Assembly: GCA_026707745.1 (NCBI GenBank)
Contig: JAPOWG010000019.1
Location: forward strand, 27,464 to 91,463
Direction: 5' to 3'
Length of the DNA: 64,000 bases
Source: Chloroflexota bacterium
GTDB lineage: Bacteria > Chloroflexota > Anaerolineae > Aggregatilineales > Phototrophicaceae
In this document: positions 1 to 64,000 of the stretch, piece after piece
How positions within the stretch are numbered: position 1 is the stretch's first letter
How the letters are laid out: the number at the start of each line of letters is the position of its first letter
The notes under the pieces: model-generated
Told to the model about the DNA's origin: nothing
Database searches by the model: none
What the model saw: the letters and a program-made list of their open reading frames with translations, nothing else
Position numbers and translations under genes: made by a program

Positions 1-148
1 TGTTCGGGTTCGAGATAGGAAGCGATCAAGACTTTGAGCGACATGGAGGATTCTCGACATGCGGGTGAACTCGGTCACAATGTAGTGCAATTCAATCTTC
101 GTGCCTAGCTTTGATCGTATGCCAGATTAGAGCGCAGGCGCCTCGGCC

Positions 149-1510
149 TTATCGGGATGACGCTAAGCCTCGGCGCGCTCGCTTGGCATCAATGAGGAAG
201 TCGGCGATCTCTTCATCAATCACCAGCGCGTTGGCGAGCCCGTTCCTGACAACCATTTCCGTTGCGGTCTTCTTGTGATCCCCGGTAGCGATGACCCAGA
301 CAAAGCCGTTGTTCCGTTCGATAACATCACGCAGCAGGTTGAGCGCGGGGGCATATACTTTGCGCTCCTGAATCGATTGAAACGAAGCATCACCGATGGC
401 TTGAGCATTGCTGCCAAGCATATATCCCAGCACCTCGCCCCTGAAGGATGCCGCCTTTCTGTCCAGTTTCAATTGTTCGTGCAGACTATGAAGAAATTTT
501 GGGCCGAAGGTGCGCCTTTTGGCGTGACCGTGCAAATCATGATTGTTGCTTGAGGATACCCCGCCAACTGTCATGAGGATTGCCCTGGCCACTCGCAATT
601 CTTCTATCGCCGCCGCTGCTTGAGTTTGGTGCGCGCTGAGATCATCCCCATACAAGTTTCTTTCTTCTGGAGGCAAGTAGGGTAAGTAAAACGCTCGCGT
701 GTTCGGATTGTGTTCAGCCAGCAATTTAACTGCCAGATTGGAAGAAACAGAAGCCGCCTCCTGCTGGTGGTTGTTCACTTCCATGGTGGACGACCAGTTA
801 ATGCTTTTGTACTGGTGTTGGCTGGGCGGAACCAACTCGGCGCAGCGATAGAGCGTATAGCCGGGTCCAATCCCGATCGCGCCCTCTTCAAGTGTTGGAA
901 AGACTTCTGTAGCAGCGGCAAATGCGAGGAACTCAATATTCAGCAAGTGCGAGGACACGCAACTCTTGTTGCTCCCGCGCCCCTTGGGAAGCTCAACGAC
1001 GATAACTTGTTTGAGGGAAGGTGAGTAAAGTTTTAGCAAGTCGTCTTCCAGCCGCCAATTTCGCCCAATCCTGTTCAGCTTCAGCGCGTTTGCGAATACT
1101 GCGGTGCGGAATGAACGTTCGAGACCAGCAATGGTTTGCCCCTTGAATCGTCCATATGGGCCCGTTAATTCGGACTCGCGCAAACCGTCCCGTACGACTG
1201 CCTCGAAGAATTGGATACCCTGGAGATATTCGTCGCTCAATTCTTCAGTCAGTTGCTCCGGGATATTCGTGGTCCAGCCAAACTCACCATGTTCATGGCG
1301 CTCGATACAGCCATGCTCATCCATGCCAAGCAAGTAATCGCTGCTCACGTCCAGGAAGCTACAGATTTCGACCAGCCTCGAAACCGACGGCATGGTTCCG
1401 TTCATCCAGTTTGCGACGCCGCTTTCAGACACCCTCAACCGACGCGCAAGCTCCCTTTGGGTAAAATTTTTCTTCTTAAGTATCTCTCTAAGTCTTCGTG
1501 AAAAGGTCAT
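149..1510 (-). CDS. XRE-family HTH regulator with C-terminal SorC/DeoR-like sugar-binding domain
   Basis: N-term LREILKKKNFTQRELARRLRVSESGVANWMNGTMPSVSRLVEICSFLDVSSDYLLG is a classic XRE HTH; C-term motifs EEGAIGIGPGYTLY and VWVIATGDHKKTATEMVVRNGLANALVIDEEIADFLI resemble SorC-type effector domains. Confidence 0.8.
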   Translation of the reverse strand: MTFSRRLREILKKKNFTQRELARRLRVSESGVANWMNGTMPSVSRLVEICSFLDVSSDYLLGMDEHGCIERHEHGEFGWTTNIPEQLTEELSDEYLQGIQFFEAVVRDGLRESELTGPYGRFKGQTIAGLERSFRTAVFANALKLNRIGRNWRLEDDLLKLYSPSLKQVIVVELPKGRGSNKSCVSSHLLNIEFLAFAAATEVFPTLEEGAIGIGPGYTLYRCAELVPPSQHQYKSINWSSTMEVNNHQQEAASVSSNLAVKLLAEHNPNTRAFYLPYLPPEERNLYGDDLSAHQTQAAAAIEELRVARAILMTVGGVSSSNNHDLHGHAKRRTFGPKFLHSLHEQLKLDRKAASFRGEVLGYMLGSNAQAIGDASFQSIQERKVYAPALNLLRDVIERNNGFVWVIATGDHKKTATEMVVRNGLANALVIDEEIADFLIDAKRARRGLASSR

Positions 1511-1821
1511 GAAACCTCTTTTTGGCGCGCACTAAAGAGATGCTCCCAACTACCTGGCGACAGTGAATGGGGTCACGTTTACGTACAGGCTTGTTGCAGA
1601 AGTTCTCTTTTGCGCCGCTTCCTGGAGGGTCGCTGCGTACAACTTCAATTGGCATGAATGCATGACAAAGAACTTCAGCAATATTGTACGTCGATATGCC
1701 AATTTCCTCAACAAAGCCACATGGAGTCATAACCGGTCTACAATATATGTCGGGAATTCGGCGTTGCCGGATCCCTTACCGCTCGAGAAATCTCTAGTAC
1801 CTATTTTGAAAGGACAAGCTC

Positions 1822-3171
1822 ATGAAAAGAATGTTAATCTTCGTTGTTTTGATTCTGTTCTTGTTTTCATCCCTGGCCCTGGCGCAGGATGACGACCGCG
1901 TGACTATCCGCTTCTGGCACGTTTGGGGCAACGTCACCTGGTTGCCCGACGTGGTGGAACCGGCCTTTGAAGCCGCCTTCCCGCAGTACGATCTGGAACT
2001 GCGTGTTTTGGATGGCTACCGCAACGCATATGATCTCTACACGCTGGCGCAGGAACAGGGCGATCCGCCCGAGCTTCTGCAAGGGACCTCAAGCAACACG
2101 CAGGCGCCCCGTGATACCGGTTTCTTCAAGCCTCTTCACGAAGCCATTGCCGGCCGTACCGAAATCAATGGCATACCCGTGCGGCTCGACGAGATTGTTG
2201 GCCCCGCTGCGATGTTCTTCCAGTTGGATGGCGAGTACTACGAACTGCCCTGGAATGCCTCGACGCCGATCGTCTTTGGCAACATGGATCTGCTCGTGGA
2301 AGCCGGCGTGGCCGAAGATGTCAACGATTTCGAAGCCATCCCATCGACCTGGGCGGAAGTCCACGAAGTCTGCGCCATCATCGTTGACAAGTTTCCTGAT
2401 GTAGACTGCATCAATTTCGGCGCAGGCGGCTGGTACTTTGAAAACGCGCTGGCGATGCAGGGCGCCTTTATGGCCAACAACGAGAACGGTCGCGGCGGCG
2501 GCTGTGTCACCGAGGTGCTATTTAACAGTCAGGAGGCAGTAGATTACCTGGCCTGGCACAAGAGCCTCGAGGACGCCGGCTATTGGGTCGATTATGGACG
2601 GGCCGAGTACGACATCAAATGGGCTGACAGCAAATTGGCATTGCATTTGAACTCCAGCGCCGCCGCCCGTAGTCGAGTGGAAATCGCTGAAGGCAACGGC
2701 TTCACCGTGGGCGCCGATCGCATGCCCTACAATCAGGATGTGGATTACGTCGGCAACATGATCGGCGGCGGGATGATCCTCTTGACCGCCGGCCTCGAGC
2801 CGGAAGTTGAAGAAGGCGCCTTGACCTTCCTCATGTATTTGCTGGAACCAGAGAACGTCGCCAACTGGCACAAGTCAACCGGCTACATTCCTGTTACGCA
2901 GTCCGGCTTTGACTTCCTGGAAGCGGAAGGCTGGTTCGAAGAAAACCCGACCTTTGCCGTTGCCACCAACCAATTGAACAATTCCGCCCGCGCCCCGCAG
3001 ACCGCCGGCGCGATCTTCGGCAGCTTCGCGCAGGTCTACCAGATGTATCGGGAAGTCTTCCAGAACATCCTCCGTAACGATGCCGATATCCAGGGGTCTC
3101 TGGATCGCCTGAAGGCGGAGGCCGACCTGCTAATCGAAGAATACAACTTGCTGGTGCCTTGCGAGGAATAG
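1822..3171 (+). CDS. ABC transporter extracellular solute-binding protein (carbohydrate family 1)
   Basis: Signal peptide MKRMLIFVVLILFLFSSLALAQ, then ITIRFWHVWGN-type start; followed by MalF/MalG-like permeases. Confidence 0.9.
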   Translation: MKRMLIFVVLILFLFSSLALAQDDDRVTIRFWHVWGNVTWLPDVVEPAFEAAFPQYDLELRVLDGYRNAYDLYTLAQEQGDPPELLQGTSSNTQAPRDTGFFKPLHEAIAGRTEINGIPVRLDEIVGPAAMFFQLDGEYYELPWNASTPIVFGNMDLLVEAGVAEDVNDFEAIPSTWAEVHEVCAIIVDKFPDVDCINFGAGGWYFENALAMQGAFMANNENGRGGGCVTEVLFNSQEAVDYLAWHKSLEDAGYWVDYGRAEYDIKWADSKLALHLNSSAAARSRVEIAEGNGFTVGADRMPYNQDVDYVGNMIGGGMILLTAGLEPEVEEGALTFLMYLLEPENVANWHKSTGYIPVTQSGFDFLEAEGWFEENPTFAVATNQLNNSARAPQTAGAIFGSFAQVYQMYREVFQNILRNDADIQGSLDRLKAEADLLIEEYNLLVPCEE

Positions 3172-3342
3172 TAGACAAGACAACGCTTAAGAGGATGGGG
3201 CGATCGCCCCATCCCCTACCTCATCATTGTTCAGCAGAGTTCGCGCATGGTCTTGGTCATGCGATAATCTGTGTGAACGCCACCTGCGGCGTTGCTCTAT
3301 TCGAGCGAATTGGCCGAGCGGCGCTAGGGAGGTGCCAAGACG

Positions 3343-4644
3343 GTGTCCGCATTCCTATTCACGATTCTCGCCTCCGCTCTGGGCGCGCTCGTTGTCGGCG
3401 CGATCCTAAAGCGGCGCGGGCGAGGATTGCGGGGCGGTATGGCGCTGGGCGCTATTGCCGGTTTACTCGGCAGCCTGGCGACCATGATCCCCTTGCAGTA
3501 CTGTGTCCTCGATCCCGAGCACCATATGTTCTTCAAGATCAGCGTTCTGGGGGGGACGATCACGGTCAACGCTGTGGCGCTCCTTGGGATCCTGCTGGTC
3601 ATCGTTGTGGCATGGGCCTTCGCACTGGCGATCGACAGACTGCGTCATCATTGGCGGGCGCGCAGCGGCACGGTATGGCAGGCGGACACGGCGCCGGGCA
3701 CCTTCGTCGGCTACGATTTCTCACCCTGGATTTTCCTGGCGCCGACCCTCGTCGGGCTGGTTGTTTTCACCTATTATCCGGCGGCGCAAAACTTCTTCCT
3801 GGGTACACAGATAGCGCGGCGCGGGGTGGCGAAAACGGCCTTTAATTGCCTGGATAATTTCGCCAGTCTGATTGCCAGCCGCTTGCAGGACGCCCACTAT
3901 TACATCTTGAGCGATGGCTTCGTCTGGCATGCCGAAAACGCTCGCTATCTGGCGGTTTTCGGCAACAGCTTATTTTTCTCTGTGTTTATTGTGATTGTCG
4001 CGAATGTGTTGGGACTGTCTATCGCCCTGCTGGCGTCACAGAAGATTCGCGGCGCGTCGGTTTATCGCACGCTGATGATCTGGCCTTATGCCATCTCCGG
4101 TGTCGTGGTCGGCATCGTTTTCGCGATCTTGCTGGGCGGTGGCGGATCGGGATTCATGAATCAAGTTTTGCGTCTCTTCGGCGCAGAGCCCGTTCCGTTT
4201 CTGTCCGATCCCTGGTGGGCGCGCGCCTCGGTAGTGGCGGCGGCTGCCTGGAACAAACTGGGATTCAACGTCCTGATTTATATCGCGGCGCTGCAGGCTG
4301 TGCCATTGGAACTGATGGAGGCCGCTGCGATCGATGGCGCCAATGCCTGGAAGCGCTTCCTTAATGTGACCATACCGATGATTTCTCCCTACATCTTTTT
4401 TGTCGTGTTTCTCAATCTGAATTACAGCTTTTTCGATCTCTATGCCGTTATTGACAACCTCACCGAGGGCGGACCGGTAAACGCGACGACAAACCTGGTC
4501 GTGGATATCATTCGCGTCGGCGTTGAAAGCCGCGATATAGGGAAAGCGGCGGCGCAATCCATCGTCTTGTTCATGGTGGTGGTCGGCCTCACCTACGTGC
4601 AGTTCCGCGTCATGGGCCGGCGCGTCACCTACGGGGCTGATTAA
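3343..4644 (+). CDS. carbohydrate ABC transporter permease (MalF-like)
   Basis: Multi-TM; EAA-loop-like ELMEAAAIDGANAWKRFLNVTIPMI; GTG start with upstream GGGAGGTG. Confidence 0.9.
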   Translation: MSAFLFTILASALGALVVGAILKRRGRGLRGGMALGAIAGLLGSLATMIPLQYCVLDPEHHMFFKISVLGGTITVNAVALLGILLVIVVAWAFALAIDRLRHHWRARSGTVWQADTAPGTFVGYDFSPWIFLAPTLVGLVVFTYYPAAQNFFLGTQIARRGVAKTAFNCLDNFASLIASRLQDAHYYILSDGFVWHAENARYLAVFGNSLFFSVFIVIVANVLGLSIALLASQKIRGASVYRTLMIWPYAISGVVVGIVFAILLGGGGSGFMNQVLRLFGAEPVPFLSDPWWARASVVAAAAWNKLGFNVLIYIAALQAVPLELMEAAAIDGANAWKRFLNVTIPMISPYIFFVVFLNLNYSFFDLYAVIDNLTEGGPVNATTNLVVDIIRVGVESRDIGKAAAQSIVLFMVVVGLTYVQFRVMGRRVTYGAD

Positions 4645-4645
4645 C

Positions 4646-5524
4646 ATGACTGCCTTAACTCGCCGACGCGCGGTTGATCGACCGCCGCTGGTTCATCTTC
4701 TCCGCGAGCTAGTCACCGCCAATCGCTGGTATATCCATGTCCTCTTGTGGATCGCTGTGATATTCATGGGCTTTCCCCTGTTTTACGCGGCACTGGTCAG
4801 CACGCAAAACAATGCCCAGATGTTCCGATTGCAGATGATTCCAGGCGACTCTTTCAGCTTCAATTTGCAGACGGTGCTCGATCGCAACATCGCCCGTCTG
4901 ATGTTCAATACCTTTGCAGTGGCGACCATGATCACCCTTGGCAAAGTTGTCTTGTCGATCTTCAGTGGCATGGCGTTGGTCTATTTCCGCTTCCCCGCCA
5001 AGTCGCTCGTATTTGGATTTATCCTCGCTGCGCTGATGGTGCCGGGCGAGGTGACGATCATCGCTCTGTTCCGCTTGGTCGCTCTGGAATTAGGCTGGGG
5101 CAACACCTGGACTGCCCTGGTAGTGCCGGCTGTGGCAAGCCCTACCGGCGTATTTCTGTTTCGCCAGCATTTCGCCAGCATTACACCGGAACTGTCCGAA
5201 GCGGCGCAGCTGGATGGCGCGGGGCCGCTGCAATTCTTGCTGCGCGTCCTGGTGCCGCTCAGCCGAAACACGATAACTGCGCTGGTCGTCATCATGTTCA
5301 TCGGCGGCTGGAACAGCTATTTGTGGCCCCTGCTGATCGTCACCAATCCAGATCTGCAAGTGATCCAGGTGGGGCTGAGCACGCTGGACGATGGCGTGGA
5401 AATAGGACGTACCTGGGGGCCGATTATGCTGGGCGCCGTCATCGCGAGTATTCCGCCGATTGCGATCTTCGTGTTGATGCAAAAGCAATTCCTGCAGGGC
5501 TTCGCGCTCACGCGAAGCAAATAG
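4646..5524 (+). CDS. carbohydrate ABC transporter permease (MalG-like)
   Basis: ELSEAAQLDGAGPLQFLLRVLVPLSRN EAA motif; 1-nt gap from preceding permease. Confidence 0.9.
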   Translation: MTALTRRRAVDRPPLVHLLRELVTANRWYIHVLLWIAVIFMGFPLFYAALVSTQNNAQMFRLQMIPGDSFSFNLQTVLDRNIARLMFNTFAVATMITLGKVVLSIFSGMALVYFRFPAKSLVFGFILAALMVPGEVTIIALFRLVALELGWGNTWTALVVPAVASPTGVFLFRQHFASITPELSEAAQLDGAGPLQFLLRVLVPLSRNTITALVVIMFIGGWNSYLWPLLIVTNPDLQVIQVGLSTLDDGVEIGRTWGPIMLGAVIASIPPIAIFVLMQKQFLQGFALTRSK

Positions 5525-5700
5525 CCGCTCGGCGGCAGCGAACAGGTCTGTCCCGCTCACGCAAAATTGTAAGTCTGCTTGACGCTCGTGCGCCGCAGTT
5601 AACATAAACAGAGCGATCGGCAGCGCCTGTACTCTTTGTTTTCCCGAAACTTGCGCGTCCAATTAAACCTGTGAATAAGCCGCTCAATTGGAGGAATTCG

Positions 5701-6474
5701 ATGCATTCGTTACGAATCGTCACGCAGAATATTTGGAACGTGAACGACCATTGGCAGGAGCGCGCCGATGCCATTGGGCAAAACATGCGCGAACTGGACG
5801 TCGATATCATCTGCATCCAGGAATCAGTGCCCGATCACTTCGAGTATCTCAAGTCCCACAGTTTTCGCGGTTTTCCTCATGCCTATTATGCAGCGAGTGA
5901 TGACGGCTCCCAAACGCCTCGGCCGCAGGGACTTGCGATATTCTCGCGACTGGCGGCGCTGGAGGACGGCAAGGTTGAAATCGGGCGCGAGCGCGAGATG
6001 AGCAATCCCTGGATGCGCAATCTGCAGTATATACGCGTGAAACTACCATCCGATCATTCCTTGGCCGTCTTCAATACACACCTGTTTATAAGCAGCACCC
6101 AGAAAAAGACGGGTATCGCGACCTGCGTAGAAGTGATGCAAAGAGAAGAATTTGCCGACTGCATACATGTATTGGCAGGCGATTTCAATATCAAACTCGA
6201 TACGCAACCAGACTATCTGGCGCCGCTTGCGGAGCAACAATATGCCGACATCTGGACCGCGAAAAATGGAGACAAGACGGGTTATACTGCTCCCCATGAC
6301 TTGGATCATCCACTTGACGAACGTATCGACGGACATTTTACGCAGCGGGACCAGCTTGATCGGGTGAAACGTGTCAAACTGGTCAATACCGAGCCGATCA
6401 ACGACGGCAGGCTATTGCTGTCGGATCACATCGGCGTGATGGCAGAATTGGACTTTGATGGCTCGACAAGCTAA
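5701..6474 (+). CDS. endonuclease/exonuclease/phosphatase family protein
   Basis: LRIVTQNIWNVN...DIICIQES...LAGDFNIK...LSDHIGV motifs; ATG at 5701 preceded by GGAGG preferred over the ORF start at 5671. Confidence 0.85.
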   Translation: MHSLRIVTQNIWNVNDHWQERADAIGQNMRELDVDIICIQESVPDHFEYLKSHSFRGFPHAYYAASDDGSQTPRPQGLAIFSRLAALEDGKVEIGREREMSNPWMRNLQYIRVKLPSDHSLAVFNTHLFISSTQKKTGIATCVEVMQREEFADCIHVLAGDFNIKLDTQPDYLAPLAEQQYADIWTAKNGDKTGYTAPHDLDHPLDERIDGHFTQRDQLDRVKRVKLVNTEPINDGRLLLSDHIGVMAELDFDGSTS

Positions 6475-6925
6475 GTGCGGGAAACGGCCAAGGGAAGATC
6501 CTGTTCCCGGGGCCAGCGTGTCACTTGAAATGACCTATTGCAGCTTCTGTGGGCGCTTGAGCCAGCGCTGCGCCTGCCACGAGGCCGGCAGCGACCTTCA
6601 GCGCTTTCTGGAGCGCGGCGGCAAAAGCTATGCGCCTTACAAGCGAGACGCGCCCTACAAACGCGGCGTGCCGCCCCAAGTAAAGTCTGCCGAACGCAGG
6701 CATCTCCAGAAGCAATATAAAAACTGGCACACAATCTTGACAGAATCGAATGGCGAATGCTGCGCCAATTGCGGCGAGAGGAAGGACCTGGTATTGGACC
6801 ATGTCCTTCCGATCGCAAAAGGCGGCCTGTCGCGGCTGGACAACCTGCAACTGCTCTGTTCCACCTGCAATCGCATCAAAGGCAAATTGGCGATCGATTG
6901 CCGCCCGGCTAAGCATCGAGAATGA
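6455..6925 (+). CDS. HNH endonuclease family protein with N-terminal Cys-rich segment
   Basis: CANCGERKDLVLDHVLPIAKGGLSRLDNLQLLCSTCNRIKG is a canonical HNH motif; start may be 6530 (MTYCSFCGRL). Confidence 0.85.
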   Translation: MMARQAKCGKRPREDPVPGASVSLEMTYCSFCGRLSQRCACHEAGSDLQRFLERGGKSYAPYKRDAPYKRGVPPQVKSAERRHLQKQYKNWHTILTESNGECCANCGERKDLVLDHVLPIAKGGLSRLDNLQLLCSTCNRIKGKLAIDCRPAKHRE

Positions 6926-7667
6926 AGCGATGGGCGGGGCCGAGGCGGGACAGGGTCCGCTCGCTGAGAAAGGCTTTCTGGTCCATTTGCTGGGCATTGT
7001 GGCGGCGCGTGAAATACGAGTGCAAGGCATAGCGCGGCGCATCGGTGTGGTTGGTCGTGCCGGCATGCCATAGATGCGAGTTGAAGATGACAACTGTGCC
7101 TGCGGCGCCGGTCAGCAGCATTTCCTGCGGGTGCTTCTCCCAAGGGTTGTCCATGACGTCGCCAGGCAGCTTACCCGACCGATGGGAACCGGGCACGACC
7201 CGCGTGGCGCCGTTGTCGGCGGTGAAATCCACCAGCAGCCAGATGGAATTACACACTTGAAAGTTCTTTGGATCGACGCCGCTGGACCAATCCGCATGGA
7301 AGGCTTGCACGCCATCGCCGGGCACAGACGCGCGACCGTTGAGCGATGACAGCTTGAAGTCCCCCTTGAGGACATGGTTCATCGCCGCCAGGACGCGAGG
7401 ATGGGTGAAGCAGATTTCAAAGAGCGGGTCCTTGTCGACGAGATTGGCCAGACGGACCGCTCCTTTTTCCTGCCCGAATTCGCTGCCGGCTGCCTTGCCT
7501 TCCTCGGCCATCAATTCCTGCACCCGTTCGCGGATGGCGCTCACTTCCTCCGGTGACAAGACAGCGGGCAAGGGCAAATATCCGCGCTCATCGAGTTGCT
7601 GAATCTCTTCGTCGCTCAGGGTGGCGTCTGTGACACCGAAAGTGGAAAGAGCGGTTTGCATGTCCAT
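6909..7667 (-). CDS. phytanoyl-CoA dioxygenase (PhyH) family protein
   Basis: FHADWSSGVDPKNFQVCNSIWLLVDFTADNGATRVVPGSHRSG and LWHAGTTNHTDAPRYALHSYFTRR. Confidence 0.88.
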   Translation of the reverse strand: MDMQTALSTFGVTDATLSDEEIQQLDERGYLPLPAVLSPEEVSAIRERVQELMAEEGKAAGSEFGQEKGAVRLANLVDKDPLFEICFTHPRVLAAMNHVLKGDFKLSSLNGRASVPGDGVQAFHADWSSGVDPKNFQVCNSIWLLVDFTADNGATRVVPGSHRSGKLPGDVMDNPWEKHPQEMLLTGAAGTVVIFNSHLWHAGTTNHTDAPRYALHSYFTRRHNAQQMDQKAFLSERTLSRLGPAHRFILDA

Positions 7668-7958
7668 GCTGGGGATTCCTGTCGCTGGGACTGTGGCGTC
7701 AATTAGAACACAACTGGTTCAATGGCGCTACTGATCGAAGCCCCTCCGTCATTTGGGGGCGCTGCCAGCAATAGGCTGTGCCTTCAGGCAATTCGGAATG
7801 AACAATATCATGCGACGCATTCACGAGACACGGCATTAGCAACTATTCGCTATCCGGTCGAAACGCGCTATACTAAATGGCGCTCCGGCGGAAGTGTTTT
7901 CCTTACCGTATGCCGGAAGCATATCTATCAATAATCATTCACTGGACAGGAGTATCTC

Positions 7959-9632
7959 ATGAAAGGTAAAGTTTCGATCCTGATCGCGCTTATGATTTTC
8001 GCGATCGGTGTCCTTGGGGTTTCCGCACAGGACACGTTTTTTGGCAAGACGGCGCAGGAATTGTTCCCGATCCCTGAAGTCGCCGAAACGGAACTGGAGC
8101 AGACCCTCGCCTTTGAAGCTCTGCTCGGAGCCAACATTCCCGACGGTCACGCACTAGGCGAAGGCAAGACGATCACCTTCGGCGTCTTGGGTCAAGGCTC
8201 GCGCGGCGGCATCTCTGGCACGATATACTTCTGGCGCAATGCCTTTGAAGCAGCCACCGGCGCCACCCTGGAAATCGTCGAAATCCCCTATAACCAGCTG
8301 GGTACCACCATCCCGGCCGACTTCCTGACCGGGCAATACACTTATGATGTCTTCATTGGCGCCGCCTGGCAGTATGGCGACTGGATTAGCAACGGCTGGA
8401 TCCAGCCGATCGACCAATGGATTGGCGACGAGCGCTTCGCTCATTGGACGCCGGAAGACACGGCTCCTGCTTTCCGCGCCCTGCTGCAATGGGGCGGCGA
8501 AACTTACGGCAGCCAGATGGACGGCGATGCGCAGCTGCTCTACTATCGCCATGACATCCTCAGCGATCCCGAATGGCAAGCCGCCTACGAAGCTGAAGTT
8601 GGCTCGCCCATGCCCTATCCCATCGTCACCTGGCAGGATCTGCTGGCGATCACCAGCTTCTTCAATGGCAAGGACTGGAACGGCGATGGCGATCCCGATG
8701 ATGGCATCAGCCTCCACCTGGCGCCGGGCGGGCAGGGACACTTCCACTTCGCCACGCTGGCCGCTTCCTTCGCGGTGACGCCAGGCGATGGCGATAACCC
8801 GCGCGCCGTCAGCAAATACGACAATGTCTTCTGGTTCGATCCGGACGATATGACCCCGCTGATCAATGAGCCAGGCCACGTCATGGCGCTGGAATTCCTG
8901 CAAGAGCTGGCGGCGACCGGCCAGGAAGCGCAGTTCGGCTGGCAGCTGGGCGAAGCTTGGGATAACTTCCTCGGCGGCAACGCCATCGCCACCTTCAGCT
9001 GGGGCGATGTCGGCTCACTGTCGCAGAACACCGAGCGCTCCGCCATCCGCGGCAGCCTGGGCGCGGACGTCACGCCCTGTTCCAGCGAATGGTACGACCG
9101 CGAAATCGGCGAGGTGGTTGTGGATACCGAGAATCCCAACTGTGTCGGCAACACCACCGGCGGCTCCTGGCACCCGACCATGTCGGCTTTCACCGAAAAT
9201 CCCGAGCTGACCTACTTCTACATGGCGCTGATCGCCAACCCGTCCATCAATTTCTACAACGCCACCACCGGCTGGCAAGGCGTCGATCCCTGCTGCACCT
9301 ATCAGCTCTATGCGCCGCGCGGGACGGCTGTCTCCGAAGATTACACCGCCGTTGGCTTCGATGCTGCTGACATGGAACGCTATATCAACGCCTACGGCTC
9401 CAACGTTTATGACAAGCCGACTTCGGTGACCTACCTGCGCATTCCGGGCACGCTGGAATACATCCAGGAGACGCTCGACATTCGCTTGTCAGAAGCGATG
9501 ACCGGGCAGTCGTCGGCGCAGGAAGCGCTGGACAACACGGCCGAAGACTGGGAAGAAGTCACCGACGATCTCGATATCGACAGCCAGTTGGAGATCTACC
9601 AGCAGGCTATCGGTTACATGGGCGGGATGTAA
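7959..9632 (+). CDS. ABC transporter extracellular solute-binding protein
   Basis: Signal peptide; secreted SBP-like sequence (TITFGVLGQGSRGGISGTIYFWRNAFEAATGATLEIVEIPYNQ); upstream of two permeases. Confidence 0.88.
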   Translation: MKGKVSILIALMIFAIGVLGVSAQDTFFGKTAQELFPIPEVAETELEQTLAFEALLGANIPDGHALGEGKTITFGVLGQGSRGGISGTIYFWRNAFEAATGATLEIVEIPYNQLGTTIPADFLTGQYTYDVFIGAAWQYGDWISNGWIQPIDQWIGDERFAHWTPEDTAPAFRALLQWGGETYGSQMDGDAQLLYYRHDILSDPEWQAAYEAEVGSPMPYPIVTWQDLLAITSFFNGKDWNGDGDPDDGISLHLAPGGQGHFHFATLAASFAVTPGDGDNPRAVSKYDNVFWFDPDDMTPLINEPGHVMALEFLQELAATGQEAQFGWQLGEAWDNFLGGNAIATFSWGDVGSLSQNTERSAIRGSLGADVTPCSSEWYDREIGEVVVDTENPNCVGNTTGGSWHPTMSAFTENPELTYFYMALIANPSINFYNATTGWQGVDPCCTYQLYAPRGTAVSEDYTAVGFDAADMERYINAYGSNVYDKPTSVTYLRIPGTLEYIQETLDIRLSEAMTGQSSAQEALDNTAEDWEEVTDDLDIDSQLEIYQQAIGYMGGM

Positions 9633-9656
9633 AGACCGTTCCGCTTCTCAACGATT

Positions 9657-9729
9657 GTAGGGGCGACCTATCAGGTCGCCCGCTTTCCACAACCTAGCTG
9701 TTTCGGGCGACCCACTGGGTCGCCCCTAC
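9657..9729. repeat. Palindromic intergenic element GTAGGGGCGACC...GGTCGCCCCTAC with two nested hairpins
   Basis: Terminal inverted repeat GTAGGGGCGACC (9657-9668)/GGTCGCCCCTAC (9718-9729); internal hairpins GGGCGACCT-atc-AGGTCGCCC (9661-9681) and GGGCGACCC-act-GGGTCGCCC (9705-9725). Confidence 0.9.
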
Positions 9730-9763
9730 AAGTTAGCCGCGTAGGCGGGCGAAGGCGCAAATC

Positions 9764-10642
9764 ATGTCCAACAGCCGCGCGAAATACCTATTCTTAATGC
9801 CGGGCGTCTGCTGGATACTCGCGTTCACGCTCTTTCCATTGGTCTATTCCTTTGGCTTGAGCCTGACCAATTATCGCCTGGGCAAGAACCCCAAATATAT
9901 TGGCTTCGAAAATTACGCCGAGATCCTGGGCATCGGCGATGAGAAAGTTGACAAGAAGGCGGTGAGCACGGCGAGTTTCAGCGCCTTTCTTTTCCTGGGC
10001 AGCACAGCGGCGACCTTGATCTTCGGCACCTTTGTCGCTTGGGTCTTCAATCATAATTTGCCTTTTTTGCGACAAATGCGGGCGATCATCACCATGCCTT
10101 TGTTCGCTGCGCCTATTGCCCTCGGCTGGCTGGGCGTGGTGCTCTTCAACGAGCAATCGGGACCGATCAACAATGTTCTGGAAGGCATCGGCTTGGGGCG
10201 CGTGAACTGGTTCATCGAGCCCATGCCGGCGCGCCTCGCTGTGATGTTCACCGATGTCTGGCAGTGGACGCCCTTTGTCTTCATCGTCGTGCTGGCGGCC
10301 ATGCAATCGGTGCCGGACGATCTCTACGAATCCGCCCAACTGGACACTAAGTCGAACTGGGTGCTCTTCCGCTGGATCACCTTCCCCATGATCGCCCCCG
10401 CTCTGGGCACGGTCATGCTTTTGCGCATGGTCGAATCGCTCAAGATTATCGACATCCCCTACAGTTTGACCCGCGGCGGCCCGGGTTCGGTCACACAGAC
10501 TTATGTCTACTACGCCTACGAAAAAGGCTTGGTCGGCAGTTTCCAGCTGGGCGAGGCAGCCGCCTTGGCTTACCTGCTGGTGATCGTATCCATCGTTGTA
10601 TCATCCATATATTTCTATCGTGTGCGCGAACGCTTCGAATAA
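9764..10642 (+). CDS. carbohydrate ABC transporter permease
   Basis: Multi-TM; DLYESAQLDTKSNWVLFRWITFPMI EAA motif. Confidence 0.9.
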   Translation: MSNSRAKYLFLMPGVCWILAFTLFPLVYSFGLSLTNYRLGKNPKYIGFENYAEILGIGDEKVDKKAVSTASFSAFLFLGSTAATLIFGTFVAWVFNHNLPFLRQMRAIITMPLFAAPIALGWLGVVLFNEQSGPINNVLEGIGLGRVNWFIEPMPARLAVMFTDVWQWTPFVFIVVLAAMQSVPDDLYESAQLDTKSNWVLFRWITFPMIAPALGTVMLLRMVESLKIIDIPYSLTRGGPGSVTQTYVYYAYEKGLVGSFQLGEAAALAYLLVIVSIVVSSIYFYRVRERFE

Positions 10643-10709
10643 GGAAGGATCAATAGAGTTGCTACAGGGGTGGACCCGTTGAGTCTCCAGCCGCAATACC
10701 TAGAGAATC

Positions 10710-10734
10710 GTAGGGGCGACTCTGTGAGTCGCCC
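10710..10734. repeat. Single-hairpin copy of GTAGGGGCGAC palindrome family
   Basis: GTAGGGGCGACTCtgtGAGTCGCCC between the two permease genes. Confidence 0.85.
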
Positions 10735-10752
10735 ACCATCAGGACAAACGCT

Positions 10753-11634
10753 ATGACCGCTCAAACCAACTCTGTATCCTTGGCCGAGCCGCGCGGTTTC
10801 GTTTCCGGCACGTCCCTAGGCGACCGGCTGATCATCGCCCTGGCGATCATTTGCACCTTTATCGCATTTTCGCCCTTCGGCTACGCCGTTTTGACGTCCC
10901 TTAAATCGGAATGGAAAGACGGCTCCATCATCCCCTTTTTGCAATTCGAGCCGAATCTCTTGAACTGGCAGCAAGAGTTCGGATCGGGCGGCGCCGAGAC
11001 CGTCAAGGCATTGCGTAACAGCAGCCTGATCTCCCTGGGCGCGACAGCGGTGGCGACCACCCTCGGCACCCTGGCTGGTTACGGCCTGGCGCGCTTCAAG
11101 TACGGCATCGGCAACCGCAATCTGGTCTCCTGGTTTCTTTCGCAGCGTTTCCTGCCGCCTGTCGCGACCTTGATACCCTTCGTATTGATGTTCCGCGACT
11201 TGAAACTGCTTGATACCTTGCCGGGCATGGTCATCGTCAATGCCACATTTACCCTGCCTTTCGCGGTCTTGATCATGCGCGACTACTTCGCCGACCTGCC
11301 CTCCGAATTGCGCGAGGCGGCGCTGGTGGATGGCGCGAGCGAGTTCACGACCTTTTGGCGCATCGCCCTACCGCTGGCGCGGCCGGCCCTGGTGGCGTCG
11401 ACTTTGATCTGCTTCGCCTTTGCCTGGAACGAATTCCTCTTCGCCAGCGTGCTCGCCAACCGGAACTGGAAGCCCTATCCGATGCTGGTGGCCGGCTCGG
11501 ACACGGTGCGCGGCATTGACTTCGGCTTTGTGACGACGCGGATGCTGATCGCGGTCACGGTGCCTGTGATCTTGTCGCTGATGGTGCAGCGCTTCATCGT
11601 GCGCGGGCTGACATTTGGCGCTGTGAAGGGCTAG
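10753..11634 (+). CDS. carbohydrate ABC transporter permease
   Basis: ELREAALVDGASEFTTFWRIALPLARPAL EAA motif; multi-TM. Confidence 0.9.
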   Translation: MTAQTNSVSLAEPRGFVSGTSLGDRLIIALAIICTFIAFSPFGYAVLTSLKSEWKDGSIIPFLQFEPNLLNWQQEFGSGGAETVKALRNSSLISLGATAVATTLGTLAGYGLARFKYGIGNRNLVSWFLSQRFLPPVATLIPFVLMFRDLKLLDTLPGMVIVNATFTLPFAVLIMRDYFADLPSELREAALVDGASEFTTFWRIALPLARPALVASTLICFAFAWNEFLFASVLANRNWKPYPMLVAGSDTVRGIDFGFVTTRMLIAVTVPVILSLMVQRFIVRGLTFGAVKG

Positions 11635-11673
11635 AATTCTCCGCAGAGGCGCAGAGGCACAGAGACTTTTTGA

Positions 11674-11773
11674 GGGCGAGCCTAAGGCTCGCTCTTTTCG
11701 ATTGAACCACCGAGGTTGTTGAGAGCGCGCCTCGAGACGAGGTTTACGGGCGACCCGTCGGGTCGCCCCTACC
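11674..11773. repeat. Two adjacent palindromes of the GGGCGAC family; first resembles a rho-independent terminator
   Basis: GGGCGAGCCtaaGGCTCGCTCTTTT (from 11674) and GGGCGACCCgtcGGGTCGCCCCTAC (11748-11773). Confidence 0.75.
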
Positions 11774-11931
11774 CTCTACTCTTGCTATGGAGTTGTATAA
11801 TTTTGCTGGTCAAACTCCCATGTGGCTGCCTTAAAAAAGCTCTGTGATCTTCGTGTCTTGGTAGTGAAAACAGAAGCAGAGCGACCTGCTGGATCACCCC
11901 ATATCGCTTAAATTGCCGTTTGATGCGGCGT

Positions 11932-13188
11932 CTAAACCAGCGCGCCGGCGGCGAAGGCCAGGGATGCGGCTTGTTCGCTGACAGTGACGGTCTTGCGCCC
12001 GTTGAGCTCGGCGGCGATGTTGGCGCTGACCCAGAGATTTTCCAGCGCCAGCGTGTTCTTGATGCGCATGACGCGGGCGTCGCGGATCTGCGAGGGATCG
12101 CTGCGGAAGGCGTCAAAGAGCGCCGCTTTGATCGTCTCTTCGTCGCTTTCGAAGACAAGCGGCATGCGGCAGCGCAGCAGGAAACCGCTGGTGAACATAT
12201 TTTTGATGGTGACAGGAAAGTCGATTTTGTCAAAGAGCTTGCGCGACATGAAATCGGCCAGCCCATAGGTGGTGGCGTTGCCGTGGGATTCCGGCGTCAG
12301 GTCGAGGATGGCGATGCGCTTGATGCGCGGCGATTCGGGCTCGGGCTCGCCCTCGACCATCCAGCGGCCGATGATATTGGTATCCATGCCGGCGCCGCTG
12401 ATGTTCTTGCCCATCTCGTCGATGATGAGCACATCAATATCCTCCACTGGCAGGCTCGGCATCAACTCGCGCGAGCGCCGCAGCAGGCGCTGGTCGCCTT
12501 CTACGACTGTGTCAGCAGTGAAGCCTTCGAGCTGCGCGACCCTATGATACCCGTCCTCGACCACGCCGAAGCCGGCGACGAAGTTGCTATGGGCGATCAA
12601 GTGCTTGGCGACAATGGGCATGTAATCGCGCAAGCCTACCGTGCCCTGCTGATGAATGGTGCGGGCGCCGGTTTCCTTGCCCAGTCCGATAGCCAGCATT
12701 TTCAGTAAGCCGCTCTCGTGCGGACCGCGGAAATCGGTATGCACCTTGGTTCGGTTGGTGATGATTAGACCGTCGGCTTCTGCCGCATTCTTGTCCAGGA
12801 AAGCCGGCATGCCGACGCTTGTGATGCCCGTATTGACAACTTCCATCGTGGCGTGAATGGGGCAGCCCACGGTCGCTTCGTTGATGCCCAAGCCATCGAG
12901 CACTTCGATTTGTCCAGCCGGGGTGCCGCCGCCGTGGCTGCCCATCGCCGGCACGATGAAGGGTTGACCGCCCGAGTCTTTGACCAGCGCGACCAATTTG
13001 CGGGCGATGACGTCAATGCTGGCGATGCCGCGGCTGCCGAATCCGAGCGCGATGCGCTTGCCTCGGACCGCCTCGGCCAGCCCCAGCCGCCCCCATTCGG
13101 CGTCCAGCGTACAGTCGATATCCAGATGGTCGCCCTTGGGCAACTCTTGCTTGACGGGGTAGAGGGTCGGGATAGTCACGTTTTCCAT
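11932..13188 (-). CDS. LarA-like (nickel-pincer isomerase/DUF2088-type) protein
   Basis: IALGFGSRGIASIDVIARKLVALVKDSGGQPFIVPAMGSHGGGTPAGQIEVLDGLGI is typical of LarA-like proteins. Confidence 0.65.
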   Translation of the reverse strand: MENVTIPTLYPVKQELPKGDHLDIDCTLDAEWGRLGLAEAVRGKRIALGFGSRGIASIDVIARKLVALVKDSGGQPFIVPAMGSHGGGTPAGQIEVLDGLGINEATVGCPIHATMEVVNTGITSVGMPAFLDKNAAEADGLIITNRTKVHTDFRGPHESGLLKMLAIGLGKETGARTIHQQGTVGLRDYMPIVAKHLIAHSNFVAGFGVVEDGYHRVAQLEGFTADTVVEGDQRLLRRSRELMPSLPVEDIDVLIIDEMGKNISGAGMDTNIIGRWMVEGEPEPESPRIKRIAILDLTPESHGNATTYGLADFMSRKLFDKIDFPVTIKNMFTSGFLLRCRMPLVFESDEETIKAALFDAFRSDPSQIRDARVMRIKNTLALENLWVSANIAAELNGRKTVTVSEQAASLAFAAGALV

Positions 13189-13383
13189 TGTCTAGCTCAT
13201 TTCACTTGGATTGTCGTTCTTCCAGTATTGTAGCGATTTGGACGGTGTTAGGCAAAGGGCGGATGCTTTTGGGCGTGGCGCAAATTGAGGGCAGGTGCGC
13301 GAAGCGGTCATTGCACAGTTTTCTCACCACAGAGAACACAGAAGCAATTCCAAGAAAAAAATGCAACAAATTGCATGGTGAAT

Positions 13384-13475
13384 GTAGGGGCGAGCCTTGG
13401 CTCGCCCACCGCTTCGGCTAGGTTTTGCGGGCGACCCGGCGGGTCGCGTAGACACTGACCGTCGGTCGCCCCTAC
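13384..13475. repeat. Composite palindromic element bounded by GTAGGGGCGA...TCGCCCCTAC
   Basis: Contains hairpin GGGCGAGCCTTGGCTCGCCC, hairpin GCGACCCGGCGGGTCGC and the segment GTAGACACTGACCGTCGGTCG. Confidence 0.8.
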
Positions 13476-13564
13476 CGCCGACTATAATTTTGGAATTGCA
13501 TGACTTACTTGGTACTACTGAGGGCACAGAGGATTTTTTTGGAAAACTGCGCCGAACCTATATG

Positions 13565-14398
13565 TCACCCCGACGATACGAAGCCGCCCTCAACCGCCAC
13601 GGAAAAGCCAGATGCTTCGATGCGCTGGCGGGCAATTGCGATGTATTCCGGCGATATGTCGATCCCGATGAATTCCCGGCCCTGCAAGAGCGCCATTTTG
13701 CCGGTCGTCCCGGAACCGCACATGGGGTCAAGCACCAGATCGCCCGGGTCACTCCAGGAAAGTATATGATCAAGCGCCAGTTTTTCGGGGAAGACCGCCG
13801 GATGCTGGAAGGCGATCTTGTCATTGGTGGTACCGCCCAATCCGACGGCGTAGGACCAAATATTGGTACGGGTCTTTTCCTTCTTTAGCTCGCCGAGCTT
13901 TTTCTTGTTAATACCATCAGGCAACTTGTTATGCGTGAGCATCTCGTAGCCGTGGCGCTGGGTCGGCGCTTTGAGCGGATTGAAGGTGTCGGGCTTGCCC
14001 TTGGAAAGCACGAACATCATTTCGTAGGCGTTGGTATAGGCGTTGCTGCGCGTGAAGGGTGTGTTTTTCTTCTGATAGATCATGACATCGTGCGCGGAGA
14101 ATCCGATTTCCTGGAAATATATGGCTTGGCGAAATGATGTCAGGCTTCGCCCGCCGTTAATACGATCACCGACCACCCAAACGACCACGCCGCCTTTAGC
14201 CGTAACCCGATAAAGCTCTTGAGCAATTTCTTCAAAGGGGAATTCATATCCCTTATAGTCTCGAAGACTATCATAAGGAGGAGAGGTTACTGTAAGTTGG
14301 ATTGAATCACCCTTCCAGCTTCTCATCACGTCCACACAATTGCCGACGATGAGCCTGGTGGCACGGTCGCTTTGGGCTCCATTTTGTCTCATGTTCAT
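13565..14398 (-). CDS. site-specific DNA-methyltransferase (amino-methylating)
   Basis: TSPPYDSLRDYKGYEFP (SPPY motif) and DPMCGSGTTGKMALLQGREFIGIDISPEYIAIA (SAM-binding). Confidence 0.9.
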   Translation of the reverse strand: MNMRQNGAQSDRATRLIVGNCVDVMRSWKGDSIQLTVTSPPYDSLRDYKGYEFPFEEIAQELYRVTAKGGVVVWVVGDRINGGRSLTSFRQAIYFQEIGFSAHDVMIYQKKNTPFTRSNAYTNAYEMMFVLSKGKPDTFNPLKAPTQRHGYEMLTHNKLPDGINKKKLGELKKEKTRTNIWSYAVGLGGTTNDKIAFQHPAVFPEKLALDHILSWSDPGDLVLDPMCGSGTTGKMALLQGREFIGIDISPEYIAIARQRIEASGFSVAVEGGFVSSG

Positions 14399-14474
14399 GC
14401 TTCGCGTCGCTTTCCGCTATGTCCTGCATCATCGTTTATAGCAAATACTTCCGGCTCTGTCATGCGCGACACGC

Positions 14475-14753
14475 TTATATCGGGCGCCCCCGCTTTTTCT
14501 TGCGTCGTCGCAGAAATCTAAACAGCGCATAAATCACGATCAGATTAACCCCTTGCGCCAAAGTAATGCCGCCGATCAGCCCGTACAAACCGGACTGACA
14601 AGCTCTGTCTTCGGCGCAGGATTGACCCAAGGCTTGGGCGACGAGCAGCGCCAGCGCAACTCCCATCAAGATGCCACAAATGCTGAGAGCAAGTATAGCG
14701 ATGGTTCGAATCATGATCGCTCTCATTTCATGGCGAGTTTGTTTATCCATCAA
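14475..14753 (-). CDS. small two-TM membrane protein
   Basis: Two hydrophobic segments and basic tail RFLRRRKKKRGRPI. Confidence 0.5.
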   Translation of the reverse strand: MMDKQTRHEMRAIMIRTIAILALSICGILMGVALALLVAQALGQSCAEDRACQSGLYGLIGGITLAQGVNLIVIYALFRFLRRRKKKRGRPI

Positions 14754-14923
14754 GGTCTCCTGGCGCAGAATCGATTGTACTCGGGACGAACTCCGAGACG
14801 ATCAAGTATAGAACAAAAGTTCGCAAGTGTCAAGTGCCACCCCTTCGGGGGGAGGGAGCCTCGTTGTCCACAACATGTCGCCGTGCTACAATCCCGCCCA
14901 ATTGCCGATGGCTGGGAGGAACA

Positions 14924-15814
14924 ATGGTCAAGAAAGTGATTCTGCTTGACGGTGGCATGGGCCAAGAGATTGTCAATCGCGGCGGCAAAGGCGGATACGG
15001 CGAGTGGGCCGCCGCCGCGCTGCACGAAGATCCCGACTTAGTGCGCCAAATCCACGCCGACTATATTGGGGCCGGCGCTGATGTCATCACCACCAATACT
15101 TATGGCACGACGCGGGCGCGGCTGCGACATGTCGGAATCGAAGATCGGCTGCGTGAATTGGTGAGCGCCGCCGGTCAGTTGGCGTCCGAAGCGCGCGACC
15201 ATGCTGCCAGGCGCGATGTGCGCATCGCGACAAGTTTGCCGCCGCTGGAAGCGAGTTACGCCAGCGAATTCACACTCAGTTTCGCGCAGACCGCCGGGGA
15301 GTTCGCCGAACTCATGGACCTGCTCGATCCCTATGTCGACATCTTCCTGGGCGAGACTTTGTCCACGACCTTTGAAGCGAAGGCATTTCTGGGAGCGGCT
15401 GCTGGCCGCGGCAAGCCTGTCTGGCTCGGGCTGACCCTGCAGGATCACGGCTCGACCCATCTGCGAGGCGGCGCGCAACTGTCCGACGCGATCGCCAGCA
15501 TCAGCGAACAATCGCCCGACGCGCTGCTGATCAACTGCTGCACGCCGGACAGCATCACCAGCGCTTTGCCGGACCTGCGGGCCAGCGGCATGCCCTTCGG
15601 CGCTTACGCCAACGGCTTCGTGGAGATTCCAGAAAGTTGGGACGAAGCAGGCGGAGTCGCGCAGTTATCGACTCGCCGGGACTTAACGCCGGAGGTCTAT
15701 TCAGCGGATGTCGCGCGCTGGATCGGGGGCGGCGCGTCGATCGTCGGCGGCTGCTGCGAGGTGGGTCCGGCGCATATCGCGCGTTTGCGTCAGCTGATTG
15801 ATGAAATTAACTAG
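14924..15814 (+). CDS. homocysteine S-methyltransferase family protein
   Basis: MVKKVILLDGGMGQEIVNRGG; INCCTPDSI and IVGGCCEVGPAHI zinc-site motifs. Confidence 0.88.
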   Translation: MVKKVILLDGGMGQEIVNRGGKGGYGEWAAAALHEDPDLVRQIHADYIGAGADVITTNTYGTTRARLRHVGIEDRLRELVSAAGQLASEARDHAARRDVRIATSLPPLEASYASEFTLSFAQTAGEFAELMDLLDPYVDIFLGETLSTTFEAKAFLGAAAGRGKPVWLGLTLQDHGSTHLRGGAQLSDAIASISEQSPDALLINCCTPDSITSALPDLRASGMPFGAYANGFVEIPESWDEAGGVAQLSTRRDLTPEVYSADVARWIGGGASIVGGCCEVGPAHIARLRQLIDEIN

Positions 15815-15826
15815 GAGCGAGATGCC

Positions 15827-16528
15827 ATGACGCAAAAGACCGCCGTTATCACCGGGGCCGGGGGTGGCATGGGGCGGGCGATAGCGCTGAAATTCGCCCA
15901 AACCGGCATCCGTCCGATCCTTGTTGGCAGAACGGAAGCCAAGCTGCGCTCCGTCGCCGAAGACGTGGCGGCGCAGGGAATTACCGCCGGCGTTCATATC
16001 CTGGATGTCACCGACGACGAGGCCATAGCTGCTTTCGGCGCTGAACTAGCCGATGCCACAGTGGACGTGCTGGTCAACTGCGCCGGCGATTGGCTGATCG
16101 CATATCTGCAAGATACCAGCAATGAACAGCTCGACCAAATCTTGCGGACCAACTTGCGCGCGCCCTACATTCTGTCGCGCGTGCTCTTGTCCAATTTGCG
16201 GCGCAGCGACAATGCCAGCATCATCAATATCGGCTCGCTTGTGACGTCAATGTCGGTACCGACGGTGAGCGCCTACACCGCGGCCAAGGTCGGGCTGAAA
16301 GGCTTGACGGGTTCACTGGCTGCCGAGTTGCGGCCGGAGATGATCCGCGCCGTGATGATCTCGCCCGGACCGGCGGATACGCCCATGCGCGACGCCGCCT
16401 CGCCGGGCATCGACAAGTCGATGCTGGTCAGGACCGATACCATCGCCGAGATGGTTCACGCGGTGGTTTCATTGCCGCGGGGCATCACAACCAGTGACTT
16501 TGTCCTGTACTCGATGCTCTGGGAATAA
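15827..16528 (+). CDS. SDR family oxidoreductase
   Basis: AVITGAGGGMGRAIALKFAQ; VNCAGDW; YTAAKVGLKGLT. Confidence 0.9.
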   Translation: MTQKTAVITGAGGGMGRAIALKFAQTGIRPILVGRTEAKLRSVAEDVAAQGITAGVHILDVTDDEAIAAFGAELADATVDVLVNCAGDWLIAYLQDTSNEQLDQILRTNLRAPYILSRVLLSNLRRSDNASIINIGSLVTSMSVPTVSAYTAAKVGLKGLTGSLAAELRPEMIRAVMISPGPADTPMRDAASPGIDKSMLVRTDTIAEMVHAVVSLPRGITTSDFVLYSMLWE

Positions 16529-16531
16529 ACA

Positions 16532-17416
16532 TCAGAGCTTAAGCCGCGGGTCGAGGATGTCGCGCAAGCCATCGCCCAGCAGATTAATCGACAGCACCGT
16601 GATCATGATCGCCAGCCCGGGATAAGTGGTGACCCAAGCGGCCGCCCGAATATAGTCGCGGCCCTCATTGAGCATCAGACCCCATTCCGGATCGGGCGGT
16701 TGCTGCCCCAGGCCGAGGAAGCTCAAGGCGGCGCCGGAGATGATGGCGCCGGCCACGCCGTTGGTCGCCACGACGATGATCGGCGCAAGCACGTTAGGCA
16801 AGATATGCCGAGCCATGATACGCCCGGACGAAGCGCCCAGCGCCCCCGCCGCGATGATGAAATCGAATTGTTTGACCGACAGGGTGCTGCCGCGCACGAC
16901 GCGGGTATACACCGGAATCGACGACAAGCCGACCGCGATCATCACATTTTGCAGGTTGCGTCCCAGCACGGCGATGATGACCAGCGCCAGCAGGATGCCC
17001 GGGAAGGCCAACATCATATCGATGAAGCGCATAATCAGCACATCGGTCCAGCCGCCGATATAGCCGGCGATCAGTCCCAGCAGCGTGCCCAGGGTCGCCC
17101 CGATGGCGACCGAGACGATGCCCACTTGCAGCGAGACGCGCCCGCCATAGAGAATCCGCGTCAGGATGTCGCGGCCCAGGTTGTCGGTGCCGAGCAGGAA
17201 TTCGGCGTTGGGCGGTTGCAGGCGATGGCGGCGGAACTGCTGCGTAGGTTCATAGGGGCTGATCTGCGCTGCCAGCAGTACCAGCGTAATCACCGCGCCG
17301 AGTACGACGGCGCCCGCCATGACGTTGCGCGAGCGCAGAAAACGCTTGAGGAAACGCGACCAGCGGCGCGCCTCCCGGTAATCGAGGTTCGCGGGAGAAA
17401 CGCGCTCGTCAGACAT
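16532..17416 (-). CDS. dipeptide-type ABC transporter permease (DppC-like)
   Basis: YEPTQQFRRHRLQPPNAEFLLGTDNLGRDILTRILYGGRVSLQVG is typical of DppC/OppC; start trimmed to MSDERVS. Confidence 0.9.
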   Translation of the reverse strand: MSDERVSPANLDYREARRWSRFLKRFLRSRNVMAGAVVLGAVITLVLLAAQISPYEPTQQFRRHRLQPPNAEFLLGTDNLGRDILTRILYGGRVSLQVGIVSVAIGATLGTLLGLIAGYIGGWTDVLIMRFIDMMLAFPGILLALVIIAVLGRNLQNVMIAVGLSSIPVYTRVVRGSTLSVKQFDFIIAAGALGASSGRIMARHILPNVLAPIIVVATNGVAGAIISGAALSFLGLGQQPPDPEWGLMLNEGRDYIRAAAWVTTYPGLAIMITVLSINLLGDGLRDILDPRLKL

Positions 17417-18347
17417 AACGAATCCTGGGATCAATGAAGGCATAGACGATGTCGACCACGATGTTGACAAAGACGTACATCAAAGCGATGAAGAGCGTCG
17501 TTCCCTGGACCATGGTGAAGTCTTTCTGCAACACGGCTTCGACGTACTTCTGGCCGATGCCGAGCCGGGCGAAGATTGTCTCGGTGATGACTGCGCCGCT
17601 AAGCATGTTGCCTAACATCAAACCCAAGATGGTCACGACCGGGATTAGCGCATTCCGCAGAACGTGACGGATGACCACCAGGCGCTCGCTGATGCCCTTG
17701 GAGCGCGCCGTCAGCACGAAATCCTGATTGAGCACCTCCAACATGCTGGAGCGGACCATGCGCGCCAGAGAACCGGCCGAGACCAATGCCAGCGCCAAAG
17801 CCGGCAGAATCAGCCGTTCGATACCGCCCTGACCGATGGCGGGCAGGATGCGCAACTGTACGGCGAAGAGCAGGATCAGCAAGAGCGACGACCAGTAGAC
17901 CGGCATGGAGATGCCAACCAAGGCCAGAGCCATCGCCAGCGTATCAATGATGGTGTTGTGATAGAGGGCGGCGATGATACCAACGCTGATGCCGATGAAG
18001 GCTGCGATCATCAGGGCGGCGGCGGCCAACTCGATGGTCCAGGGCAGTCGGTTGAGGATCTGGTCCATGACCGGCACATTGGTCTGCAGGGAGCGTCCCA
18101 GATCGCCCCGCAAGGCATTGCCCATATAGCTCAGGTACTGGACGTGCAGCGGGCGGTTCAAGCCCATGTCTTCGCGCACTTTTTCCAGCAATTCCGGCGA
18201 GCTGCGTTTGTCGCCGAGAAAGACTTCGGCGGGGTCGCCGGGGGTCAAGTGCAGCATCAAAAACACGGCGACCGTGACCAGGAAGACGGTGGGTACGGTT
18301 TGCAAAAGTCGACCGGTGAGGTATTTGCTCATTGGACGGTCAGCCAA
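17409..18347 (-). CDS. dipeptide-type ABC transporter permease (DppB-like)
   Basis: YLTGRLLQTVPTVFLVTVAVFLMLHLTPGDPAEVFLG; VLNQDFVLTARSKGISERLVVIRHVLRNALIPVVT. Confidence 0.9.
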   Translation of the reverse strand: MADRPMSKYLTGRLLQTVPTVFLVTVAVFLMLHLTPGDPAEVFLGDKRSSPELLEKVREDMGLNRPLHVQYLSYMGNALRGDLGRSLQTNVPVMDQILNRLPWTIELAAAALMIAAFIGISVGIIAALYHNTIIDTLAMALALVGISMPVYWSSLLLILLFAVQLRILPAIGQGGIERLILPALALALVSAGSLARMVRSSMLEVLNQDFVLTARSKGISERLVVIRHVLRNALIPVVTILGLMLGNMLSGAVITETIFARLGIGQKYVEAVLQKDFTMVQGTTLFIALMYVFVNIVVDIVYAFIDPRIRYV

Positions 18348-18433
18348 AGGACGCTAGGTGATTCAAGTCGACTTACAAGGATACTGGCCGCGCATCCAGG
18401 CTTCATAGCGCTCAATGACACGGCGCTCCAGGT

Positions 18434-18784
18434 TCATTCGCAAAACACAGCGATCGTGGCCCGCCCTTCCGGGCTGAGACCGGCGATGGTCACATCGGCC
18501 TTGAGTTCAAAATGATCGCCCCATTCTTGCGCGCGCGGGTTGTAGAAACGGGTGAGGTCTCCGGTGAGTGGATCGAAGGAGGCGAAATCGGATCCTTTGT
18601 ATTGGTTGCAACTCCTGCACGCCGAACAGAGATTGTCGAGAGTGTCTTCGCCACCATGTTTTTTGGAAATGATGTGATCAACATGAAGTTGAATTGTTCG
18701 ATGGTCAGGGGCAACAAGACAGTATTCGCAACAGCCGCCGGAACGCTGCAGAATCTCGCGCTGTTGAGCTATAGTGATGGTCAC
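18434..18784 (-). CDS. HNH endonuclease
   Basis: CCEYCLVAPDHRTIQLHVDHIISKKHGGEDTLDNLCSACRSCNQYKG; GTG start overlapping the upstream stop (GTGA). Confidence 0.88.
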   Translation of the reverse strand: MTITIAQQREILQRSGGCCEYCLVAPDHRTIQLHVDHIISKKHGGEDTLDNLCSACRSCNQYKGSDFASFDPLTGDLTRFYNPRAQEWGDHFELKADVTIAGLSPEGRATIAVFCE

Positions 18785-19038
18785 AATGCGCTTAGCCGCT
18801 GACGCCGCTTGATCTTTGCCTTGAGCAGCGAGACAAAATCGTCCGCGCGAGCCAATTCGTCCAGCTCTTCCGCCTCTATTGCTGTAAGTTCATCTTCGCC
18901 GTTCAGATGCAATAGGAAGTGTACGCGATCCTGCAAGTTCAGCGGCATGAAGTAACTGAGAACTTCCTCATCCGACGGCTTGCAGGCCAAAAACTCTGCG
19001 ATAACATCACTTACAGCGCGTATCGGCGCGTCGATCAT
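18781..19038 (-). CDS. small acidic hypothetical protein (cassette member, paralog of next gene)
   Basis: DVIAEFLACKPSDEEVLSYFMPLNLQDRVHFLLHLNGEDELTAIEAEELDELARADDFVSLLKAKIKRR; ATGA overlap with upstream gene. Confidence 0.65.
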   Translation of the reverse strand: MIDAPIRAVSDVIAEFLACKPSDEEVLSYFMPLNLQDRVHFLLHLNGEDELTAIEAEELDELARADDFVSLLKAKIKRRQRLSAL

Positions 19039-19367
19039 GATCTGTTTTCTTCCTGCTTGTCGTCGTCAGCAATTGACGCTTCGCCTTCCGCGCTGGCTTC
19101 GCCGCAGTTGTCACTCTTCTCCTGCTCTAGTCGGAGATTGATTTTGGCTCTGAGGCGCGTCAACACGTCATCGACAAAACGGAAGTCGCCCAACTCTTCG
19201 CGCTGCGCGGCGGTCAATCGGCTCGTGGCGTCGATTTCGATCAAGCTGTCGAGGCGCGCTTGCAGGTCGGGCGGGAATATATAGGCGAGCGTTTCTTCGT
19301 CCGTAGGGCGGGAAGCGAGGAAGTCTGTGACGACATCAAAAACAGTGCCTGACGCTGCCTTGGTCAT
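19035..19367 (-). CDS. small acidic hypothetical protein (cassette member)
   Basis: DVVTDFLASRPTDEETLAYIFPPDLQARLDSLIEIDATSRLTAAQREELGDFRFVDDVLTRLRAKINLR; start set at MTKAASG. Confidence 0.65.
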   Translation of the reverse strand: MTKAASGTVFDVVTDFLASRPTDEETLAYIFPPDLQARLDSLIEIDATSRLTAAQREELGDFRFVDDVLTRLRAKINLRLEQEKSDNCGEASAEGEASIADDDKQEENRS

Positions 19368-19461
19368 GCTAACGTTCTCCAACTCAGCCGCACTCAAAGT
19401 ATAACCGATAGCGGGGAGGCTTGGCAGGTACTCCCCGCTATCTTCGCTATCGCCAGCGCAA

Positions 19462-21063
19462 TTACATGCCAACAGTTGCGGAATAGAAGTTGGGGACGAA
19501 GCCGCCGCCGAGGATCGTCACATTGTGCACGTCAGGCGTGCTGGCGTAGAGCACGACCGGGTCATTGAAATAGATCATGACAACCTCGTCCGCCAGCTTC
19601 CCCTGGATATCGGCATAAGCGGCGGCGCGCGCTTCCGAATCGCCGATGCCAACGGCGGCGTCGATCATGGCATCCATTTCGTCGTTCCGGTAATTGTTGC
19701 GGTTGGTACCGCCGCCGGCATTAGACGAATGATAGAGCGTACGGAATACGCCGTCAGGATCAGTCTGCGTATCCCACCATTGCTGGGTATTGTGCTCGCC
19801 CGCGCGGACAACGGTCAGATAAGCGGCAATATCCGCCAGGTTGATCTGGAAGTCGATGCCGATGGCGTTGAGATCTTCTTGCAGGAATTGCGCTGTCGCC
19901 GCGCTCAGCGGACGATCAGGCGACCAGTGTTCGATGGTGAGCTGCAGGCCATCGCGTTCACGGATACCGGTCTCGTCATTCATGACCCAGCCGGCTTCGT
20001 CCAGAATCGCGCCCGCGGCTTCGGGATCGTAGGGATTGACCTGACAGAAGACATCGGTCCAGCCGAACATCGACTTGGTCAGCGCGCTGCAAGCTCTGGA
20101 ACCCAGCCCGTCATAGACGATATCTTGCATGATGTCGATGTCAATGGCTTGGGCGATGGCCTTGCGAACTGCCAATTCGTCCGTGGGCGACTTGATCTGG
20201 TTGAACATGAAAGAATAGCCATGTCCGGCCTGATCGTACTGCGTCACATTGAAGTCGGGGCTTTCTTCCAACCGCGCGACATCGAGACCGGGGATATTGT
20301 CGATCATATCGACTTCGCCACTTTCCAGCGCGGCGATGCGCGTGCCGGGATCGGTCAGAATCTTGAAGACCAGCCGGTCGATATCCGCTGGTCCAGAGCG
20401 CCCGAAAACGGCTTCGTTGCCCCAGTTGTAGTCCGGATTTTTGACCATGACAACTTCGGAATCCGCCGTGTAGGACTCGAAAACGAAAGGTCCCGTGCCG
20501 ACAATGCCGGAAAAGCCCCAATCGGCGCCCAGCGCTTCAACCGCCGTCGGTGAAATGGGACCCAACTGCGGATGCGAAACGCCATCCAGAAATGCCGCAT
20601 TCGGCGACGAAAAACGCACGGCAATCGAATGCTCGCCGAGGGCCTCGGATTCGGCATAGGGACCGATGAAGCTGAAAGCCATCTGCGACTTGGTATCGGG
20701 ATCGACGATGCGATCGAAGGTGTATTTGACCGCTTCAGCATTGAATGGGGTGCCGTCGTGGAAACTTACGTCATCCCGCAATTCAAAGACGTACTCCGTC
20801 GCATCTTCGTTGACGGTCCAGCTGGTAGCGAGACCGGGATGAAAGACGCCGAGAGGCTGCTGCTTGACCAAGGTATCGAAGACATGCCCGACGATCACTT
20901 CCACGCTGGAGAAGGTGGTCGCTGTCGGGTCCAGCGTGTCGACGCCGCGGCTGATGCCAAAGGTCAAGGTCAGATCCTGTGCCGAAATCGGCGCGATCAG
21001 CGAGAAGAAAAGCAAAATGGCGAGAGCCAGAGTAAAGAGACGGGAAACTAAGGACTTGCACAT
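19462..21063 (-). CDS. ABC transporter substrate-binding protein, family 5 (dipeptide/nickel type)
   Basis: Signal peptide; VKYTFDRIVDPDTKSQMAFSFIGPYAESEALGEHSIAVRFSSPNAAFLD; IGTGPFVFESY-like segment. Confidence 0.9.
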   Translation of the reverse strand: MCKSLVSRLFTLALAILLFFSLIAPISAQDLTLTFGISRGVDTLDPTATTFSSVEVIVGHVFDTLVKQQPLGVFHPGLATSWTVNEDATEYVFELRDDVSFHDGTPFNAEAVKYTFDRIVDPDTKSQMAFSFIGPYAESEALGEHSIAVRFSSPNAAFLDGVSHPQLGPISPTAVEALGADWGFSGIVGTGPFVFESYTADSEVVMVKNPDYNWGNEAVFGRSGPADIDRLVFKILTDPGTRIAALESGEVDMIDNIPGLDVARLEESPDFNVTQYDQAGHGYSFMFNQIKSPTDELAVRKAIAQAIDIDIMQDIVYDGLGSRACSALTKSMFGWTDVFCQVNPYDPEAAGAILDEAGWVMNDETGIRERDGLQLTIEHWSPDRPLSAATAQFLQEDLNAIGIDFQINLADIAAYLTVVRAGEHNTQQWWDTQTDPDGVFRTLYHSSNAGGGTNRNNYRNDEMDAMIDAAVGIGDSEARAAAYADIQGKLADEVVMIYFNDPVVLYASTPDVHNVTILGGGFVPNFYSATVGM

Positions 21064-21182
21064 GAGGAACTCCTTCTAAGAAACTCTTTTGACGGGGAAT
21101 TGATTTGGCGCGGATGGCGCAGTCGCGGGACTGCGCATCGCAGACAAGGTCCCATCAGTTGGGAAATTGTCGACAATATACT

Positions 21183-22181
21183 ATGATAAAGAGTATAGAG
21201 TTCGAGCTTGGCCCTGTCAAGAAATCGCGGCGGAGGGCGAGGATGGCGAAGGTCCTGGAGCGGATGCGCTGGCGCGAGATTCCCATCGGTGTGACATCGG
21301 CTTTTGGCGCATCGCGTCTGCTGATGGGCGAAATCGGCAAGGGCGCGCCCGGGGTCTTGATCACAGCAGGCATCCACGGCGATGAGGGACCCTGGGGCGC
21401 CTGGGCGATCCAAAAGCTGCTGAGTAGCATCGACGAAAATGATCTGCGCGGATTCTTGCGCGTCGTGCCGATGGCGAATCCCTTGGCGATGGAGGCGGAC
21501 AAACGCAACGCGCCCGTCGATCAACTCGATCTCAACCGCGCCTTCCCCGGCGATGAAAGTGGCTCGTATACCGAGCGGATCGCCCATATCCTGGCGACAG
21601 CGGGACTTGAGGATATCGACGCTGTGATCGACTTGCACGGGGGCGGCAGTTGGTGCGTCAACGCCTTCGTTTTTGAAATGGACGGCGGGCGGGATCTCTC
21701 GCTCTGCTTTCCAGCGCCATTTATCGTCAAGGCGCCAGCGCGCGATGTCAGCTTAACCGGATATGCCCAAACGCGAGGCATGACCGTCACAGCAGTGGAG
21801 GTGGGCGGACGCGGTCCAGGCGAGCGACAATGGGCGGAGAGAATCACAGAGGGTTTATTGCGCGCCTTGCGCCTGATTGGCGTAGTCGATGCAGACCTTG
21901 CGCTGCCGCCGGTTGATCCGCCAATCGCAGTAAGCGGAACGACCGTTCTGCGGCCGGCGCAGGGCGGCATATTCGTTCCGGCGCTGGATGCCGCGCATAT
22001 CGGCGCCATTGTAGAGCGGGGCGCCTTGTTGGGACGCCTGCACCATCCAGCGACTTTTGCCGTGCTGGAAGAATTCCACGCACCCTTTCAAGAGACGGCG
22101 CTGTTGCTGTTGCGTCCCTTCGTCGCGCAAGTCGAAGCCGGCGCCATGACCTATGTCCTCGCTCAACCAGTCCGCGATTAG
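21183..22181 (+). CDS. succinylglutamate desuccinylase/aspartoacylase-family deacylase
   Basis: GVLITAGIHGDEGPWGAWAIQKLL; VVPMANPLAMEADKR; DLNRAFPGDESGSYTERIAH; DLHGGGSWC. Start could be 21243. Confidence 0.85.
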   Translation: MIKSIEFELGPVKKSRRRARMAKVLERMRWREIPIGVTSAFGASRLLMGEIGKGAPGVLITAGIHGDEGPWGAWAIQKLLSSIDENDLRGFLRVVPMANPLAMEADKRNAPVDQLDLNRAFPGDESGSYTERIAHILATAGLEDIDAVIDLHGGGSWCVNAFVFEMDGGRDLSLCFPAPFIVKAPARDVSLTGYAQTRGMTVTAVEVGGRGPGERQWAERITEGLLRALRLIGVVDADLALPPVDPPIAVSGTTVLRPAQGGIFVPALDAAHIGAIVERGALLGRLHHPATFAVLEEFHAPFQETALLLLRPFVAQVEAGAMTYVLAQPVRD

Positions 22182-22198
22182 TGAAGGGAATCACCCCC

Positions 22199-23356
22199 AT
22201 GCCCGACAAATTGCGAGTTGGCGTGATCGGCGCGGGTCGCTGGTCCAAAAGCGCCCATCTACCCGGCTTTCAGCGGTCGCCGCATTGCGATGTGGTCGCG
22301 ATCTGCGACTTGAACGAGGACTTGGCGAAAGACGCCGCGGCGCGCTTCAACATCGAGAGCGTCTACACGGACTACGAAAGGATGCTGTCGCGCGCGGATA
22401 TCGATGTCATCGACGTCTGCACGCGCGGCGGCATCGGTGACAAGAACAATCATGAACCGTTGGCCTTCGCGGCGCTGGAGGCCGGCATGCATTGCCTGTG
22501 CGAAAAGCCAGTGGCGCACGATTTCCGCAGCACCTGGCGCGCGCACGAGATGGCCGCATCCAAGGGGCTGAAGACCAAAGTCGGCTTGACCTTTCGTTAT
22601 GCGCCTTCCATGCAATATATGCGCGATCAGATCGCCGATGGCTTCGTCGGCGATCCCTTCATTTTCAACGGCTACGAACAGAATTCCCAGTTCATCAGCC
22701 CGACCGAACCGGTGACAAAGGTCGATCTGATCCCGGAAACGGAAAAAGAGGAGATCAAGGTCTCGTCGATCGAAGGTTATGGCGCGCCTATAATTGACCT
22801 CAGTCTATGGTTCATGGATAGCCCGCTCAAGAGCCTGGTGGGCTTGCTCTACAACTTCGTCCCCTACCGCACCATGCCGGGCGGTCAGCGCATCCGCACC
22901 AATATCGACGACGGCGATGTCTACATCGGCGAGTACAGCAAAGGCGGCTTCTGCACCATTCAATCCAGTTATGTGACGGTCAACAGCTATCCCGGGCTGG
23001 AAGCGCGCATGTACGGCTCAAAGGGGGCCTTATTGTGTCGTTTGGGCGCCGAACTGGAGAACCAAGAGCTGCTGCTCAAGTCGACCAGTCCCGACGCGCA
23101 TGAAGTCGAATATTCCGAGGTGACCATCCCCGACAGCTATTTCCCGCCGGGTTACAGCCCGGGCGAGCCCTGGCCGTCCATGTTTTATGCCAATTTAGTG
23201 CAGAACTTCATGGAAGAAATCATCAATGACACCGACGAGAATCAGGGGAATTTCGCGCAGAGCGCGCGCGTTCAAGAGATCATCAACGCGGTGGAGATTT
23301 CGCATCGGGAGCGGCGCTGGGTGGGTTTGCCGCTTCCGGCCGCCCCCATCCCCTAA
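22199..23356 (+). CDS. Gfo/Idh/MocA family oxidoreductase
   Basis: KLRVGVIGAGRWSKSAHLPGFQ; HCLCEKPVAHD. Confidence 0.92.
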   Translation: MPDKLRVGVIGAGRWSKSAHLPGFQRSPHCDVVAICDLNEDLAKDAAARFNIESVYTDYERMLSRADIDVIDVCTRGGIGDKNNHEPLAFAALEAGMHCLCEKPVAHDFRSTWRAHEMAASKGLKTKVGLTFRYAPSMQYMRDQIADGFVGDPFIFNGYEQNSQFISPTEPVTKVDLIPETEKEEIKVSSIEGYGAPIIDLSLWFMDSPLKSLVGLLYNFVPYRTMPGGQRIRTNIDDGDVYIGEYSKGGFCTIQSSYVTVNSYPGLEARMYGSKGALLCRLGAELENQELLLKSTSPDAHEVEYSEVTIPDSYFPPGYSPGEPWPSMFYANLVQNFMEEIINDTDENQGNFAQSARVQEIINAVEISHRERRWVGLPLPAAPIP

Positions 23357-23362
23357 GCCCTT

Positions 23363-23385
23363 CCCCCAAAATGAGGGAAGGGGAA
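23363..23385. terminator. Hairpin in convergent intergenic region
   Basis: CCTTCCCccaaaatgaGGGAAGG-type inverted repeat just after the TAA of the upstream gene. Confidence 0.45.
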
Positions 23386-23424
23386 ACTACAAGTCTCGGG
23401 ACCACTTAGATTCCGGCCGATCGA

Positions 23425-24774
23425 TTATTCCATCGAATCGACGGAAATGGTGACGCGGACCAGCGCGGCTACGGACGAGTAGGTGTAACCGTCGCCGCTG
23501 TCGGTGACTAGCTGAACCGGACCCATTTCATCGGCGCCGGTATTGGGCCCGGCTTGACGCGGCGCTTGGTCGGCGCCGACGCCCGGCTCCTGATTAACCT
23601 CGGTGCCTGCATCCCAGAGATCGATGTGACGGGTGACGCGGCCTTCGATGGGATGACCCATGTCATCGAAGAGCGCGATGCCGTCTTCGTCCGGTCCGAA
23701 GAAGAGATCGTTGGACTGCACGAACATGGTCGCGAAGGACAGACGGTCGCCCGCTGAGGCCCCGAAGCTGAAGCTATAGCTGCCGCCGGGGAAGGCCGGT
23801 CCGGGACCGTCCGCGCCATCGGGCACGGCCTGTACGCCGTGACGGATATCCCTGAGCGCATCGGCCAAGGCGGCCGGATCCCCATCTTCCGCCAGGGCTT
23901 CCAAGCCCTGGCCGCGATCGGCTTCACCTGTCGTGAAGAAGACGCCGACGCCCATCATGTCTTCGTGGATAGACCAGACGACCGGCGCTAGCGGCGTAGC
24001 GAAATCGCCGCCGCCCATGACCTCCGCCAAGGTGGCTGGATTGCCGTCTTCCGCCAAGGCTTCCAGACCATAGCCGAAGTCGGGATGGCCCGATGTGAAG
24101 AGCGCGCCGCTCATCATCATATCGTCATCCATCATCATGTCGCGCGATTCCACTAGCCAGACGATAGGCGTGATAGGCGAGGGGAACATGGAATCGCCCG
24201 AGACGTTCTCGACGCGCACGGTGAATTGGCCCATTTCGCCCGCGTGCAGCGAAACGGAGATGATATCGGACGCGGCCGGGTAGGCGAGACCGTCATCCAG
24301 GTCGCTGACCAACTGCACGACGCCCATTTCATCAGCGCCGGTATTCGGACCAGCTTGACGCGGGGCTTGTTCGTCGCCCTCGCCGATGGGCTGATTGACC
24401 TCGGTGCCGGCATCCCATAGCTCGACATGTTCCGTCACATCGCCGCTGATGGGTTTGCCATCAGCGCCAAAGAGGGCGATACCGGCTTCGTCCGGCGCGA
24501 AGAACAGGTCGTTCGATTGCGCCAGCATGGTGGCGAAGGTCAAGGTATCGCCGACCTCGGCCTGGATGACAAATTCGTAAGCGCCGCCGGGCAGCGCCGG
24601 TCCTGCGCTATCACCGCCGACGGGAACCGCCGCCACTCCGGTGTTATCGAACAAGCCGATGCCGGAGACATTTTCGATGGTGACAGTGAAGGTCGCGCCG
24701 TCGTGATGATCCGCCAGGACGCCGCCGCTGATGACCAACAGCAGAGCCAGGATAAAACTTGCTTTCAGTCGCAT
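23425..24774 (-). CDS. exported spondin-domain protein with internal duplication
   Basis: Signal peptide; TVTIENVSG/TVRVENVSG motifs; two ~115-aa modules sharing PGG.Y.F...GD.L.FATM..QSNDLFF.PDE.GIALF...WDAGTEVNQ....DQAPRQAGPNTGADEMG.VQLV. Confidence 0.8.
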   Translation of the reverse strand: MRLKASFILALLLVISGGVLADHHDGATFTVTIENVSGIGLFDNTGVAAVPVGGDSAGPALPGGAYEFVIQAEVGDTLTFATMLAQSNDLFFAPDEAGIALFGADGKPISGDVTEHVELWDAGTEVNQPIGEGDEQAPRQAGPNTGADEMGVVQLVSDLDDGLAYPAASDIISVSLHAGEMGQFTVRVENVSGDSMFPSPITPIVWLVESRDMMMDDDMMMSGALFTSGHPDFGYGLEALAEDGNPATLAEVMGGGDFATPLAPVVWSIHEDMMGVGVFFTTGEADRGQGLEALAEDGDPAALADALRDIRHGVQAVPDGADGPGPAFPGGSYSFSFGASAGDRLSFATMFVQSNDLFFGPDEDGIALFDDMGHPIEGRVTRHIDLWDAGTEVNQEPGVGADQAPRQAGPNTGADEMGPVQLVTDSGDGYTYSSVAALVRVTISVDSME

Positions 24775-25119
24775 TTGTGCGCTCCTTTGTGAATAGATTG
24801 GACAGCGAATGCTGCAGTTTCACTGTAAAGGGCGTATGTTGCAGGGGGCTTAGGGGAATATTACAGGTGGATTACAGGGAGTCGTGGTTCAGTCTCCGTC
24901 GAGCCATGCTGGCTCGCCACAAACTCGTTTGCGATCCAAAGCGATGCGCTGTCGCCGAGAACTCTGTCCAGAGGCCACATAACAAACATCGTCTCGTACT
25001 AACGGTTTGTTTTATATGTATAATCAGACCTACATTAATACTGATGACAGGCGATTCCCGTGTTAGCATTGCCGCTCGTTCACTGGTGTATGTTGACTGG
25101 ACTTCAAGCATAGGCGCTG

Positions 25120-26436
25120 ATGCTACGATTACTGAGCGCTTGCGGATTGATAATTGCGTTTTCAATCGTTGTGGTATTGGGCGCGACCGCGTACATATTC
25201 TACTCCAGCGCTCCCGACAAGCGTTCAGAGACTATTGTGTCTATGATTACCGCTATTGAAACTCGGCTGGGTGAAATCAAAAACAGCCTTGAAGCTCAGC
25301 GCGAGGCAAAAACACGGATCAGCACTGAAACACCGATTCCACCCAGCGCAATGCCACCGTCTGCCCAGATTTTTGCAACGTCAACAGCCATAAGACCGAC
25401 AGATACGTCGATTCCGCCGACATTCACACCCGTTCCGTCAAGCGATACGCCGATTCCACCGACAGCGACCGCTATCCCATCTTCGTCGACTCCCGTACCA
25501 ACGACCGACACGCACATCCCGTCAACTGTGACGCCAGCACCTCGAACTGCAACATCAGTCCCGGCAACGAAGACGCCGGTACCGCCATCAGCCACGCCGA
25601 TTACCCCTACAGAAACCAGAATCCCACCTACAGCTACCTCGATTCCTACTGCCACGAAGCCCTATTCAATAACAATGTTTTCCTCTCCGTTGAAGAAATA
25701 CGTGCGCGGCATAGTGAATCTGCGGCGAGGACCCGGCACGTCATATGACAAGATTGGTTCGGTAAATGCGGGTACACATATAGACGTAATTGGGCAAAGC
25801 GGGGATTGGTACGTTCTAATGCATAACCATACGGAAGCCTTTATCGCGGGTTGGCTGACATATGAAATACCAACGTCGACGCCTACACAGATGCCGACTG
25901 CCACACGTGTCCCGCCGACCGCAACTTCAATTCCACCGACGGCGCCCGCTTACAGCGTCAACCTCTACTCGTCGCCTCGAACTCGCTACACGCATGGGGC
26001 TGTGAATCTACGAAAGGGCCCCGGCACTTCATATGAGTTGATAGGATCAGTAGCTGTTAATACAGCCTTGCAGGTCGTCGGCAAGAGCGGCGACTGGTAT
26101 CTGATTCGTCATAAGGGCAGAGAGGTCTTTATCGCCGGTTGGCTTACACACAGCTCGCAACTTGTGCAACCAAGTGGGCAACAGACCACTAGAAGTTCAT
26201 CGCAGCCCGCGGTCAGCCAGCCGTCAGCAGCCGCACAGGCCCCGGCACAGCAAGCACAGCAACCGGCGCAGCCACAGTCACCGGCTCAACCGGCATTCTC
26301 ATGCAATTGCAGCAAGACTTGCAGCGCAATGTCCTCTTGTCAGGAAGCATACTTTCAGCTCAACAATTGCGGCTGCCGGCGACGCGACAATGACGGCGAT
26401 GGCGTTCCCTGCGAAACTATCTGCCCGGGTGGATAG
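25120..26436 (+). CDS. secreted protein: Thr/Pro-rich linker, two SH3b domains, C-terminal Excalibur calcium-binding domain
   Basis: N-term TM; ~110 aa TP-rich repeats; VNLRRGPGTSYDKIGSV...AFIAGWLTY and VNLRKGPGTSYELIGSV...VFIAGWLTH; DNDGDGVPCETIC at C-term. Confidence 0.85.
   Translation: MLRLLSACGLIIAFSIVVVLGATAYIFYSSAPDKRSETIVSMITAIETRLGEIKNSLEAQREAKTRISTETPIPPSAMPPSAQIFATSTAIRPTDTSIPPTFTPVPSSDTPIPPTATAIPSSSTPVPTTDTHIPSTVTPAPRTATSVPATKTPVPPSATPITPTETRIPPTATSIPTATKPYSITMFSSPLKKYVRGIVNLRRGPGTSYDKIGSVNAGTHIDVIGQSGDWYVLMHNHTEAFIAGWLTYEIPTSTPTQMPTATRVPPTATSIPPTAPAYSVNLYSSPRTRYTHGAVNLRKGPGTSYELIGSVAVNTALQVVGKSGDWYLIRHKGREVFIAGWLTHSSQLVQPSGQQTTRSSSQPAVSQPSAAAQAPAQQAQQPAQPQSPAQPAFSCNCSKTCSAMSSCQEAYFQLNNCGCRRRDNDGDGVPCETICPGG
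25330..25660 (+). repeat. Degenerate repeat encoding PIPPT.TP.P-like motifs
   Basis: Recurrent IPPT/VPPS/TATS units in the translated linker. Confidence 0.8.
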
Positions 26437-26522
26437 CAGGAATCTCAATTGGAGAACTACTCAAATAGTGCGCCAACTAATAGCTCTGTGCGATGTGGCT
26501 GGCTTGGAGGCTTTACCCGGGG

Positions 26523-27428
26523 TTACTGCGCCACAGTGCGCCGAATTTCGACTGGCTCCACTCCCTCCGCCTCCAACCTGGACACCAACATCTCATAAGC
26601 CCCGTCCCACAGATCCGCCGCCAGCCAGCGCCGCCCCAGCCGCTCGGCCGCCACGACCGTGGTGCCGCTGCCGCAGAAGGGATCGAGTACGATATCGCCT
26701 TCGGCGCTCGAGGCCCGGATGATGCGCTCGTAGAGCGCCAGCGGCTTCTGCGTGGGGTAACCGGTCGCTTCCGCCTGGTTGCCGCGCAGAGCCGGGATAT
26801 CCCAGACATCGCGCATGGCAGTCATGCGATAGACGCCGTTCTCGTCTTCGTCGAGCGAGATATTGGAAAAGCCGTATTTGTGCGACAGGTAGGATTTCTC
26901 TTGCTGCGGATGAAATATGTATTTGTCCGACTTGCTGTAGAAGAGAATGCTGTCGTGCTTGCGGCCGAACCAGCGCTTGCTGAGGCCGCCAGTTTTATAG
27001 TACCAGACGATTTCGTTGCGGAAGTTTTCCGCGCCGAAGATGGCGTCCAGCGCCAGCTTGACATAGGCGCCGGCGCTATGGTCGATGTGCAGGTAGAGGC
27101 TGCCGTCGCCGCGCAAGACACGATGCATTTCCAGCAGGCGAATGCCCAGCCAGCACAGATAAGCGCTCATGCTCTCACCGGCGGTCTGTCGAGCCGTTTC
27201 GATCAGGGACCAGAGGGCGGGGCAAACAGCTTTGATGTCGTCGATCCATTCAGCGCGCGCGTCACCGTCCCAGGACCAGCGATCGCGGAAGGCAGCACCG
27301 AAGTCGCGGTCTTTGTTGAAGGGCGGGTCCGTCGCGATGAGGTGGATGGATTGCTCGGCGATGGCTCGCAGGAAGGGCAGGTTGTCACCTTGGAAAACAC
27401 TGCGATCGGTCAGGTTGAGTCGGGTCAT
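26523..27428 (-). CDS. site-specific DNA-methyltransferase
   Basis: LIATDPPFNKDRDFG (DPPF motif); DIVLDPFCGSGTTVVAAERLGRRWLAADL; start overlaps preceding stop as ATGA. Confidence 0.9.
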   Translation of the reverse strand: MTRLNLTDRSVFQGDNLPFLRAIAEQSIHLIATDPPFNKDRDFGAAFRDRWSWDGDARAEWIDDIKAVCPALWSLIETARQTAGESMSAYLCWLGIRLLEMHRVLRGDGSLYLHIDHSAGAYVKLALDAIFGAENFRNEIVWYYKTGGLSKRWFGRKHDSILFYSKSDKYIFHPQQEKSYLSHKYGFSNISLDEDENGVYRMTAMRDVWDIPALRGNQAEATGYPTQKPLALYERIIRASSAEGDIVLDPFCGSGTTVVAAERLGRRWLAADLWDGAYEMLVSRLEAEGVEPVEIRRTVAQ

Positions 27429-28528
27429 GGCCGCCAAATCGTCGCTTCGATGAAGCGTTCGCCGTCGCCATCGGGGCGGTCATTGATATAGTAGGCGGCG
27501 ACCACTGTCCCGTCCGCCAGCACCACCGCTCGCACGTAGCCCATGTCGCTGTTGGCGCCGCCGCCCCGCAAGACAATCTCTTCACTCCAGGTCGCCCCTT
27601 CATCCGCGCTAAGGCGGGCGCAGATCTTGTAGGGACCGTCGCGGTCGCCGTACATCAGCAGCAAGCGGCCGTCGGCCAAGTGTTTCAAGCAGGGCGGATT
27701 GCCAGCATGGCCCGGCTGGCGAAAGGCGACGGGGCGATTCAGGAAGCGCCATGAGCGCCCGGCGTCGTCGGAGGCGTAGAGATCGATCCAGCTATATCCG
27801 CGGGCTCCCTTACGACAGCGGAGCGCGCACAAGAGACGACCGTCGGACAACTGGAGCGATACGGGCATCGTGGCGAAATCGCCCGCTTCCAGCGGTTCCT
27901 CGCCCACCTCGGACAGCAATTCGAAGCTCATGCCGCCGTCCTCCGTCCGGACGCAGATGGTCTTGCCTTCCTCGCCATCGCCTTTGTTGGCGCTCAGGAA
28001 AAACAGCGCCCGGTGCTCGCTTTGAATCAGATAATCGGTGCGAGCGGCGATGCCCGCCGTGCCAAACATCGGCAGGCGGTAGGGACCCTGCCAGCTGCGA
28101 CAGCGATCCGCCGACAGGTAAAAGAAAGAAAAGACGCCGGGCGCCAGACCGGTGCGCGCCACCATCAAGGCAAAATCGGGCTGCCCAAAACGCAGCGGCT
28201 GGGCGGGCAGGGCGGCGGTCCCCGCGTTCATGACCTCTGCCAGGCGCAAACCCTCATCCATGTGCTCATCGGCCGACAAGCCCCGCCCGTCCGGGCGCAT
28301 GCCATTAAAATCCTCCAGCGCCCAGCTTGCGCCGCCATCGCTGCTGCGCGCTTGCATATTGACGAAGGGCAAGCGCCTGTCGCGGGCATGGCCGCGCTCG
28401 ACGGTCTTGTGATAACCGAGGGTGAAGCCGACGACGATCTCGTCGCCCCATGCCCACATACCATAGTTGGCGGGCCAGCCGGCGAAGCGCCCCGGCTCGC
28501 GATAGACCGTGACTTGTTCAGGCATCAT
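27425..28528 (-). CDS. BNR/Asp-box sialidase-like family protein
   Basis: SSDGGASWALEDF, RTEDGGMSFELL, ASDDAGRSWRFLNRP Asp-box-like motifs. Confidence 0.8.
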   Translation of the reverse strand: MMPEQVTVYREPGRFAGWPANYGMWAWGDEIVVGFTLGYHKTVERGHARDRRLPFVNMQARSSDGGASWALEDFNGMRPDGRGLSADEHMDEGLRLAEVMNAGTAALPAQPLRFGQPDFALMVARTGLAPGVFSFFYLSADRCRSWQGPYRLPMFGTAGIAARTDYLIQSEHRALFFLSANKGDGEEGKTICVRTEDGGMSFELLSEVGEEPLEAGDFATMPVSLQLSDGRLLCALRCRKGARGYSWIDLYASDDAGRSWRFLNRPVAFRQPGHAGNPPCLKHLADGRLLLMYGDRDGPYKICARLSADEGATWSEEIVLRGGGANSDMGYVRAVVLADGTVVAAYYINDRPDGDGERFIEATIWRP

Positions 28529-28998
28529 GCCTCCAAATGGCAGGTCATCTGCCGGATTTCGCCCAGGTGATAGGCGCTGTGGGCGATGATGCCCAGCATT
28601 GAGGACAATTCGGTGATGCCGCCCCAGCTCTCGGCCTCGTCAAGATGACCCTTGATACGCTCATAGGTACTTCGCAGGTCCGCCAGCATGGCCTCCCACT
28701 CGGCTTCTGTGACCCCGCTGACGGTCCCCCAGATTTCTTCCCAGTCCACGTAGCTGAGGTCGCGGCCGAACATGCGATCTTCCAACACGCGCAAGTAATA
28801 CGTCACATGCGCGACATGGGCGGCGATGGTGGCGCAGTCGCCCATCGGCTGCGACGCTCCCGCCGCGCTGATGTCGGCCAGCGTCTCGAAGAGCGACGTG
28901 CCCTTGTCGAGGTAAGCGCCGCGCACGCTTTCGAAGGTTTCCACCAGCAGGAATTGGAATCCGCGCGCGACTTCCGTGATGGGGATTTGCTTGGGCAT
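28525..28998 (-). CDS. DinB-family protein
   Basis: FETLADISAAGASQPMGDCATIAAHVAHVTYYLRVLEDRM...IIAHSAYHLGEIRQ four-helix DinB-like pattern. Confidence 0.75.
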   Translation of the reverse strand: MPKQIPITEVARGFQFLLVETFESVRGAYLDKGTSLFETLADISAAGASQPMGDCATIAAHVAHVTYYLRVLEDRMFGRDLSYVDWEEIWGTVSGVTEAEWEAMLADLRSTYERIKGHLDEAESWGGITELSSMLGIIAHSAYHLGEIRQMTCHLEA

Positions 28999-29021
28999 GG
29001 GTGGCTCCTGACTCGTTGTGA

Positions 29022-31982
29022 TTACTTTTTGCTGCCGCGGATGGATGGCTCGCGGCAGAGTTTTTTGCGGAGAATGTCCAGCGGTCCACCGTCAGCGAGA
29101 ATGGACTCCGGCAAGCCCAGCACTTCGCTGTAGAATCGACGGTCGAGGGTTTTGCGGTTCTCGTCGATGTCGAGTTCGTGGATGGGCTTGAGTGGCATGT
29201 CTTTCATGTCGTCGAAGATCTGCGAGGCCCGCTGGAGTTGTTCGGGTGAGAGGGCGGCGACGTCGAGGATGGGAAGCGAAGCCAGCGTTGTTTTGGTGAT
29301 TACCCCGCGTCCGGGCTGCTGCCTAGACGAGTGCCACCAAAACATCAGCAAGGCAAGCAGTGTATTTCCCCACAACACCAGCGCCTTTTCATGGTCTTCA
29401 GACAGCAGTTTAATGGAAATCCAGGCACGCCCTCCGATTGTTTTTCGAGACGTGAACTGCATAGCGGTGGATTGACTGTTGAAGCGAAAATCCAGATTGG
29501 AGTGGCAGTGCGAGGCGGTCTGGAACACTTGGAACGCTTTTTCGTTAATTTCGTTTTGCATTTCAATTGAGTGAACGTGACGCGGAATTCCTTCCCTGTC
29601 CGCTTCAAACATCATAGTTCTTTCGCGGTCGGCCTCATGCGCCCACAAGACCGGGTAAGTCGGAACACCTTCACGGCGCAATTGCCGGAGTTCAAAAGGA
29701 CCTCTAATCGAACCATCGGGATTCGTGCCGGTAATGTCACGATGTATTGGTCCAATCTCACCAATCTGCCTGATCACTGTCATCGGAATGCTGACTGGAC
29801 TGGCCTGCGTCGGCAGCCAAACACGATTTTTTTCAGCCAAATGAAAAGCGCATTGTGCCAGCGAAAGGTCGACAATCCGCGCGACTTTCCAACTACCCGA
29901 AGTCGGCAAAGGCGAATTAATCACTTGACCGACCAACTCGTCGCCGACTGTTATGTGGGTGCCGCCAACTGGATTACCTTCTAAGCGCCTTATCGAATTG
30001 TCATTGATTAGCTGTAAAACCTGCCGCGCTACAACGGCGCTATAGGCAGGATGTTCTGGAGATTTCTCAAGCACAATAAAAGTAGCTCGCGATTGTCTTT
30101 TGCCGTTTCGTTTGCCGACAACCAGGCATTCTGCCATGCCCGTATCCGCTGAAAACGACAACGATTTACTGCCGCTGCCAGCAATTGATACCAGAATTAA
30201 GTTCTCATAGGATTCCGCCAAGCGAATGCGGCATTTTTCCCATGATGAGCCAGTTAGTAGCGTCAAAGGCATCACCATAGCCAGCATACCGCTCTCTGCC
30301 AGTTTTCTGTCGGCGAGAGCGAGAAAAATCGAAGCCTCGCCCGCATTGCCATGGGCTATCGTACCGGCGGTAAGCTTCTTGGCAGCATTTGCCATTGCTT
30401 TCTGTTCTTCGGCGCTTGAGCCAAAAGCGGCGAACATCGGATTAGGCACGTTTTCGTGCTCGCCTTCATGATTGGTGGCGCGAGTAAAAGGTGGGTTCAT
30501 GATCACCAAATCAAAAGATACGTGCGGCGCGTAATGCCAGGTATTTAGTACCGCTTCACCGGCGCCTTCAATTGATTTTGCCGTAATCTCCAAGCCTTGC
30601 AAAAGCGCCATGTCGCGCAGCAGGTCAATCGAGCCCAGCGCAATTGTTCCGTCCTCTTGCAAACCATAGGGCAGCGTGAAGACGCGGCTACCCTCGTACT
30701 TTACAGTTGGATGGGCGCTCGAAAGCATCGACGCAGTCAAGTGAGCCGCGGCCGGAAGGATGTCACAGCCCAATAATACGCTGGCCATCATATCGGGATG
30801 CCGGGACGCGGAATCGCCCCCATGCAACTCATGCAGTTGGCTGATGCGCTGGTAAGCAGTAGACAATAACGTCCCGGTCCCGCAGGAAAAGTCCGCGATG
30901 CGCAATGACTTGACTCGCTCTGGATCCGACCACCCGCCATCACCGAGCAGACTATAGCTGTTGACCGCCAACCCGACCAAAAGCGCTGCCGACGCGGGCC
31001 TCGTATAATAGGCGGCGAGAAACTTTCTATCTGAAATCAACCTTTGAAAGACGGTGCCGGTCAAATCGTGCGAGCGCATCAGATTGCTTTCCAGCATTGC
31101 TTCCGCCGTGAGTGACAGTCGGCCAATCAGTTCCTTGCTTGATTGAACCGGTATTATGGACAGCAGCCGCGTGGCAATATCGAAAATTGACCAGTAATTG
31201 ACTCTTAATATCTTTCTCCATTCGGCGGTAATCTCGGTTTTCCGTAATCCATACAGTCCACTCCTTAATTCCTCCAGCGAGCGGACATGCTTCAATTCAC
31301 CGGGACCGCCCGCTAGCGCTTCGTGAAACATGAAGGCGTTGGCCATGACGGCCGCTGCCATCCTTCGGGTTTGTGGGCTATCTTGCTGATGCAGCGCTTC
31401 CGCAACTCGTTGTATGGCGCCGGGGCGGGTTTTGGCTATATCGTTTAGTAAGCCAGCCGATTCGCTGATCCCGATTTCCAGGATACTCGCAGCTTGGTCA
31501 ATGAGCAGTGGCGGCAACGTTGCGGATTGCACGAGTAGAGAAAGCTCCTGAATGCCTCCTGAAAGCCAGCCACTCTCTGGATGACGCGAAAAATTCTCGG
31601 AGCTTTTGCCAGTATAGTACGCGAAGTCAAGGTCATTTGCAGATTCTATTGTCTTCTTTAGAGTGTGCCCTTGCGGGTCGCGAAATCGCGTTGGCAGGCG
31701 AATGGCAATGGCAGAGAGTATTGGACGACCACTTCCACTAAGTTTTTCGTCTAGCCGCGCAATTGCTTCTTCTTCTACGTTCGCCGCTGGAAGCACTTCC
31801 GTTTCAATAACGACAGGCGCGGTATGAGGTTCGGTAACCAGTATGTCAGGGCGGAGTCCGCGGGACTCGGCAAGCAGTTGCGTGGTCTCAGATCGCACAA
31901 CGCTGTCGCCCCGCCAAGCATAGCGGGTCTTACGAAGAAGCTCGGCAATCGCGTCATTGATAGTGTGTTCCGTCGTCGCCAT
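29022..31982 (-). CDS. large N-6 DNA methylase with N-terminal nuclease-like domain (candidate Type IIG-like R-M protein)
   Basis: LRIADFSCGTGTLLSTAYQRI (SAM motif), FDLVIMNPPFTRA (NPPF motif); N-term LRPDILVTEPHTAPVVIETEV resembles PD-(D/E)xK. Confidence 0.8.
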   Translation of the reverse strand: MATTEHTINDAIAELLRKTRYAWRGDSVVRSETTQLLAESRGLRPDILVTEPHTAPVVIETEVLPAANVEEEAIARLDEKLSGSGRPILSAIAIRLPTRFRDPQGHTLKKTIESANDLDFAYYTGKSSENFSRHPESGWLSGGIQELSLLVQSATLPPLLIDQAASILEIGISESAGLLNDIAKTRPGAIQRVAEALHQQDSPQTRRMAAAVMANAFMFHEALAGGPGELKHVRSLEELRSGLYGLRKTEITAEWRKILRVNYWSIFDIATRLLSIIPVQSSKELIGRLSLTAEAMLESNLMRSHDLTGTVFQRLISDRKFLAAYYTRPASAALLVGLAVNSYSLLGDGGWSDPERVKSLRIADFSCGTGTLLSTAYQRISQLHELHGGDSASRHPDMMASVLLGCDILPAAAHLTASMLSSAHPTVKYEGSRVFTLPYGLQEDGTIALGSIDLLRDMALLQGLEITAKSIEGAGEAVLNTWHYAPHVSFDLVIMNPPFTRATNHEGEHENVPNPMFAAFGSSAEEQKAMANAAKKLTAGTIAHGNAGEASIFLALADRKLAESGMLAMVMPLTLLTGSSWEKCRIRLAESYENLILVSIAGSGSKSLSFSADTGMAECLVVGKRNGKRQSRATFIVLEKSPEHPAYSAVVARQVLQLINDNSIRRLEGNPVGGTHITVGDELVGQVINSPLPTSGSWKVARIVDLSLAQCAFHLAEKNRVWLPTQASPVSIPMTVIRQIGEIGPIHRDITGTNPDGSIRGPFELRQLRREGVPTYPVLWAHEADRERTMMFEADREGIPRHVHSIEMQNEINEKAFQVFQTASHCHSNLDFRFNSQSTAMQFTSRKTIGGRAWISIKLLSEDHEKALVLWGNTLLALLMFWWHSSRQQPGRGVITKTTLASLPILDVAALSPEQLQRASQIFDDMKDMPLKPIHELDIDENRKTLDRRFYSEVLGLPESILADGGPLDILRKKLCREPSIRGSKK

Positions 31983-32170
31983 GCGGATGTACTCGGCTGT
32001 ATTTCTGAATGAGGCGCTTGTATTCTACCTGCTCGAAGCCCATTCACCAATCTCAAGCAAAGCGGGCAAACTGAAAACGCTTCTATTATAATCTTGATAG
32101 TCGCGCAAGACTCCGTTCACATTTGCCGGATACCGTGAGGGCATGTGAGGAAGCGAAAGGAACGGGGCGA

Positions 32171-32569
32171 ATGATCGAGAAAATCATGAAGTCGGAAGAG
32201 GAATGGCGCCAGGAACTGAGCCCGCAGCAGTACGCGGTTCTGCGGCAACAAGCGACCGAGCGTCCCTTCACTGGCAAGTACGTCAATTCCAAAGCGGAGG
32301 GCGTCTATGCCTGCGCGGCTTGCGGGCAAGAACTGTTCTCCTCGGATACCAAGTACAATTCCTTCAGCGGCTGGCCCAGCTTTTGGGATGTGGTCGACGA
32401 GGGCAATGTCGGCCTGCGCGAGGACCTCAGCCACGGGATGCGCCGCGTGGAAGCGACCTGTAACCGCTGCGATTCGCACCTGGGCCACGTCTTCGATGAC
32501 GGTCCGCGCGACAAGACCGGCTTGCGCTATTGTATCAATTCCCTGGCGCTTGATCTCAAAGAAGACTGA
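32171..32569 (+). CDS. msrB: peptide-methionine (R)-S-oxide reductase MsrB
   Basis: YACAACGQELFSSDTKYNSFSGWPSFWD...VEATCNRCDSHLGHVFDDGP...RYCINSLAL. Confidence 0.95.
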   Translation: MIEKIMKSEEEWRQELSPQQYAVLRQQATERPFTGKYVNSKAEGVYACAACGQELFSSDTKYNSFSGWPSFWDVVDEGNVGLREDLSHGMRRVEATCNRCDSHLGHVFDDGPRDKTGLRYCINSLALDLKED

Positions 32570-32590
32570 CGCGCGCTTGCGCCTGCGGGG

Positions 32591-33046
32591 ATGGCCATGC
32601 CCGAGCGAAACACCAAGGACGAACGCCGCGAGCGCTACAAGCACCAGCGGCGGATCCCCACCCGCTGGCGCGACAACGATGTCTATCATCATATCAACAA
32701 CGTCATCTACTACGAGTTTTTTGATACCGTCATCAACGGCTATCTGATGGACGCCGGCGGCCTGGATTTCAGCGGCGGCGACTCCGTCGGCTTTGCCGTC
32801 GAGACGCATTGCCAATTCCTCAAGCCAATTCAATTTCCCGAGGTGGTGGACGCTTGCCTGCGCGTCGCCAAACTCGGCAATGCCAGCGTGCGCTACGAAA
32901 TCGGCATCTTCAAACCGGGCGATGAGGAGCCGGCGGCGGTCGGTTACTTCGTGCATGTCTTCGTGGATCGACTGACGCGGCAGCCTGTTCGGATCGAGGG
33001 GAAGTTGCGCCGGGCGATGGAAGCGCTGCTAGTCAGGGTCGCGTAG
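32591..33046 (+). CDS. acyl-CoA thioesterase (4HBT family)
   Basis: [31 protein letters not shown] hotdog motif. Confidence 0.85.
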
Positions 33047-33775
33047 ACTCTGACCCGCCGACACGGCCCCTTCATGCACGCCCAGGTAGCCTTTGATCGT
33101 CTCCTCGTCATTGAGGCAGTCTTCCGCACTACCCTCAAAGGCCAGGCTCCCCTCGCGCAAGACAAAGGCATAATCGCAATACTGCAAGACGCGCCGCGCG
33201 TTCTGCTCCACCACCACCAGCGTGATGCCTTGCCGACGCAGGTCCTGCAAGACGCGGAAGACATCGCCCGCGATGGCCGGCGCCAAACCGGCGCTGGGCT
33301 CGTCCAGGAGCATGATCGACGGTCTGCCGAGCCAGGCAATGGCGATCGCCAGCATCTGATGCTCGCCGCCGCTGAGCAGCCCCGACTTCTGCGACTTGCG
33401 GCGTCCCAAAATAGGAAAAAGCTTCAACAGCTCCTCCAAGGCCTCCTGCCGCTGCTCGCGCGGCAAGATGCGCAGGCCTAGCTGCAAGTTTTCCAGCACC
33501 GTCATTTCGTTGAAGATGTTCTCGCGCTGCGGCACATAAGCGATGCCCAACTTGGAGATGTCTTCGGTGCGCAGCCCGACCAGTTCGCGTCCGTCCAGTT
33601 GAATCGAGCCGCCGAAGATATTGTTGATGCCCATGATCGCTTTCATCAGCGTGCTCTTGCCGGAGCCGTTCGGTCCCAACAGGGCGCTGAATTGTCCCTC
33701 GGCGAAGGCCAGACTGAGGTCTTGCAAGATCTCCAGTTTGCCGTAACCGGCGGTGAGGGAATCGACTTTTATCAT
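33029..33775 (-). CDS. livF: branched-chain amino acid/amide-type ABC transporter ATP-binding protein
   Basis: [49 protein letters not shown]; LivF-like. Confidence 0.9.
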
Positions 33776-33853
33776 GGTGTTTGCCGCCCAGAAAGCCGAT
33801 GATCGGGCGGGTCGCCCGTCCATCGTTCCATTTGATGGCGCCGGCCATTTATA

Positions 33854-34612
33854 TCAATCACCGAAATAGACCTCTCGCACAGTCTCATGCGCGGCGATAT
33901 CGTCGGCGCCGCCTTCCGCCAGCAGGTTGCCCAGGTGCATGACGTAGACATAATCGACGAAGTCAAAAAGGATCTCCAGCCGGTGCTCGACGATCAGAAA
34001 GGTGATGCCATGATCGTCGCGCAGGCGGCCGATCTGCTGGAAGATCTCATAAGCCAGGTTGGGCGCGACACCCGCCGTCGGCTCATCCAGCAGCAGCAGC
34101 TTGGGCCGTCCCATCAATGCGCGCGCGATCTCCAGCAACTTCATCTGCCCGCCCGACAGGTCCGATGCCAGAGTGTCGTAATGCTGCAAGAGACGCACTT
34201 GTTCCAGGACTTCGATCGCCGAAACTGCATGCGCCTCTTCTTGCGCCTGCCAGTATCGCCGCCAAGGGGCGTACCAGGGATGTTCGCCGAGCTGTCCTTT
34301 TACTGGCAGCAGCACGTTGTCGAGGGCGGTCATTTTGAAATACAGCGACGGCTCTTGATAGCCGCGCGCGATGCCCCGCCGAAAGATCTGATCCGATGAA
34401 AAGTCGCTGATGTCCTCGCAGTCAAAGACGATACGCCCGGCGCTGAGATCGGTCGACCCGGCGATCAGATTGATCAAGGTGCTCTTGCCGGAGCCGTTGG
34501 GGCCGATCAAGCCGATGATGGCGCCTTCGGGAACATGCAGCGAGACATCGTCCACCGCGCGCAAGCCGCCATAATCTTTGCGAATGTTTTTGAGCTCGAG
34601 CAGGGGCATCAA
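33854..34612 (-). CDS. livG: branched-chain amino acid/amide-type ABC transporter ATP-binding protein
   Basis: [53 protein letters not shown]; LivG-like. Confidence 0.9.
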   Translation of the reverse strand: MMPLLELKNIRKDYGGLRAVDDVSLHVPEGAIIGLIGPNGSGKSTLINLIAGSTDLSAGRIVFDCEDISDFSSDQIFRRGIARGYQEPSLYFKMTALDNVLLPVKGQLGEHPWYAPWRRYWQAQEEAHAVSAIEVLEQVRLLQHYDTLASDLSGGQMKLLEIARALMGRPKLLLLDEPTAGVAPNLAYEIFQQIGRLRDDHGITFLIVEHRLEILFDFVDYVYVMHLGNLLAEGGADDIAAHETVREVYFGD

Positions 34613-34656
34613 CCAGCCTTTCTATGATGCAGGCCCCAAGCGCAAACTTGCCGAGA

Positions 34657-35193
34657 TCACCAGGGAAGACCGCATAAATCCAGCACCGCGCATTGCGGCA
34701 ACGGTTTCATGACGGGCATCACCATAACCTCGTCCCGCGGGAATAGGGTCTTTTCCCTGTCTTGTCGCACCAGCAAGTCCCCGACGAAAGAAGTAAAGCC
34801 AAAACGCCGATAGTAGCGCCGCATTTGCGGGCCGCAAAAAAGGAGCGACATATCGACCGCCATTTCACCTTGCAGGAATTCGATCGCCCGGCGTAGCCCT
34901 GCCCCGGCATAGCCTTTACCGCGCTGCGACGGGTGCGTTTTCACACCGCCGATCCCGCCGATCAGGGTCTCTTTATCGTCGCATAAGCAAAGTCGCGTCA
35001 CGACGCCGACATGAGAAACAAGTTGACCATCGACACCCCGTATCATGATGCTCCATTGTGGAAGCGCCCACTCGCGCCGCATATTCGTTTTTTCGGCGCG
35101 CGGCGTCGGCGTATACACAGCCGCGTGCAGTGCCCGCAACGCCCCCGCTTCTTCATCGTTCAGTTGCGCCGTCGCTATGATATCCAGGTGCAT
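34657..35193 (-). CDS. GNAT-family N-acetyltransferase
   Basis: IGGIGGVKTHPSQRGKGYAGAGLRRAIEFLQ acetyl-CoA binding motif. Confidence 0.85.
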   Translation of the reverse strand: MHLDIIATAQLNDEEAGALRALHAAVYTPTPRAEKTNMRREWALPQWSIMIRGVDGQLVSHVGVVTRLCLCDDKETLIGGIGGVKTHPSQRGKGYAGAGLRRAIEFLQGEMAVDMSLLFCGPQMRRYYRRFGFTSFVGDLLVRQDREKTLFPRDEVMVMPVMKPLPQCAVLDLCGLPW

Positions 35194-35223
35194 GGCTCTA
35201 ACTCCGCTTTGGCAAAGGCTGCA

Positions 35224-36279
35224 TTATCGTCCCCGTACCCGCCGAAGTATCTCATGGGCATCCGTCGTCAGCGGGGATTCTGGCAGCAGTCCACCTGGAC
35301 GATAACGCAGCATCAGCAGCAAAATGACGCCAAAAAGGATGAAGCGCGCATAATTGAATTCGATCGGCGAACCGCTCATATTCAACACGATCGCGGCTAT
35401 CTGCGTAATGCGATCCATAATAGCGATCAGCAGCGCGCCGAGCAAGGCGCCGCGGTTGTTGCCCACGCCGCCCAGCACAACCATCACCCAAATGTCCAGG
35501 GTCAAGGTCACTACATAGTCATTGGTGTTGACGAAGCCGGTATTCAAGGCGAATAGCACGCCGCCCACCGCCGCGATCATCGAGCCGATCAACATGATCC
35601 GCGCGCGCGCCAGGGAAATGCCTTTACCCAAGCCCCGAGTCACCTCTTCGTTTTCGCGCAAGCCTTTAAGCATGCGTCCAAAGGGCGAATGAACCAGGCG
35701 CTGACTGTAAAAATAAGCGACCGCGGCCAGGACCAGCGCCAGCAACATGAACAAGACGGCGCTAGCGCGCGGGTCATCCAGAAAATAGAAGGGCTGCGCG
35801 ACGCCGGAAATCCCATTGTGCGAGCAGATCAGGTCGTCCGCGCCGCGCACGACGATGCGCACGATCTCGCCCCCGACCAGCAGAACCAACGCCAGGAACC
35901 ATTCTTCTTTCAGGCGCAGCGTCACATACGAGACGGCAAAGCCAACCAGACCGGCCAATACCGCAGCGATTAGGAAAGTGAAGCCGAGGTTGATAAAACC
36001 AGCCACTGGTTGCGTCGCCATGATCTCCGAACGCAACTGCAGCGCCTGGCCCATGGTCTGACGGCAAGGGTGTATGACCTGCTCGCCCGCCAGCAGCGGC
36101 AGCAAGCGCGTATATGTGATGCCCGCGACATAAGCGCCGATTGATACGAAGAGCGCCTGCCCGAAATTGGGTACGCCCGCCACGCCATATTCCAGATTGA
36201 GGCTGATGGCCATCAAGGCGTAGATGCCAAAAAGCGTCAAAATGGCGACGGTGGTTGCGCCGATGTCGATGTTTATCAT
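35224..36279 (-). CDS. livM: branched-chain amino acid/amide-type ABC transporter permease
   Basis: MAISLNLEYGVAGVPNFGQALFVSIGAYVAG; MVVLGGVGNNRGALLGALLI. Confidence 0.9.
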   Translation of the reverse strand: MINIDIGATTVAILTLFGIYALMAISLNLEYGVAGVPNFGQALFVSIGAYVAGITYTRLLPLLAGEQVIHPCRQTMGQALQLRSEIMATQPVAGFINLGFTFLIAAVLAGLVGFAVSYVTLRLKEEWFLALVLLVGGEIVRIVVRGADDLICSHNGISGVAQPFYFLDDPRASAVLFMLLALVLAAVAYFYSQRLVHSPFGRMLKGLRENEEVTRGLGKGISLARARIMLIGSMIAAVGGVLFALNTGFVNTNDYVVTLTLDIWVMVVLGGVGNNRGALLGALLIAIMDRITQIAAIVLNMSGSPIEFNYARFILFGVILLLMLRYRPGGLLPESPLTTDAHEILRRVRGR

Positions 36280-37196
36280 CGCTGCAAATCTCGGCCCCGA
36301 TTAAAAAGTTCGGTAAAGCCCTGGGGACGGATGAGCAGAACGACAATGATGATGAAGAAGGGGATAGCCGGCTTGTAAGCGAGGTCGACGCCGAAGTTGA
36401 AATTGAGAAAAAGCATCACCGTGTTTTCCGAGAAGGCCACGACATAGGCGCCGAGGATGGTGCCGGAAAAACTTGACAGCCCCCCGAGGATGGCCGCTGC
36501 GAAAACGGACAGGATCGCGACCCAACCCATGAGTGGACTGACCGCCGTTTGCAAACCCCAGAGCGCCCCCGCGACACCCGCCAAGCCGCCGACCAGTACC
36601 CAAGTGTAATTCTTCACTCGCTCCACAGGTATGCCGATGACGCGCGCCAGACCGATATTGTTGGCGAGGGCGCGCATCTCGCGACCCAGCGGCGTTCCAT
36701 TCAGCAGGGTGGTCAGAAGAATCACCAGCACGATACTCGTCGGCGCCACCCAGGCGAAGACATTGGTCAGGATGAGCGCGCCTTCACGATAGATGATTTG
36801 CAGTGGAATGCGAATGCGGGTATCAAAGAGATCAAAGTAATCGGCGATCATGAACAGGATATAGCGCAGGATAAGCCCGACGGCGAAGGACGACAGAATT
36901 AAAGTATAGAGGGATACATTGCGTCCCTCCAGCGGCTTGAACACGGCAAGATGGCTGACCAGGGCGGCCAAGGCGCCAACGACGAAAGCGGCCGTCATGA
37001 TGACCAGAGGATTGACCTCGCCCGAAAGCGAGACGATCAGCGCCGCGAAAGCGCCAACCGTCACATATTCAGCATGGGCGAAGTTCGGCAAACGGATGAC
37101 GCTGAAGGTCAAGGTAATGCCCAGCGCCATCAAGGCGTAGAGGCTGCCGATCTGAATGGTATTGACGACGGAGGTCACCAACAGAGCAGTGGGCAT
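36276..37196 (-). CDS. livH: branched-chain amino acid/amide-type ABC transporter permease
   Basis: GSLYALMALGITLTFSVIRLPNFAHAEYVTVGAF; ILGGLSSFSGTILGAYV. Confidence 0.9.
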   Translation of the reverse strand: MPTALLVTSVVNTIQIGSLYALMALGITLTFSVIRLPNFAHAEYVTVGAFAALIVSLSGEVNPLVIMTAAFVVGALAALVSHLAVFKPLEGRNVSLYTLILSSFAVGLILRYILFMIADYFDLFDTRIRIPLQIIYREGALILTNVFAWVAPTSIVLVILLTTLLNGTPLGREMRALANNIGLARVIGIPVERVKNYTWVLVGGLAGVAGALWGLQTAVSPLMGWVAILSVFAAAILGGLSSFSGTILGAYVVAFSENTVMLFLNFNFGVDLAYKPAIPFFIIIVVLLIRPQGFTELFNRGRDLQR

Positions 37197-37243
37197 CCCT
37201 AACCTCGTCCTACGATGCAGGCAGACTTGTAACGCTTAACGGA

Positions 37244-37271
37244 ATCCCTCCCGGATGCATCCGGGAGGGAT
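37244..37271. repeat. Perfect 28-bp palindrome between livK- and livH-like genes
   Basis: ATCCCTCCCGGATG/CATCCGGGAGGGAT, exact self-complement. Confidence 0.95.
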
Positions 37272-37309
37272 CAAGCGCTGTCCGAATTCGGGACAGACCG
37301 ATCAACCGA

Positions 37310-38539
37310 TCACTTGTAGGTGATGGTGTCGGTGTTTCCGTTATAAGCGCCGACTTCGTCAAAGGCCGAAAGATCGTCGCTCACCATGTAGAGACCGTAG
37401 CTGGCGATCGCCTGGTCGCCGTTTTCGTCAAGGAAGGCTTGTACAGCCGTGCCGATATAGTGGTTGGCGATGAAAGGCAGCATGGATTTTACGGCGGCGC
37501 CATCGTTGCCAGCGGCCAGCATAGTCAGCATGGCGATGTTTGCCGCGTCAAAGGCGTAGTTGGTGAAGATACCCGGCGCTTTGTCGAACATGGCTGTGAA
37601 ATCGTCAACGAAGATTTGCGTCAGCGGCGTCGACTCGCTGGAGAAGGATACCGTGATGAAGTCAGCATTGGCCAGTGTTTGGGCATGGCCGCTATCCGCG
37701 AGGATTTCAGCCGCAGTCATCGCTTCGTTGCCCATCCACTGTACTGACGTCAAGATCGGGTCAATCTGCGCGACTTGCAGGAAAGCTTGCGCGCCGGAAA
37801 GAAAGCAGACGCAGAAGAAGCCGGCATTGTCACCGAAGCCGGCCAGCGCGGCGCTGACTGCGGCGGCTTCACTCGAGAGCTCGGTGGCGCCCGGCGTATA
37901 AGCGAAGGACGCGACCTCGCCACCGCCGCCTGCCTGGAAGTTGGCGGTGAAACCTTCGTTCATGCCATTGCCGAAAGGATCGTCGAGATGCAGCACAACC
38001 ATGTTTTCGTGGCCGCGTTCGAGGGCGATATTGGCGTAGGCTTTGGAAGCGAAGACATCGGGCGGATAGATCACGCGATAGATATTATCGCCCGGGATCG
38101 CGCCAGCCGCGCCGCTGGAAGCCGGCGCAACAATGACGATGCCGTTTTCATCGGCGAATTGCTTGGCGCCGAGCACCTCGCTGGTCGTCAAGGGACCAAC
38201 AGAGACTTGCGCGCCGGTGGTCTGAACAACGGTCTGCAGGGCGCGGGCGGCGCCTTCCGGCGTATTCTCGGTGTCAGCGCTGGCGATCTCGAAGCGGATA
38301 GAGGAACCGGCCGCTTCCAGCTCGGCATTGACCTGCGATACCGCCAACTCTACGCCGCGCGCGAAATCTTGGCCGAAGGTGCCGAGATTGCCGGAAAATG
38401 GCAAGACGACGCCAAGTACATAGGTTTCAATATCATCTTGGGCGCTGGCGCCGGCACCCAAGCTTATCATCAGCATGACGATAAAGCTCATCAACAGAGT
38501 TTTCTTGATCATTGCGGTTTTCCCTTCTGTCAAATTCAT
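37310..38539 (-). CDS. ABC transporter substrate-binding protein (LivK/amide family)
   Basis: Signal peptide; VLGVVLPFSGNLGTFGQDFARGVELAVSQVN. Confidence 0.9.
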   Translation of the reverse strand: MNLTEGKTAMIKKTLLMSFIVMLMISLGAGASAQDDIETYVLGVVLPFSGNLGTFGQDFARGVELAVSQVNAELEAAGSSIRFEIASADTENTPEGAARALQTVVQTTGAQVSVGPLTTSEVLGAKQFADENGIVIVAPASSGAAGAIPGDNIYRVIYPPDVFASKAYANIALERGHENMVVLHLDDPFGNGMNEGFTANFQAGGGGEVASFAYTPGATELSSEAAAVSAALAGFGDNAGFFCVCFLSGAQAFLQVAQIDPILTSVQWMGNEAMTAAEILADSGHAQTLANADFITVSFSSESTPLTQIFVDDFTAMFDKAPGIFTNYAFDAANIAMLTMLAAGNDGAAVKSMLPFIANHYIGTAVQAFLDENGDQAIASYGLYMVSDDLSAFDEVGAYNGNTDTITYK

Positions 38540-38691
38540 TGCTCCTTACGCGAGCAAAGATAGTATACCGAGATTGGGGCGACAGGACAAAAGCGAATCC
38601 ACATGCCGCAGTAAATTGCCAGGGCTTCGCAGGCCTGCCCAGCTATCAAAATAGGAGATTTGCCTTGCTTGCGCTGCCCTTGGTGTTGCGC

Positions 38692-39711
38692 TCAACTTTG
38701 TAAAAAATGCGCCAAACCGGGGATGACCGCCTTGCCGATGAGATGGATGCCGGTTGCGGCTGCGCGCGCCCCGTGCGGCGTACCCAGTTCGACCCGCCCC
38801 GCGCCCGCCTCATAGAGTTTTTCGCATTGCTTGATGACATCCTCCGGGTTGCCGGCAAAGACGAAGCGATCCAGAATGTCATCCGGTATAAGCCGAGCGG
38901 CGGCATCGTCGTCGCCCGCGTTGACATGCGCTTGCACAGTCGTCATGAGTTCGGGGTCGATCTCCAGAGTGGGATCCAGGCGCGAGACGATCGGCATGTA
39001 AAGCGATACCGATTTGCGGGCGATCCAGCGCGCCAGCGCGCGGTCTTCATCTATCACCGAAACCGCGCCAATGACTACCTTAACCGTGCCTTTCGCGCGT
39101 CCGGCGCGGGCTTCGCCGACAGCGATATAGTCGGCGATCACGGGGATCACGTCGGGGTTGGCGGAACCGCCGATTTTGACCTCGTCAGCGAATTCGCCCG
39201 CCAGGGCGGCCAGCTTTTCGCCCCAGGTGCCAATTTGCAAGGGGATCTTCGTTTGGGGGGTGGGATAGGGCGCGCGCACATGGTCAGCGATCCGGTAGAC
39301 TTGACCGGCATAGCCGGCGGATTCACCCGCAAGCGTCTTACGGATGATCTCAATCGCTTCGCGCATCGCTTGTATGGGCGGCTGAAGCTCTTTAATGCCA
39401 TGATCTTCCAGCCAGCCGCCGCGCACCAGCCCCAGATAGACGCCGCCCGCGGCGATATCCGCCAGTAACGCCGTCTGCGCGGCGATATCGAGCGGGTGCA
39501 TGCGCGACGGGGGAATCCCGGCCGGACCGATTCGGGCGCGTTTGATATGCGGCGCCATCAACATCAGCGGCGCGTAGCTGGGGTGGAAGGGCGCATCGCA
39601 ATAGACGGTCACGGCGTCAAAGCTGTATTCGTCCACGAGCTTGGCTAGGTCGATGTATGCGCTCGCTCGTTTGTCTGTCTGGAAAGCGATGCTCAGTTCG
39701 CGTTTAGTCAT
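38692..39711 (-). CDS. LLM-class flavin-dependent oxidoreductase
   Basis: VYLGLVRGGWLEDHGI; PYPTPQTKIPLQIGTWGEKLAALAGEFADEVKIGGSANPD; luciferase-like TIM barrel motifs. Confidence 0.88.
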   Translation of the reverse strand: MTKRELSIAFQTDKRASAYIDLAKLVDEYSFDAVTVYCDAPFHPSYAPLMLMAPHIKRARIGPAGIPPSRMHPLDIAAQTALLADIAAGGVYLGLVRGGWLEDHGIKELQPPIQAMREAIEIIRKTLAGESAGYAGQVYRIADHVRAPYPTPQTKIPLQIGTWGEKLAALAGEFADEVKIGGSANPDVIPVIADYIAVGEARAGRAKGTVKVVIGAVSVIDEDRALARWIARKSVSLYMPIVSRLDPTLEIDPELMTTVQAHVNAGDDDAAARLIPDDILDRFVFAGNPEDVIKQCEKLYEAGAGRVELGTPHGARAAATGIHLIGKAVIPGLAHFLQS

Positions 39712-39903
39712 GGGCCGCCTCTATTATCAATTCGCGCAGCGCTATGTCCGCAGACGCCGGGCTTGAGCGCGTCGGGCGCTATCAATCATATGGCTGCGCC
39801 CTCCGACTTGCCAGTGCCGGATTGGACGCCCAATTGTTAAGAAATTTGTGACTCAGAATAATCTGTGTTATTTTCAAACTCCCCTAAACGTAATTGCCGT
39901 TAA

Positions 39904-40341
39904 GTGATTGATAACCAAATTATGAGTGAGAACGCAGGACAAGCAAGTTCTTCAATTGAGGCGCTCAAAGCGGAAAGGAAGCGCCTGGCGACTGCCAAGG
40001 GCTTGGTCACCCGCGAGCGCAACAAGCTCGCCAGGGAACGTGAGCAACTTCAAGCCTTCGCGCTGGAACTGGACGAATGGCAGGCCGACCTGGGTGCTCG
40101 CGCAGCCGAGTGTGAGCGTTTGCGGGCCAGATTGGCCGCGACAGAGGCGGAACTGAACCGCGCGAAAAATGAACTTTCGGTCGCGCAGGAGCGGCTGGCA
40201 AGCGCGTCGGGCAAAAGGCGCAAGAAGGGCGGAAAGAAGAAACTGCAGAAAAAGCTCGCCAAAGCCGAGGCGCGTATCAAGAAACTCAAGAAAGCTGCCC
40301 GAATCGCTCAAAAGCCCCGCGCTTCAATCGCAAGTCCCTAA
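39904..40341 (+). CDS. small coiled-coil protein with Lys-rich C-terminus
   Basis: Heptad-like E/R/L-rich sequence and GKRRKKGGKKKLQKKLAKAEARIKKLKKAAR tail. Confidence 0.5.
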   Translation: MIDNQIMSENAGQASSSIEALKAERKRLATAKGLVTRERNKLAREREQLQAFALELDEWQADLGARAAECERLRARLAATEAELNRAKNELSVAQERLASASGKRRKKGGKKKLQKKLAKAEARIKKLKKAARIAQKPRASIASP

Positions 40342-40353
40342 GTCAATATCGTA

Positions 40354-41277
40354 TCAGCCAAAGATGCTCAGCGGCATATGCATCGAGACGATCCAGTTGG
40401 GCGCGTCCACGATCTCGCTGATCTTCAGGTCCCCGGCTACGCTGCAAATGCAGTAGGCTTGACTCTCGCTAAGATCATAGTTGGCCACCAGCCATTCGAT
40501 CATGTAACGGGCGGCATTCTTTGAGTTTTCCATAAGGTCGGGACCGTGGGCGGTGGTGATGTGATAGCCCGCGCTGTCGACGGCTGTCATGGGGCTGGGA
40601 CGGCGGATCTGCAGTTCTTTGATCGCCAGGTCCTCCCGCACGTTGAAACGCATGGTTACAGTCATGGGGGATTCGATACCCGTGCCGCTGACCTCGCCCT
40701 GTCCCTGCGCGCTGTGACAATCGCCCGTGGAAAAGAGCGCGCCATCGGCCAAAACCGGCAGCCAGAATGTCGAACCAACCACCAGATCGCGGATATCAAC
40801 ATTGCCGCCATTGAAGCGCGGCGGGACGGTATCCAGGCGTCCGCTTTCAGCCGGCGCCACACCGACGCAGCCGGGGAAGGGCTCGAAGGGCAGAACAATA
40901 TCGCCGAGTCCGAAGATACAATTCTCGCCATCCAACTTCCAATGATGAATATAGGCATAGTCAAAATCTTCTTGCAGCAGACCGAAGCCGGGGATATGGC
41001 CGGTCCAGCCCCAGCCTTTATGCCGCATGTCGAGAATCTCGACTTCCAGCGCGTCGCCCGCCTTTGCGCCATTGATGTAGATCGAGCCGGTGAGAGCGTG
41101 CACCTTGCCGAAATCGAGATTCGCCAGGTCGTCAGCGGTTGAATCCGGCGTCATTTGACCGACGGGCTCGGCGCATTCTATGACCACCGTATCGCCCGGG
41201 TCGATCACTAGACGCGGTGTCACGGAGTTGTCCCAGAAGGGTTGGGTGACGCTGTCATCGAGATAATGTTCAGCCAT
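40354..41277 (-). CDS. acetamidase/formamidase family protein
   Basis: GDTVVIECAEPVGQMTPDST; SIYINGAKAGDALEVEILDM; FSTGDCHSAQGQGEVSGTGIESPMTVTMRF. Confidence 0.9.
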   Translation of the reverse strand: MAEHYLDDSVTQPFWDNSVTPRLVIDPGDTVVIECAEPVGQMTPDSTADDLANLDFGKVHALTGSIYINGAKAGDALEVEILDMRHKGWGWTGHIPGFGLLQEDFDYAYIHHWKLDGENCIFGLGDIVLPFEPFPGCVGVAPAESGRLDTVPPRFNGGNVDIRDLVVGSTFWLPVLADGALFSTGDCHSAQGQGEVSGTGIESPMTVTMRFNVREDLAIKELQIRRPSPMTAVDSAGYHITTAHGPDLMENSKNAARYMIEWLVANYDLSESQAYCICSVAGDLKISEIVDAPNWIVSMHMPLSIFG

Positions 41278-41318
41278 TGTCTTCTCCTTGATTCTGTGCC
41301 TCTGTGGCAAAACATGAA

Positions 41319-42059
41319 TTAGAGCAAATCGACCGCATCCCAACTGCCCGTGCTGCGCGCGGCGACGCGGTGACCGGTCAAACCGGAGCCGTTTTGTTTT
41401 GCCAAATAGACAAAAGCCGGGGTCAGCAGGGCGGGATCAACCCAATGTTGCTTCTGTTCCTCGGTGTAGTTCGAGTCGGACATGGGCGTATTGATGGGCG
41501 CGCCGGGCGTGGCGCAGTTGACGGCGATGTTGAAGGGCGCCCCTTCCAGCGCCAGACATTTCATCAGGCCCTCAATGCCATGCTTGCCCGGGTTGTAAGC
41601 GACTTCTTCAATGAAGCCCTTGTAGCCGGAGCCGGAGGACAAATAGACGATACTGCCGCCAGCGGCATCGATCATCGGCTGCCAGACCGCCTTGCTCAAG
41701 ATGAATGCGGCTTGCAGGATGATATTGATCTCTTTCTGCCAATCGGTCAGCGTGATTTCTTGCATGGAACGCGTGATCAGCAGCGCGGCGTTATGGATCA
41801 AAACGCGCGGCGTACCGTAATGCGCCAGGGCGGCGTCGACGGCGCTTTGCGTTCCCGCGGCATCGGAAAGATCGACAGTGACGGGCAGAACATCGCCCCC
41901 CATCCCCGCAAATTCGCCGGCTGCTTGCTCAAGCAGATCGCCGCGGATATCCATCAAGGCGACGCGCATGCCTTCTTTGACATAGGCCTTGGCTATGGCA
42001 TATCCCAAGCCCTGCGCCGCGCCGGTAATAATGGCGCTTTGACCTCGCAAGTCTTCCAT
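41319..42059 (-). CDS. SDR family oxidoreductase
   Basis: AIITGAAQGLGYAIAKAYVKEGMRVALMDI; YNPGKHGIEGLMKCLA. Confidence 0.9.
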   Translation of the reverse strand: MEDLRGQSAIITGAAQGLGYAIAKAYVKEGMRVALMDIRGDLLEQAAGEFAGMGGDVLPVTVDLSDAAGTQSAVDAALAHYGTPRVLIHNAALLITRSMQEITLTDWQKEINIILQAAFILSKAVWQPMIDAAGGSIVYLSSGSGYKGFIEEVAYNPGKHGIEGLMKCLALEGAPFNIAVNCATPGAPINTPMSDSNYTEEQKQHWVDPALLTPAFVYLAKQNGSGLTGHRVAARSTGSWDAVDLL

Positions 42060-42137
42060 TGACGCTTCTCCAATTCTTGAACTACCTGGCTCGCTAGAGC
42101 AGGGTGTTTAATGTCCTGCCTGAGCGCGGCCGCGCGG

Positions 42138-43103
42138 CTACAATCCCTGTCCCGAGCCGCGCAAGCGCGGATCGAGGAAGTCGCGCAGCCAGTCGCCCAG
42201 GATGTTAAGCGATACCACTGTGAACATGATCGCCAAGCCCGGGAAAACCGCCAGCCACCAAGACCCGCTCAACAATTGATTGCGGCTGTTGGCCAGCATG
42301 GCGCCCCAGGTGGGCACGCTTTCGGGCACGCCGAGACCGAGGAACGAGAGTGACGCTTCCGAAAGGATGACGCCGGCGACGTTGAAGGAAGCGATCACGA
42401 TCAGCGGCGTCAGGATGTTGGGCAGGATGGTGCGGAACATGATGCGCCATTCCGTGGCGCCCAGGGCGCGAACCGCTTCGACAAATTCGCGCTCGCGCTG
42501 AACCAGCGTCTCGGCGCGGGCGATGCGCGCGTATGTCACCCACTGACCGACGCCCAGAACAAGCACCAGGTTAAGAACGCCTTCTCCCAGAATCGTCAAG
42601 ATCATGATGGCGAAGAGGATGAAAGGGTAAGCCAGTTGAATGTCGGCCAAGCGCATGATCAAGTCATCGACGCGGCCGCCGAGGTAACCGGCCGTCAGCC
42701 CGAGAATCGTGCCGACGCCGCCGCCAAGCCCGACGGCGGCAAGACCGACAAAGAATGAAATCCGCGCGCCATAGACCACCCGCGACAGCACATCGCGCCC
42801 GGTGGAATCAGTCCCTAGAATATACTCTAACTCGCCGTCACGATCGTAGGAGAGCGGCGGTTTCAGGGTGTCAAAGATCTCGATGCGGTTGGGGTCTTTT
42901 GGCGCCAGCTGCGGGGCGAGTATTGCGCAAAGCGCGATCAGCGTCAGAAAGATGATAGCCACCACCGGATAGCGCGCCCGTACCATGCTGGAAGTCGCGC
43001 GCTGCCAGAAGGTCTGCGGCGCGTACATCTCGTCGATCTGGCGATCAATCGCGGAAATGCGGCTCTCGGACATTGCCGGATTAGGCTCTTGTGTGGCGCT
43101 CAT
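42138..43103 (-). CDS. dipeptide-type ABC transporter permease (DppC-like)
   Basis: LEYILGTDSTGRDVLSRVVYGARISFFVG; C-term LNILGDWLRDFLDPRLRG. Confidence 0.9.
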   Translation of the reverse strand: MSATQEPNPAMSESRISAIDRQIDEMYAPQTFWQRATSSMVRARYPVVAIIFLTLIALCAILAPQLAPKDPNRIEIFDTLKPPLSYDRDGELEYILGTDSTGRDVLSRVVYGARISFFVGLAAVGLGGGVGTILGLTAGYLGGRVDDLIMRLADIQLAYPFILFAIMILTILGEGVLNLVLVLGVGQWVTYARIARAETLVQREREFVEAVRALGATEWRIMFRTILPNILTPLIVIASFNVAGVILSEASLSFLGLGVPESVPTWGAMLANSRNQLLSGSWWLAVFPGLAIMFTVVSLNILGDWLRDFLDPRLRGSGQGL

Positions 43104-43113
43104 CGATTTTCGC

Positions 43114-44091
43114 TCATTCCAGCCGGATACGCGGATCGAGGAAGCCGTACATGAGGTCGGCAATGAGATTGGCGCTGACGAATAAAAACGAAAGCAAGAC
43201 GACTGCCGTCAATACCAACGGCACATCGCGCTGACTGACCGCGTCAAAAACCAGCCGCCCGACGCCAGGCCAGGAAAAGACCGTCTCAACCACGATCACA
43301 CCATTCAAGAGGAAGGCGAACTGCAGCGCCAGCACCGTCACGATCGGTATGAGCGCGTTGCGGATGGCGTGGCGCATCATGACCGTACGCTCGGTTAGGC
43401 CTTTGGCCCGCGCCGTCACCACATAATCCTGCCGCAAGACTTCCAGTACCGCCGAACGTATCAAACGGGAGTTGCGAGAAATCGAATAAACTGATACCGC
43501 CACCATCGGCATGAGCAAGTAACGGATGGCGCCAGGCAGGTTGGTCAAGGCCTCGTCGATCCTTCCCTCGAAGAGCGGCTTGAGAAAGGCCACATGCCCC
43601 GACACCGGCATCCAGCGCAGGGTGACGCCGAAAAACAAGATGAGCATCAAGCCCAGCCAAAAGCCCGGCATTGATTGACCCAGCATCGCGCCCAGCATCA
43701 AGGTGCCATCGGCCATCGTGCCGCGGCGAGTCGCCGCCAGCACCCCAATCGGAAAGGCCACAATGGTCGACAAGAGAAAGCCGCCGATGGTCAATTCCAG
43801 CGTGGCTGGCATGCGCTCCATGACGACATCAAAGGCCGGCACCCGATGCGTAAGCGAATTGCCGGTATCGCCTCGCGCCAGATTGAAGAGAAAGTCAAAG
43901 TATTGGACGTGCAAAGGACGGTCGAAACCCAGACGCCGCCGCGCTTCCGCCCGCTCTTCTGCGCTGGCGCGCTCGCTCACGTAGAAGAACGTGGGGTCGC
44001 CGGCCAGGTGGATGGACAAGAAGGTCAAAAGCGTGACGCCGAGCACCACGACGACAGTTAATAGAAGACGGCGAATGATGTACGTGTGCAT
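43114..44091 (-). CDS. dipeptide-type ABC transporter permease (DppB-like)
   Basis: YIIRRLLLTVVVVLGVTLLTFLSIHLAGDP; VLRQDYVVTARAKGLTERTVMMRHAIRNALIPIVT. Confidence 0.9.
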   Translation of the reverse strand: MHTYIIRRLLLTVVVVLGVTLLTFLSIHLAGDPTFFYVSERASAEERAEARRRLGFDRPLHVQYFDFLFNLARGDTGNSLTHRVPAFDVVMERMPATLELTIGGFLLSTIVAFPIGVLAATRRGTMADGTLMLGAMLGQSMPGFWLGLMLILFFGVTLRWMPVSGHVAFLKPLFEGRIDEALTNLPGAIRYLLMPMVAVSVYSISRNSRLIRSAVLEVLRQDYVVTARAKGLTERTVMMRHAIRNALIPIVTVLALQFAFLLNGVIVVETVFSWPGVGRLVFDAVSQRDVPLVLTAVVLLSFLFVSANLIADLMYGFLDPRIRLE

Positions 44092-44129
44092 ACGGGGATT
44101 AACCCCCTCTAAATCTCCCCCGTAGCGCA

Positions 44130-44164
44130 GTGTCGGCGGTCAGTGTCTACGCGACCTACGCGCG
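44130..44164. repeat. Dispersed repeat GTGTCGGCGGTCAGTGTCTACGCGACCTACGCG
   Basis: Matches copies near 48030-48094 (reverse complement) and 51815-51869. Confidence 0.85.
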
Positions 44165-44270
44165 CCATTGCAATGGGGGGAGACTTTGCCAACTCGTGGT
44201 GAGAAGGTGATTTGTAGCGAGCCCTTCGTCGCGCGAAATCCATGTTTGCCTGCCTGTCTCGCTAGACAAG

Positions 44271-44299
44271 CCCCCCTCCCTGATGCTTCGGGGAGGGGG
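44271..44299. repeat. CCCCCTCCC...GGGGAGGGGG hairpin downstream of the SBP gene
   Basis: CCCCCCTCCCtgatgcttcGGGGAGGGGG. Confidence 0.7.
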
Positions 44300-44320
44300 T
44301 TGGGGGAGGGGTAAAAGCCC

Positions 44321-45967
44321 CTACATATCGTCCTTCAGCGTCGCGGAGTAGCCGGTGATGAAGTAGTCCGCGCGCGACTGATAGTTGATGCGGTTGCTGA
44401 CCGCTTCAGTACGCGGTCCCGCGAAAAGCATGATCCAGGGCGGATCGTTGTAGAACTCCTCGAGCATGGCGATTTCCAGTTCGCGCTCGGCTTCCGGGTC
44501 GCCCGTCAGCGAAGGTAGGGTGTCCCAGCCCGTGCACCAGAAATCGTTGTTCCAGTTGGTGTAATTGGTCTCGGCTTCACCGCAGCCGGCTTCGTGGCCC
44601 GGGATATCGGCCATGTCGTACTGGGCGCTCCATTCGCTGCCGCCGGTGCGGCCGAAGTAGAGGGGACCCAAGTCATGGGTGATCAGCGCTGCCACCCAGT
44701 CGCCCGATTCCTGGAAGATGGCTTCGGTCTGCACGCCGATATCGGTGAGCATCTGCGCGGTCGCCAGGACCACTTCAGGCGCCATCGCGCCAGTGAGGCG
44801 CCGCGCTGGCATCTCGAGCGAGAAGCGCACGCCGTCATCGCCGCGCGGGTAGCCGGCCGCATCCAGCAATTCCTCGGCTTTGGCCGGGTCATAAGGATAG
44901 GGCTCCAGCGTCGGGTGATCGGCATTGCTGGGGTTGACCAGGCTGGTAGCGCGCTCGCAGGTGGTAAGCAGCAGATTCTCGCAGATGGCGTCCGTGTCAA
45001 TGGCGTATTGCAGCGCCACGCGCACATCGGTCCTCATGATCGCTTGGGCGCCAACATCGTCGGGGTTTTCGACGCGGAAGGGCGCGTCCGGGTTCAGGTT
45101 GAAGCCGATGTAGGTGCGGGTGGTGCCGGGGAAGAATCGCGCTTCCGCCATGCCAGAATTGCGGATGGCTTCGGCTTGGCTGGCTGGAAATTCTTTGTAG
45201 ATATCGACATTGCCCGTGATGACTTCCGCCACCGCCGTTGAGGGCTCGGGGATGAAGCGCCAGACCAGATTTTCAAAGCCCTGCGGACGCAGACCAAAGC
45301 CTTCGACCGCTTTCAAGCTCATGTATTCGCCGGGCACCCATTCAGCCAAGGAATAGGGCCCGCTGCCGACTACATTGCGCGCCGCTTCTTCAAACGACAT
45401 CGCTTCGTAGGAGTCCTTGCAGTGGACCAAAACCTCCGAGTACAAGCCCAGGCGCATAGCGCGGTTCTGCGGCTTCCTGGCGACAATAGTCACGTCCAGC
45501 TCGCTGTCAGCGCGCGCTTCGACAAAACCGGTGGAAGCGACAACGAAGCCAGCCGAGTTGCCGGTGAAGCCGTTGGCCGGGTCCGCCATACGGTTGAAGC
45601 TGTAAGCGGCGTCTTCCGCCGTCAGCGGCTCGCCGTCGTCGCAGGTCAAACCTTCGTGCATGTGGAAGGTCCACTCGGTGCCATCGTCGGAAACAGTAAA
45701 GCTGTGCGCCAGGTAGGGATCAATGGCGCCACTAGCCTGGCCCAACTCGTAGAGCGTGGCGAAGGTGTGCATCATGATGCGGAAATTGCTGCCGCCGGTC
45801 GAGCCGCCGACTTGCGCCGGGTCCATCGAACCCGGTTCGCCGTTGATCGCGATGACAAGAGTATCATCGTCCGGGACCGGCACGGTCTGCGCGCTGCTCA
45901 TCATGGGCGCCAGCCCGAGCATGAGAATTAGCATCAGCGAAAGCGCTAAGGTGAGTTTCAGTTTCAT
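44321..45967 (-). CDS. ABC transporter substrate-binding protein, family 5
   Basis: Signal peptide; AEDAAYSFNRMADPANGFTGNSAGF; VVGSGPYSLAEWVPGEYMSLKA. Confidence 0.9.
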   Translation of the reverse strand: MKLKLTLALSLMLILMLGLAPMMSSAQTVPVPDDDTLVIAINGEPGSMDPAQVGGSTGGSNFRIMMHTFATLYELGQASGAIDPYLAHSFTVSDDGTEWTFHMHEGLTCDDGEPLTAEDAAYSFNRMADPANGFTGNSAGFVVASTGFVEARADSELDVTIVARKPQNRAMRLGLYSEVLVHCKDSYEAMSFEEAARNVVGSGPYSLAEWVPGEYMSLKAVEGFGLRPQGFENLVWRFIPEPSTAVAEVITGNVDIYKEFPASQAEAIRNSGMAEARFFPGTTRTYIGFNLNPDAPFRVENPDDVGAQAIMRTDVRVALQYAIDTDAICENLLLTTCERATSLVNPSNADHPTLEPYPYDPAKAEELLDAAGYPRGDDGVRFSLEMPARRLTGAMAPEVVLATAQMLTDIGVQTEAIFQESGDWVAALITHDLGPLYFGRTGGSEWSAQYDMADIPGHEAGCGEAETNYTNWNNDFWCTGWDTLPSLTGDPEAERELEIAMLEEFYNDPPWIMLFAGPRTEAVSNRINYQSRADYFITGYSATLKDDM

Positions 45968-46107
45968 TTCGTACTCCTCATTTTGTGAAAGACTTCTCTG
46001 ACGATAAACTAGGGAATTTCTCGATACCGCTCTCCTTTCCGACTGATGTAGCCAATGGCTAGATATTACCGCATTTGAACGAAAAAATCACAAACCGACG
46101 CGCTCAA

Positions 46108-47292
46108 TCATGCGCGATAGCGCGCCAGCACGGGCAACATGCGCTCCACCGCTTCCTTGAGCGTTTCAATCGGTTCCAGCAACGTGATGCGGACGTACTC
46201 GCGCCAATTTTCGCCGAAGGCAGTCCCGGGAAAGATCAAAACCCGCCCCTCTTTCAAGAGCAGATAAGACAGCTCGGCGGCGTGGATGCCCGTGGACGAG
46301 CTGTCCGCCCAAACAAAAAGCCCGCCGCGCGGCTCGCCATAGGCAAAGCCCATGCGATCCAGTCCATCCAGCAAGACGGCGCGCCGCTTCGTGTAAATCT
46401 TCAAGTAATCGCTGACGCAGTCCTGCGGACCGGCGAGGGCAGCCAAACCCGCCCATTGCGATACCGTGGCCACCGGACCCGTCGTAACCTGTTTGACGCG
46501 CGCCATGGCATCAATCACGTTTTCCGGCGCGGCCACATAGCCGCAGCGCCAGCCAGTCATCGCGTAGGCTTTGGAGAAGGCGTCCAGCGTGATCGTTCGT
46601 TCGGCCATGCCCGGCAGCGAACCGATGCTGAAATGCCGCCAGGGCTCATAGACAATTCTTCCGTAAATCTCGTCGACGATCACGATCAGGTTGTGGCGGA
46701 TGCAGACATCGGCGATGGCGCGCAGCCGGTCTTCGGTGACAATGCCGGCGGTGGGGTTGCTCGGCGTCACGATCAACAGCGCCTTGCTCGCCGGAGTGAT
46801 GGCCGCCTCAACCGCTTCCGCTTCCAGGTTAAAGGCGTCTTCGCGATCCGTCGACACCATGACCATTTTGCCGCCCGCTCGACGAATGGCATCGTCATAG
46901 GAGGTATAGCGCGGGTCCGGCACCAGGATTTCGTCCCCCGGGTCAATTAAGGCCTGTATAGCCAGGAAGAGCCCTTCCTGGCCGCCGGTCGTGACCATCA
47001 CATTTTCCGCTCCGACGGGCAAGCCATTGTATTCGCGCATATGATCGGCGATGGCGCCGCGCAATTGCGGCAGGCCCTTGACCGGAGTCAGACCGGTACG
47101 CCCCTCGCGCATGGCTTGGTTGGCGGCTTCGACGATGTGGGGCGGGGTCGGCAGGTCAGGATCGCCGCGTCCCAGCGTGATGATATCGTCCATCTGTCCC
47201 GCCATCTCCATCAAGGCGTAGCGCAATTGCGTGCCATCAGCGGCGACGGCGCGGACTTCGTCCGGGATGTTGGGATTTTCATTCATCGTCAT
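46108..47292 (-). CDS. PLP-dependent aminotransferase class I/II
   Basis: LGRGDPDLPTPPHIVEAA; TLDAFSKAYAMTGWRCGYVAAP (PLP Lys); start MTMNENPN overlaps upstream stop as ATGA. Confidence 0.92.
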   Translation of the reverse strand: MTMNENPNIPDEVRAVAADGTQLRYALMEMAGQMDDIITLGRGDPDLPTPPHIVEAANQAMREGRTGLTPVKGLPQLRGAIADHMREYNGLPVGAENVMVTTGGQEGLFLAIQALIDPGDEILVPDPRYTSYDDAIRRAGGKMVMVSTDREDAFNLEAEAVEAAITPASKALLIVTPSNPTAGIVTEDRLRAIADVCIRHNLIVIVDEIYGRIVYEPWRHFSIGSLPGMAERTITLDAFSKAYAMTGWRCGYVAAPENVIDAMARVKQVTTGPVATVSQWAGLAALAGPQDCVSDYLKIYTKRRAVLLDGLDRMGFAYGEPRGGLFVWADSSSTGIHAAELSYLLLKEGRVLIFPGTAFGENWREYVRITLLEPIETLKEAVERMLPVLARYRA

Positions 47293-48065
47293 GTGGCAGT
47301 CCTCACCCATTCAAGCCCGGCCCATTGCGAGACAGCGGTTGTGCAAATAGTGATGGCTTGCTTGCCAGCGCGCAAGCGCAGCGCCGCCGCCGAGCCCGCC
47401 ATCCAGCCCAGCCGCCAGCCGGGCAATGCAGCGGACAAGGAATCGATGGTCACCACGCGGGAGGCCAGCCTTTCGTTCTGCGCCGGGTGAAACGGCGGCG
47501 CGGTCTTGGCGAAGCTGAGGTCGTAGACGATCCACCAGTCGGTTTCTTCCGCGTGCTGTAAAAGCTCGATGCTGGTTTCGCGATAGACATCGGGACTGAT
47601 GTAAAGCAAGCTGATGTCCTCTCGTATCGAATCAATTATCTCGGCGCCCAGAATGTGCAAGGCCCCGCGGATACGCGACGAGTCCCCGGGGCAGAGCACA
47701 GCGCCGCCTGCTTCCGCCAGCAGCGTCATCGTCACGAAACGGGCTTCCGTGCTGCCGCAGGTAATGGTGACTTCCGCTGGGTCGACGACCACAGCGTAGC
47801 GCTCGCGCAGATGATCGGCCACCCAAGCGCGAAACTCGGGGATGCCGGGACGGTCGGTGTAGTGTGTCTCGCCGCGCGCCAAGGCAGCCACGGCCGCCTC
47901 GATCACATTTGCCGGGACATCGGGATCGCCTGTGCGAGGCGAGCAAAGATCATCCAGGGCGGCGACGCGCTCCGCCAGCGGACTGCTGAGTGTTTGTGGA
48001 CTTTGCATGCAGTTGTCTTTCTCCTCGGCGGGCGACTCACGGGGTCGCGTAGGTCGCGTAGACAT
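47289..48065 (-). CDS. truncated aminotransferase-fold paralog lacking PLP lysine
   Basis: PRTGDPDVPANVIEAAVAALARGETHYTDRPGIPEFRAWVADHL aligns with the neighbouring aminotransferase; TIDSLSAALPGWRLGWMAG lacks SK. Confidence 0.75.
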   Translation of the reverse strand: MSTRPTRPRESPAEEKDNCMQSPQTLSSPLAERVAALDDLCSPRTGDPDVPANVIEAAVAALARGETHYTDRPGIPEFRAWVADHLRERYAVVVDPAEVTITCGSTEARFVTMTLLAEAGGAVLCPGDSSRIRGALHILGAEIIDSIREDISLLYISPDVYRETSIELLQHAEETDWWIVYDLSFAKTAPPFHPAQNERLASRVVTIDSLSAALPGWRLGWMAGSAAALRLRAGKQAITICTTAVSQWAGLEWVRTAT

Positions 48066-48094
48066 TGACCGCCGACACTGACCGTCAGTCGCCC
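48030..48094. repeat. Composite dispersed repeat
   Basis: GGGCGACTCACGGGGTCGCGTAGGTCGCGTAGACATTGACCGCCGACACTGACCGTCAGTCGCCC. Confidence 0.85.
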
Positions 48095-48213
48095 TTGTTA
48101 ATGTAGACCGCGTCGCTCATGCGACGGGAAGGCTTATTATTCTGTGTGAGCGCGACATTCCCGTGATCTTTTCGCTGCCGCCGAACGGCTACAATTGATC
48201 AATGGATCGACAG

Positions 48214-49269
48214 CTAGATGTCAAAAGCGATTCCCAGCCTGTCCGCCAGGCCGCGCAGGCCTTCGTAGACTTGCGCGTCGAGTTGTGCGCCATCGCGGCG
48301 ATAAGCCCGCTCGCGGCGGTGGTCGATCTCGCCCGGGACCAGGATCTCGTCAAAGCCCGGGCGCAATTCGCTGCTTTTGATCTCGGCGATGAAGGCATCC
48401 ATGCGCGCTTTGAAATCCCCGACCGGCATGAACCAGGCGATATCTATGGCGATGAAGGTATGCGCGACATCCAGTTTGGCGATCGAGCGATCTTGGTAGG
48501 GCGCCAGCCCGAAACCGCCGCCGCTGACGACGCCGGTCAAAATATCGGTGAAGAGCGACAAGCCGTATCCCTTGTACTGCCCGATACCGAGCAAGGCGCC
48601 CGCCATAGCCGCGCTGGGATCATCCGTTTCCAGGCCCTCCGGCGTCAGCGCCCAGTCCAGCGGCATGGATTTGCCCTCGCGTTCATGCCAGCGCATCATG
48701 CCCTTGCCGGCCGTGGTCAAGGCGATATCGAGCACAACCGGGAAATCCCCGCCGCTTGGCGCCGCCATTCCCCAGGGATTGGTGCCGACGCGCGGCGAAG
48801 TCCCGCCCCAGGGGGCCATCTCCGCGCCAGCGTTGGTGATGGCGATGCCTATACAATCAGACTCCAACGCGCGCCGCGCGTGATAGCCGGACGAGCCGAA
48901 GTGCGTGCTATTGAAGACGGCGCAGGTGCCGATGCCGCAGGCTTTGGCTTTGTCGATGGCGATGCCCATGGCTTCTTGCCCGACCACCGATCCCATGACC
49001 ATCTTGGCGTCGACCAGCGCCAAAGCGGGCGATTCCCTGATTACTTCTATTTCCCTGCCGGGCTGATAGAGCCCCTTGGAAATGCGGTCGTAATAGCCGG
49101 TCAATCGGCCAACGCCTTGTCCCTGCCCGGGCAGGCAGCGCAACTCGCTGCTCATCAAACCCGCCGTGCAGTAATCGGCTTCCTTGTCCGACAAGCCCAT
49201 CGCAATGAAAGCGCGATGAACAAAGTCTTCCAAGTCATCGACGGGAACGCGGACCAGCCTGATGCCCAT
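48214..49269 (-). CDS. Ldh2-type malate/lactate/ureidoglycolate dehydrogenase family protein
   Basis: ALVDAKMVMGSVVGQEAMGIAIDKAKACGIGTCAVFNSTHFGSSGYHARRALESDCIGIAITNAGAEMAPWGGTSPRVGTNPWGMAAP. Confidence 0.9.
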   Translation of the reverse strand: MGIRLVRVPVDDLEDFVHRAFIAMGLSDKEADYCTAGLMSSELRCLPGQGQGVGRLTGYYDRISKGLYQPGREIEVIRESPALALVDAKMVMGSVVGQEAMGIAIDKAKACGIGTCAVFNSTHFGSSGYHARRALESDCIGIAITNAGAEMAPWGGTSPRVGTNPWGMAAPSGGDFPVVLDIALTTAGKGMMRWHEREGKSMPLDWALTPEGLETDDPSAAMAGALLGIGQYKGYGLSLFTDILTGVVSGGGFGLAPYQDRSIAKLDVAHTFIAIDIAWFMPVGDFKARMDAFIAEIKSSELRPGFDEILVPGEIDHRRERAYRRDGAQLDAQVYEGLRGLADRLGIAFDI

Positions 49270-49272
49270 CGC

Positions 49273-49758
49273 TCAGATACCCCGGATCGACTTGTATTGC
49301 TCGAGTTCATCCGGCGTGTAAACTTGCATCAGCTCGAGTTCAACGCCGCCGGTTTCCTGCTCCAGGAAGGCGACATAGCCTTCGGGATGCGGGTGGCTGC
49401 CCGATACCTTGCAGGAACTGCATTCCTTGAGCGTCCCGCCCTCGGCCTGCGCTTCTTCCAGCGCGCTGTCAATATTTTCCACGGCATAGCAGATATGATG
49501 CAAGCCTTCAGTGCCGCGCTCGGCGATCCATTTGCTGAAGCGGCCATCGGCATCCAGCGATTCGTTCAACTGATATTCGATATCGCCGACATCAAAAATC
49601 GCCACCTTGATGCGCGCCTTTTCCGCCACGACTACGCGCGCGTCCAAGCCGACGCCAAGCAGTGTCTGATAGCGATTCAGGGTTTCGTCCACGCTCTTCA
49701 CGGCGAAGGCCATGTGTTTTATGTAAGTCATCAGTTGTCTCCCTTGCCCATCTCCCAA
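49273..49758 (-). CDS. VOC-family (glyoxalase/methylmalonyl-CoA epimerase-like) protein
   Basis: IKHMAFAVKSVDETLNRYQTLLGV; GTEGLHHICYAVENIDSALEE; VELELMQ. Confidence 0.9.
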   Translation of the reverse strand: MGDGQGRQLMTYIKHMAFAVKSVDETLNRYQTLLGVGLDARVVVAEKARIKVAIFDVGDIEYQLNESLDADGRFSKWIAERGTEGLHHICYAVENIDSALEEAQAEGGTLKECSSCKVSGSHPHPEGYVAFLEQETGGVELELMQVYTPDELEQYKSIRGI

Positions 49759-49827
49759 AATGCGAGAAGTGGAGCAAAAAGTCCCTCCCTCTTCATGGGG
49801 GAGGGATTTAGGGTGGGGGGCTTCGAT

Positions 49828-50700
49828 TTAGAGCAGCAAATCTTTCAAATTCACGCCGGGCGTCACCATGGGCTCGATATTGCCGCCGGCCGAGGTCATG
49901 ATCAGGGTGATGCCGGGCCCATAACCCGCGCGCGGACTGTCGCCCTGCGCGATCACGCCGATGCCGACCGCATCCCGCAGATAGCCGTGATTCCAACTGC
50001 TGTCGTAATCCGTCAAGGACACGACATCGCCCAGCCGCAGTTGATCCAGGCCCGCCTCCTTGACCGCGTCGCTGTCGGCGGTCTGAATGTGGATCGAGCC
50101 GCCATCGCTGACCAAGCCGGCGCCGGCGCCCAGCAAATGCGGCGGCACCTGCGCCACAACCGGCACCGAGAGCTTGCCCTCCGCGTTGGTCGTTACTTCA
50201 AGGGCATCGACCAATTCCGGCGAGCAGCCCTTGAGCATGATATCGGCATGGTCATCGAACTTGAGTCCCACGCCCTTGGCTTTGATGACGATCTTGTCGC
50301 CGATGGCCAGCTGCTCGCGCACCTCCGGATCGAAGTGAATGATGACATGCTCGGAGAAACGTCCCGTCTTGCCGGTGACCATGCCGCGCGCCCGCTGCGC
50401 GTTGCCAGTCATGACAATGGCGGTATTGCCCACGCAGGACAGGACGTTAAGCCCGCGATTGCCGGTGGCGTCATTGAGCATCACGCTGACGCCGGGATGA
50501 ACGCAATCCGCCAGCCAGCCATAAGCCGAATCGCCGATGGAAACGTTGTAGACGATGCTGCCATACGCCGGCAAAAGAAAGGGCGTGCCATCGGCCGCCA
50601 GGGAGTAGGGCATGGCCGGCAAGGGCGGCATGCGCGGCGGCGTGATCACGCCTTGTACGGATACACTGACAACTTGCTGGGCATTGTTTTTCGCGCTCAT
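49828..50700 (-). CDS. DUF4438-like protein
   Basis: FLLPAYGSIVYNVSIGDSAYGWLADCVHPGVSVMLND; paralogous to the next gene. Confidence 0.7.
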   Translation of the reverse strand: MSAKNNAQQVVSVSVQGVITPPRMPPLPAMPYSLAADGTPFLLPAYGSIVYNVSIGDSAYGWLADCVHPGVSVMLNDATGNRGLNVLSCVGNTAIVMTGNAQRARGMVTGKTGRFSEHVIIHFDPEVREQLAIGDKIVIKAKGVGLKFDDHADIMLKGCSPELVDALEVTTNAEGKLSVPVVAQVPPHLLGAGAGLVSDGGSIHIQTADSDAVKEAGLDQLRLGDVVSLTDYDSSWNHGYLRDAVGIGVIAQGDSPRAGYGPGITLIMTSAGGNIEPMVTPGVNLKDLLL

Positions 50701-51557
50701 GATACCTTCCGAATGTTCAAGTAGTTGGCAATATTTGCGTCCGGGTCAATCACCCACTCGATGCAGGGTTCGTCGCATGTCATCAGGGTCAGGATGCCGG
50801 GTCCGTGCCCGGTCATGATCGAATCGCCGTGAATGCACAAGCCGATGGTGACGGCGCCGGGTTTATAACCGCGCCCAAAGCGATGATCGGCATGGTTCAC
50901 CACCACCAGGTCGCCCAGCCGCATCTGATCAATGCCGAGCTCGGCCATCAGCGCGCGATCGCCGGACATCAAGTCCTGGTCGACGAAGTCCGGATTCAAC
51001 TCGGCGCCGGAACCCATGATCCGAATCGGCAATTCCATCGTCACCGGCACACGGATCCTGCGCTCGTCAAGCGCTTCAATGGGCAGACTATCGAACAGCC
51101 GCGGGCTGCATTTCTTGAGCGTGATATGCGGGTAATCGACCAGTTGCAAACCCTGTCCCTTGGCGCGGATCTGCACCGCGTCGCCGACGCCGATCAGTTC
51201 GGCGGCTTCCGGCGGGAAGTCCACCAGCAAACGCGCATGCTCCCCGGTGACGATGCCCTCTGTTCCTTGCGCCAGGCCGCTCATGACAAACGCCTGGTTG
51301 CCCATGCAGGTCAGGTAGTGCATGGCATAGTCGGCATCAAGATCGGGATGGGCGATTGAAGCCCCAGGCTCCAGATGATCCGCCGCCCATCCAAAGGCCT
51401 CATCACCGACCCGCGCGTTGTAAATCATGCCAGACATGCCAGGCAAGATCGTGGCTTCGCCGCTGGCATGGGGTATATAACCCCGGACTGTCGGCTGGCT
51501 CACATAGCCGACCACGGCCATTTCCACCAATTGGTCGGCGTTCGTCGCTAATCCCAT
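50697..51557 (-). CDS. DUF4438-like protein (paralog)
   Basis: TILPGMSGMIYNARVGDEAFGWAADHLEPGASIAHPD; GHGPGILTLMTCDEPCIEWVIDPDANIANYL; ATGA overlap. Confidence 0.7.
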   Translation of the reverse strand: MGLATNADQLVEMAVVGYVSQPTVRGYIPHASGEATILPGMSGMIYNARVGDEAFGWAADHLEPGASIAHPDLDADYAMHYLTCMGNQAFVMSGLAQGTEGIVTGEHARLLVDFPPEAAELIGVGDAVQIRAKGQGLQLVDYPHITLKKCSPRLFDSLPIEALDERRIRVPVTMELPIRIMGSGAELNPDFVDQDLMSGDRALMAELGIDQMRLGDLVVVNHADHRFGRGYKPGAVTIGLCIHGDSIMTGHGPGILTLMTCDEPCIEWVIDPDANIANYLNIRKVS

Positions 51558-51814
51558 GAATAATCCCTTCTCGGCCGATCCCTGCGCGCAGGCACTTGCT
51601 GCCGCACGGGGCGCCCAATGCGCATGGCCGCGCCCATATATTGTCGACAATCTGAAATCATCGAGAATGTAACATATCGAGCAGCAAAATACAAACAAAG
51701 CAGCGCAGCCCGGTTCTGTATCGAATTCGGTTGAAATTGAAACAATTCATTTCACTACAAACGCGCAAAAAACACGGAGAGCAATAATACTGTAAGATTA
51801 TTCTCGGTGCTGCC

Positions 51815-51869
51815 GGTCAATGTCGGCGGTCAGTGTCGGCGGTCAGTGTCTACGCGACCTACGCGACTC
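51815..51869. repeat. Dispersed repeat with tandem GTCGGCGGTCAGT units
   Basis: GGTCAATGTCGGCGGTCAGTGTCGGCGGTCAGTGTCTACGCGACCTACGCGACTC. Confidence 0.85.
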
Positions 51870-52064
51870 TCGGTATCCTCGGTGATTAGGATTTCCTGTT
51901 TCAACCCAAAAGGATTCACTGCCGAATTGCGGGCTGCTTGACAGCCTTGGCCCCTATTCCTATAATCGTTGCAGCCCGGCAATCGTGTCGATCAATTCCG
52001 AGCGCTTGCGGCTGGCTCGCAAATCTAGGCGCGAGCCCTTGGGCGAGAGGTTGTAGGAAGCGAA

Positions 52065-52754
52065 ATGGAACCGATTCAGACCTTGCCGCTGCGAGAGCGT
52101 GTCATCAATACGCTTCGTGATGCGATCGTGAATGGCGAGTTAGTGCCGGGGCAGGCTTTGGTCGGCACAGAACTGGCCAACCAGATCGGCGTAAGCCAGG
52201 CGACCTTGCGCGACGCCATCTATGCGCTCAGCCTCGAAGGCTTGGTCGAGACGGTGGCATATCACGTATCAACGGTCAAAACGCTCTCGAAAAAAGACAT
52301 CGAGGATCTGTTCAGCGTCCGCAGCATGCTGGAAAGCTATGCGATACGGCAGATCGTGGCGACCGACCAGGCAGCCGCCGCCGTGAGCGAACTCTATGCG
52401 ATCTGCGATGAGATGGAGGACGCGGCCGAACAAGACAGCCTGACGGATCTCAACCGGATCGACCGCATGTTTCACGATACCTTGATCGACTTCAGCGGCA
52501 ATCAACTGCTGCGCGTCTTGTGGAATAGCGTGGCGCAGCGCGTTCAGCAAGTGCTGTCGCTAAGCAACCAGCAGCAAGGGAACCTGCGGCAAATCGTCCT
52601 CAATCATCGCGAGATCGCGCAGGTAATCGAGAACGGAGATGCCGAAGCCGCTGTCGGCCTAATGAATACGCATATCAGCTTCGTCGCGGACGAGATCTGC
52701 GGCAACTGGCATCAAATTGCGCTGGGAACAAACGGCGGACAACAGAGACAATAG
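52065..52754 (+). CDS. GntR-family regulator (FadR/FCD subfamily)
   Basis: LRERVINTLRDAIVNGELVPGQALVGTELANQIGVSQATLRDAIYALSLEGLVE winged helix; FCD-like C-term. Confidence 0.92.
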   Translation: MEPIQTLPLRERVINTLRDAIVNGELVPGQALVGTELANQIGVSQATLRDAIYALSLEGLVETVAYHVSTVKTLSKKDIEDLFSVRSMLESYAIRQIVATDQAAAAVSELYAICDEMEDAAEQDSLTDLNRIDRMFHDTLIDFSGNQLLRVLWNSVAQRVQQVLSLSNQQQGNLRQIVLNHREIAQVIENGDAEAAVGLMNTHISFVADEICGNWHQIALGTNGGQQRQ

Positions 52755-52769
52755 AAGGGAAGCCTCAAC

Positions 52770-53762
52770 ATGGCAAATGCAGTCGAAACGCACAGGGTAT
52801 TGGTTGCCGATGCAGGATATAAGGCGGCAATTACGGACCTTTCAGGCGAGTTTCCAAACTTGGACATACTTGGCGCCAGCGACGCCGCCGACGCAGCCGC
52901 GCTGGCGAGTGACAAAATAGTCGGCCTGATCGCCGATACAGCGCCGATAGACGAAAATCTGCTGGGCAAGATGAGCAATCTGCGCGCGGTATTGAAGCTG
53001 GGCCGCAGTTACTTCAATATCGATGTCGATGCCCTGCGCCGGCGCGGAACCCATTTTGGCTGCGTCCCGCGCAAGGGTCCGAACTGTGTGGCGGAACTGG
53101 CGCTGACGCTGATCATGGCATTGAGCAAGGACTTGATCGTCGGCAACGAGGCCGTGGCAGTGGGCGCTTATCGCTACCGCGGCATCAAACCCGAGTTAAC
53201 CTCGCAGCGCAAGATCGCTTTCCATTGGATGAAAAACGAACGCGTTCACGAGGTCACGGGCAAGACGCTCGGCATCATCGGCATGGGCGAGATCGGCTGT
53301 GAACTGGCGCGCCGCGCCAGCGTCATGGGCATGCGAAATATCTACTACAAGCGCAAGCCGCTTTCGGCCGAACTGGAAGGGATTTTTGACGCGGGCTATC
53401 GTGATCTCGATGACCTGCTGCGCGAGAGCGATTACGTCTGTGTGGCGACGCCGCATACGGCCGAGACCGAGGGAATGATCGGCGCGGGGCAGATTGCGTT
53501 GATGAAAGAAAGCGCCTATCTGGTCAATATCGCGCGCGGCGGCATCATTGACGAAGACGCGATGATCGCGGCCCTGTCCGAGAATCGCATCGCCGGCGCC
53601 GGTCTTGATGTCTTTGCCTACGAGCCCTTGCCGCCAGAAAGTCCGCTCTGCGCGCTGGACAACGTGATCCTCTGCCCGCATATCGGCGGCGGCACGGGCA
53701 CGAATCGGGTTATCGAGTTGGGCGCCGCCTTGCAAGAGATGAACCGGATTCTGACAGGCTAG
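52770..53762 (+). CDS. D-2-hydroxyacid dehydrogenase (phosphoglycerate dehydrogenase-like)
   Basis: GKTLGIIGMGEIGCELARRASVMGM; ATPHTAETEGMIGAGQIALMKESAYLVNIARGGIIDEDAM. Confidence 0.92.
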   Translation: MANAVETHRVLVADAGYKAAITDLSGEFPNLDILGASDAADAAALASDKIVGLIADTAPIDENLLGKMSNLRAVLKLGRSYFNIDVDALRRRGTHFGCVPRKGPNCVAELALTLIMALSKDLIVGNEAVAVGAYRYRGIKPELTSQRKIAFHWMKNERVHEVTGKTLGIIGMGEIGCELARRASVMGMRNIYYKRKPLSAELEGIFDAGYRDLDDLLRESDYVCVATPHTAETEGMIGAGQIALMKESAYLVNIARGGIIDEDAMIAALSENRIAGAGLDVFAYEPLPPESPLCALDNVILCPHIGGGTGTNRVIELGAALQEMNRILTG

Positions 53763-53768
53763 GCAAGG

Positions 53769-54830
53769 CTAAGGCTTCGGCCGATCCAAGCTGGTCAAAA
53801 ATCCGGCGATGAAAGCCGTCTCTCCGTTCTCCAGACGGATTTCGTACCAGCCGCCTGAATCATCTATGACCGTGATCGCCTGCCCGCGATCGGCAGTACC
53901 GACGATGTCGCAGTTGGTGGAACCGCAGGAGCGGATATTGACGTAGCTGGAAGCAGTGATGTAGTAGGTTTTGCTTGTGACTTCCCCGCTTTCTAGTAAC
54001 TCCCCCGATGCCATCTCATCGCCCGCGGCTGTGGCTGCGAATTGGTTTATCCATGCGGTCAGGTGCTCGGCGTCGCTGTTTACACTCTCATAAAACGGGT
54101 TTGCCGCCTTATCTACGCCGGCAGTTCTCAGCGCATACATTGCTGGTGTATCAGCGGTCATTTGAATAATGCGCAAGGCGAATTCCTGGGCTTCCACACA
54201 ACTTGGCAAGAGTGGCAAAGTCGCCAGACGCCACTCTAGCAGTTGCTCGATATACGCAAGCAGGTCCGCGCCGATTTCCAGATCCGCGTGGCTGGCGTGC
54301 AAGTCTCGAAAGGCTGCGGCGATGTCCTGCAGCGAAGTCAATTGCGCGCTTGAGCACTTCGGCGCGCGGCGATCGATCGGTAGCTGAAGCAGTCTCTCGT
54401 CCGCGTCCTCATTGACGATGCGGAAGTTTTCTGCCTGCAATTCATTGAGGCGAGCCACTTGGTCATTGATATATTCGGGGTATGGATTAAGCGACGCGCT
54501 TAGTCCAAGCGATCTCAGCGCCGTTAGCCCAACAGAGTCGCCAAGGATTTGACTCATCAACAAGCTGCTTTGGACATTCTCCTCGCAGGATAAGAGGCTT
54601 GGCAGAATATCGCTGCGCAAAGTCGGCAATCCGTCCAGATTCTCAAGCAGCGCATTGATTGTTTGCGAGGAATCAATAGCAAGGTACACATCTTGAAAAT
54701 GGGGAATTGTTGATTCCAGCGTATGACGCAATTGAGCGGAAGAACAAGGCGGGAAGCCCTCGTCCCGCGCTTGCGACAGGGGCAAACAAGATAGCATGGC
54801 AAGGAGGGTGAGTAGAAGGATTCCGCGCAT
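53769..54830 (-). CDS. exported Cys-repeat/SH3b protein A (2 repeats)
   Basis: Signal peptide MRGILLLTLLAMLSCLPLSQA; repeats begin FPPCSSAQL and APKCSSAQL; C-term TYYITASSYVNIRSCGSTNCDIVGTADRGQAITVIDDSGGWYEIRLENGETAFIAGFLTS. Confidence 0.85.
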   Translation of the reverse strand: MRGILLLTLLAMLSCLPLSQARDEGFPPCSSAQLRHTLESTIPHFQDVYLAIDSSQTINALLENLDGLPTLRSDILPSLLSCEENVQSSLLMSQILGDSVGLTALRSLGLSASLNPYPEYINDQVARLNELQAENFRIVNEDADERLLQLPIDRRAPKCSSAQLTSLQDIAAAFRDLHASHADLEIGADLLAYIEQLLEWRLATLPLLPSCVEAQEFALRIIQMTADTPAMYALRTAGVDKAANPFYESVNSDAEHLTAWINQFAATAAGDEMASGELLESGEVTSKTYYITASSYVNIRSCGSTNCDIVGTADRGQAITVIDDSGGWYEIRLENGETAFIAGFLTSLDRPKP

Positions 54831-54913
54831 GACGACCCCTTTCAATCTATATCCACGTGTCTATAACGGCCGCAACTGCCCGGAATGCGAGAGAAGCGTC
54901 TAAAGCGCCAAAC

Positions 54914-55972
54914 TCACGGGTTCGGCGGGTTCTCGCTCATCAAGAAGCCGGCGATAAAAGCTGTCTCGCCGTTCTCCAACCGAATCTCGTACCAGTCCTT
55001 GGAGTCATCGATTACCGTCAGCGCCTCGCCGTCTTCGGCGGTGGCGACAATAGCGCAGTTCGTCGAAGCGCAAGAGCGGATATTGGCGTAGGGATTAGCG
55101 GTGACATAGTAGGTCTTTGCCGCGTTTCCCGTATCTTCAGCAAAATCCTTCATAATGGTCCGATCCAAAAACGTCAGCCAAGTTCCCAAGGCCCTGAGCA
55201 TATACGGGTTATCATTCGTGTCTATACCGGACAAACTCAACGCAAATGCAATGGCGAAGTCACTGGCAATCGCGCCCATTAGCACGCCAAGTTGAACGGA
55301 TTCACGACAAGGCGGCAAGCTGGCCCATATCCCTTCTCGCCAATTGACATGCGCTTCGCCATACTCGATTAAATCGCCGCTTGTTTGAATCTTCAAGGCA
55401 GGTCCGACCAATAAATCCTCGAAATCCCAAGCGATATCATCCAGAGATACCAGTTCGGAGACGGTACACGCCTCCAAGTTGCCGTCATCCGTTCCTAGAG
55501 GCTCGCTCCATCCTTCTCTGTGGACATAGGCGTAAATCTCGTCAAAACGCGTCGATCCACGCTCAGCCTGTCCCTGATAGAGATTCGCATCAGGCGATAT
55601 GCCGACGACTTGCAAAGCCTGCCCCACCGCAAAGTCGCCAGAAACCTGGCTCACGAACCAACTGACCTCGACGGCTTCCGCGCAATGCGGTACCATTGAC
55701 CAGATACGCTGATTGATCTCCTCGTCGGCAAAAGCGAGCAAATCATCTATCGATTCCAGTTCCGAGGCGCGGCTTATAACGGAGTCATGTGCTAATACAA
55801 GGCGGATAGTGAGCAGCGACGCCTGAAAAACAGAACAGGCGGGCAAATCGCTGCCATAGACCCGCATGACTGCGATGCCTTCGCTAGTTTCCGCCGACTT
55901 GTCGTCTTGTCCCTGCGATACTGGCGCCATGTTTATCAGGACAAGTAGACATAACAATAGGGGACTTCGCAT
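54914..55972 (-). CDS. exported Cys-repeat/SH3b protein B (2 repeats)
   Basis: Signal peptide MRSPLLLCLLVLINMAPVSQG; repeats begin LPACSVFQA and LEACTVSEL; C-term SH3b ANIRSCASTNCAIVATAEDGEALTVIDDSKDWYEIRLENGETAFIAGFLMS. Confidence 0.85.
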   Translation of the reverse strand: MRSPLLLCLLVLINMAPVSQGQDDKSAETSEGIAVMRVYGSDLPACSVFQASLLTIRLVLAHDSVISRASELESIDDLLAFADEEINQRIWSMVPHCAEAVEVSWFVSQVSGDFAVGQALQVVGISPDANLYQGQAERGSTRFDEIYAYVHREGWSEPLGTDDGNLEACTVSELVSLDDIAWDFEDLLVGPALKIQTSGDLIEYGEAHVNWREGIWASLPPCRESVQLGVLMGAIASDFAIAFALSLSGIDTNDNPYMLRALGTWLTFLDRTIMKDFAEDTGNAAKTYYVTANPYANIRSCASTNCAIVATAEDGEALTVIDDSKDWYEIRLENGETAFIAGFLMSENPPNP

Positions 55973-56150
55973 TCTATTGATCTCCCGCCAACTCCATGTC
56001 CTTGTCTTTTGCTCCGCACACAGATACGTGGCGCTCCGCCTTGGCAACGGATGCGTCAAGCCCTGAACCGCGGGATGACATCAATCGCTACCAGCATACG
56101 AGCACTCACAGTGTGTGATCAAGATTCCTTGATAGCCCCCGACCACTATG

Positions 56151-57932
56151 TTACGGCTTGGTCTTGCTCATCAAGAAACCGGCGATGAACGCCGTCTCGC
56201 CATTCTCCAACCGAATCTCATACCAGTCCTTGCTGTCATCAATGACAGTCAGCGCCTCGCCGTTTTGGGCGCTGCCGACAATAGCGCAGTTCGTCGAGGC
56301 GCAGGAGCGGATATTGGCGTAGGGATTGGCGGTGACGTAGTAAGTTTTGGCCTTTTCCACTGAATCGGATAACTCGAGCAATTCGTCGCGGCGCGCGAAA
56401 AACCAGTCCATATCTTCACGAATCTGTTCGAGGTAAGGGATGTCCTCGGCGGCCGCACCGGCATTATCCATCGCGTACATTGTGACAAAGTCGCTGACGA
56501 CGTCGCGGATCACCAAGCCCACTTCCAAAGCTTCGGCACAGCGCGGAATCTCCGCTTTGAGCGCGTCACGGAACATGATCAGTCGGTTTACCAGATCAAG
56601 AAAGTCGATTCTCGTTTGAACCGACATCGCCACATCTGTGAATTCGCGGAAATCGGGTTCGACGATCGCATAAAGATGCAGGATGTCTGCATCGGTGCAG
56701 GTCGGCGGGTCTGTTTCGGATTCGGCGTCCGATTCTTTCCATTCTCCAGATTTGATCCATTGCGTGATTTGCTCATCCGCAGCGGCATGCTCGGTCAAGG
56801 CGTTGATATTGAGTTCCGTAAACGGGATCGCTTTGCGCGGCATATCGTCGAATCGCATCGCGAACCAGGTGACAAGGTCACTCAGTTCTTGCGAAAGCAA
56901 CCAGACATAGTCAAAATTCTCCGCGCAGAGCTTGACAAGGGGCAGCACGGTTTCACGGATGTCGAGCGAGAGCCGGCTGTAAGTGAGCAGATCATCCATG
57001 TTCTCAACGGTCTGCATTGTGTCGAGCAATTCATGGTAAGACTCGGCTACACGGGCCCAAGCCTGGACTTGATCGTCAATTGTACAGGCGGGCAACTCAC
57101 CGGATCGTCCTACTGCAAGCACGCGCGACAAGGACTCCGATGAGACCAATTCTTGCTCCGCAGCAGGCAGTTCGTCCGCCAGGTCAATGAGGCTTTGGGT
57201 ATGCTGCGCCATAGGCCTGCCAAAGGGATTGGCGCCTTCCGGGACGCCCGCGAATGTAAGGGCTTGCAGCGCGGACAAATCGCTTGTCAATTTCGCAACC
57301 AGCAGGCTGATCTCGATGGCGTCGGCGCAGTCTTGCAAGCGGGCCAGAGCATCGTCCAGCCATTGCAATTGCCTGTCGATGGATGCGAGAATCTTGTTCC
57401 GGTCTTCAATGCCAAGTGAAACAGCCTCAAGCGCCTGCAACTCGAAGACAATGTCTGACAGTTCGTCCGCTGACTGCCGCGGGCAGGGCGGGGGCTCGCG
57501 CTCCGGCGCCGTCGTGAGGTTTGGATCAATACTCATCGCAGTCACTACCAGTTCCTGCAAGCGTTCTTGATAGCTAGGCACGATGCGCAAGAAAGGATTC
57601 TCGCTTTCCGGCATGCCGTCCAGTTCCAGCGCAGTCCGCCCGACCAATTCGCCGATCAGTCGAATCACCGACAAGTGAACCCTGTGCGCCTCCCAACAAG
57701 AGGGCAATCGCGCTAGTTCATTGTCGCGCCAATACAACTGCTCCACGGCGAATCCGATCAGTTCGTCCATGGTCGTGATGGAAGCGCCGCTGGCCAGCTG
57801 AAATTTGATGACGAGATCAAGTATCGGCTTCAAGTCCTCATTATCGCAGGCGGGGAGGCCCGATGGTTGGCTCTGTATGACGCCGGTGAAGAAGAGCAGG
57901 GACAGTAACGAGATGAATAGCCTTTGGGTCAT
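56151..57932 (-). CDS. exported Cys-repeat/SH3b protein C (4 repeats)
   Basis: Start MTQRLFISLLSLLFF with GGAGGT RBS; four LPxC-type repeats; C-term SH3b. Confidence 0.85.
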   Translation of the reverse strand: MTQRLFISLLSLLFFTGVIQSQPSGLPACDNEDLKPILDLVIKFQLASGASITTMDELIGFAVEQLYWRDNELARLPSCWEAHRVHLSVIRLIGELVGRTALELDGMPESENPFLRIVPSYQERLQELVVTAMSIDPNLTTAPEREPPPCPRQSADELSDIVFELQALEAVSLGIEDRNKILASIDRQLQWLDDALARLQDCADAIEISLLVAKLTSDLSALQALTFAGVPEGANPFGRPMAQHTQSLIDLADELPAAEQELVSSESLSRVLAVGRSGELPACTIDDQVQAWARVAESYHELLDTMQTVENMDDLLTYSRLSLDIRETVLPLVKLCAENFDYVWLLSQELSDLVTWFAMRFDDMPRKAIPFTELNINALTEHAAADEQITQWIKSGEWKESDAESETDPPTCTDADILHLYAIVEPDFREFTDVAMSVQTRIDFLDLVNRLIMFRDALKAEIPRCAEALEVGLVIRDVVSDFVTMYAMDNAGAAAEDIPYLEQIREDMDWFFARRDELLELSDSVEKAKTYYVTANPYANIRSCASTNCAIVGSAQNGEALTVIDDSKDWYEIRLENGETAFIAGFLMSKTKP

Positions 57933-58076
57933 GTGATGACCTCCATTTATCGTCGCTCTCCGCGCAGTCTGTCTCATAATCGTCTCCCTTGGAAACCGAC
58001 AGCGCAAAACTGCGAGCAGCTTTACGATAGGCTCCAAGGCTGTTGCCTATCAAATTATTTCGAATACAGTCATTCG

Positions 58077-59846
58077 CTAATTGCCCGGACGATCCTTGCT
58101 GGCGAGGAACCCGGCGATGAACGCGGTTTCACCATTCTCCAGGCGGATCTCATACCAGTCTGCGGAGTCATCAATGACCGTGATCGCCTCTCCGCGTTTG
58201 GCGCTGCCGACAATCCTGCAATTGGTGGAAGCGCAAGAGCGGATATTAGCCGCCGGATTCGCCGTGACATAATAGGTCTTAGTCTCGGTCGGCTCGCTTT
58301 CCAGCAGATCAGCCAGGATCGTCCGGTCCAAAAGGCGGGTCCAAGCCCCGAGCGCCTGCAACATGTAGGGATTGTTGTCGGTGTCGACACCCGCGACCTT
58401 CAATGCGAATGCCGTCGCAAAGTCCGTAGCGATGACGTTCATCAACAGGCCCTCGACCAGTGCGTCCTCACAACCGGGTAACTCTCGCCAGATGCCGTCG
58501 CGCCACTCGATATGGATCTCGCTGTAGCGAATCAAATCCGCCAGCGATTCAATCTTGAGGGCGGCGCCGACCAGCTCGGTCTGGAAGTCCGCATTGATGT
58601 TTTCCAACTGCGCCGCCTGCCTGGCGTCGCACACCGACACTTCGCCAGCTTCCGACGCGAGGCCGTCCGCCCAGTCTGGTTGATCCAGCAGAGATTCCAA
58701 GGCCTCGTTCTCATCCAGACCCAGCAAGGCCCGCTCCCGATAAACATTGTCAGCCGCTTCCAATCCGGCGAGCTGAAAGGCAGCGGCGGCGGAGAGATCC
58801 CCAGCCAATTGGCTCATGAACCAGCCGATTTCTAGGGCCTCAGCGCATTGCGCCAGCCGCTTCCAAAGGTCGGCCCGCCAGCTTATCTGCGCGCTGCCAA
58901 ACGTCTGGAGCGCCTCCAACGTGTCCGACGACTGTGCTTTCTCGAGAATGGTCCGGAAGTCTCCATCGCCAATTGGAAAATAGGCCTGAACCAGCGAACA
59001 TCCCGGGAAGTTGCTGCCGTAGGGTCGCAAGCCGGGAGCAACTCCCTGCACAGGGAGATTTGTCGCCAGCCACTGCTCGACCAGACCGCCGCCATTAGCG
59101 ACCGGCTGGACGAAAGGATTGGCATCATTCGAGATACCGGCCGCCTGCAAGGCGAAAAATCCGCCGGTATCGACGTTGAGCAGCAGCATGTGCACGACCC
59201 ATTTGAGCGCTTCTGCACATTCCGGCATATTCGCCAGCGCCTTCACGCGCCAATCCAACTGTTTCTCAATATAAGGCGGCAAGTCACCGGCGATTTCAAT
59301 CGTCTGTCGCTCCTCGTGCACAGCCTGGAATTCCCTTGCCAGGTCCAACAGCGCGGCGACTTCGTCTTGCTTGCAAATCGGCAGATCGTCCGGCTGCGAC
59401 GGCGACAGGTCATTGCGTTCGCCGCTTTCAATCAAGTCCGACACCTCATCTATGAACACGCTGAATGCTTCAATGTCTGCTACCGAGTGCGTGGCGTAAT
59501 GGTTGCGATCCCGAGGAAATCTGGCGAAATACAAGCCTAAAGCCGACACGGTGTCCGCCCCCATTTGGCTCATCAATAGGCCAAGTCTGATGTTCTCAAC
59601 ACAAGTCAGCAGCGACGGCAGTATGTCTCTTCGCCACTGCAAATACGTCTCGCCAACCTGCGCCAACTCCGCAGTTTCCATTTCGAGGCTGACTGTCTCG
59701 AGCAAATCCAGGAAGTCCGGGACGACCGTGTAACGAGAATAGGTCAATTCTGCCCAGGAACAAGCTGGGAACCCAGCCTCTTGCGCGCGGGAATACGGTA
59801 CGATGATGAAGATCAAAAACAGGATGGTCAACAGCTTCGCGCGCAT
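58077..59846 (-). CDS. exported Cys-repeat/SH3b protein D (4 repeats)
   Basis: Signal peptide MRAKLLTILFLIFIIVPYSRAQ; repeats begin FPACSWAEL, LPICKQDEV, FPGCSLVQA, VSVCDARQA; C-term SH3b. Confidence 0.85.
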   Translation of the reverse strand: MRAKLLTILFLIFIIVPYSRAQEAGFPACSWAELTYSRYTVVPDFLDLLETVSLEMETAELAQVGETYLQWRRDILPSLLTCVENIRLGLLMSQMGADTVSALGLYFARFPRDRNHYATHSVADIEAFSVFIDEVSDLIESGERNDLSPSQPDDLPICKQDEVAALLDLAREFQAVHEERQTIEIAGDLPPYIEKQLDWRVKALANMPECAEALKWVVHMLLLNVDTGGFFALQAAGISNDANPFVQPVANGGGLVEQWLATNLPVQGVAPGLRPYGSNFPGCSLVQAYFPIGDGDFRTILEKAQSSDTLEALQTFGSAQISWRADLWKRLAQCAEALEIGWFMSQLAGDLSAAAAFQLAGLEAADNVYRERALLGLDENEALESLLDQPDWADGLASEAGEVSVCDARQAAQLENINADFQTELVGAALKIESLADLIRYSEIHIEWRDGIWRELPGCEDALVEGLLMNVIATDFATAFALKVAGVDTDNNPYMLQALGAWTRLLDRTILADLLESEPTETKTYYVTANPAANIRSCASTNCRIVGSAKRGEAITVIDDSADWYEIRLENGETAFIAGFLASKDRPGN

Positions 59847-59962
59847 GACGAGTCCTCCCAACTATGGCAACATCCAGCAGTTCCTATTTTCCTTGGGCAA
59901 CTGAGCGCTTTGACCAACTGTGTTCAAATGTCCGTTCCTTGGCGGTTCGCGACGGTAAATGA

Positions 59963-61756
59963 CTATCCACCTGGCCGAACGCTGCTGGTCAGGAAGCCCG
60001 CGATGAACGCCGGCTCTCCGTCTGCCGTCCAGATCTGATACCATGATCCGGTATCATCGCTGATGATGAGTTCGGACCCATATTTGGCGCTGCCCACGAT
60101 GCTGCATTCTGTGGAACCGCAGGAGCGGATATTGGCGTAGGGATTGGCGGTGACGTAGTAAATCGGGTAGGTGCGAAGACTGCCTTGCTTCAACGCGGTG
60201 ATGTAGGGCAGCTTCATGATAGACGCCCAATTTCGGATCGCTTGCGTCCGGTAGGGATTGTCATCGCCCAATTCGCCGGATGCGTCCAATCCTATCGCGA
60301 CGGCGAAATCGCTAGCGACCGCGTTCATCGTCACTACGAGCTGCATCCCCTCGATACAGTTGGGCAATGCCGACCAGACGCGCTCGCGCCACTCCAGATG
60401 GGCTTCGCTATAGCGGCGCAGATCGCTTTCCGTTTCGATGTGAAAGGCGATTTCCATCAAGTTGTTTTGAAAGTCAATCACGACTTCGTCCACCGTTTGC
60501 AGTTCATCGTCGCTGCAATCCAGCACTTCCGTGGATTCGTCGGCCAAAATCTCCAGCGGGATTGATTCGAATAACATATCGCCTACGTTGCCCAGGTTCA
60601 TCGCACCCTGGAGCTTCGCATCCGAATAGAGATTGTCCTTGAGGATACGTCCGTGCTTATAAGCGCGGGAGGCCGCGAAGTCCGCAGATAGCTGGTTCAG
60701 CCACCAGCCAATCTCCATCGTCTCGGCGCACAATGCCATACGCGACCAGGTCGAGTCTCGAAACTCGTTCTGCGGTTTGCGAAACTCGAGCAAGTCCTCA
60801 ACCGTGTCCAATTCCGTCGCTTGCAGAAGAAACTCAATGTGCGGCAAAATGTGGTCTGCAAACGATTGGAACTGAGCGACCGAGCAAGTCGGGAAGTTGC
60901 TGCCGTAGATCGGCAGGGACAAGGCGGCGCTCTCTAAATCTTCGGCAATCAGCTTATCGAGCAGGCTCGTCAGGCGCTCGGCGCCTTGCGCGACTTGCCC
61001 GATCGCGATGTTCGATGTCTCTTCCACTTTCGCAAGACGAAAAGCATGCAAGGCGAAGGTATCGGCTATCAAACTGTGGATCGACACTTCAATGTCAATC
61101 GCCTCGGCGCAAACAGGTTGCTGCAACAAGTTTTGACGCCGCCACAACACGACTTCTTCAATGTAATCGAGTACCTCGCTTCGTCCCTCAAGTTCTTCGT
61201 GGCTAGCGTGCAGCGCCTGGAAGCCCGAAATCAAATCCATGAGAGACTCTCGCGCTGCCCCGGTACAAGCGGGCAATCCGTGACTCGAGGAATACGGGAA
61301 ACTCGCCCGATCACCTCCATCGATCATGTCATACAGCCCGTCCTGAAGCTCGTTAAAGCGCGGCACATCTACATGGAACGCTTTTTCCAGGGGATCAAAC
61401 AGCCTGCCGACGCCGGATCTTTGCAGCGCCTTCGACGAAAGCAAATCGCCTGTCAGTTCGCTCATGCGCAGGACATATTCATAGTTTTCGGCGCAGGTCA
61501 GCATTTTGGGCAGCGCCCCGCCGCGCCAATTCACCAGTTTCTGATAATTCTCCAGCAGATCATCAACGGACCGCGCGCTGTCGATCGCGTCATAAAGTGA
61601 AAAGAAGCGATCCGCGGTTCCGTACATGGTGTTGCGGAGGTTCCCGTCCGAACAAGCCGGCAAGCCGCTTTCCTGGGCGAGGGACAGCCCAGCAAGCAAG
61701 AGCGCCGCCACAAGCAAGAGCAACTGTTTTGCGGACAAGACAAGACTTCCAAACAC
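59963..61756 (-). CDS. exported Cys-repeat/SH3b protein E (4 repeats)
   Basis: Likely GTG start at 61756 with GGAGGG RBS; hydrophobic KQLLLLVAALLLAGLSLAQ; four repeats; C-term SH3b. Confidence 0.83.
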   Translation of the reverse strand: MFGSLVLSAKQLLLLVAALLLAGLSLAQESGLPACSDGNLRNTMYGTADRFFSLYDAIDSARSVDDLLENYQKLVNWRGGALPKMLTCAENYEYVLRMSELTGDLLSSKALQRSGVGRLFDPLEKAFHVDVPRFNELQDGLYDMIDGGDRASFPYSSSHGLPACTGAARESLMDLISGFQALHASHEELEGRSEVLDYIEEVVLWRRQNLLQQPVCAEAIDIEVSIHSLIADTFALHAFRLAKVEETSNIAIGQVAQGAERLTSLLDKLIAEDLESAALSLPIYGSNFPTCSVAQFQSFADHILPHIEFLLQATELDTVEDLLEFRKPQNEFRDSTWSRMALCAETMEIGWWLNQLSADFAASRAYKHGRILKDNLYSDAKLQGAMNLGNVGDMLFESIPLEILADESTEVLDCSDDELQTVDEVVIDFQNNLMEIAFHIETESDLRRYSEAHLEWRERVWSALPNCIEGMQLVVTMNAVASDFAVAIGLDASGELGDDNPYRTQAIRNWASIMKLPYITALKQGSLRTYPIYYVTANPYANIRSCGSTECSIVGSAKYGSELIISDDTGSWYQIWTADGEPAFIAGFLTSSVRPGG

Positions 61757-61885
61757 CGGTACTACCCTCCCCACCTGAGTCCAGGTCTCAGTTTTGCAGA
61801 TTTGTCGGCGCCATGATACAGCCTGCAGGGCAACAGTCTCCCACAAAAGGCATCACATGCCTCACCAGAATAGCAGCCTTGCGCG

Positions 61886-63667
61886 CTAATTGCCGGGTGG
61901 ATCCTTGCTCATCAAGAAGCCGGCGATAAAAGCGGATTCACCGTCCTCCAGTCGAACCTCGTACCAGTCTTTGGTATCGTCAATGACCGTCAGCGCCTCG
62001 CCATTTTGCGCCGTCGCCACGATGTCGCAGCTTGTGGAAGCGCAAGAGCGGATATTGGCGTATGTGTTGGCCGTTACGTAGTATGTTTTGCCGCCCGGCA
62101 CGGCATTGCCGGCCTCCTCCGCTCGCGCCAGCAGCGATTGTCTCATTTCAGTTATCAATCGCATATCGCGCCGCAATTCCAACACATAGGGATTACGCTC
62201 CAGCGGTGGTTCCGATGCCTCCACAGACATCAGCGCCACCCAGTCAGCCGCGATCTGCCGCATGAGCATGCCGATCTCCAGCACCTGCTGGCAGCGCGGC
62301 AGTTCTCGCCAGATCCGGTCGCGAAAAGCAAAAGACTGATCAAACAGCTTGAACAGGTCGGCGAAGGTTTCCAGGCTATATGCCGCGTCAAGGAAGGATC
62401 GATAATCGGGCAAGAGATAGCCAACGACAAAAATCACTTCGTCGTCCGAACAAACAGCGAGTTCTCTTGCATCCGCCCCAGGTCCCGACGTGCGTTCAAT
62501 ACCCGCCAGGTATTCTTCTGTTGTTTTCAGCCAACTTTCGATGCTCTCGAATGTCTCAGCGGCCTGCGAGGAAATCGGGTTCCGCGCGCCCCCATAACCA
62601 TACATATCCAGCGCGAAGCGCGATATGATGTCGCCGAGAATCTGCCGCGACAGCCAGGCGATCTCAAAGATCTCTTGACACAGCGGCAGCCGCGCCAGCG
62701 CGCCGTCGCGCAAGCTGATATGCGCATCGCTGTACGCGATCAAATCCGCCTGCGTGTCAACAACCTGCGCGCTCATTGCGACATCCATCACCTGACCAAT
62801 GACCACGCCATGCGCCGCCGCGATCTCCGCCGAACTGCAGGCCGGCAGCTCGCTGCCCCGGCCCAGGGTGAGTATCTTGGCGCCCTCGTACTCCGGCCGC
62901 GTGAGCCGGAGCCCATCGCGCCAGCTCCCCAAGCTGCGCAGCGCCTCTGCGACGGACGCGGCATACGGGTTGTCTTCCTCCGCAATACCGGCGTAATTGA
63001 AGGCGTACAAAGTTGCCGAATCAGTCGCGAGCGAGTTCAAGAGGAAACCAAGCTCGATGGCTTGCGCGCATTGGGGCAGCTGCAGCATTTTGTCTTCGCG
63101 CCATGCCAGCATAGTATCCAGCGAATCGATCCATCCTTCCCGGTCTTGCCCCACGGCCGTGTTGCGCCGAGTCGACTGGAAATCCCTTACCAGTTGATCC
63201 AGTATCTGATTCTCTTCTCGCGAGCAAAGCGCGACCCCGACAGCGTCCGGGGATCCTTCCTCTTCGCTATCCCCGCCCATCAGACCCACTGAGAGCTCTG
63301 CCAGCCGTCTCTCATCGATCCGGCGATGTATGACATAGGGGTTTGCATCGTCGCTAAGGCCCGCAAACCGGAGCGCATTGTATCCAACGAGATCGCCCTC
63401 GAGCATGAATTTCTGCCTCTGCGTGCCAATCGCTGCGGCGCAAAGTGGCAAGAGCGCGAATTTCGACTCCCGCCTGTCCAGTTGCGATCGCCCTTTTTCA
63501 ATCAAATCGTCAAGCGTCTCGCCCCGAGCGCTATCCATATCCAACAAAGAAGTCATCATCATGAGGATTTCAGTCTGGCTGCACTTGGGGAATTCGCTAG
63601 ATTGTCCAGTTACCGCTGGCGCAAGAATTAACGAGAGCAAAAAACTGAGCAAGAAGGATTTTCGCAT
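61886..63667 (-). CDS. exported Cys-repeat/SH3b protein F (4 repeats)
   Basis: Signal peptide MRKSFLLSFLLSLILAPAVTGQ; repeats begin FPKCSQTEI, VALCSREEN, LPACSSAEI, LAVCSDDEV; C-term SH3b. Confidence 0.85.
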   Translation of the reverse strand: MRKSFLLSFLLSLILAPAVTGQSSEFPKCSQTEILMMMTSLLDMDSARGETLDDLIEKGRSQLDRRESKFALLPLCAAAIGTQRQKFMLEGDLVGYNALRFAGLSDDANPYVIHRRIDERRLAELSVGLMGGDSEEEGSPDAVGVALCSREENQILDQLVRDFQSTRRNTAVGQDREGWIDSLDTMLAWREDKMLQLPQCAQAIELGFLLNSLATDSATLYAFNYAGIAEEDNPYAASVAEALRSLGSWRDGLRLTRPEYEGAKILTLGRGSELPACSSAEIAAAHGVVIGQVMDVAMSAQVVDTQADLIAYSDAHISLRDGALARLPLCQEIFEIAWLSRQILGDIISRFALDMYGYGGARNPISSQAAETFESIESWLKTTEEYLAGIERTSGPGADARELAVCSDDEVIFVVGYLLPDYRSFLDAAYSLETFADLFKLFDQSFAFRDRIWRELPRCQQVLEIGMLMRQIAADWVALMSVEASEPPLERNPYVLELRRDMRLITEMRQSLLARAEEAGNAVPGGKTYYVTANTYANIRSCASTSCDIVATAQNGEALTVIDDTKDWYEVRLEDGESAFIAGFLMSKDPPGN

Positions 63668-64000
63668 TGTGACACCTTTCCATAAAGGCAGATTACCCAC
63701 AGTACATCATAACATAGGCAATTAACGGGTTACAAACATCTATGATAATGGACAGGGCAATTGCATCAAAATGAGACGACTGACATGCTAGGAAATTGGA
63801 CTGAGCATTAAGCACCGAGGGCCGCGAGGACACCTATTCTGAATGCGCAGGTTGCCCGTCTGCGGGGATCACGAGGCCGGCGGGTTTCGTGAAGGCGCGA
63901 GGCGCTTCCAAGATTCCCCCGCGCAGTCCCAGAAGTCAAGCTCGAGAAGTCAAAGGTTGCCGCCGCGGCAATTGCCGGGGAAAAAGTTTTTTCGGCAGTT

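Follow-up and report, generated by a model that had tools for sequence, protein, structure and literature searches.

A tandem array of six genes (A to F), near the end of the 64,000-nucleotide stretch of Chloroflexota DNA analyzed here (the window), encodes exported proteins built mostly from a two-cysteine unit. This unit represents an undescribed domain family that is absent from Pfam, NCBIfam, and the PDB. Sequence comparisons indicate that F is the ortholog of a genus-wide core gene with a single syntenic location, and that A to E arose beside it by tandem expansion.

Organization of the array

The six consecutive open reading frames occupy positions 53769–63700 of the minus strand, with no intervening gene. 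The window corresponds to bases 27464–91463 of contig 21 and terminates at the contig end beyond F, such that the count of six applies up to that point. Gene A (53769–54845; likely ATG start at 54830) encodes a signal peptide, two units (54411–54755 and 54024–54362), and an SH3b domain (53790–53978). Gene B (54914–56059; likely ATG at 55972) has the same layout, with units at 55505–55846 and 55151–55477 and the SH3b domain at 54932–55123. The other four genes each encode a signal peptide, four units, and an SH3b domain, which brings the total to 20 units. For gene C (56151–58037; likely ATG at 57932), the units are located at 57525–57857, 57150–57491, 56754–57095, and 56367–56705, followed by SH3b at 56163–56354. 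For gene D (58077–59861; likely ATG at 59846), they are located at 59427–59771, 59058–59384, 58668–59009, and 58317–58634, followed by SH3b at 58095–58286. Gene E (59963–61846) has a likely GTG start at 61756, with GGGGAGGG upstream, units at 61322–61663, 60938–61276, 60557–60895, and 60224–60520, and a divergent SH3b domain at 59981–60172. Gene F (61886–63700; ATG at 63667) has units at 63263–63592, 62891–63229, 62513–62848, and 62114–62461 and SH3b at 61904–62092.

A Shine-Dalgarno sequence before the start and an N-terminal signal sequence are present in all six genes, including at the ATG that had been taken as the start of F, and the intergenic gaps are 83–178 bases. All six proteins have a C-terminal SH3_3 domain (PF08239) with scores of 28.2–45.7 bits, above the Pfam gathering score of 27 bits. 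The open reading frames, starts, and SH3_3 scores agree with the preliminary description, in which six same-strand genes with a signal peptide, two or four units, and a recognizable SH3b domain had been proposed. The mature proteins are acidic (pI 4.1–4.5) and have no C-terminal membrane anchor.

Upstream of F, a conserved minus-strand stretch (63661–63752) matches the genome of a related species, G021, at 87%. It includes a sigma-70-like site (TTGTAA-18-TATGAT, 63735–63706), which is weak evidence alone because consensus matches in the region are no more frequent than in shuffled sequences. The 92 bases directly upstream of F match G021, and the final 247 bases of the contig do not match the G021 gene that precedes F. 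On the other side of the array, a D-2-hydroxyacid dehydrogenase gene (52770–53762, plus strand) is a conserved convergent neighbor of the core site, and a GntR/FCD regulator gene (52065–52754, plus strand) also belongs to the conserved neighborhood.

The two-cysteine unit

The unit is about 110–130 aa long and, across the genus (24 loci, 187 units), follows the pattern LPxC...L...WR......LPxCxEA...D.....AL..AG.....NP[YF]. Among these units, the first Cys (C1) is conserved in 179 of 179 and the second (C2) in 186 of 187, together with the Arg of the WR motif (95%) and the Asp (87%). C1 and C2 are about 52 residues apart in the family, and in A to F the spacing is 50–53 residues in 19 of the 20 units and 47 in the remaining one. 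Profiles from which a gene's own units had been omitted recovered every unit of A to F (E-values from 1.9e-15 to 4.8e-32), whereas the best match among 1200 composition-preserving shuffles had an E-value of 0.39. The recurrence of the 20 two-Cys units claimed previously is therefore beyond chance. Outside the leaders, the only Cys residues in all family members of this genome are the two of each unit and the two of the SH3b domain. Given the invariance and exact counts of these residues, a C1–C2 disulfide bond inside each unit is likely.

For B, with its two units and SH3b, AlphaFold2 gave a model with pLDDT 75.8 and pTM 0.68; for D, with its four units, the values were 78.5 and 0.46. Both models, for which the alignments were shallow (27 and 16 rows, respectively), have four helices per unit, with pLDDT within units mostly at 75–92. 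C1 precedes helix 1 and C2 lies at the start of helix 3, and low-confidence linkers separate the unit pairs and precede the SH3b domain. The unit is thus predicted to be a four-helix domain, as expected from the earlier suggestion of a recurrent all-helical fold.

Searches with sequences and profiles of the unit found no match in Pfam, NCBIfam, PHROGs, or PDB sequences. Pfam scans of the full proteins and 40 single units yielded no match to ankyrin, TPR, Sel1, or LRR models, and the PDB profile search gave no more than short helical matches to designed proteins, apart from matches with E > 0.05. In Foldseek searches of the models against PDB and viral structures, the leading matches were SH3 or SH3-containing proteins, including bacterial SH3, and nothing was found for the unit at an E-value of 0.001 or better. 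The earlier statement that no known family was recognized for the repeat is thus supported, and no paper describing the unit family was found in the literature. Several candidate relatives were rejected. The matches to AI-designed TIM barrels, RAD50, and CHAD are short, or insignificant with a low TM-score, and membership in the LprI family (PF07007) was suggested for only one of 40 units at E = 0.064, which is the chance level over the set. A phage, plasmid, or viral origin was also rejected, as phages, plasmids, viral contigs, and PHROGs have no match beyond SH3b.

A core gene of the genus and its tandem expansion

The unit profile matches 31 of the 34 genomes of the genus, many of which have exactly four units. 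At most of the 20 genus loci compared, the unit gene follows genes for a FAD oxidoreductase, a RidA-like protein, and, directly next to it, a luciferase-like flavoenzyme on the same strand, and a convergent 2-hydroxyacid dehydrogenase gene lies beyond it; many loci also include GntR and DUF4438 genes. The distribution and synteny check proposed in the preliminary description thus places the gene at a fixed site. Copy numbers at this site are one, three, four, and six, with one gene in most species read, three in G002, four in G032, and six in G021. In the single-gene species, this gene encodes four units and SH3b and has F as its best match in the window. G009 has only a single B-like gene at the site, and G026 has a frame-broken B-like relic beside the core gene. 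The match of the single-gene species to F, the variable copy number, and the G026 relic together identify A to E as tandem expansion products beside F. The array had been put forward as a candidate for an undescribed system; it does not stand alone but was built up from a single core gene at a site that is conserved in the genus.

Three further family members are found in the same genome outside the window. They are all exported and lack SH3b, and include two four-unit paralogs in tandem (L020, 8431–9990 and 10382–11974) and one eight-unit paralog (L021, 6865–10026). The genome thus has 36 units in total, and the notion of a dedicated six-gene set applies to the array itself but not to the whole family. 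The expansions on L020 and L021 are located at sites unrelated to the core site.

The number of units per protein is always two, four, six, or eight in the 49 intact proteins (one additional open reading frame is a fragment). Units at the same position cluster in the tree. For 153 of the 187 units, the non-orthologous unit that matches best has the same odd or even position, although these counts are not independent because the proteins share ancestry. Judged from these patterns, the evolutionary building block is a pair of units rather than a single unit. The single unit described previously does recur, but as half of such a block in this genus; single units occur outside the genus. In the array, A resembles the first half (units 1–2) of D and E joined to SH3b, and B resembles the second half (units 3–4). 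Moreover, the SH3b of G021 gene C equals that of its E paralog (pS 0.00), whereas the units of the same gene remain C-type. Identity at every synonymous site combined with C-type units provides direct evidence of tail exchange between paralogs. The paralogs are otherwise divergent, as had been noted, with units less than 40% identical between copies and 18–37% identity over the last two units.

Evolutionary rate and possible roles

When G021 is compared with ten other species, the identity of the core protein is only 30–35%, whereas that of its luciferase-like and dehydrogenase neighbors is 73–78% and 70–76%, respectively. The dN/dS between close orthologs is 0.22–0.39, about twice that of the flanking enzymes (0.11–0.18). 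These values are well below 1, which indicates purifying but relaxed selection and fast birth-and-death evolution, and positive selection across whole genes was rejected. The label "diversifying" given to the array earlier is accurate in that family diversity arises by duplication, module swapping, and loss, but not in the sense of positive selection.

Export, the SH3b domain, acidic pI, paired modules with a probable disulfide staple, and the repeated occurrence of wall- or glycan-binding partner domains point to envelope-tethered binding proteins. The explanation that we favor, with slightly less than even confidence, is that A to F are wall-tethered envelope proteins with an outward binding surface that contacts changing partners outside the cell, for example sponge matrix or cells, or neighboring microbes. 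The proteins would be secreted and retained on or near the cell envelope, and the SH3b tail would probably attach them to peptidoglycan or to a different polymer of the wall or matrix. Each unit would be a compact module of four helices, probably held together by a disulfide between C1, before helix 1, and C2, where helix 3 begins, and the units would be displayed outward in pairs as a putative binding surface. In this explanation, the ancestral four-unit gene F was duplicated at its fixed chromosomal site, after which the duplicates gained or lost unit pairs and swapped SH3b tails as their units diverged to below 40% identity. Each duplicate was retained under moderate purifying selection, and the array would serve as a lineage-specific repertoire for ligand binding. 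That copy number varies, tails are exchanged, and sequences diverge rapidly suggests that the partner differs between species. The absence of an arms-race signature at the gene level (ortholog dN/dS well below 1) runs counter to this explanation, and the three paralogs without SH3b indicate that anchoring is not required for all members. Some SH3b domains bind ligands other than peptidoglycan.

The genome is probably that of a marine-sponge symbiont, a link based on the sponge-like labels of the bins of two named relatives, L073 and L074 (Chloroflexi MAGs COS1_bin_19 and CO36386bin_4). Because of these labels and the richness of sponges in Chloroflexota (PMC6306507, PMC8163846), the sponge host and neighboring microbes are the best candidates for the partner. 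A more far-reaching proposal, which is possible but doubtful, is that the units constitute a new extracellular binding-repeat family of paired, disulfide-stapled four-helix modules, used by one host-associated genus as an expandable and shuffled surface repertoire to recognize its animal host or community. Such a repertoire would have arisen independently but would play a part comparable to that of other recognition proteins made of repeats. Sponge symbionts have helical-repeat "eukaryotic-like" proteins of the ankyrin and TPR types (PMC6306507). These are comparable to A to F as helical repeats that are expanded in putative sponge-associated Chloroflexota, with a proposed role in host contact. 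However, they consist of 33–34 aa two-helix repeats, whereas the array unit has four predicted helices, an invariant Cys pair, and no Pfam match. Similarly, A to F resemble SH3_3 wall-binding proteins (EntA-D/EntFM-type and NlpC/P60 partners) in being exported with a C-terminal SH3_3 domain, but differ in having no enzyme domain and consisting mostly of the undescribed unit. For host contact by uncultured Chloroflexota symbionts, the unit family would provide a concrete and testable candidate: its module is defined, its copy number varies naturally, and almost the entire genus carries a core member. Pfam, NCBIfam, and the PDB would gain a domain family that they lack, and the array would exemplify how repeat pairs and SH3b tails are shuffled at one fixed location in the chromosome.

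Alternatively, A to F may be housekeeping or structural proteins of a monoderm envelope. The units would then serve as acidic spacers or would cross-link the wall, and the number of copies would be a matter of dosage or neutral duplication and not of a repertoire for binding. The presence of the family in nearly all genomes of the genus, the purifying selection, the acidic pI, and the sufficiency of one gene in several species are all compatible with such a role. We nevertheless consider it unlikely, because the copies diverge strongly over their last two units instead of staying alike, copy number is highly variable, and the core gene evolves far faster than its neighbors.

It is less likely still that the proteins are exported inhibitors or scavengers, whose disulfide-stapled modules would bind small ligands close to the wall or enzymes secreted by hosts or competitors (lysozyme-like enzymes or proteases). 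Inhibitors often consist of small secreted helical domains with two Cys residues, and the lysozyme inhibitor LprI is itself a small exported Cys-containing helical domain, in which it resembles the unit. The wall-binding partner domain and the single chance-level LprI match also lean in this direction. However, neither LprI nor any other inhibitor was matched significantly, there is no fold match, and multi-unit proteins, here with as many as eight units, are atypical of inhibitors.

Contact-dependent competition or kin recognition between bacteria, with the paralogs as specificity variants, appears improbable. The array looks polymorphic, with variable gene content and SH3b exchange between paralogs. 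However, no toxin or immunity domains were found in A to F or the scanned neighbors, which sets the array apart from polymorphic toxin and contact-inhibition systems; no toxin, immunity, or secretion-system gene was recognized beside the arrays read, and relatives in phages or plasmids were absent from the searches. Finally, although the core gene follows the flavoenzyme cluster (DAO, RidA, and luciferase-like) on the same strand in more than 12 species, a function as its accessory, such as an exported substrate-binding or -releasing partner, is similarly improbable, as this position may be inherited linkage, F retains its conserved upstream stretch in this genome despite a different flank beyond, and the L020 and L021 expansions are located elsewhere.

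Relatives outside the genus

In partial genome samples of the class and phylum, a narrow profile of the unit (A1) matched nothing in other genera. On inspection, the weak matches of a wider profile (A4) proved to be exported proteins with the Cys pair of the unit. These include one-unit and two-unit proteins in G820 and a protein with one unit, LysM, and LTD in G805, in addition to a degenerate unit protein in the genus member G014. A profile made from four outgroup units alone (A6) matched a further relative in G783 (6.0e-12), an exported protein with a unit, SH3b, and a C-terminal domain in G824 (3.8e-5), and the units of the genus down to 2.2e-7. A mixed profile (A5), in which genus units predominated, was of no help, and a match of A6 to G171 was read and judged to be chance. 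The strict genus restriction suggested by A1 was withdrawn, given the relatives that A4 and A6 revealed in other genera of the family.

The relatives in G820, G805, G783, and G824 share the two-Cys unit and export with A to F, but they have only one or two units and no tandem array in the short stretches read. Based on these sequences, the unit is a rare, low-copy exported module of the bacterial family to which the genus belongs, and the genus has enlarged it. The SH3b domain of G824 and the LysM and LTD domains of G805 are further cases of a carbohydrate- or wall-binding module in an exported unit protein, in support of envelope-tethered binding. The C-terminal half of the G824 protein, including SH3b, is 48% identical to an SH3b protein of the genome analyzed here (L022, 5462–6253).

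Other unit-family genes and SH3b proteins

The exported two-cysteine unit family was expanded a second time at a different conserved site, represented in this genome by unit genes at L020 8431-11974 (genome contig 21, preceding the window) and also found at L091, L092, and L093. Most family members at these four loci lack SH3b. Genes for a peptidase M24, a HAD hydrolase, SIS-domain proteins, and a beta-hexosaminidase-like protein adjoin this second site; except for M24, these names were assigned by reading the sequence. An eight-unit protein without SH3b is encoded at L021 6865-10026 in the same genome; its neighbours are one gene resembling a sulfatase and others resembling ABC sugar transporters.

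At the core site, the same-genus genome G026 has a frame-broken remnant (L097 2686-3172) of a gene resembling B, one of the array's two-unit genes with SH3b, next to the intact core gene. Two side-by-side DUF4438 genes near this site (window 49828-51698, minus strand) are kept in many species of the genus. In the relative G021, a flavoenzyme gene lies upstream of the core gene F. The sequence in this position here, which runs to the contig end (window 63754-64000), is unlike that gene, and the difference may reflect an insertion, a rearrangement, or an assembly end.

Among other SH3b proteins, those encoded at L022 5462-6253 (this genome) and L146 1300-2394 have SH3b and a C-terminal domain in common (48% identity), the shared C-terminal part having no Pfam name. 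An exported-looking Pro/Thr-rich protein (window 25120-26436, plus strand) contains two SH3_3 domains and an Excalibur calcium-binding domain.
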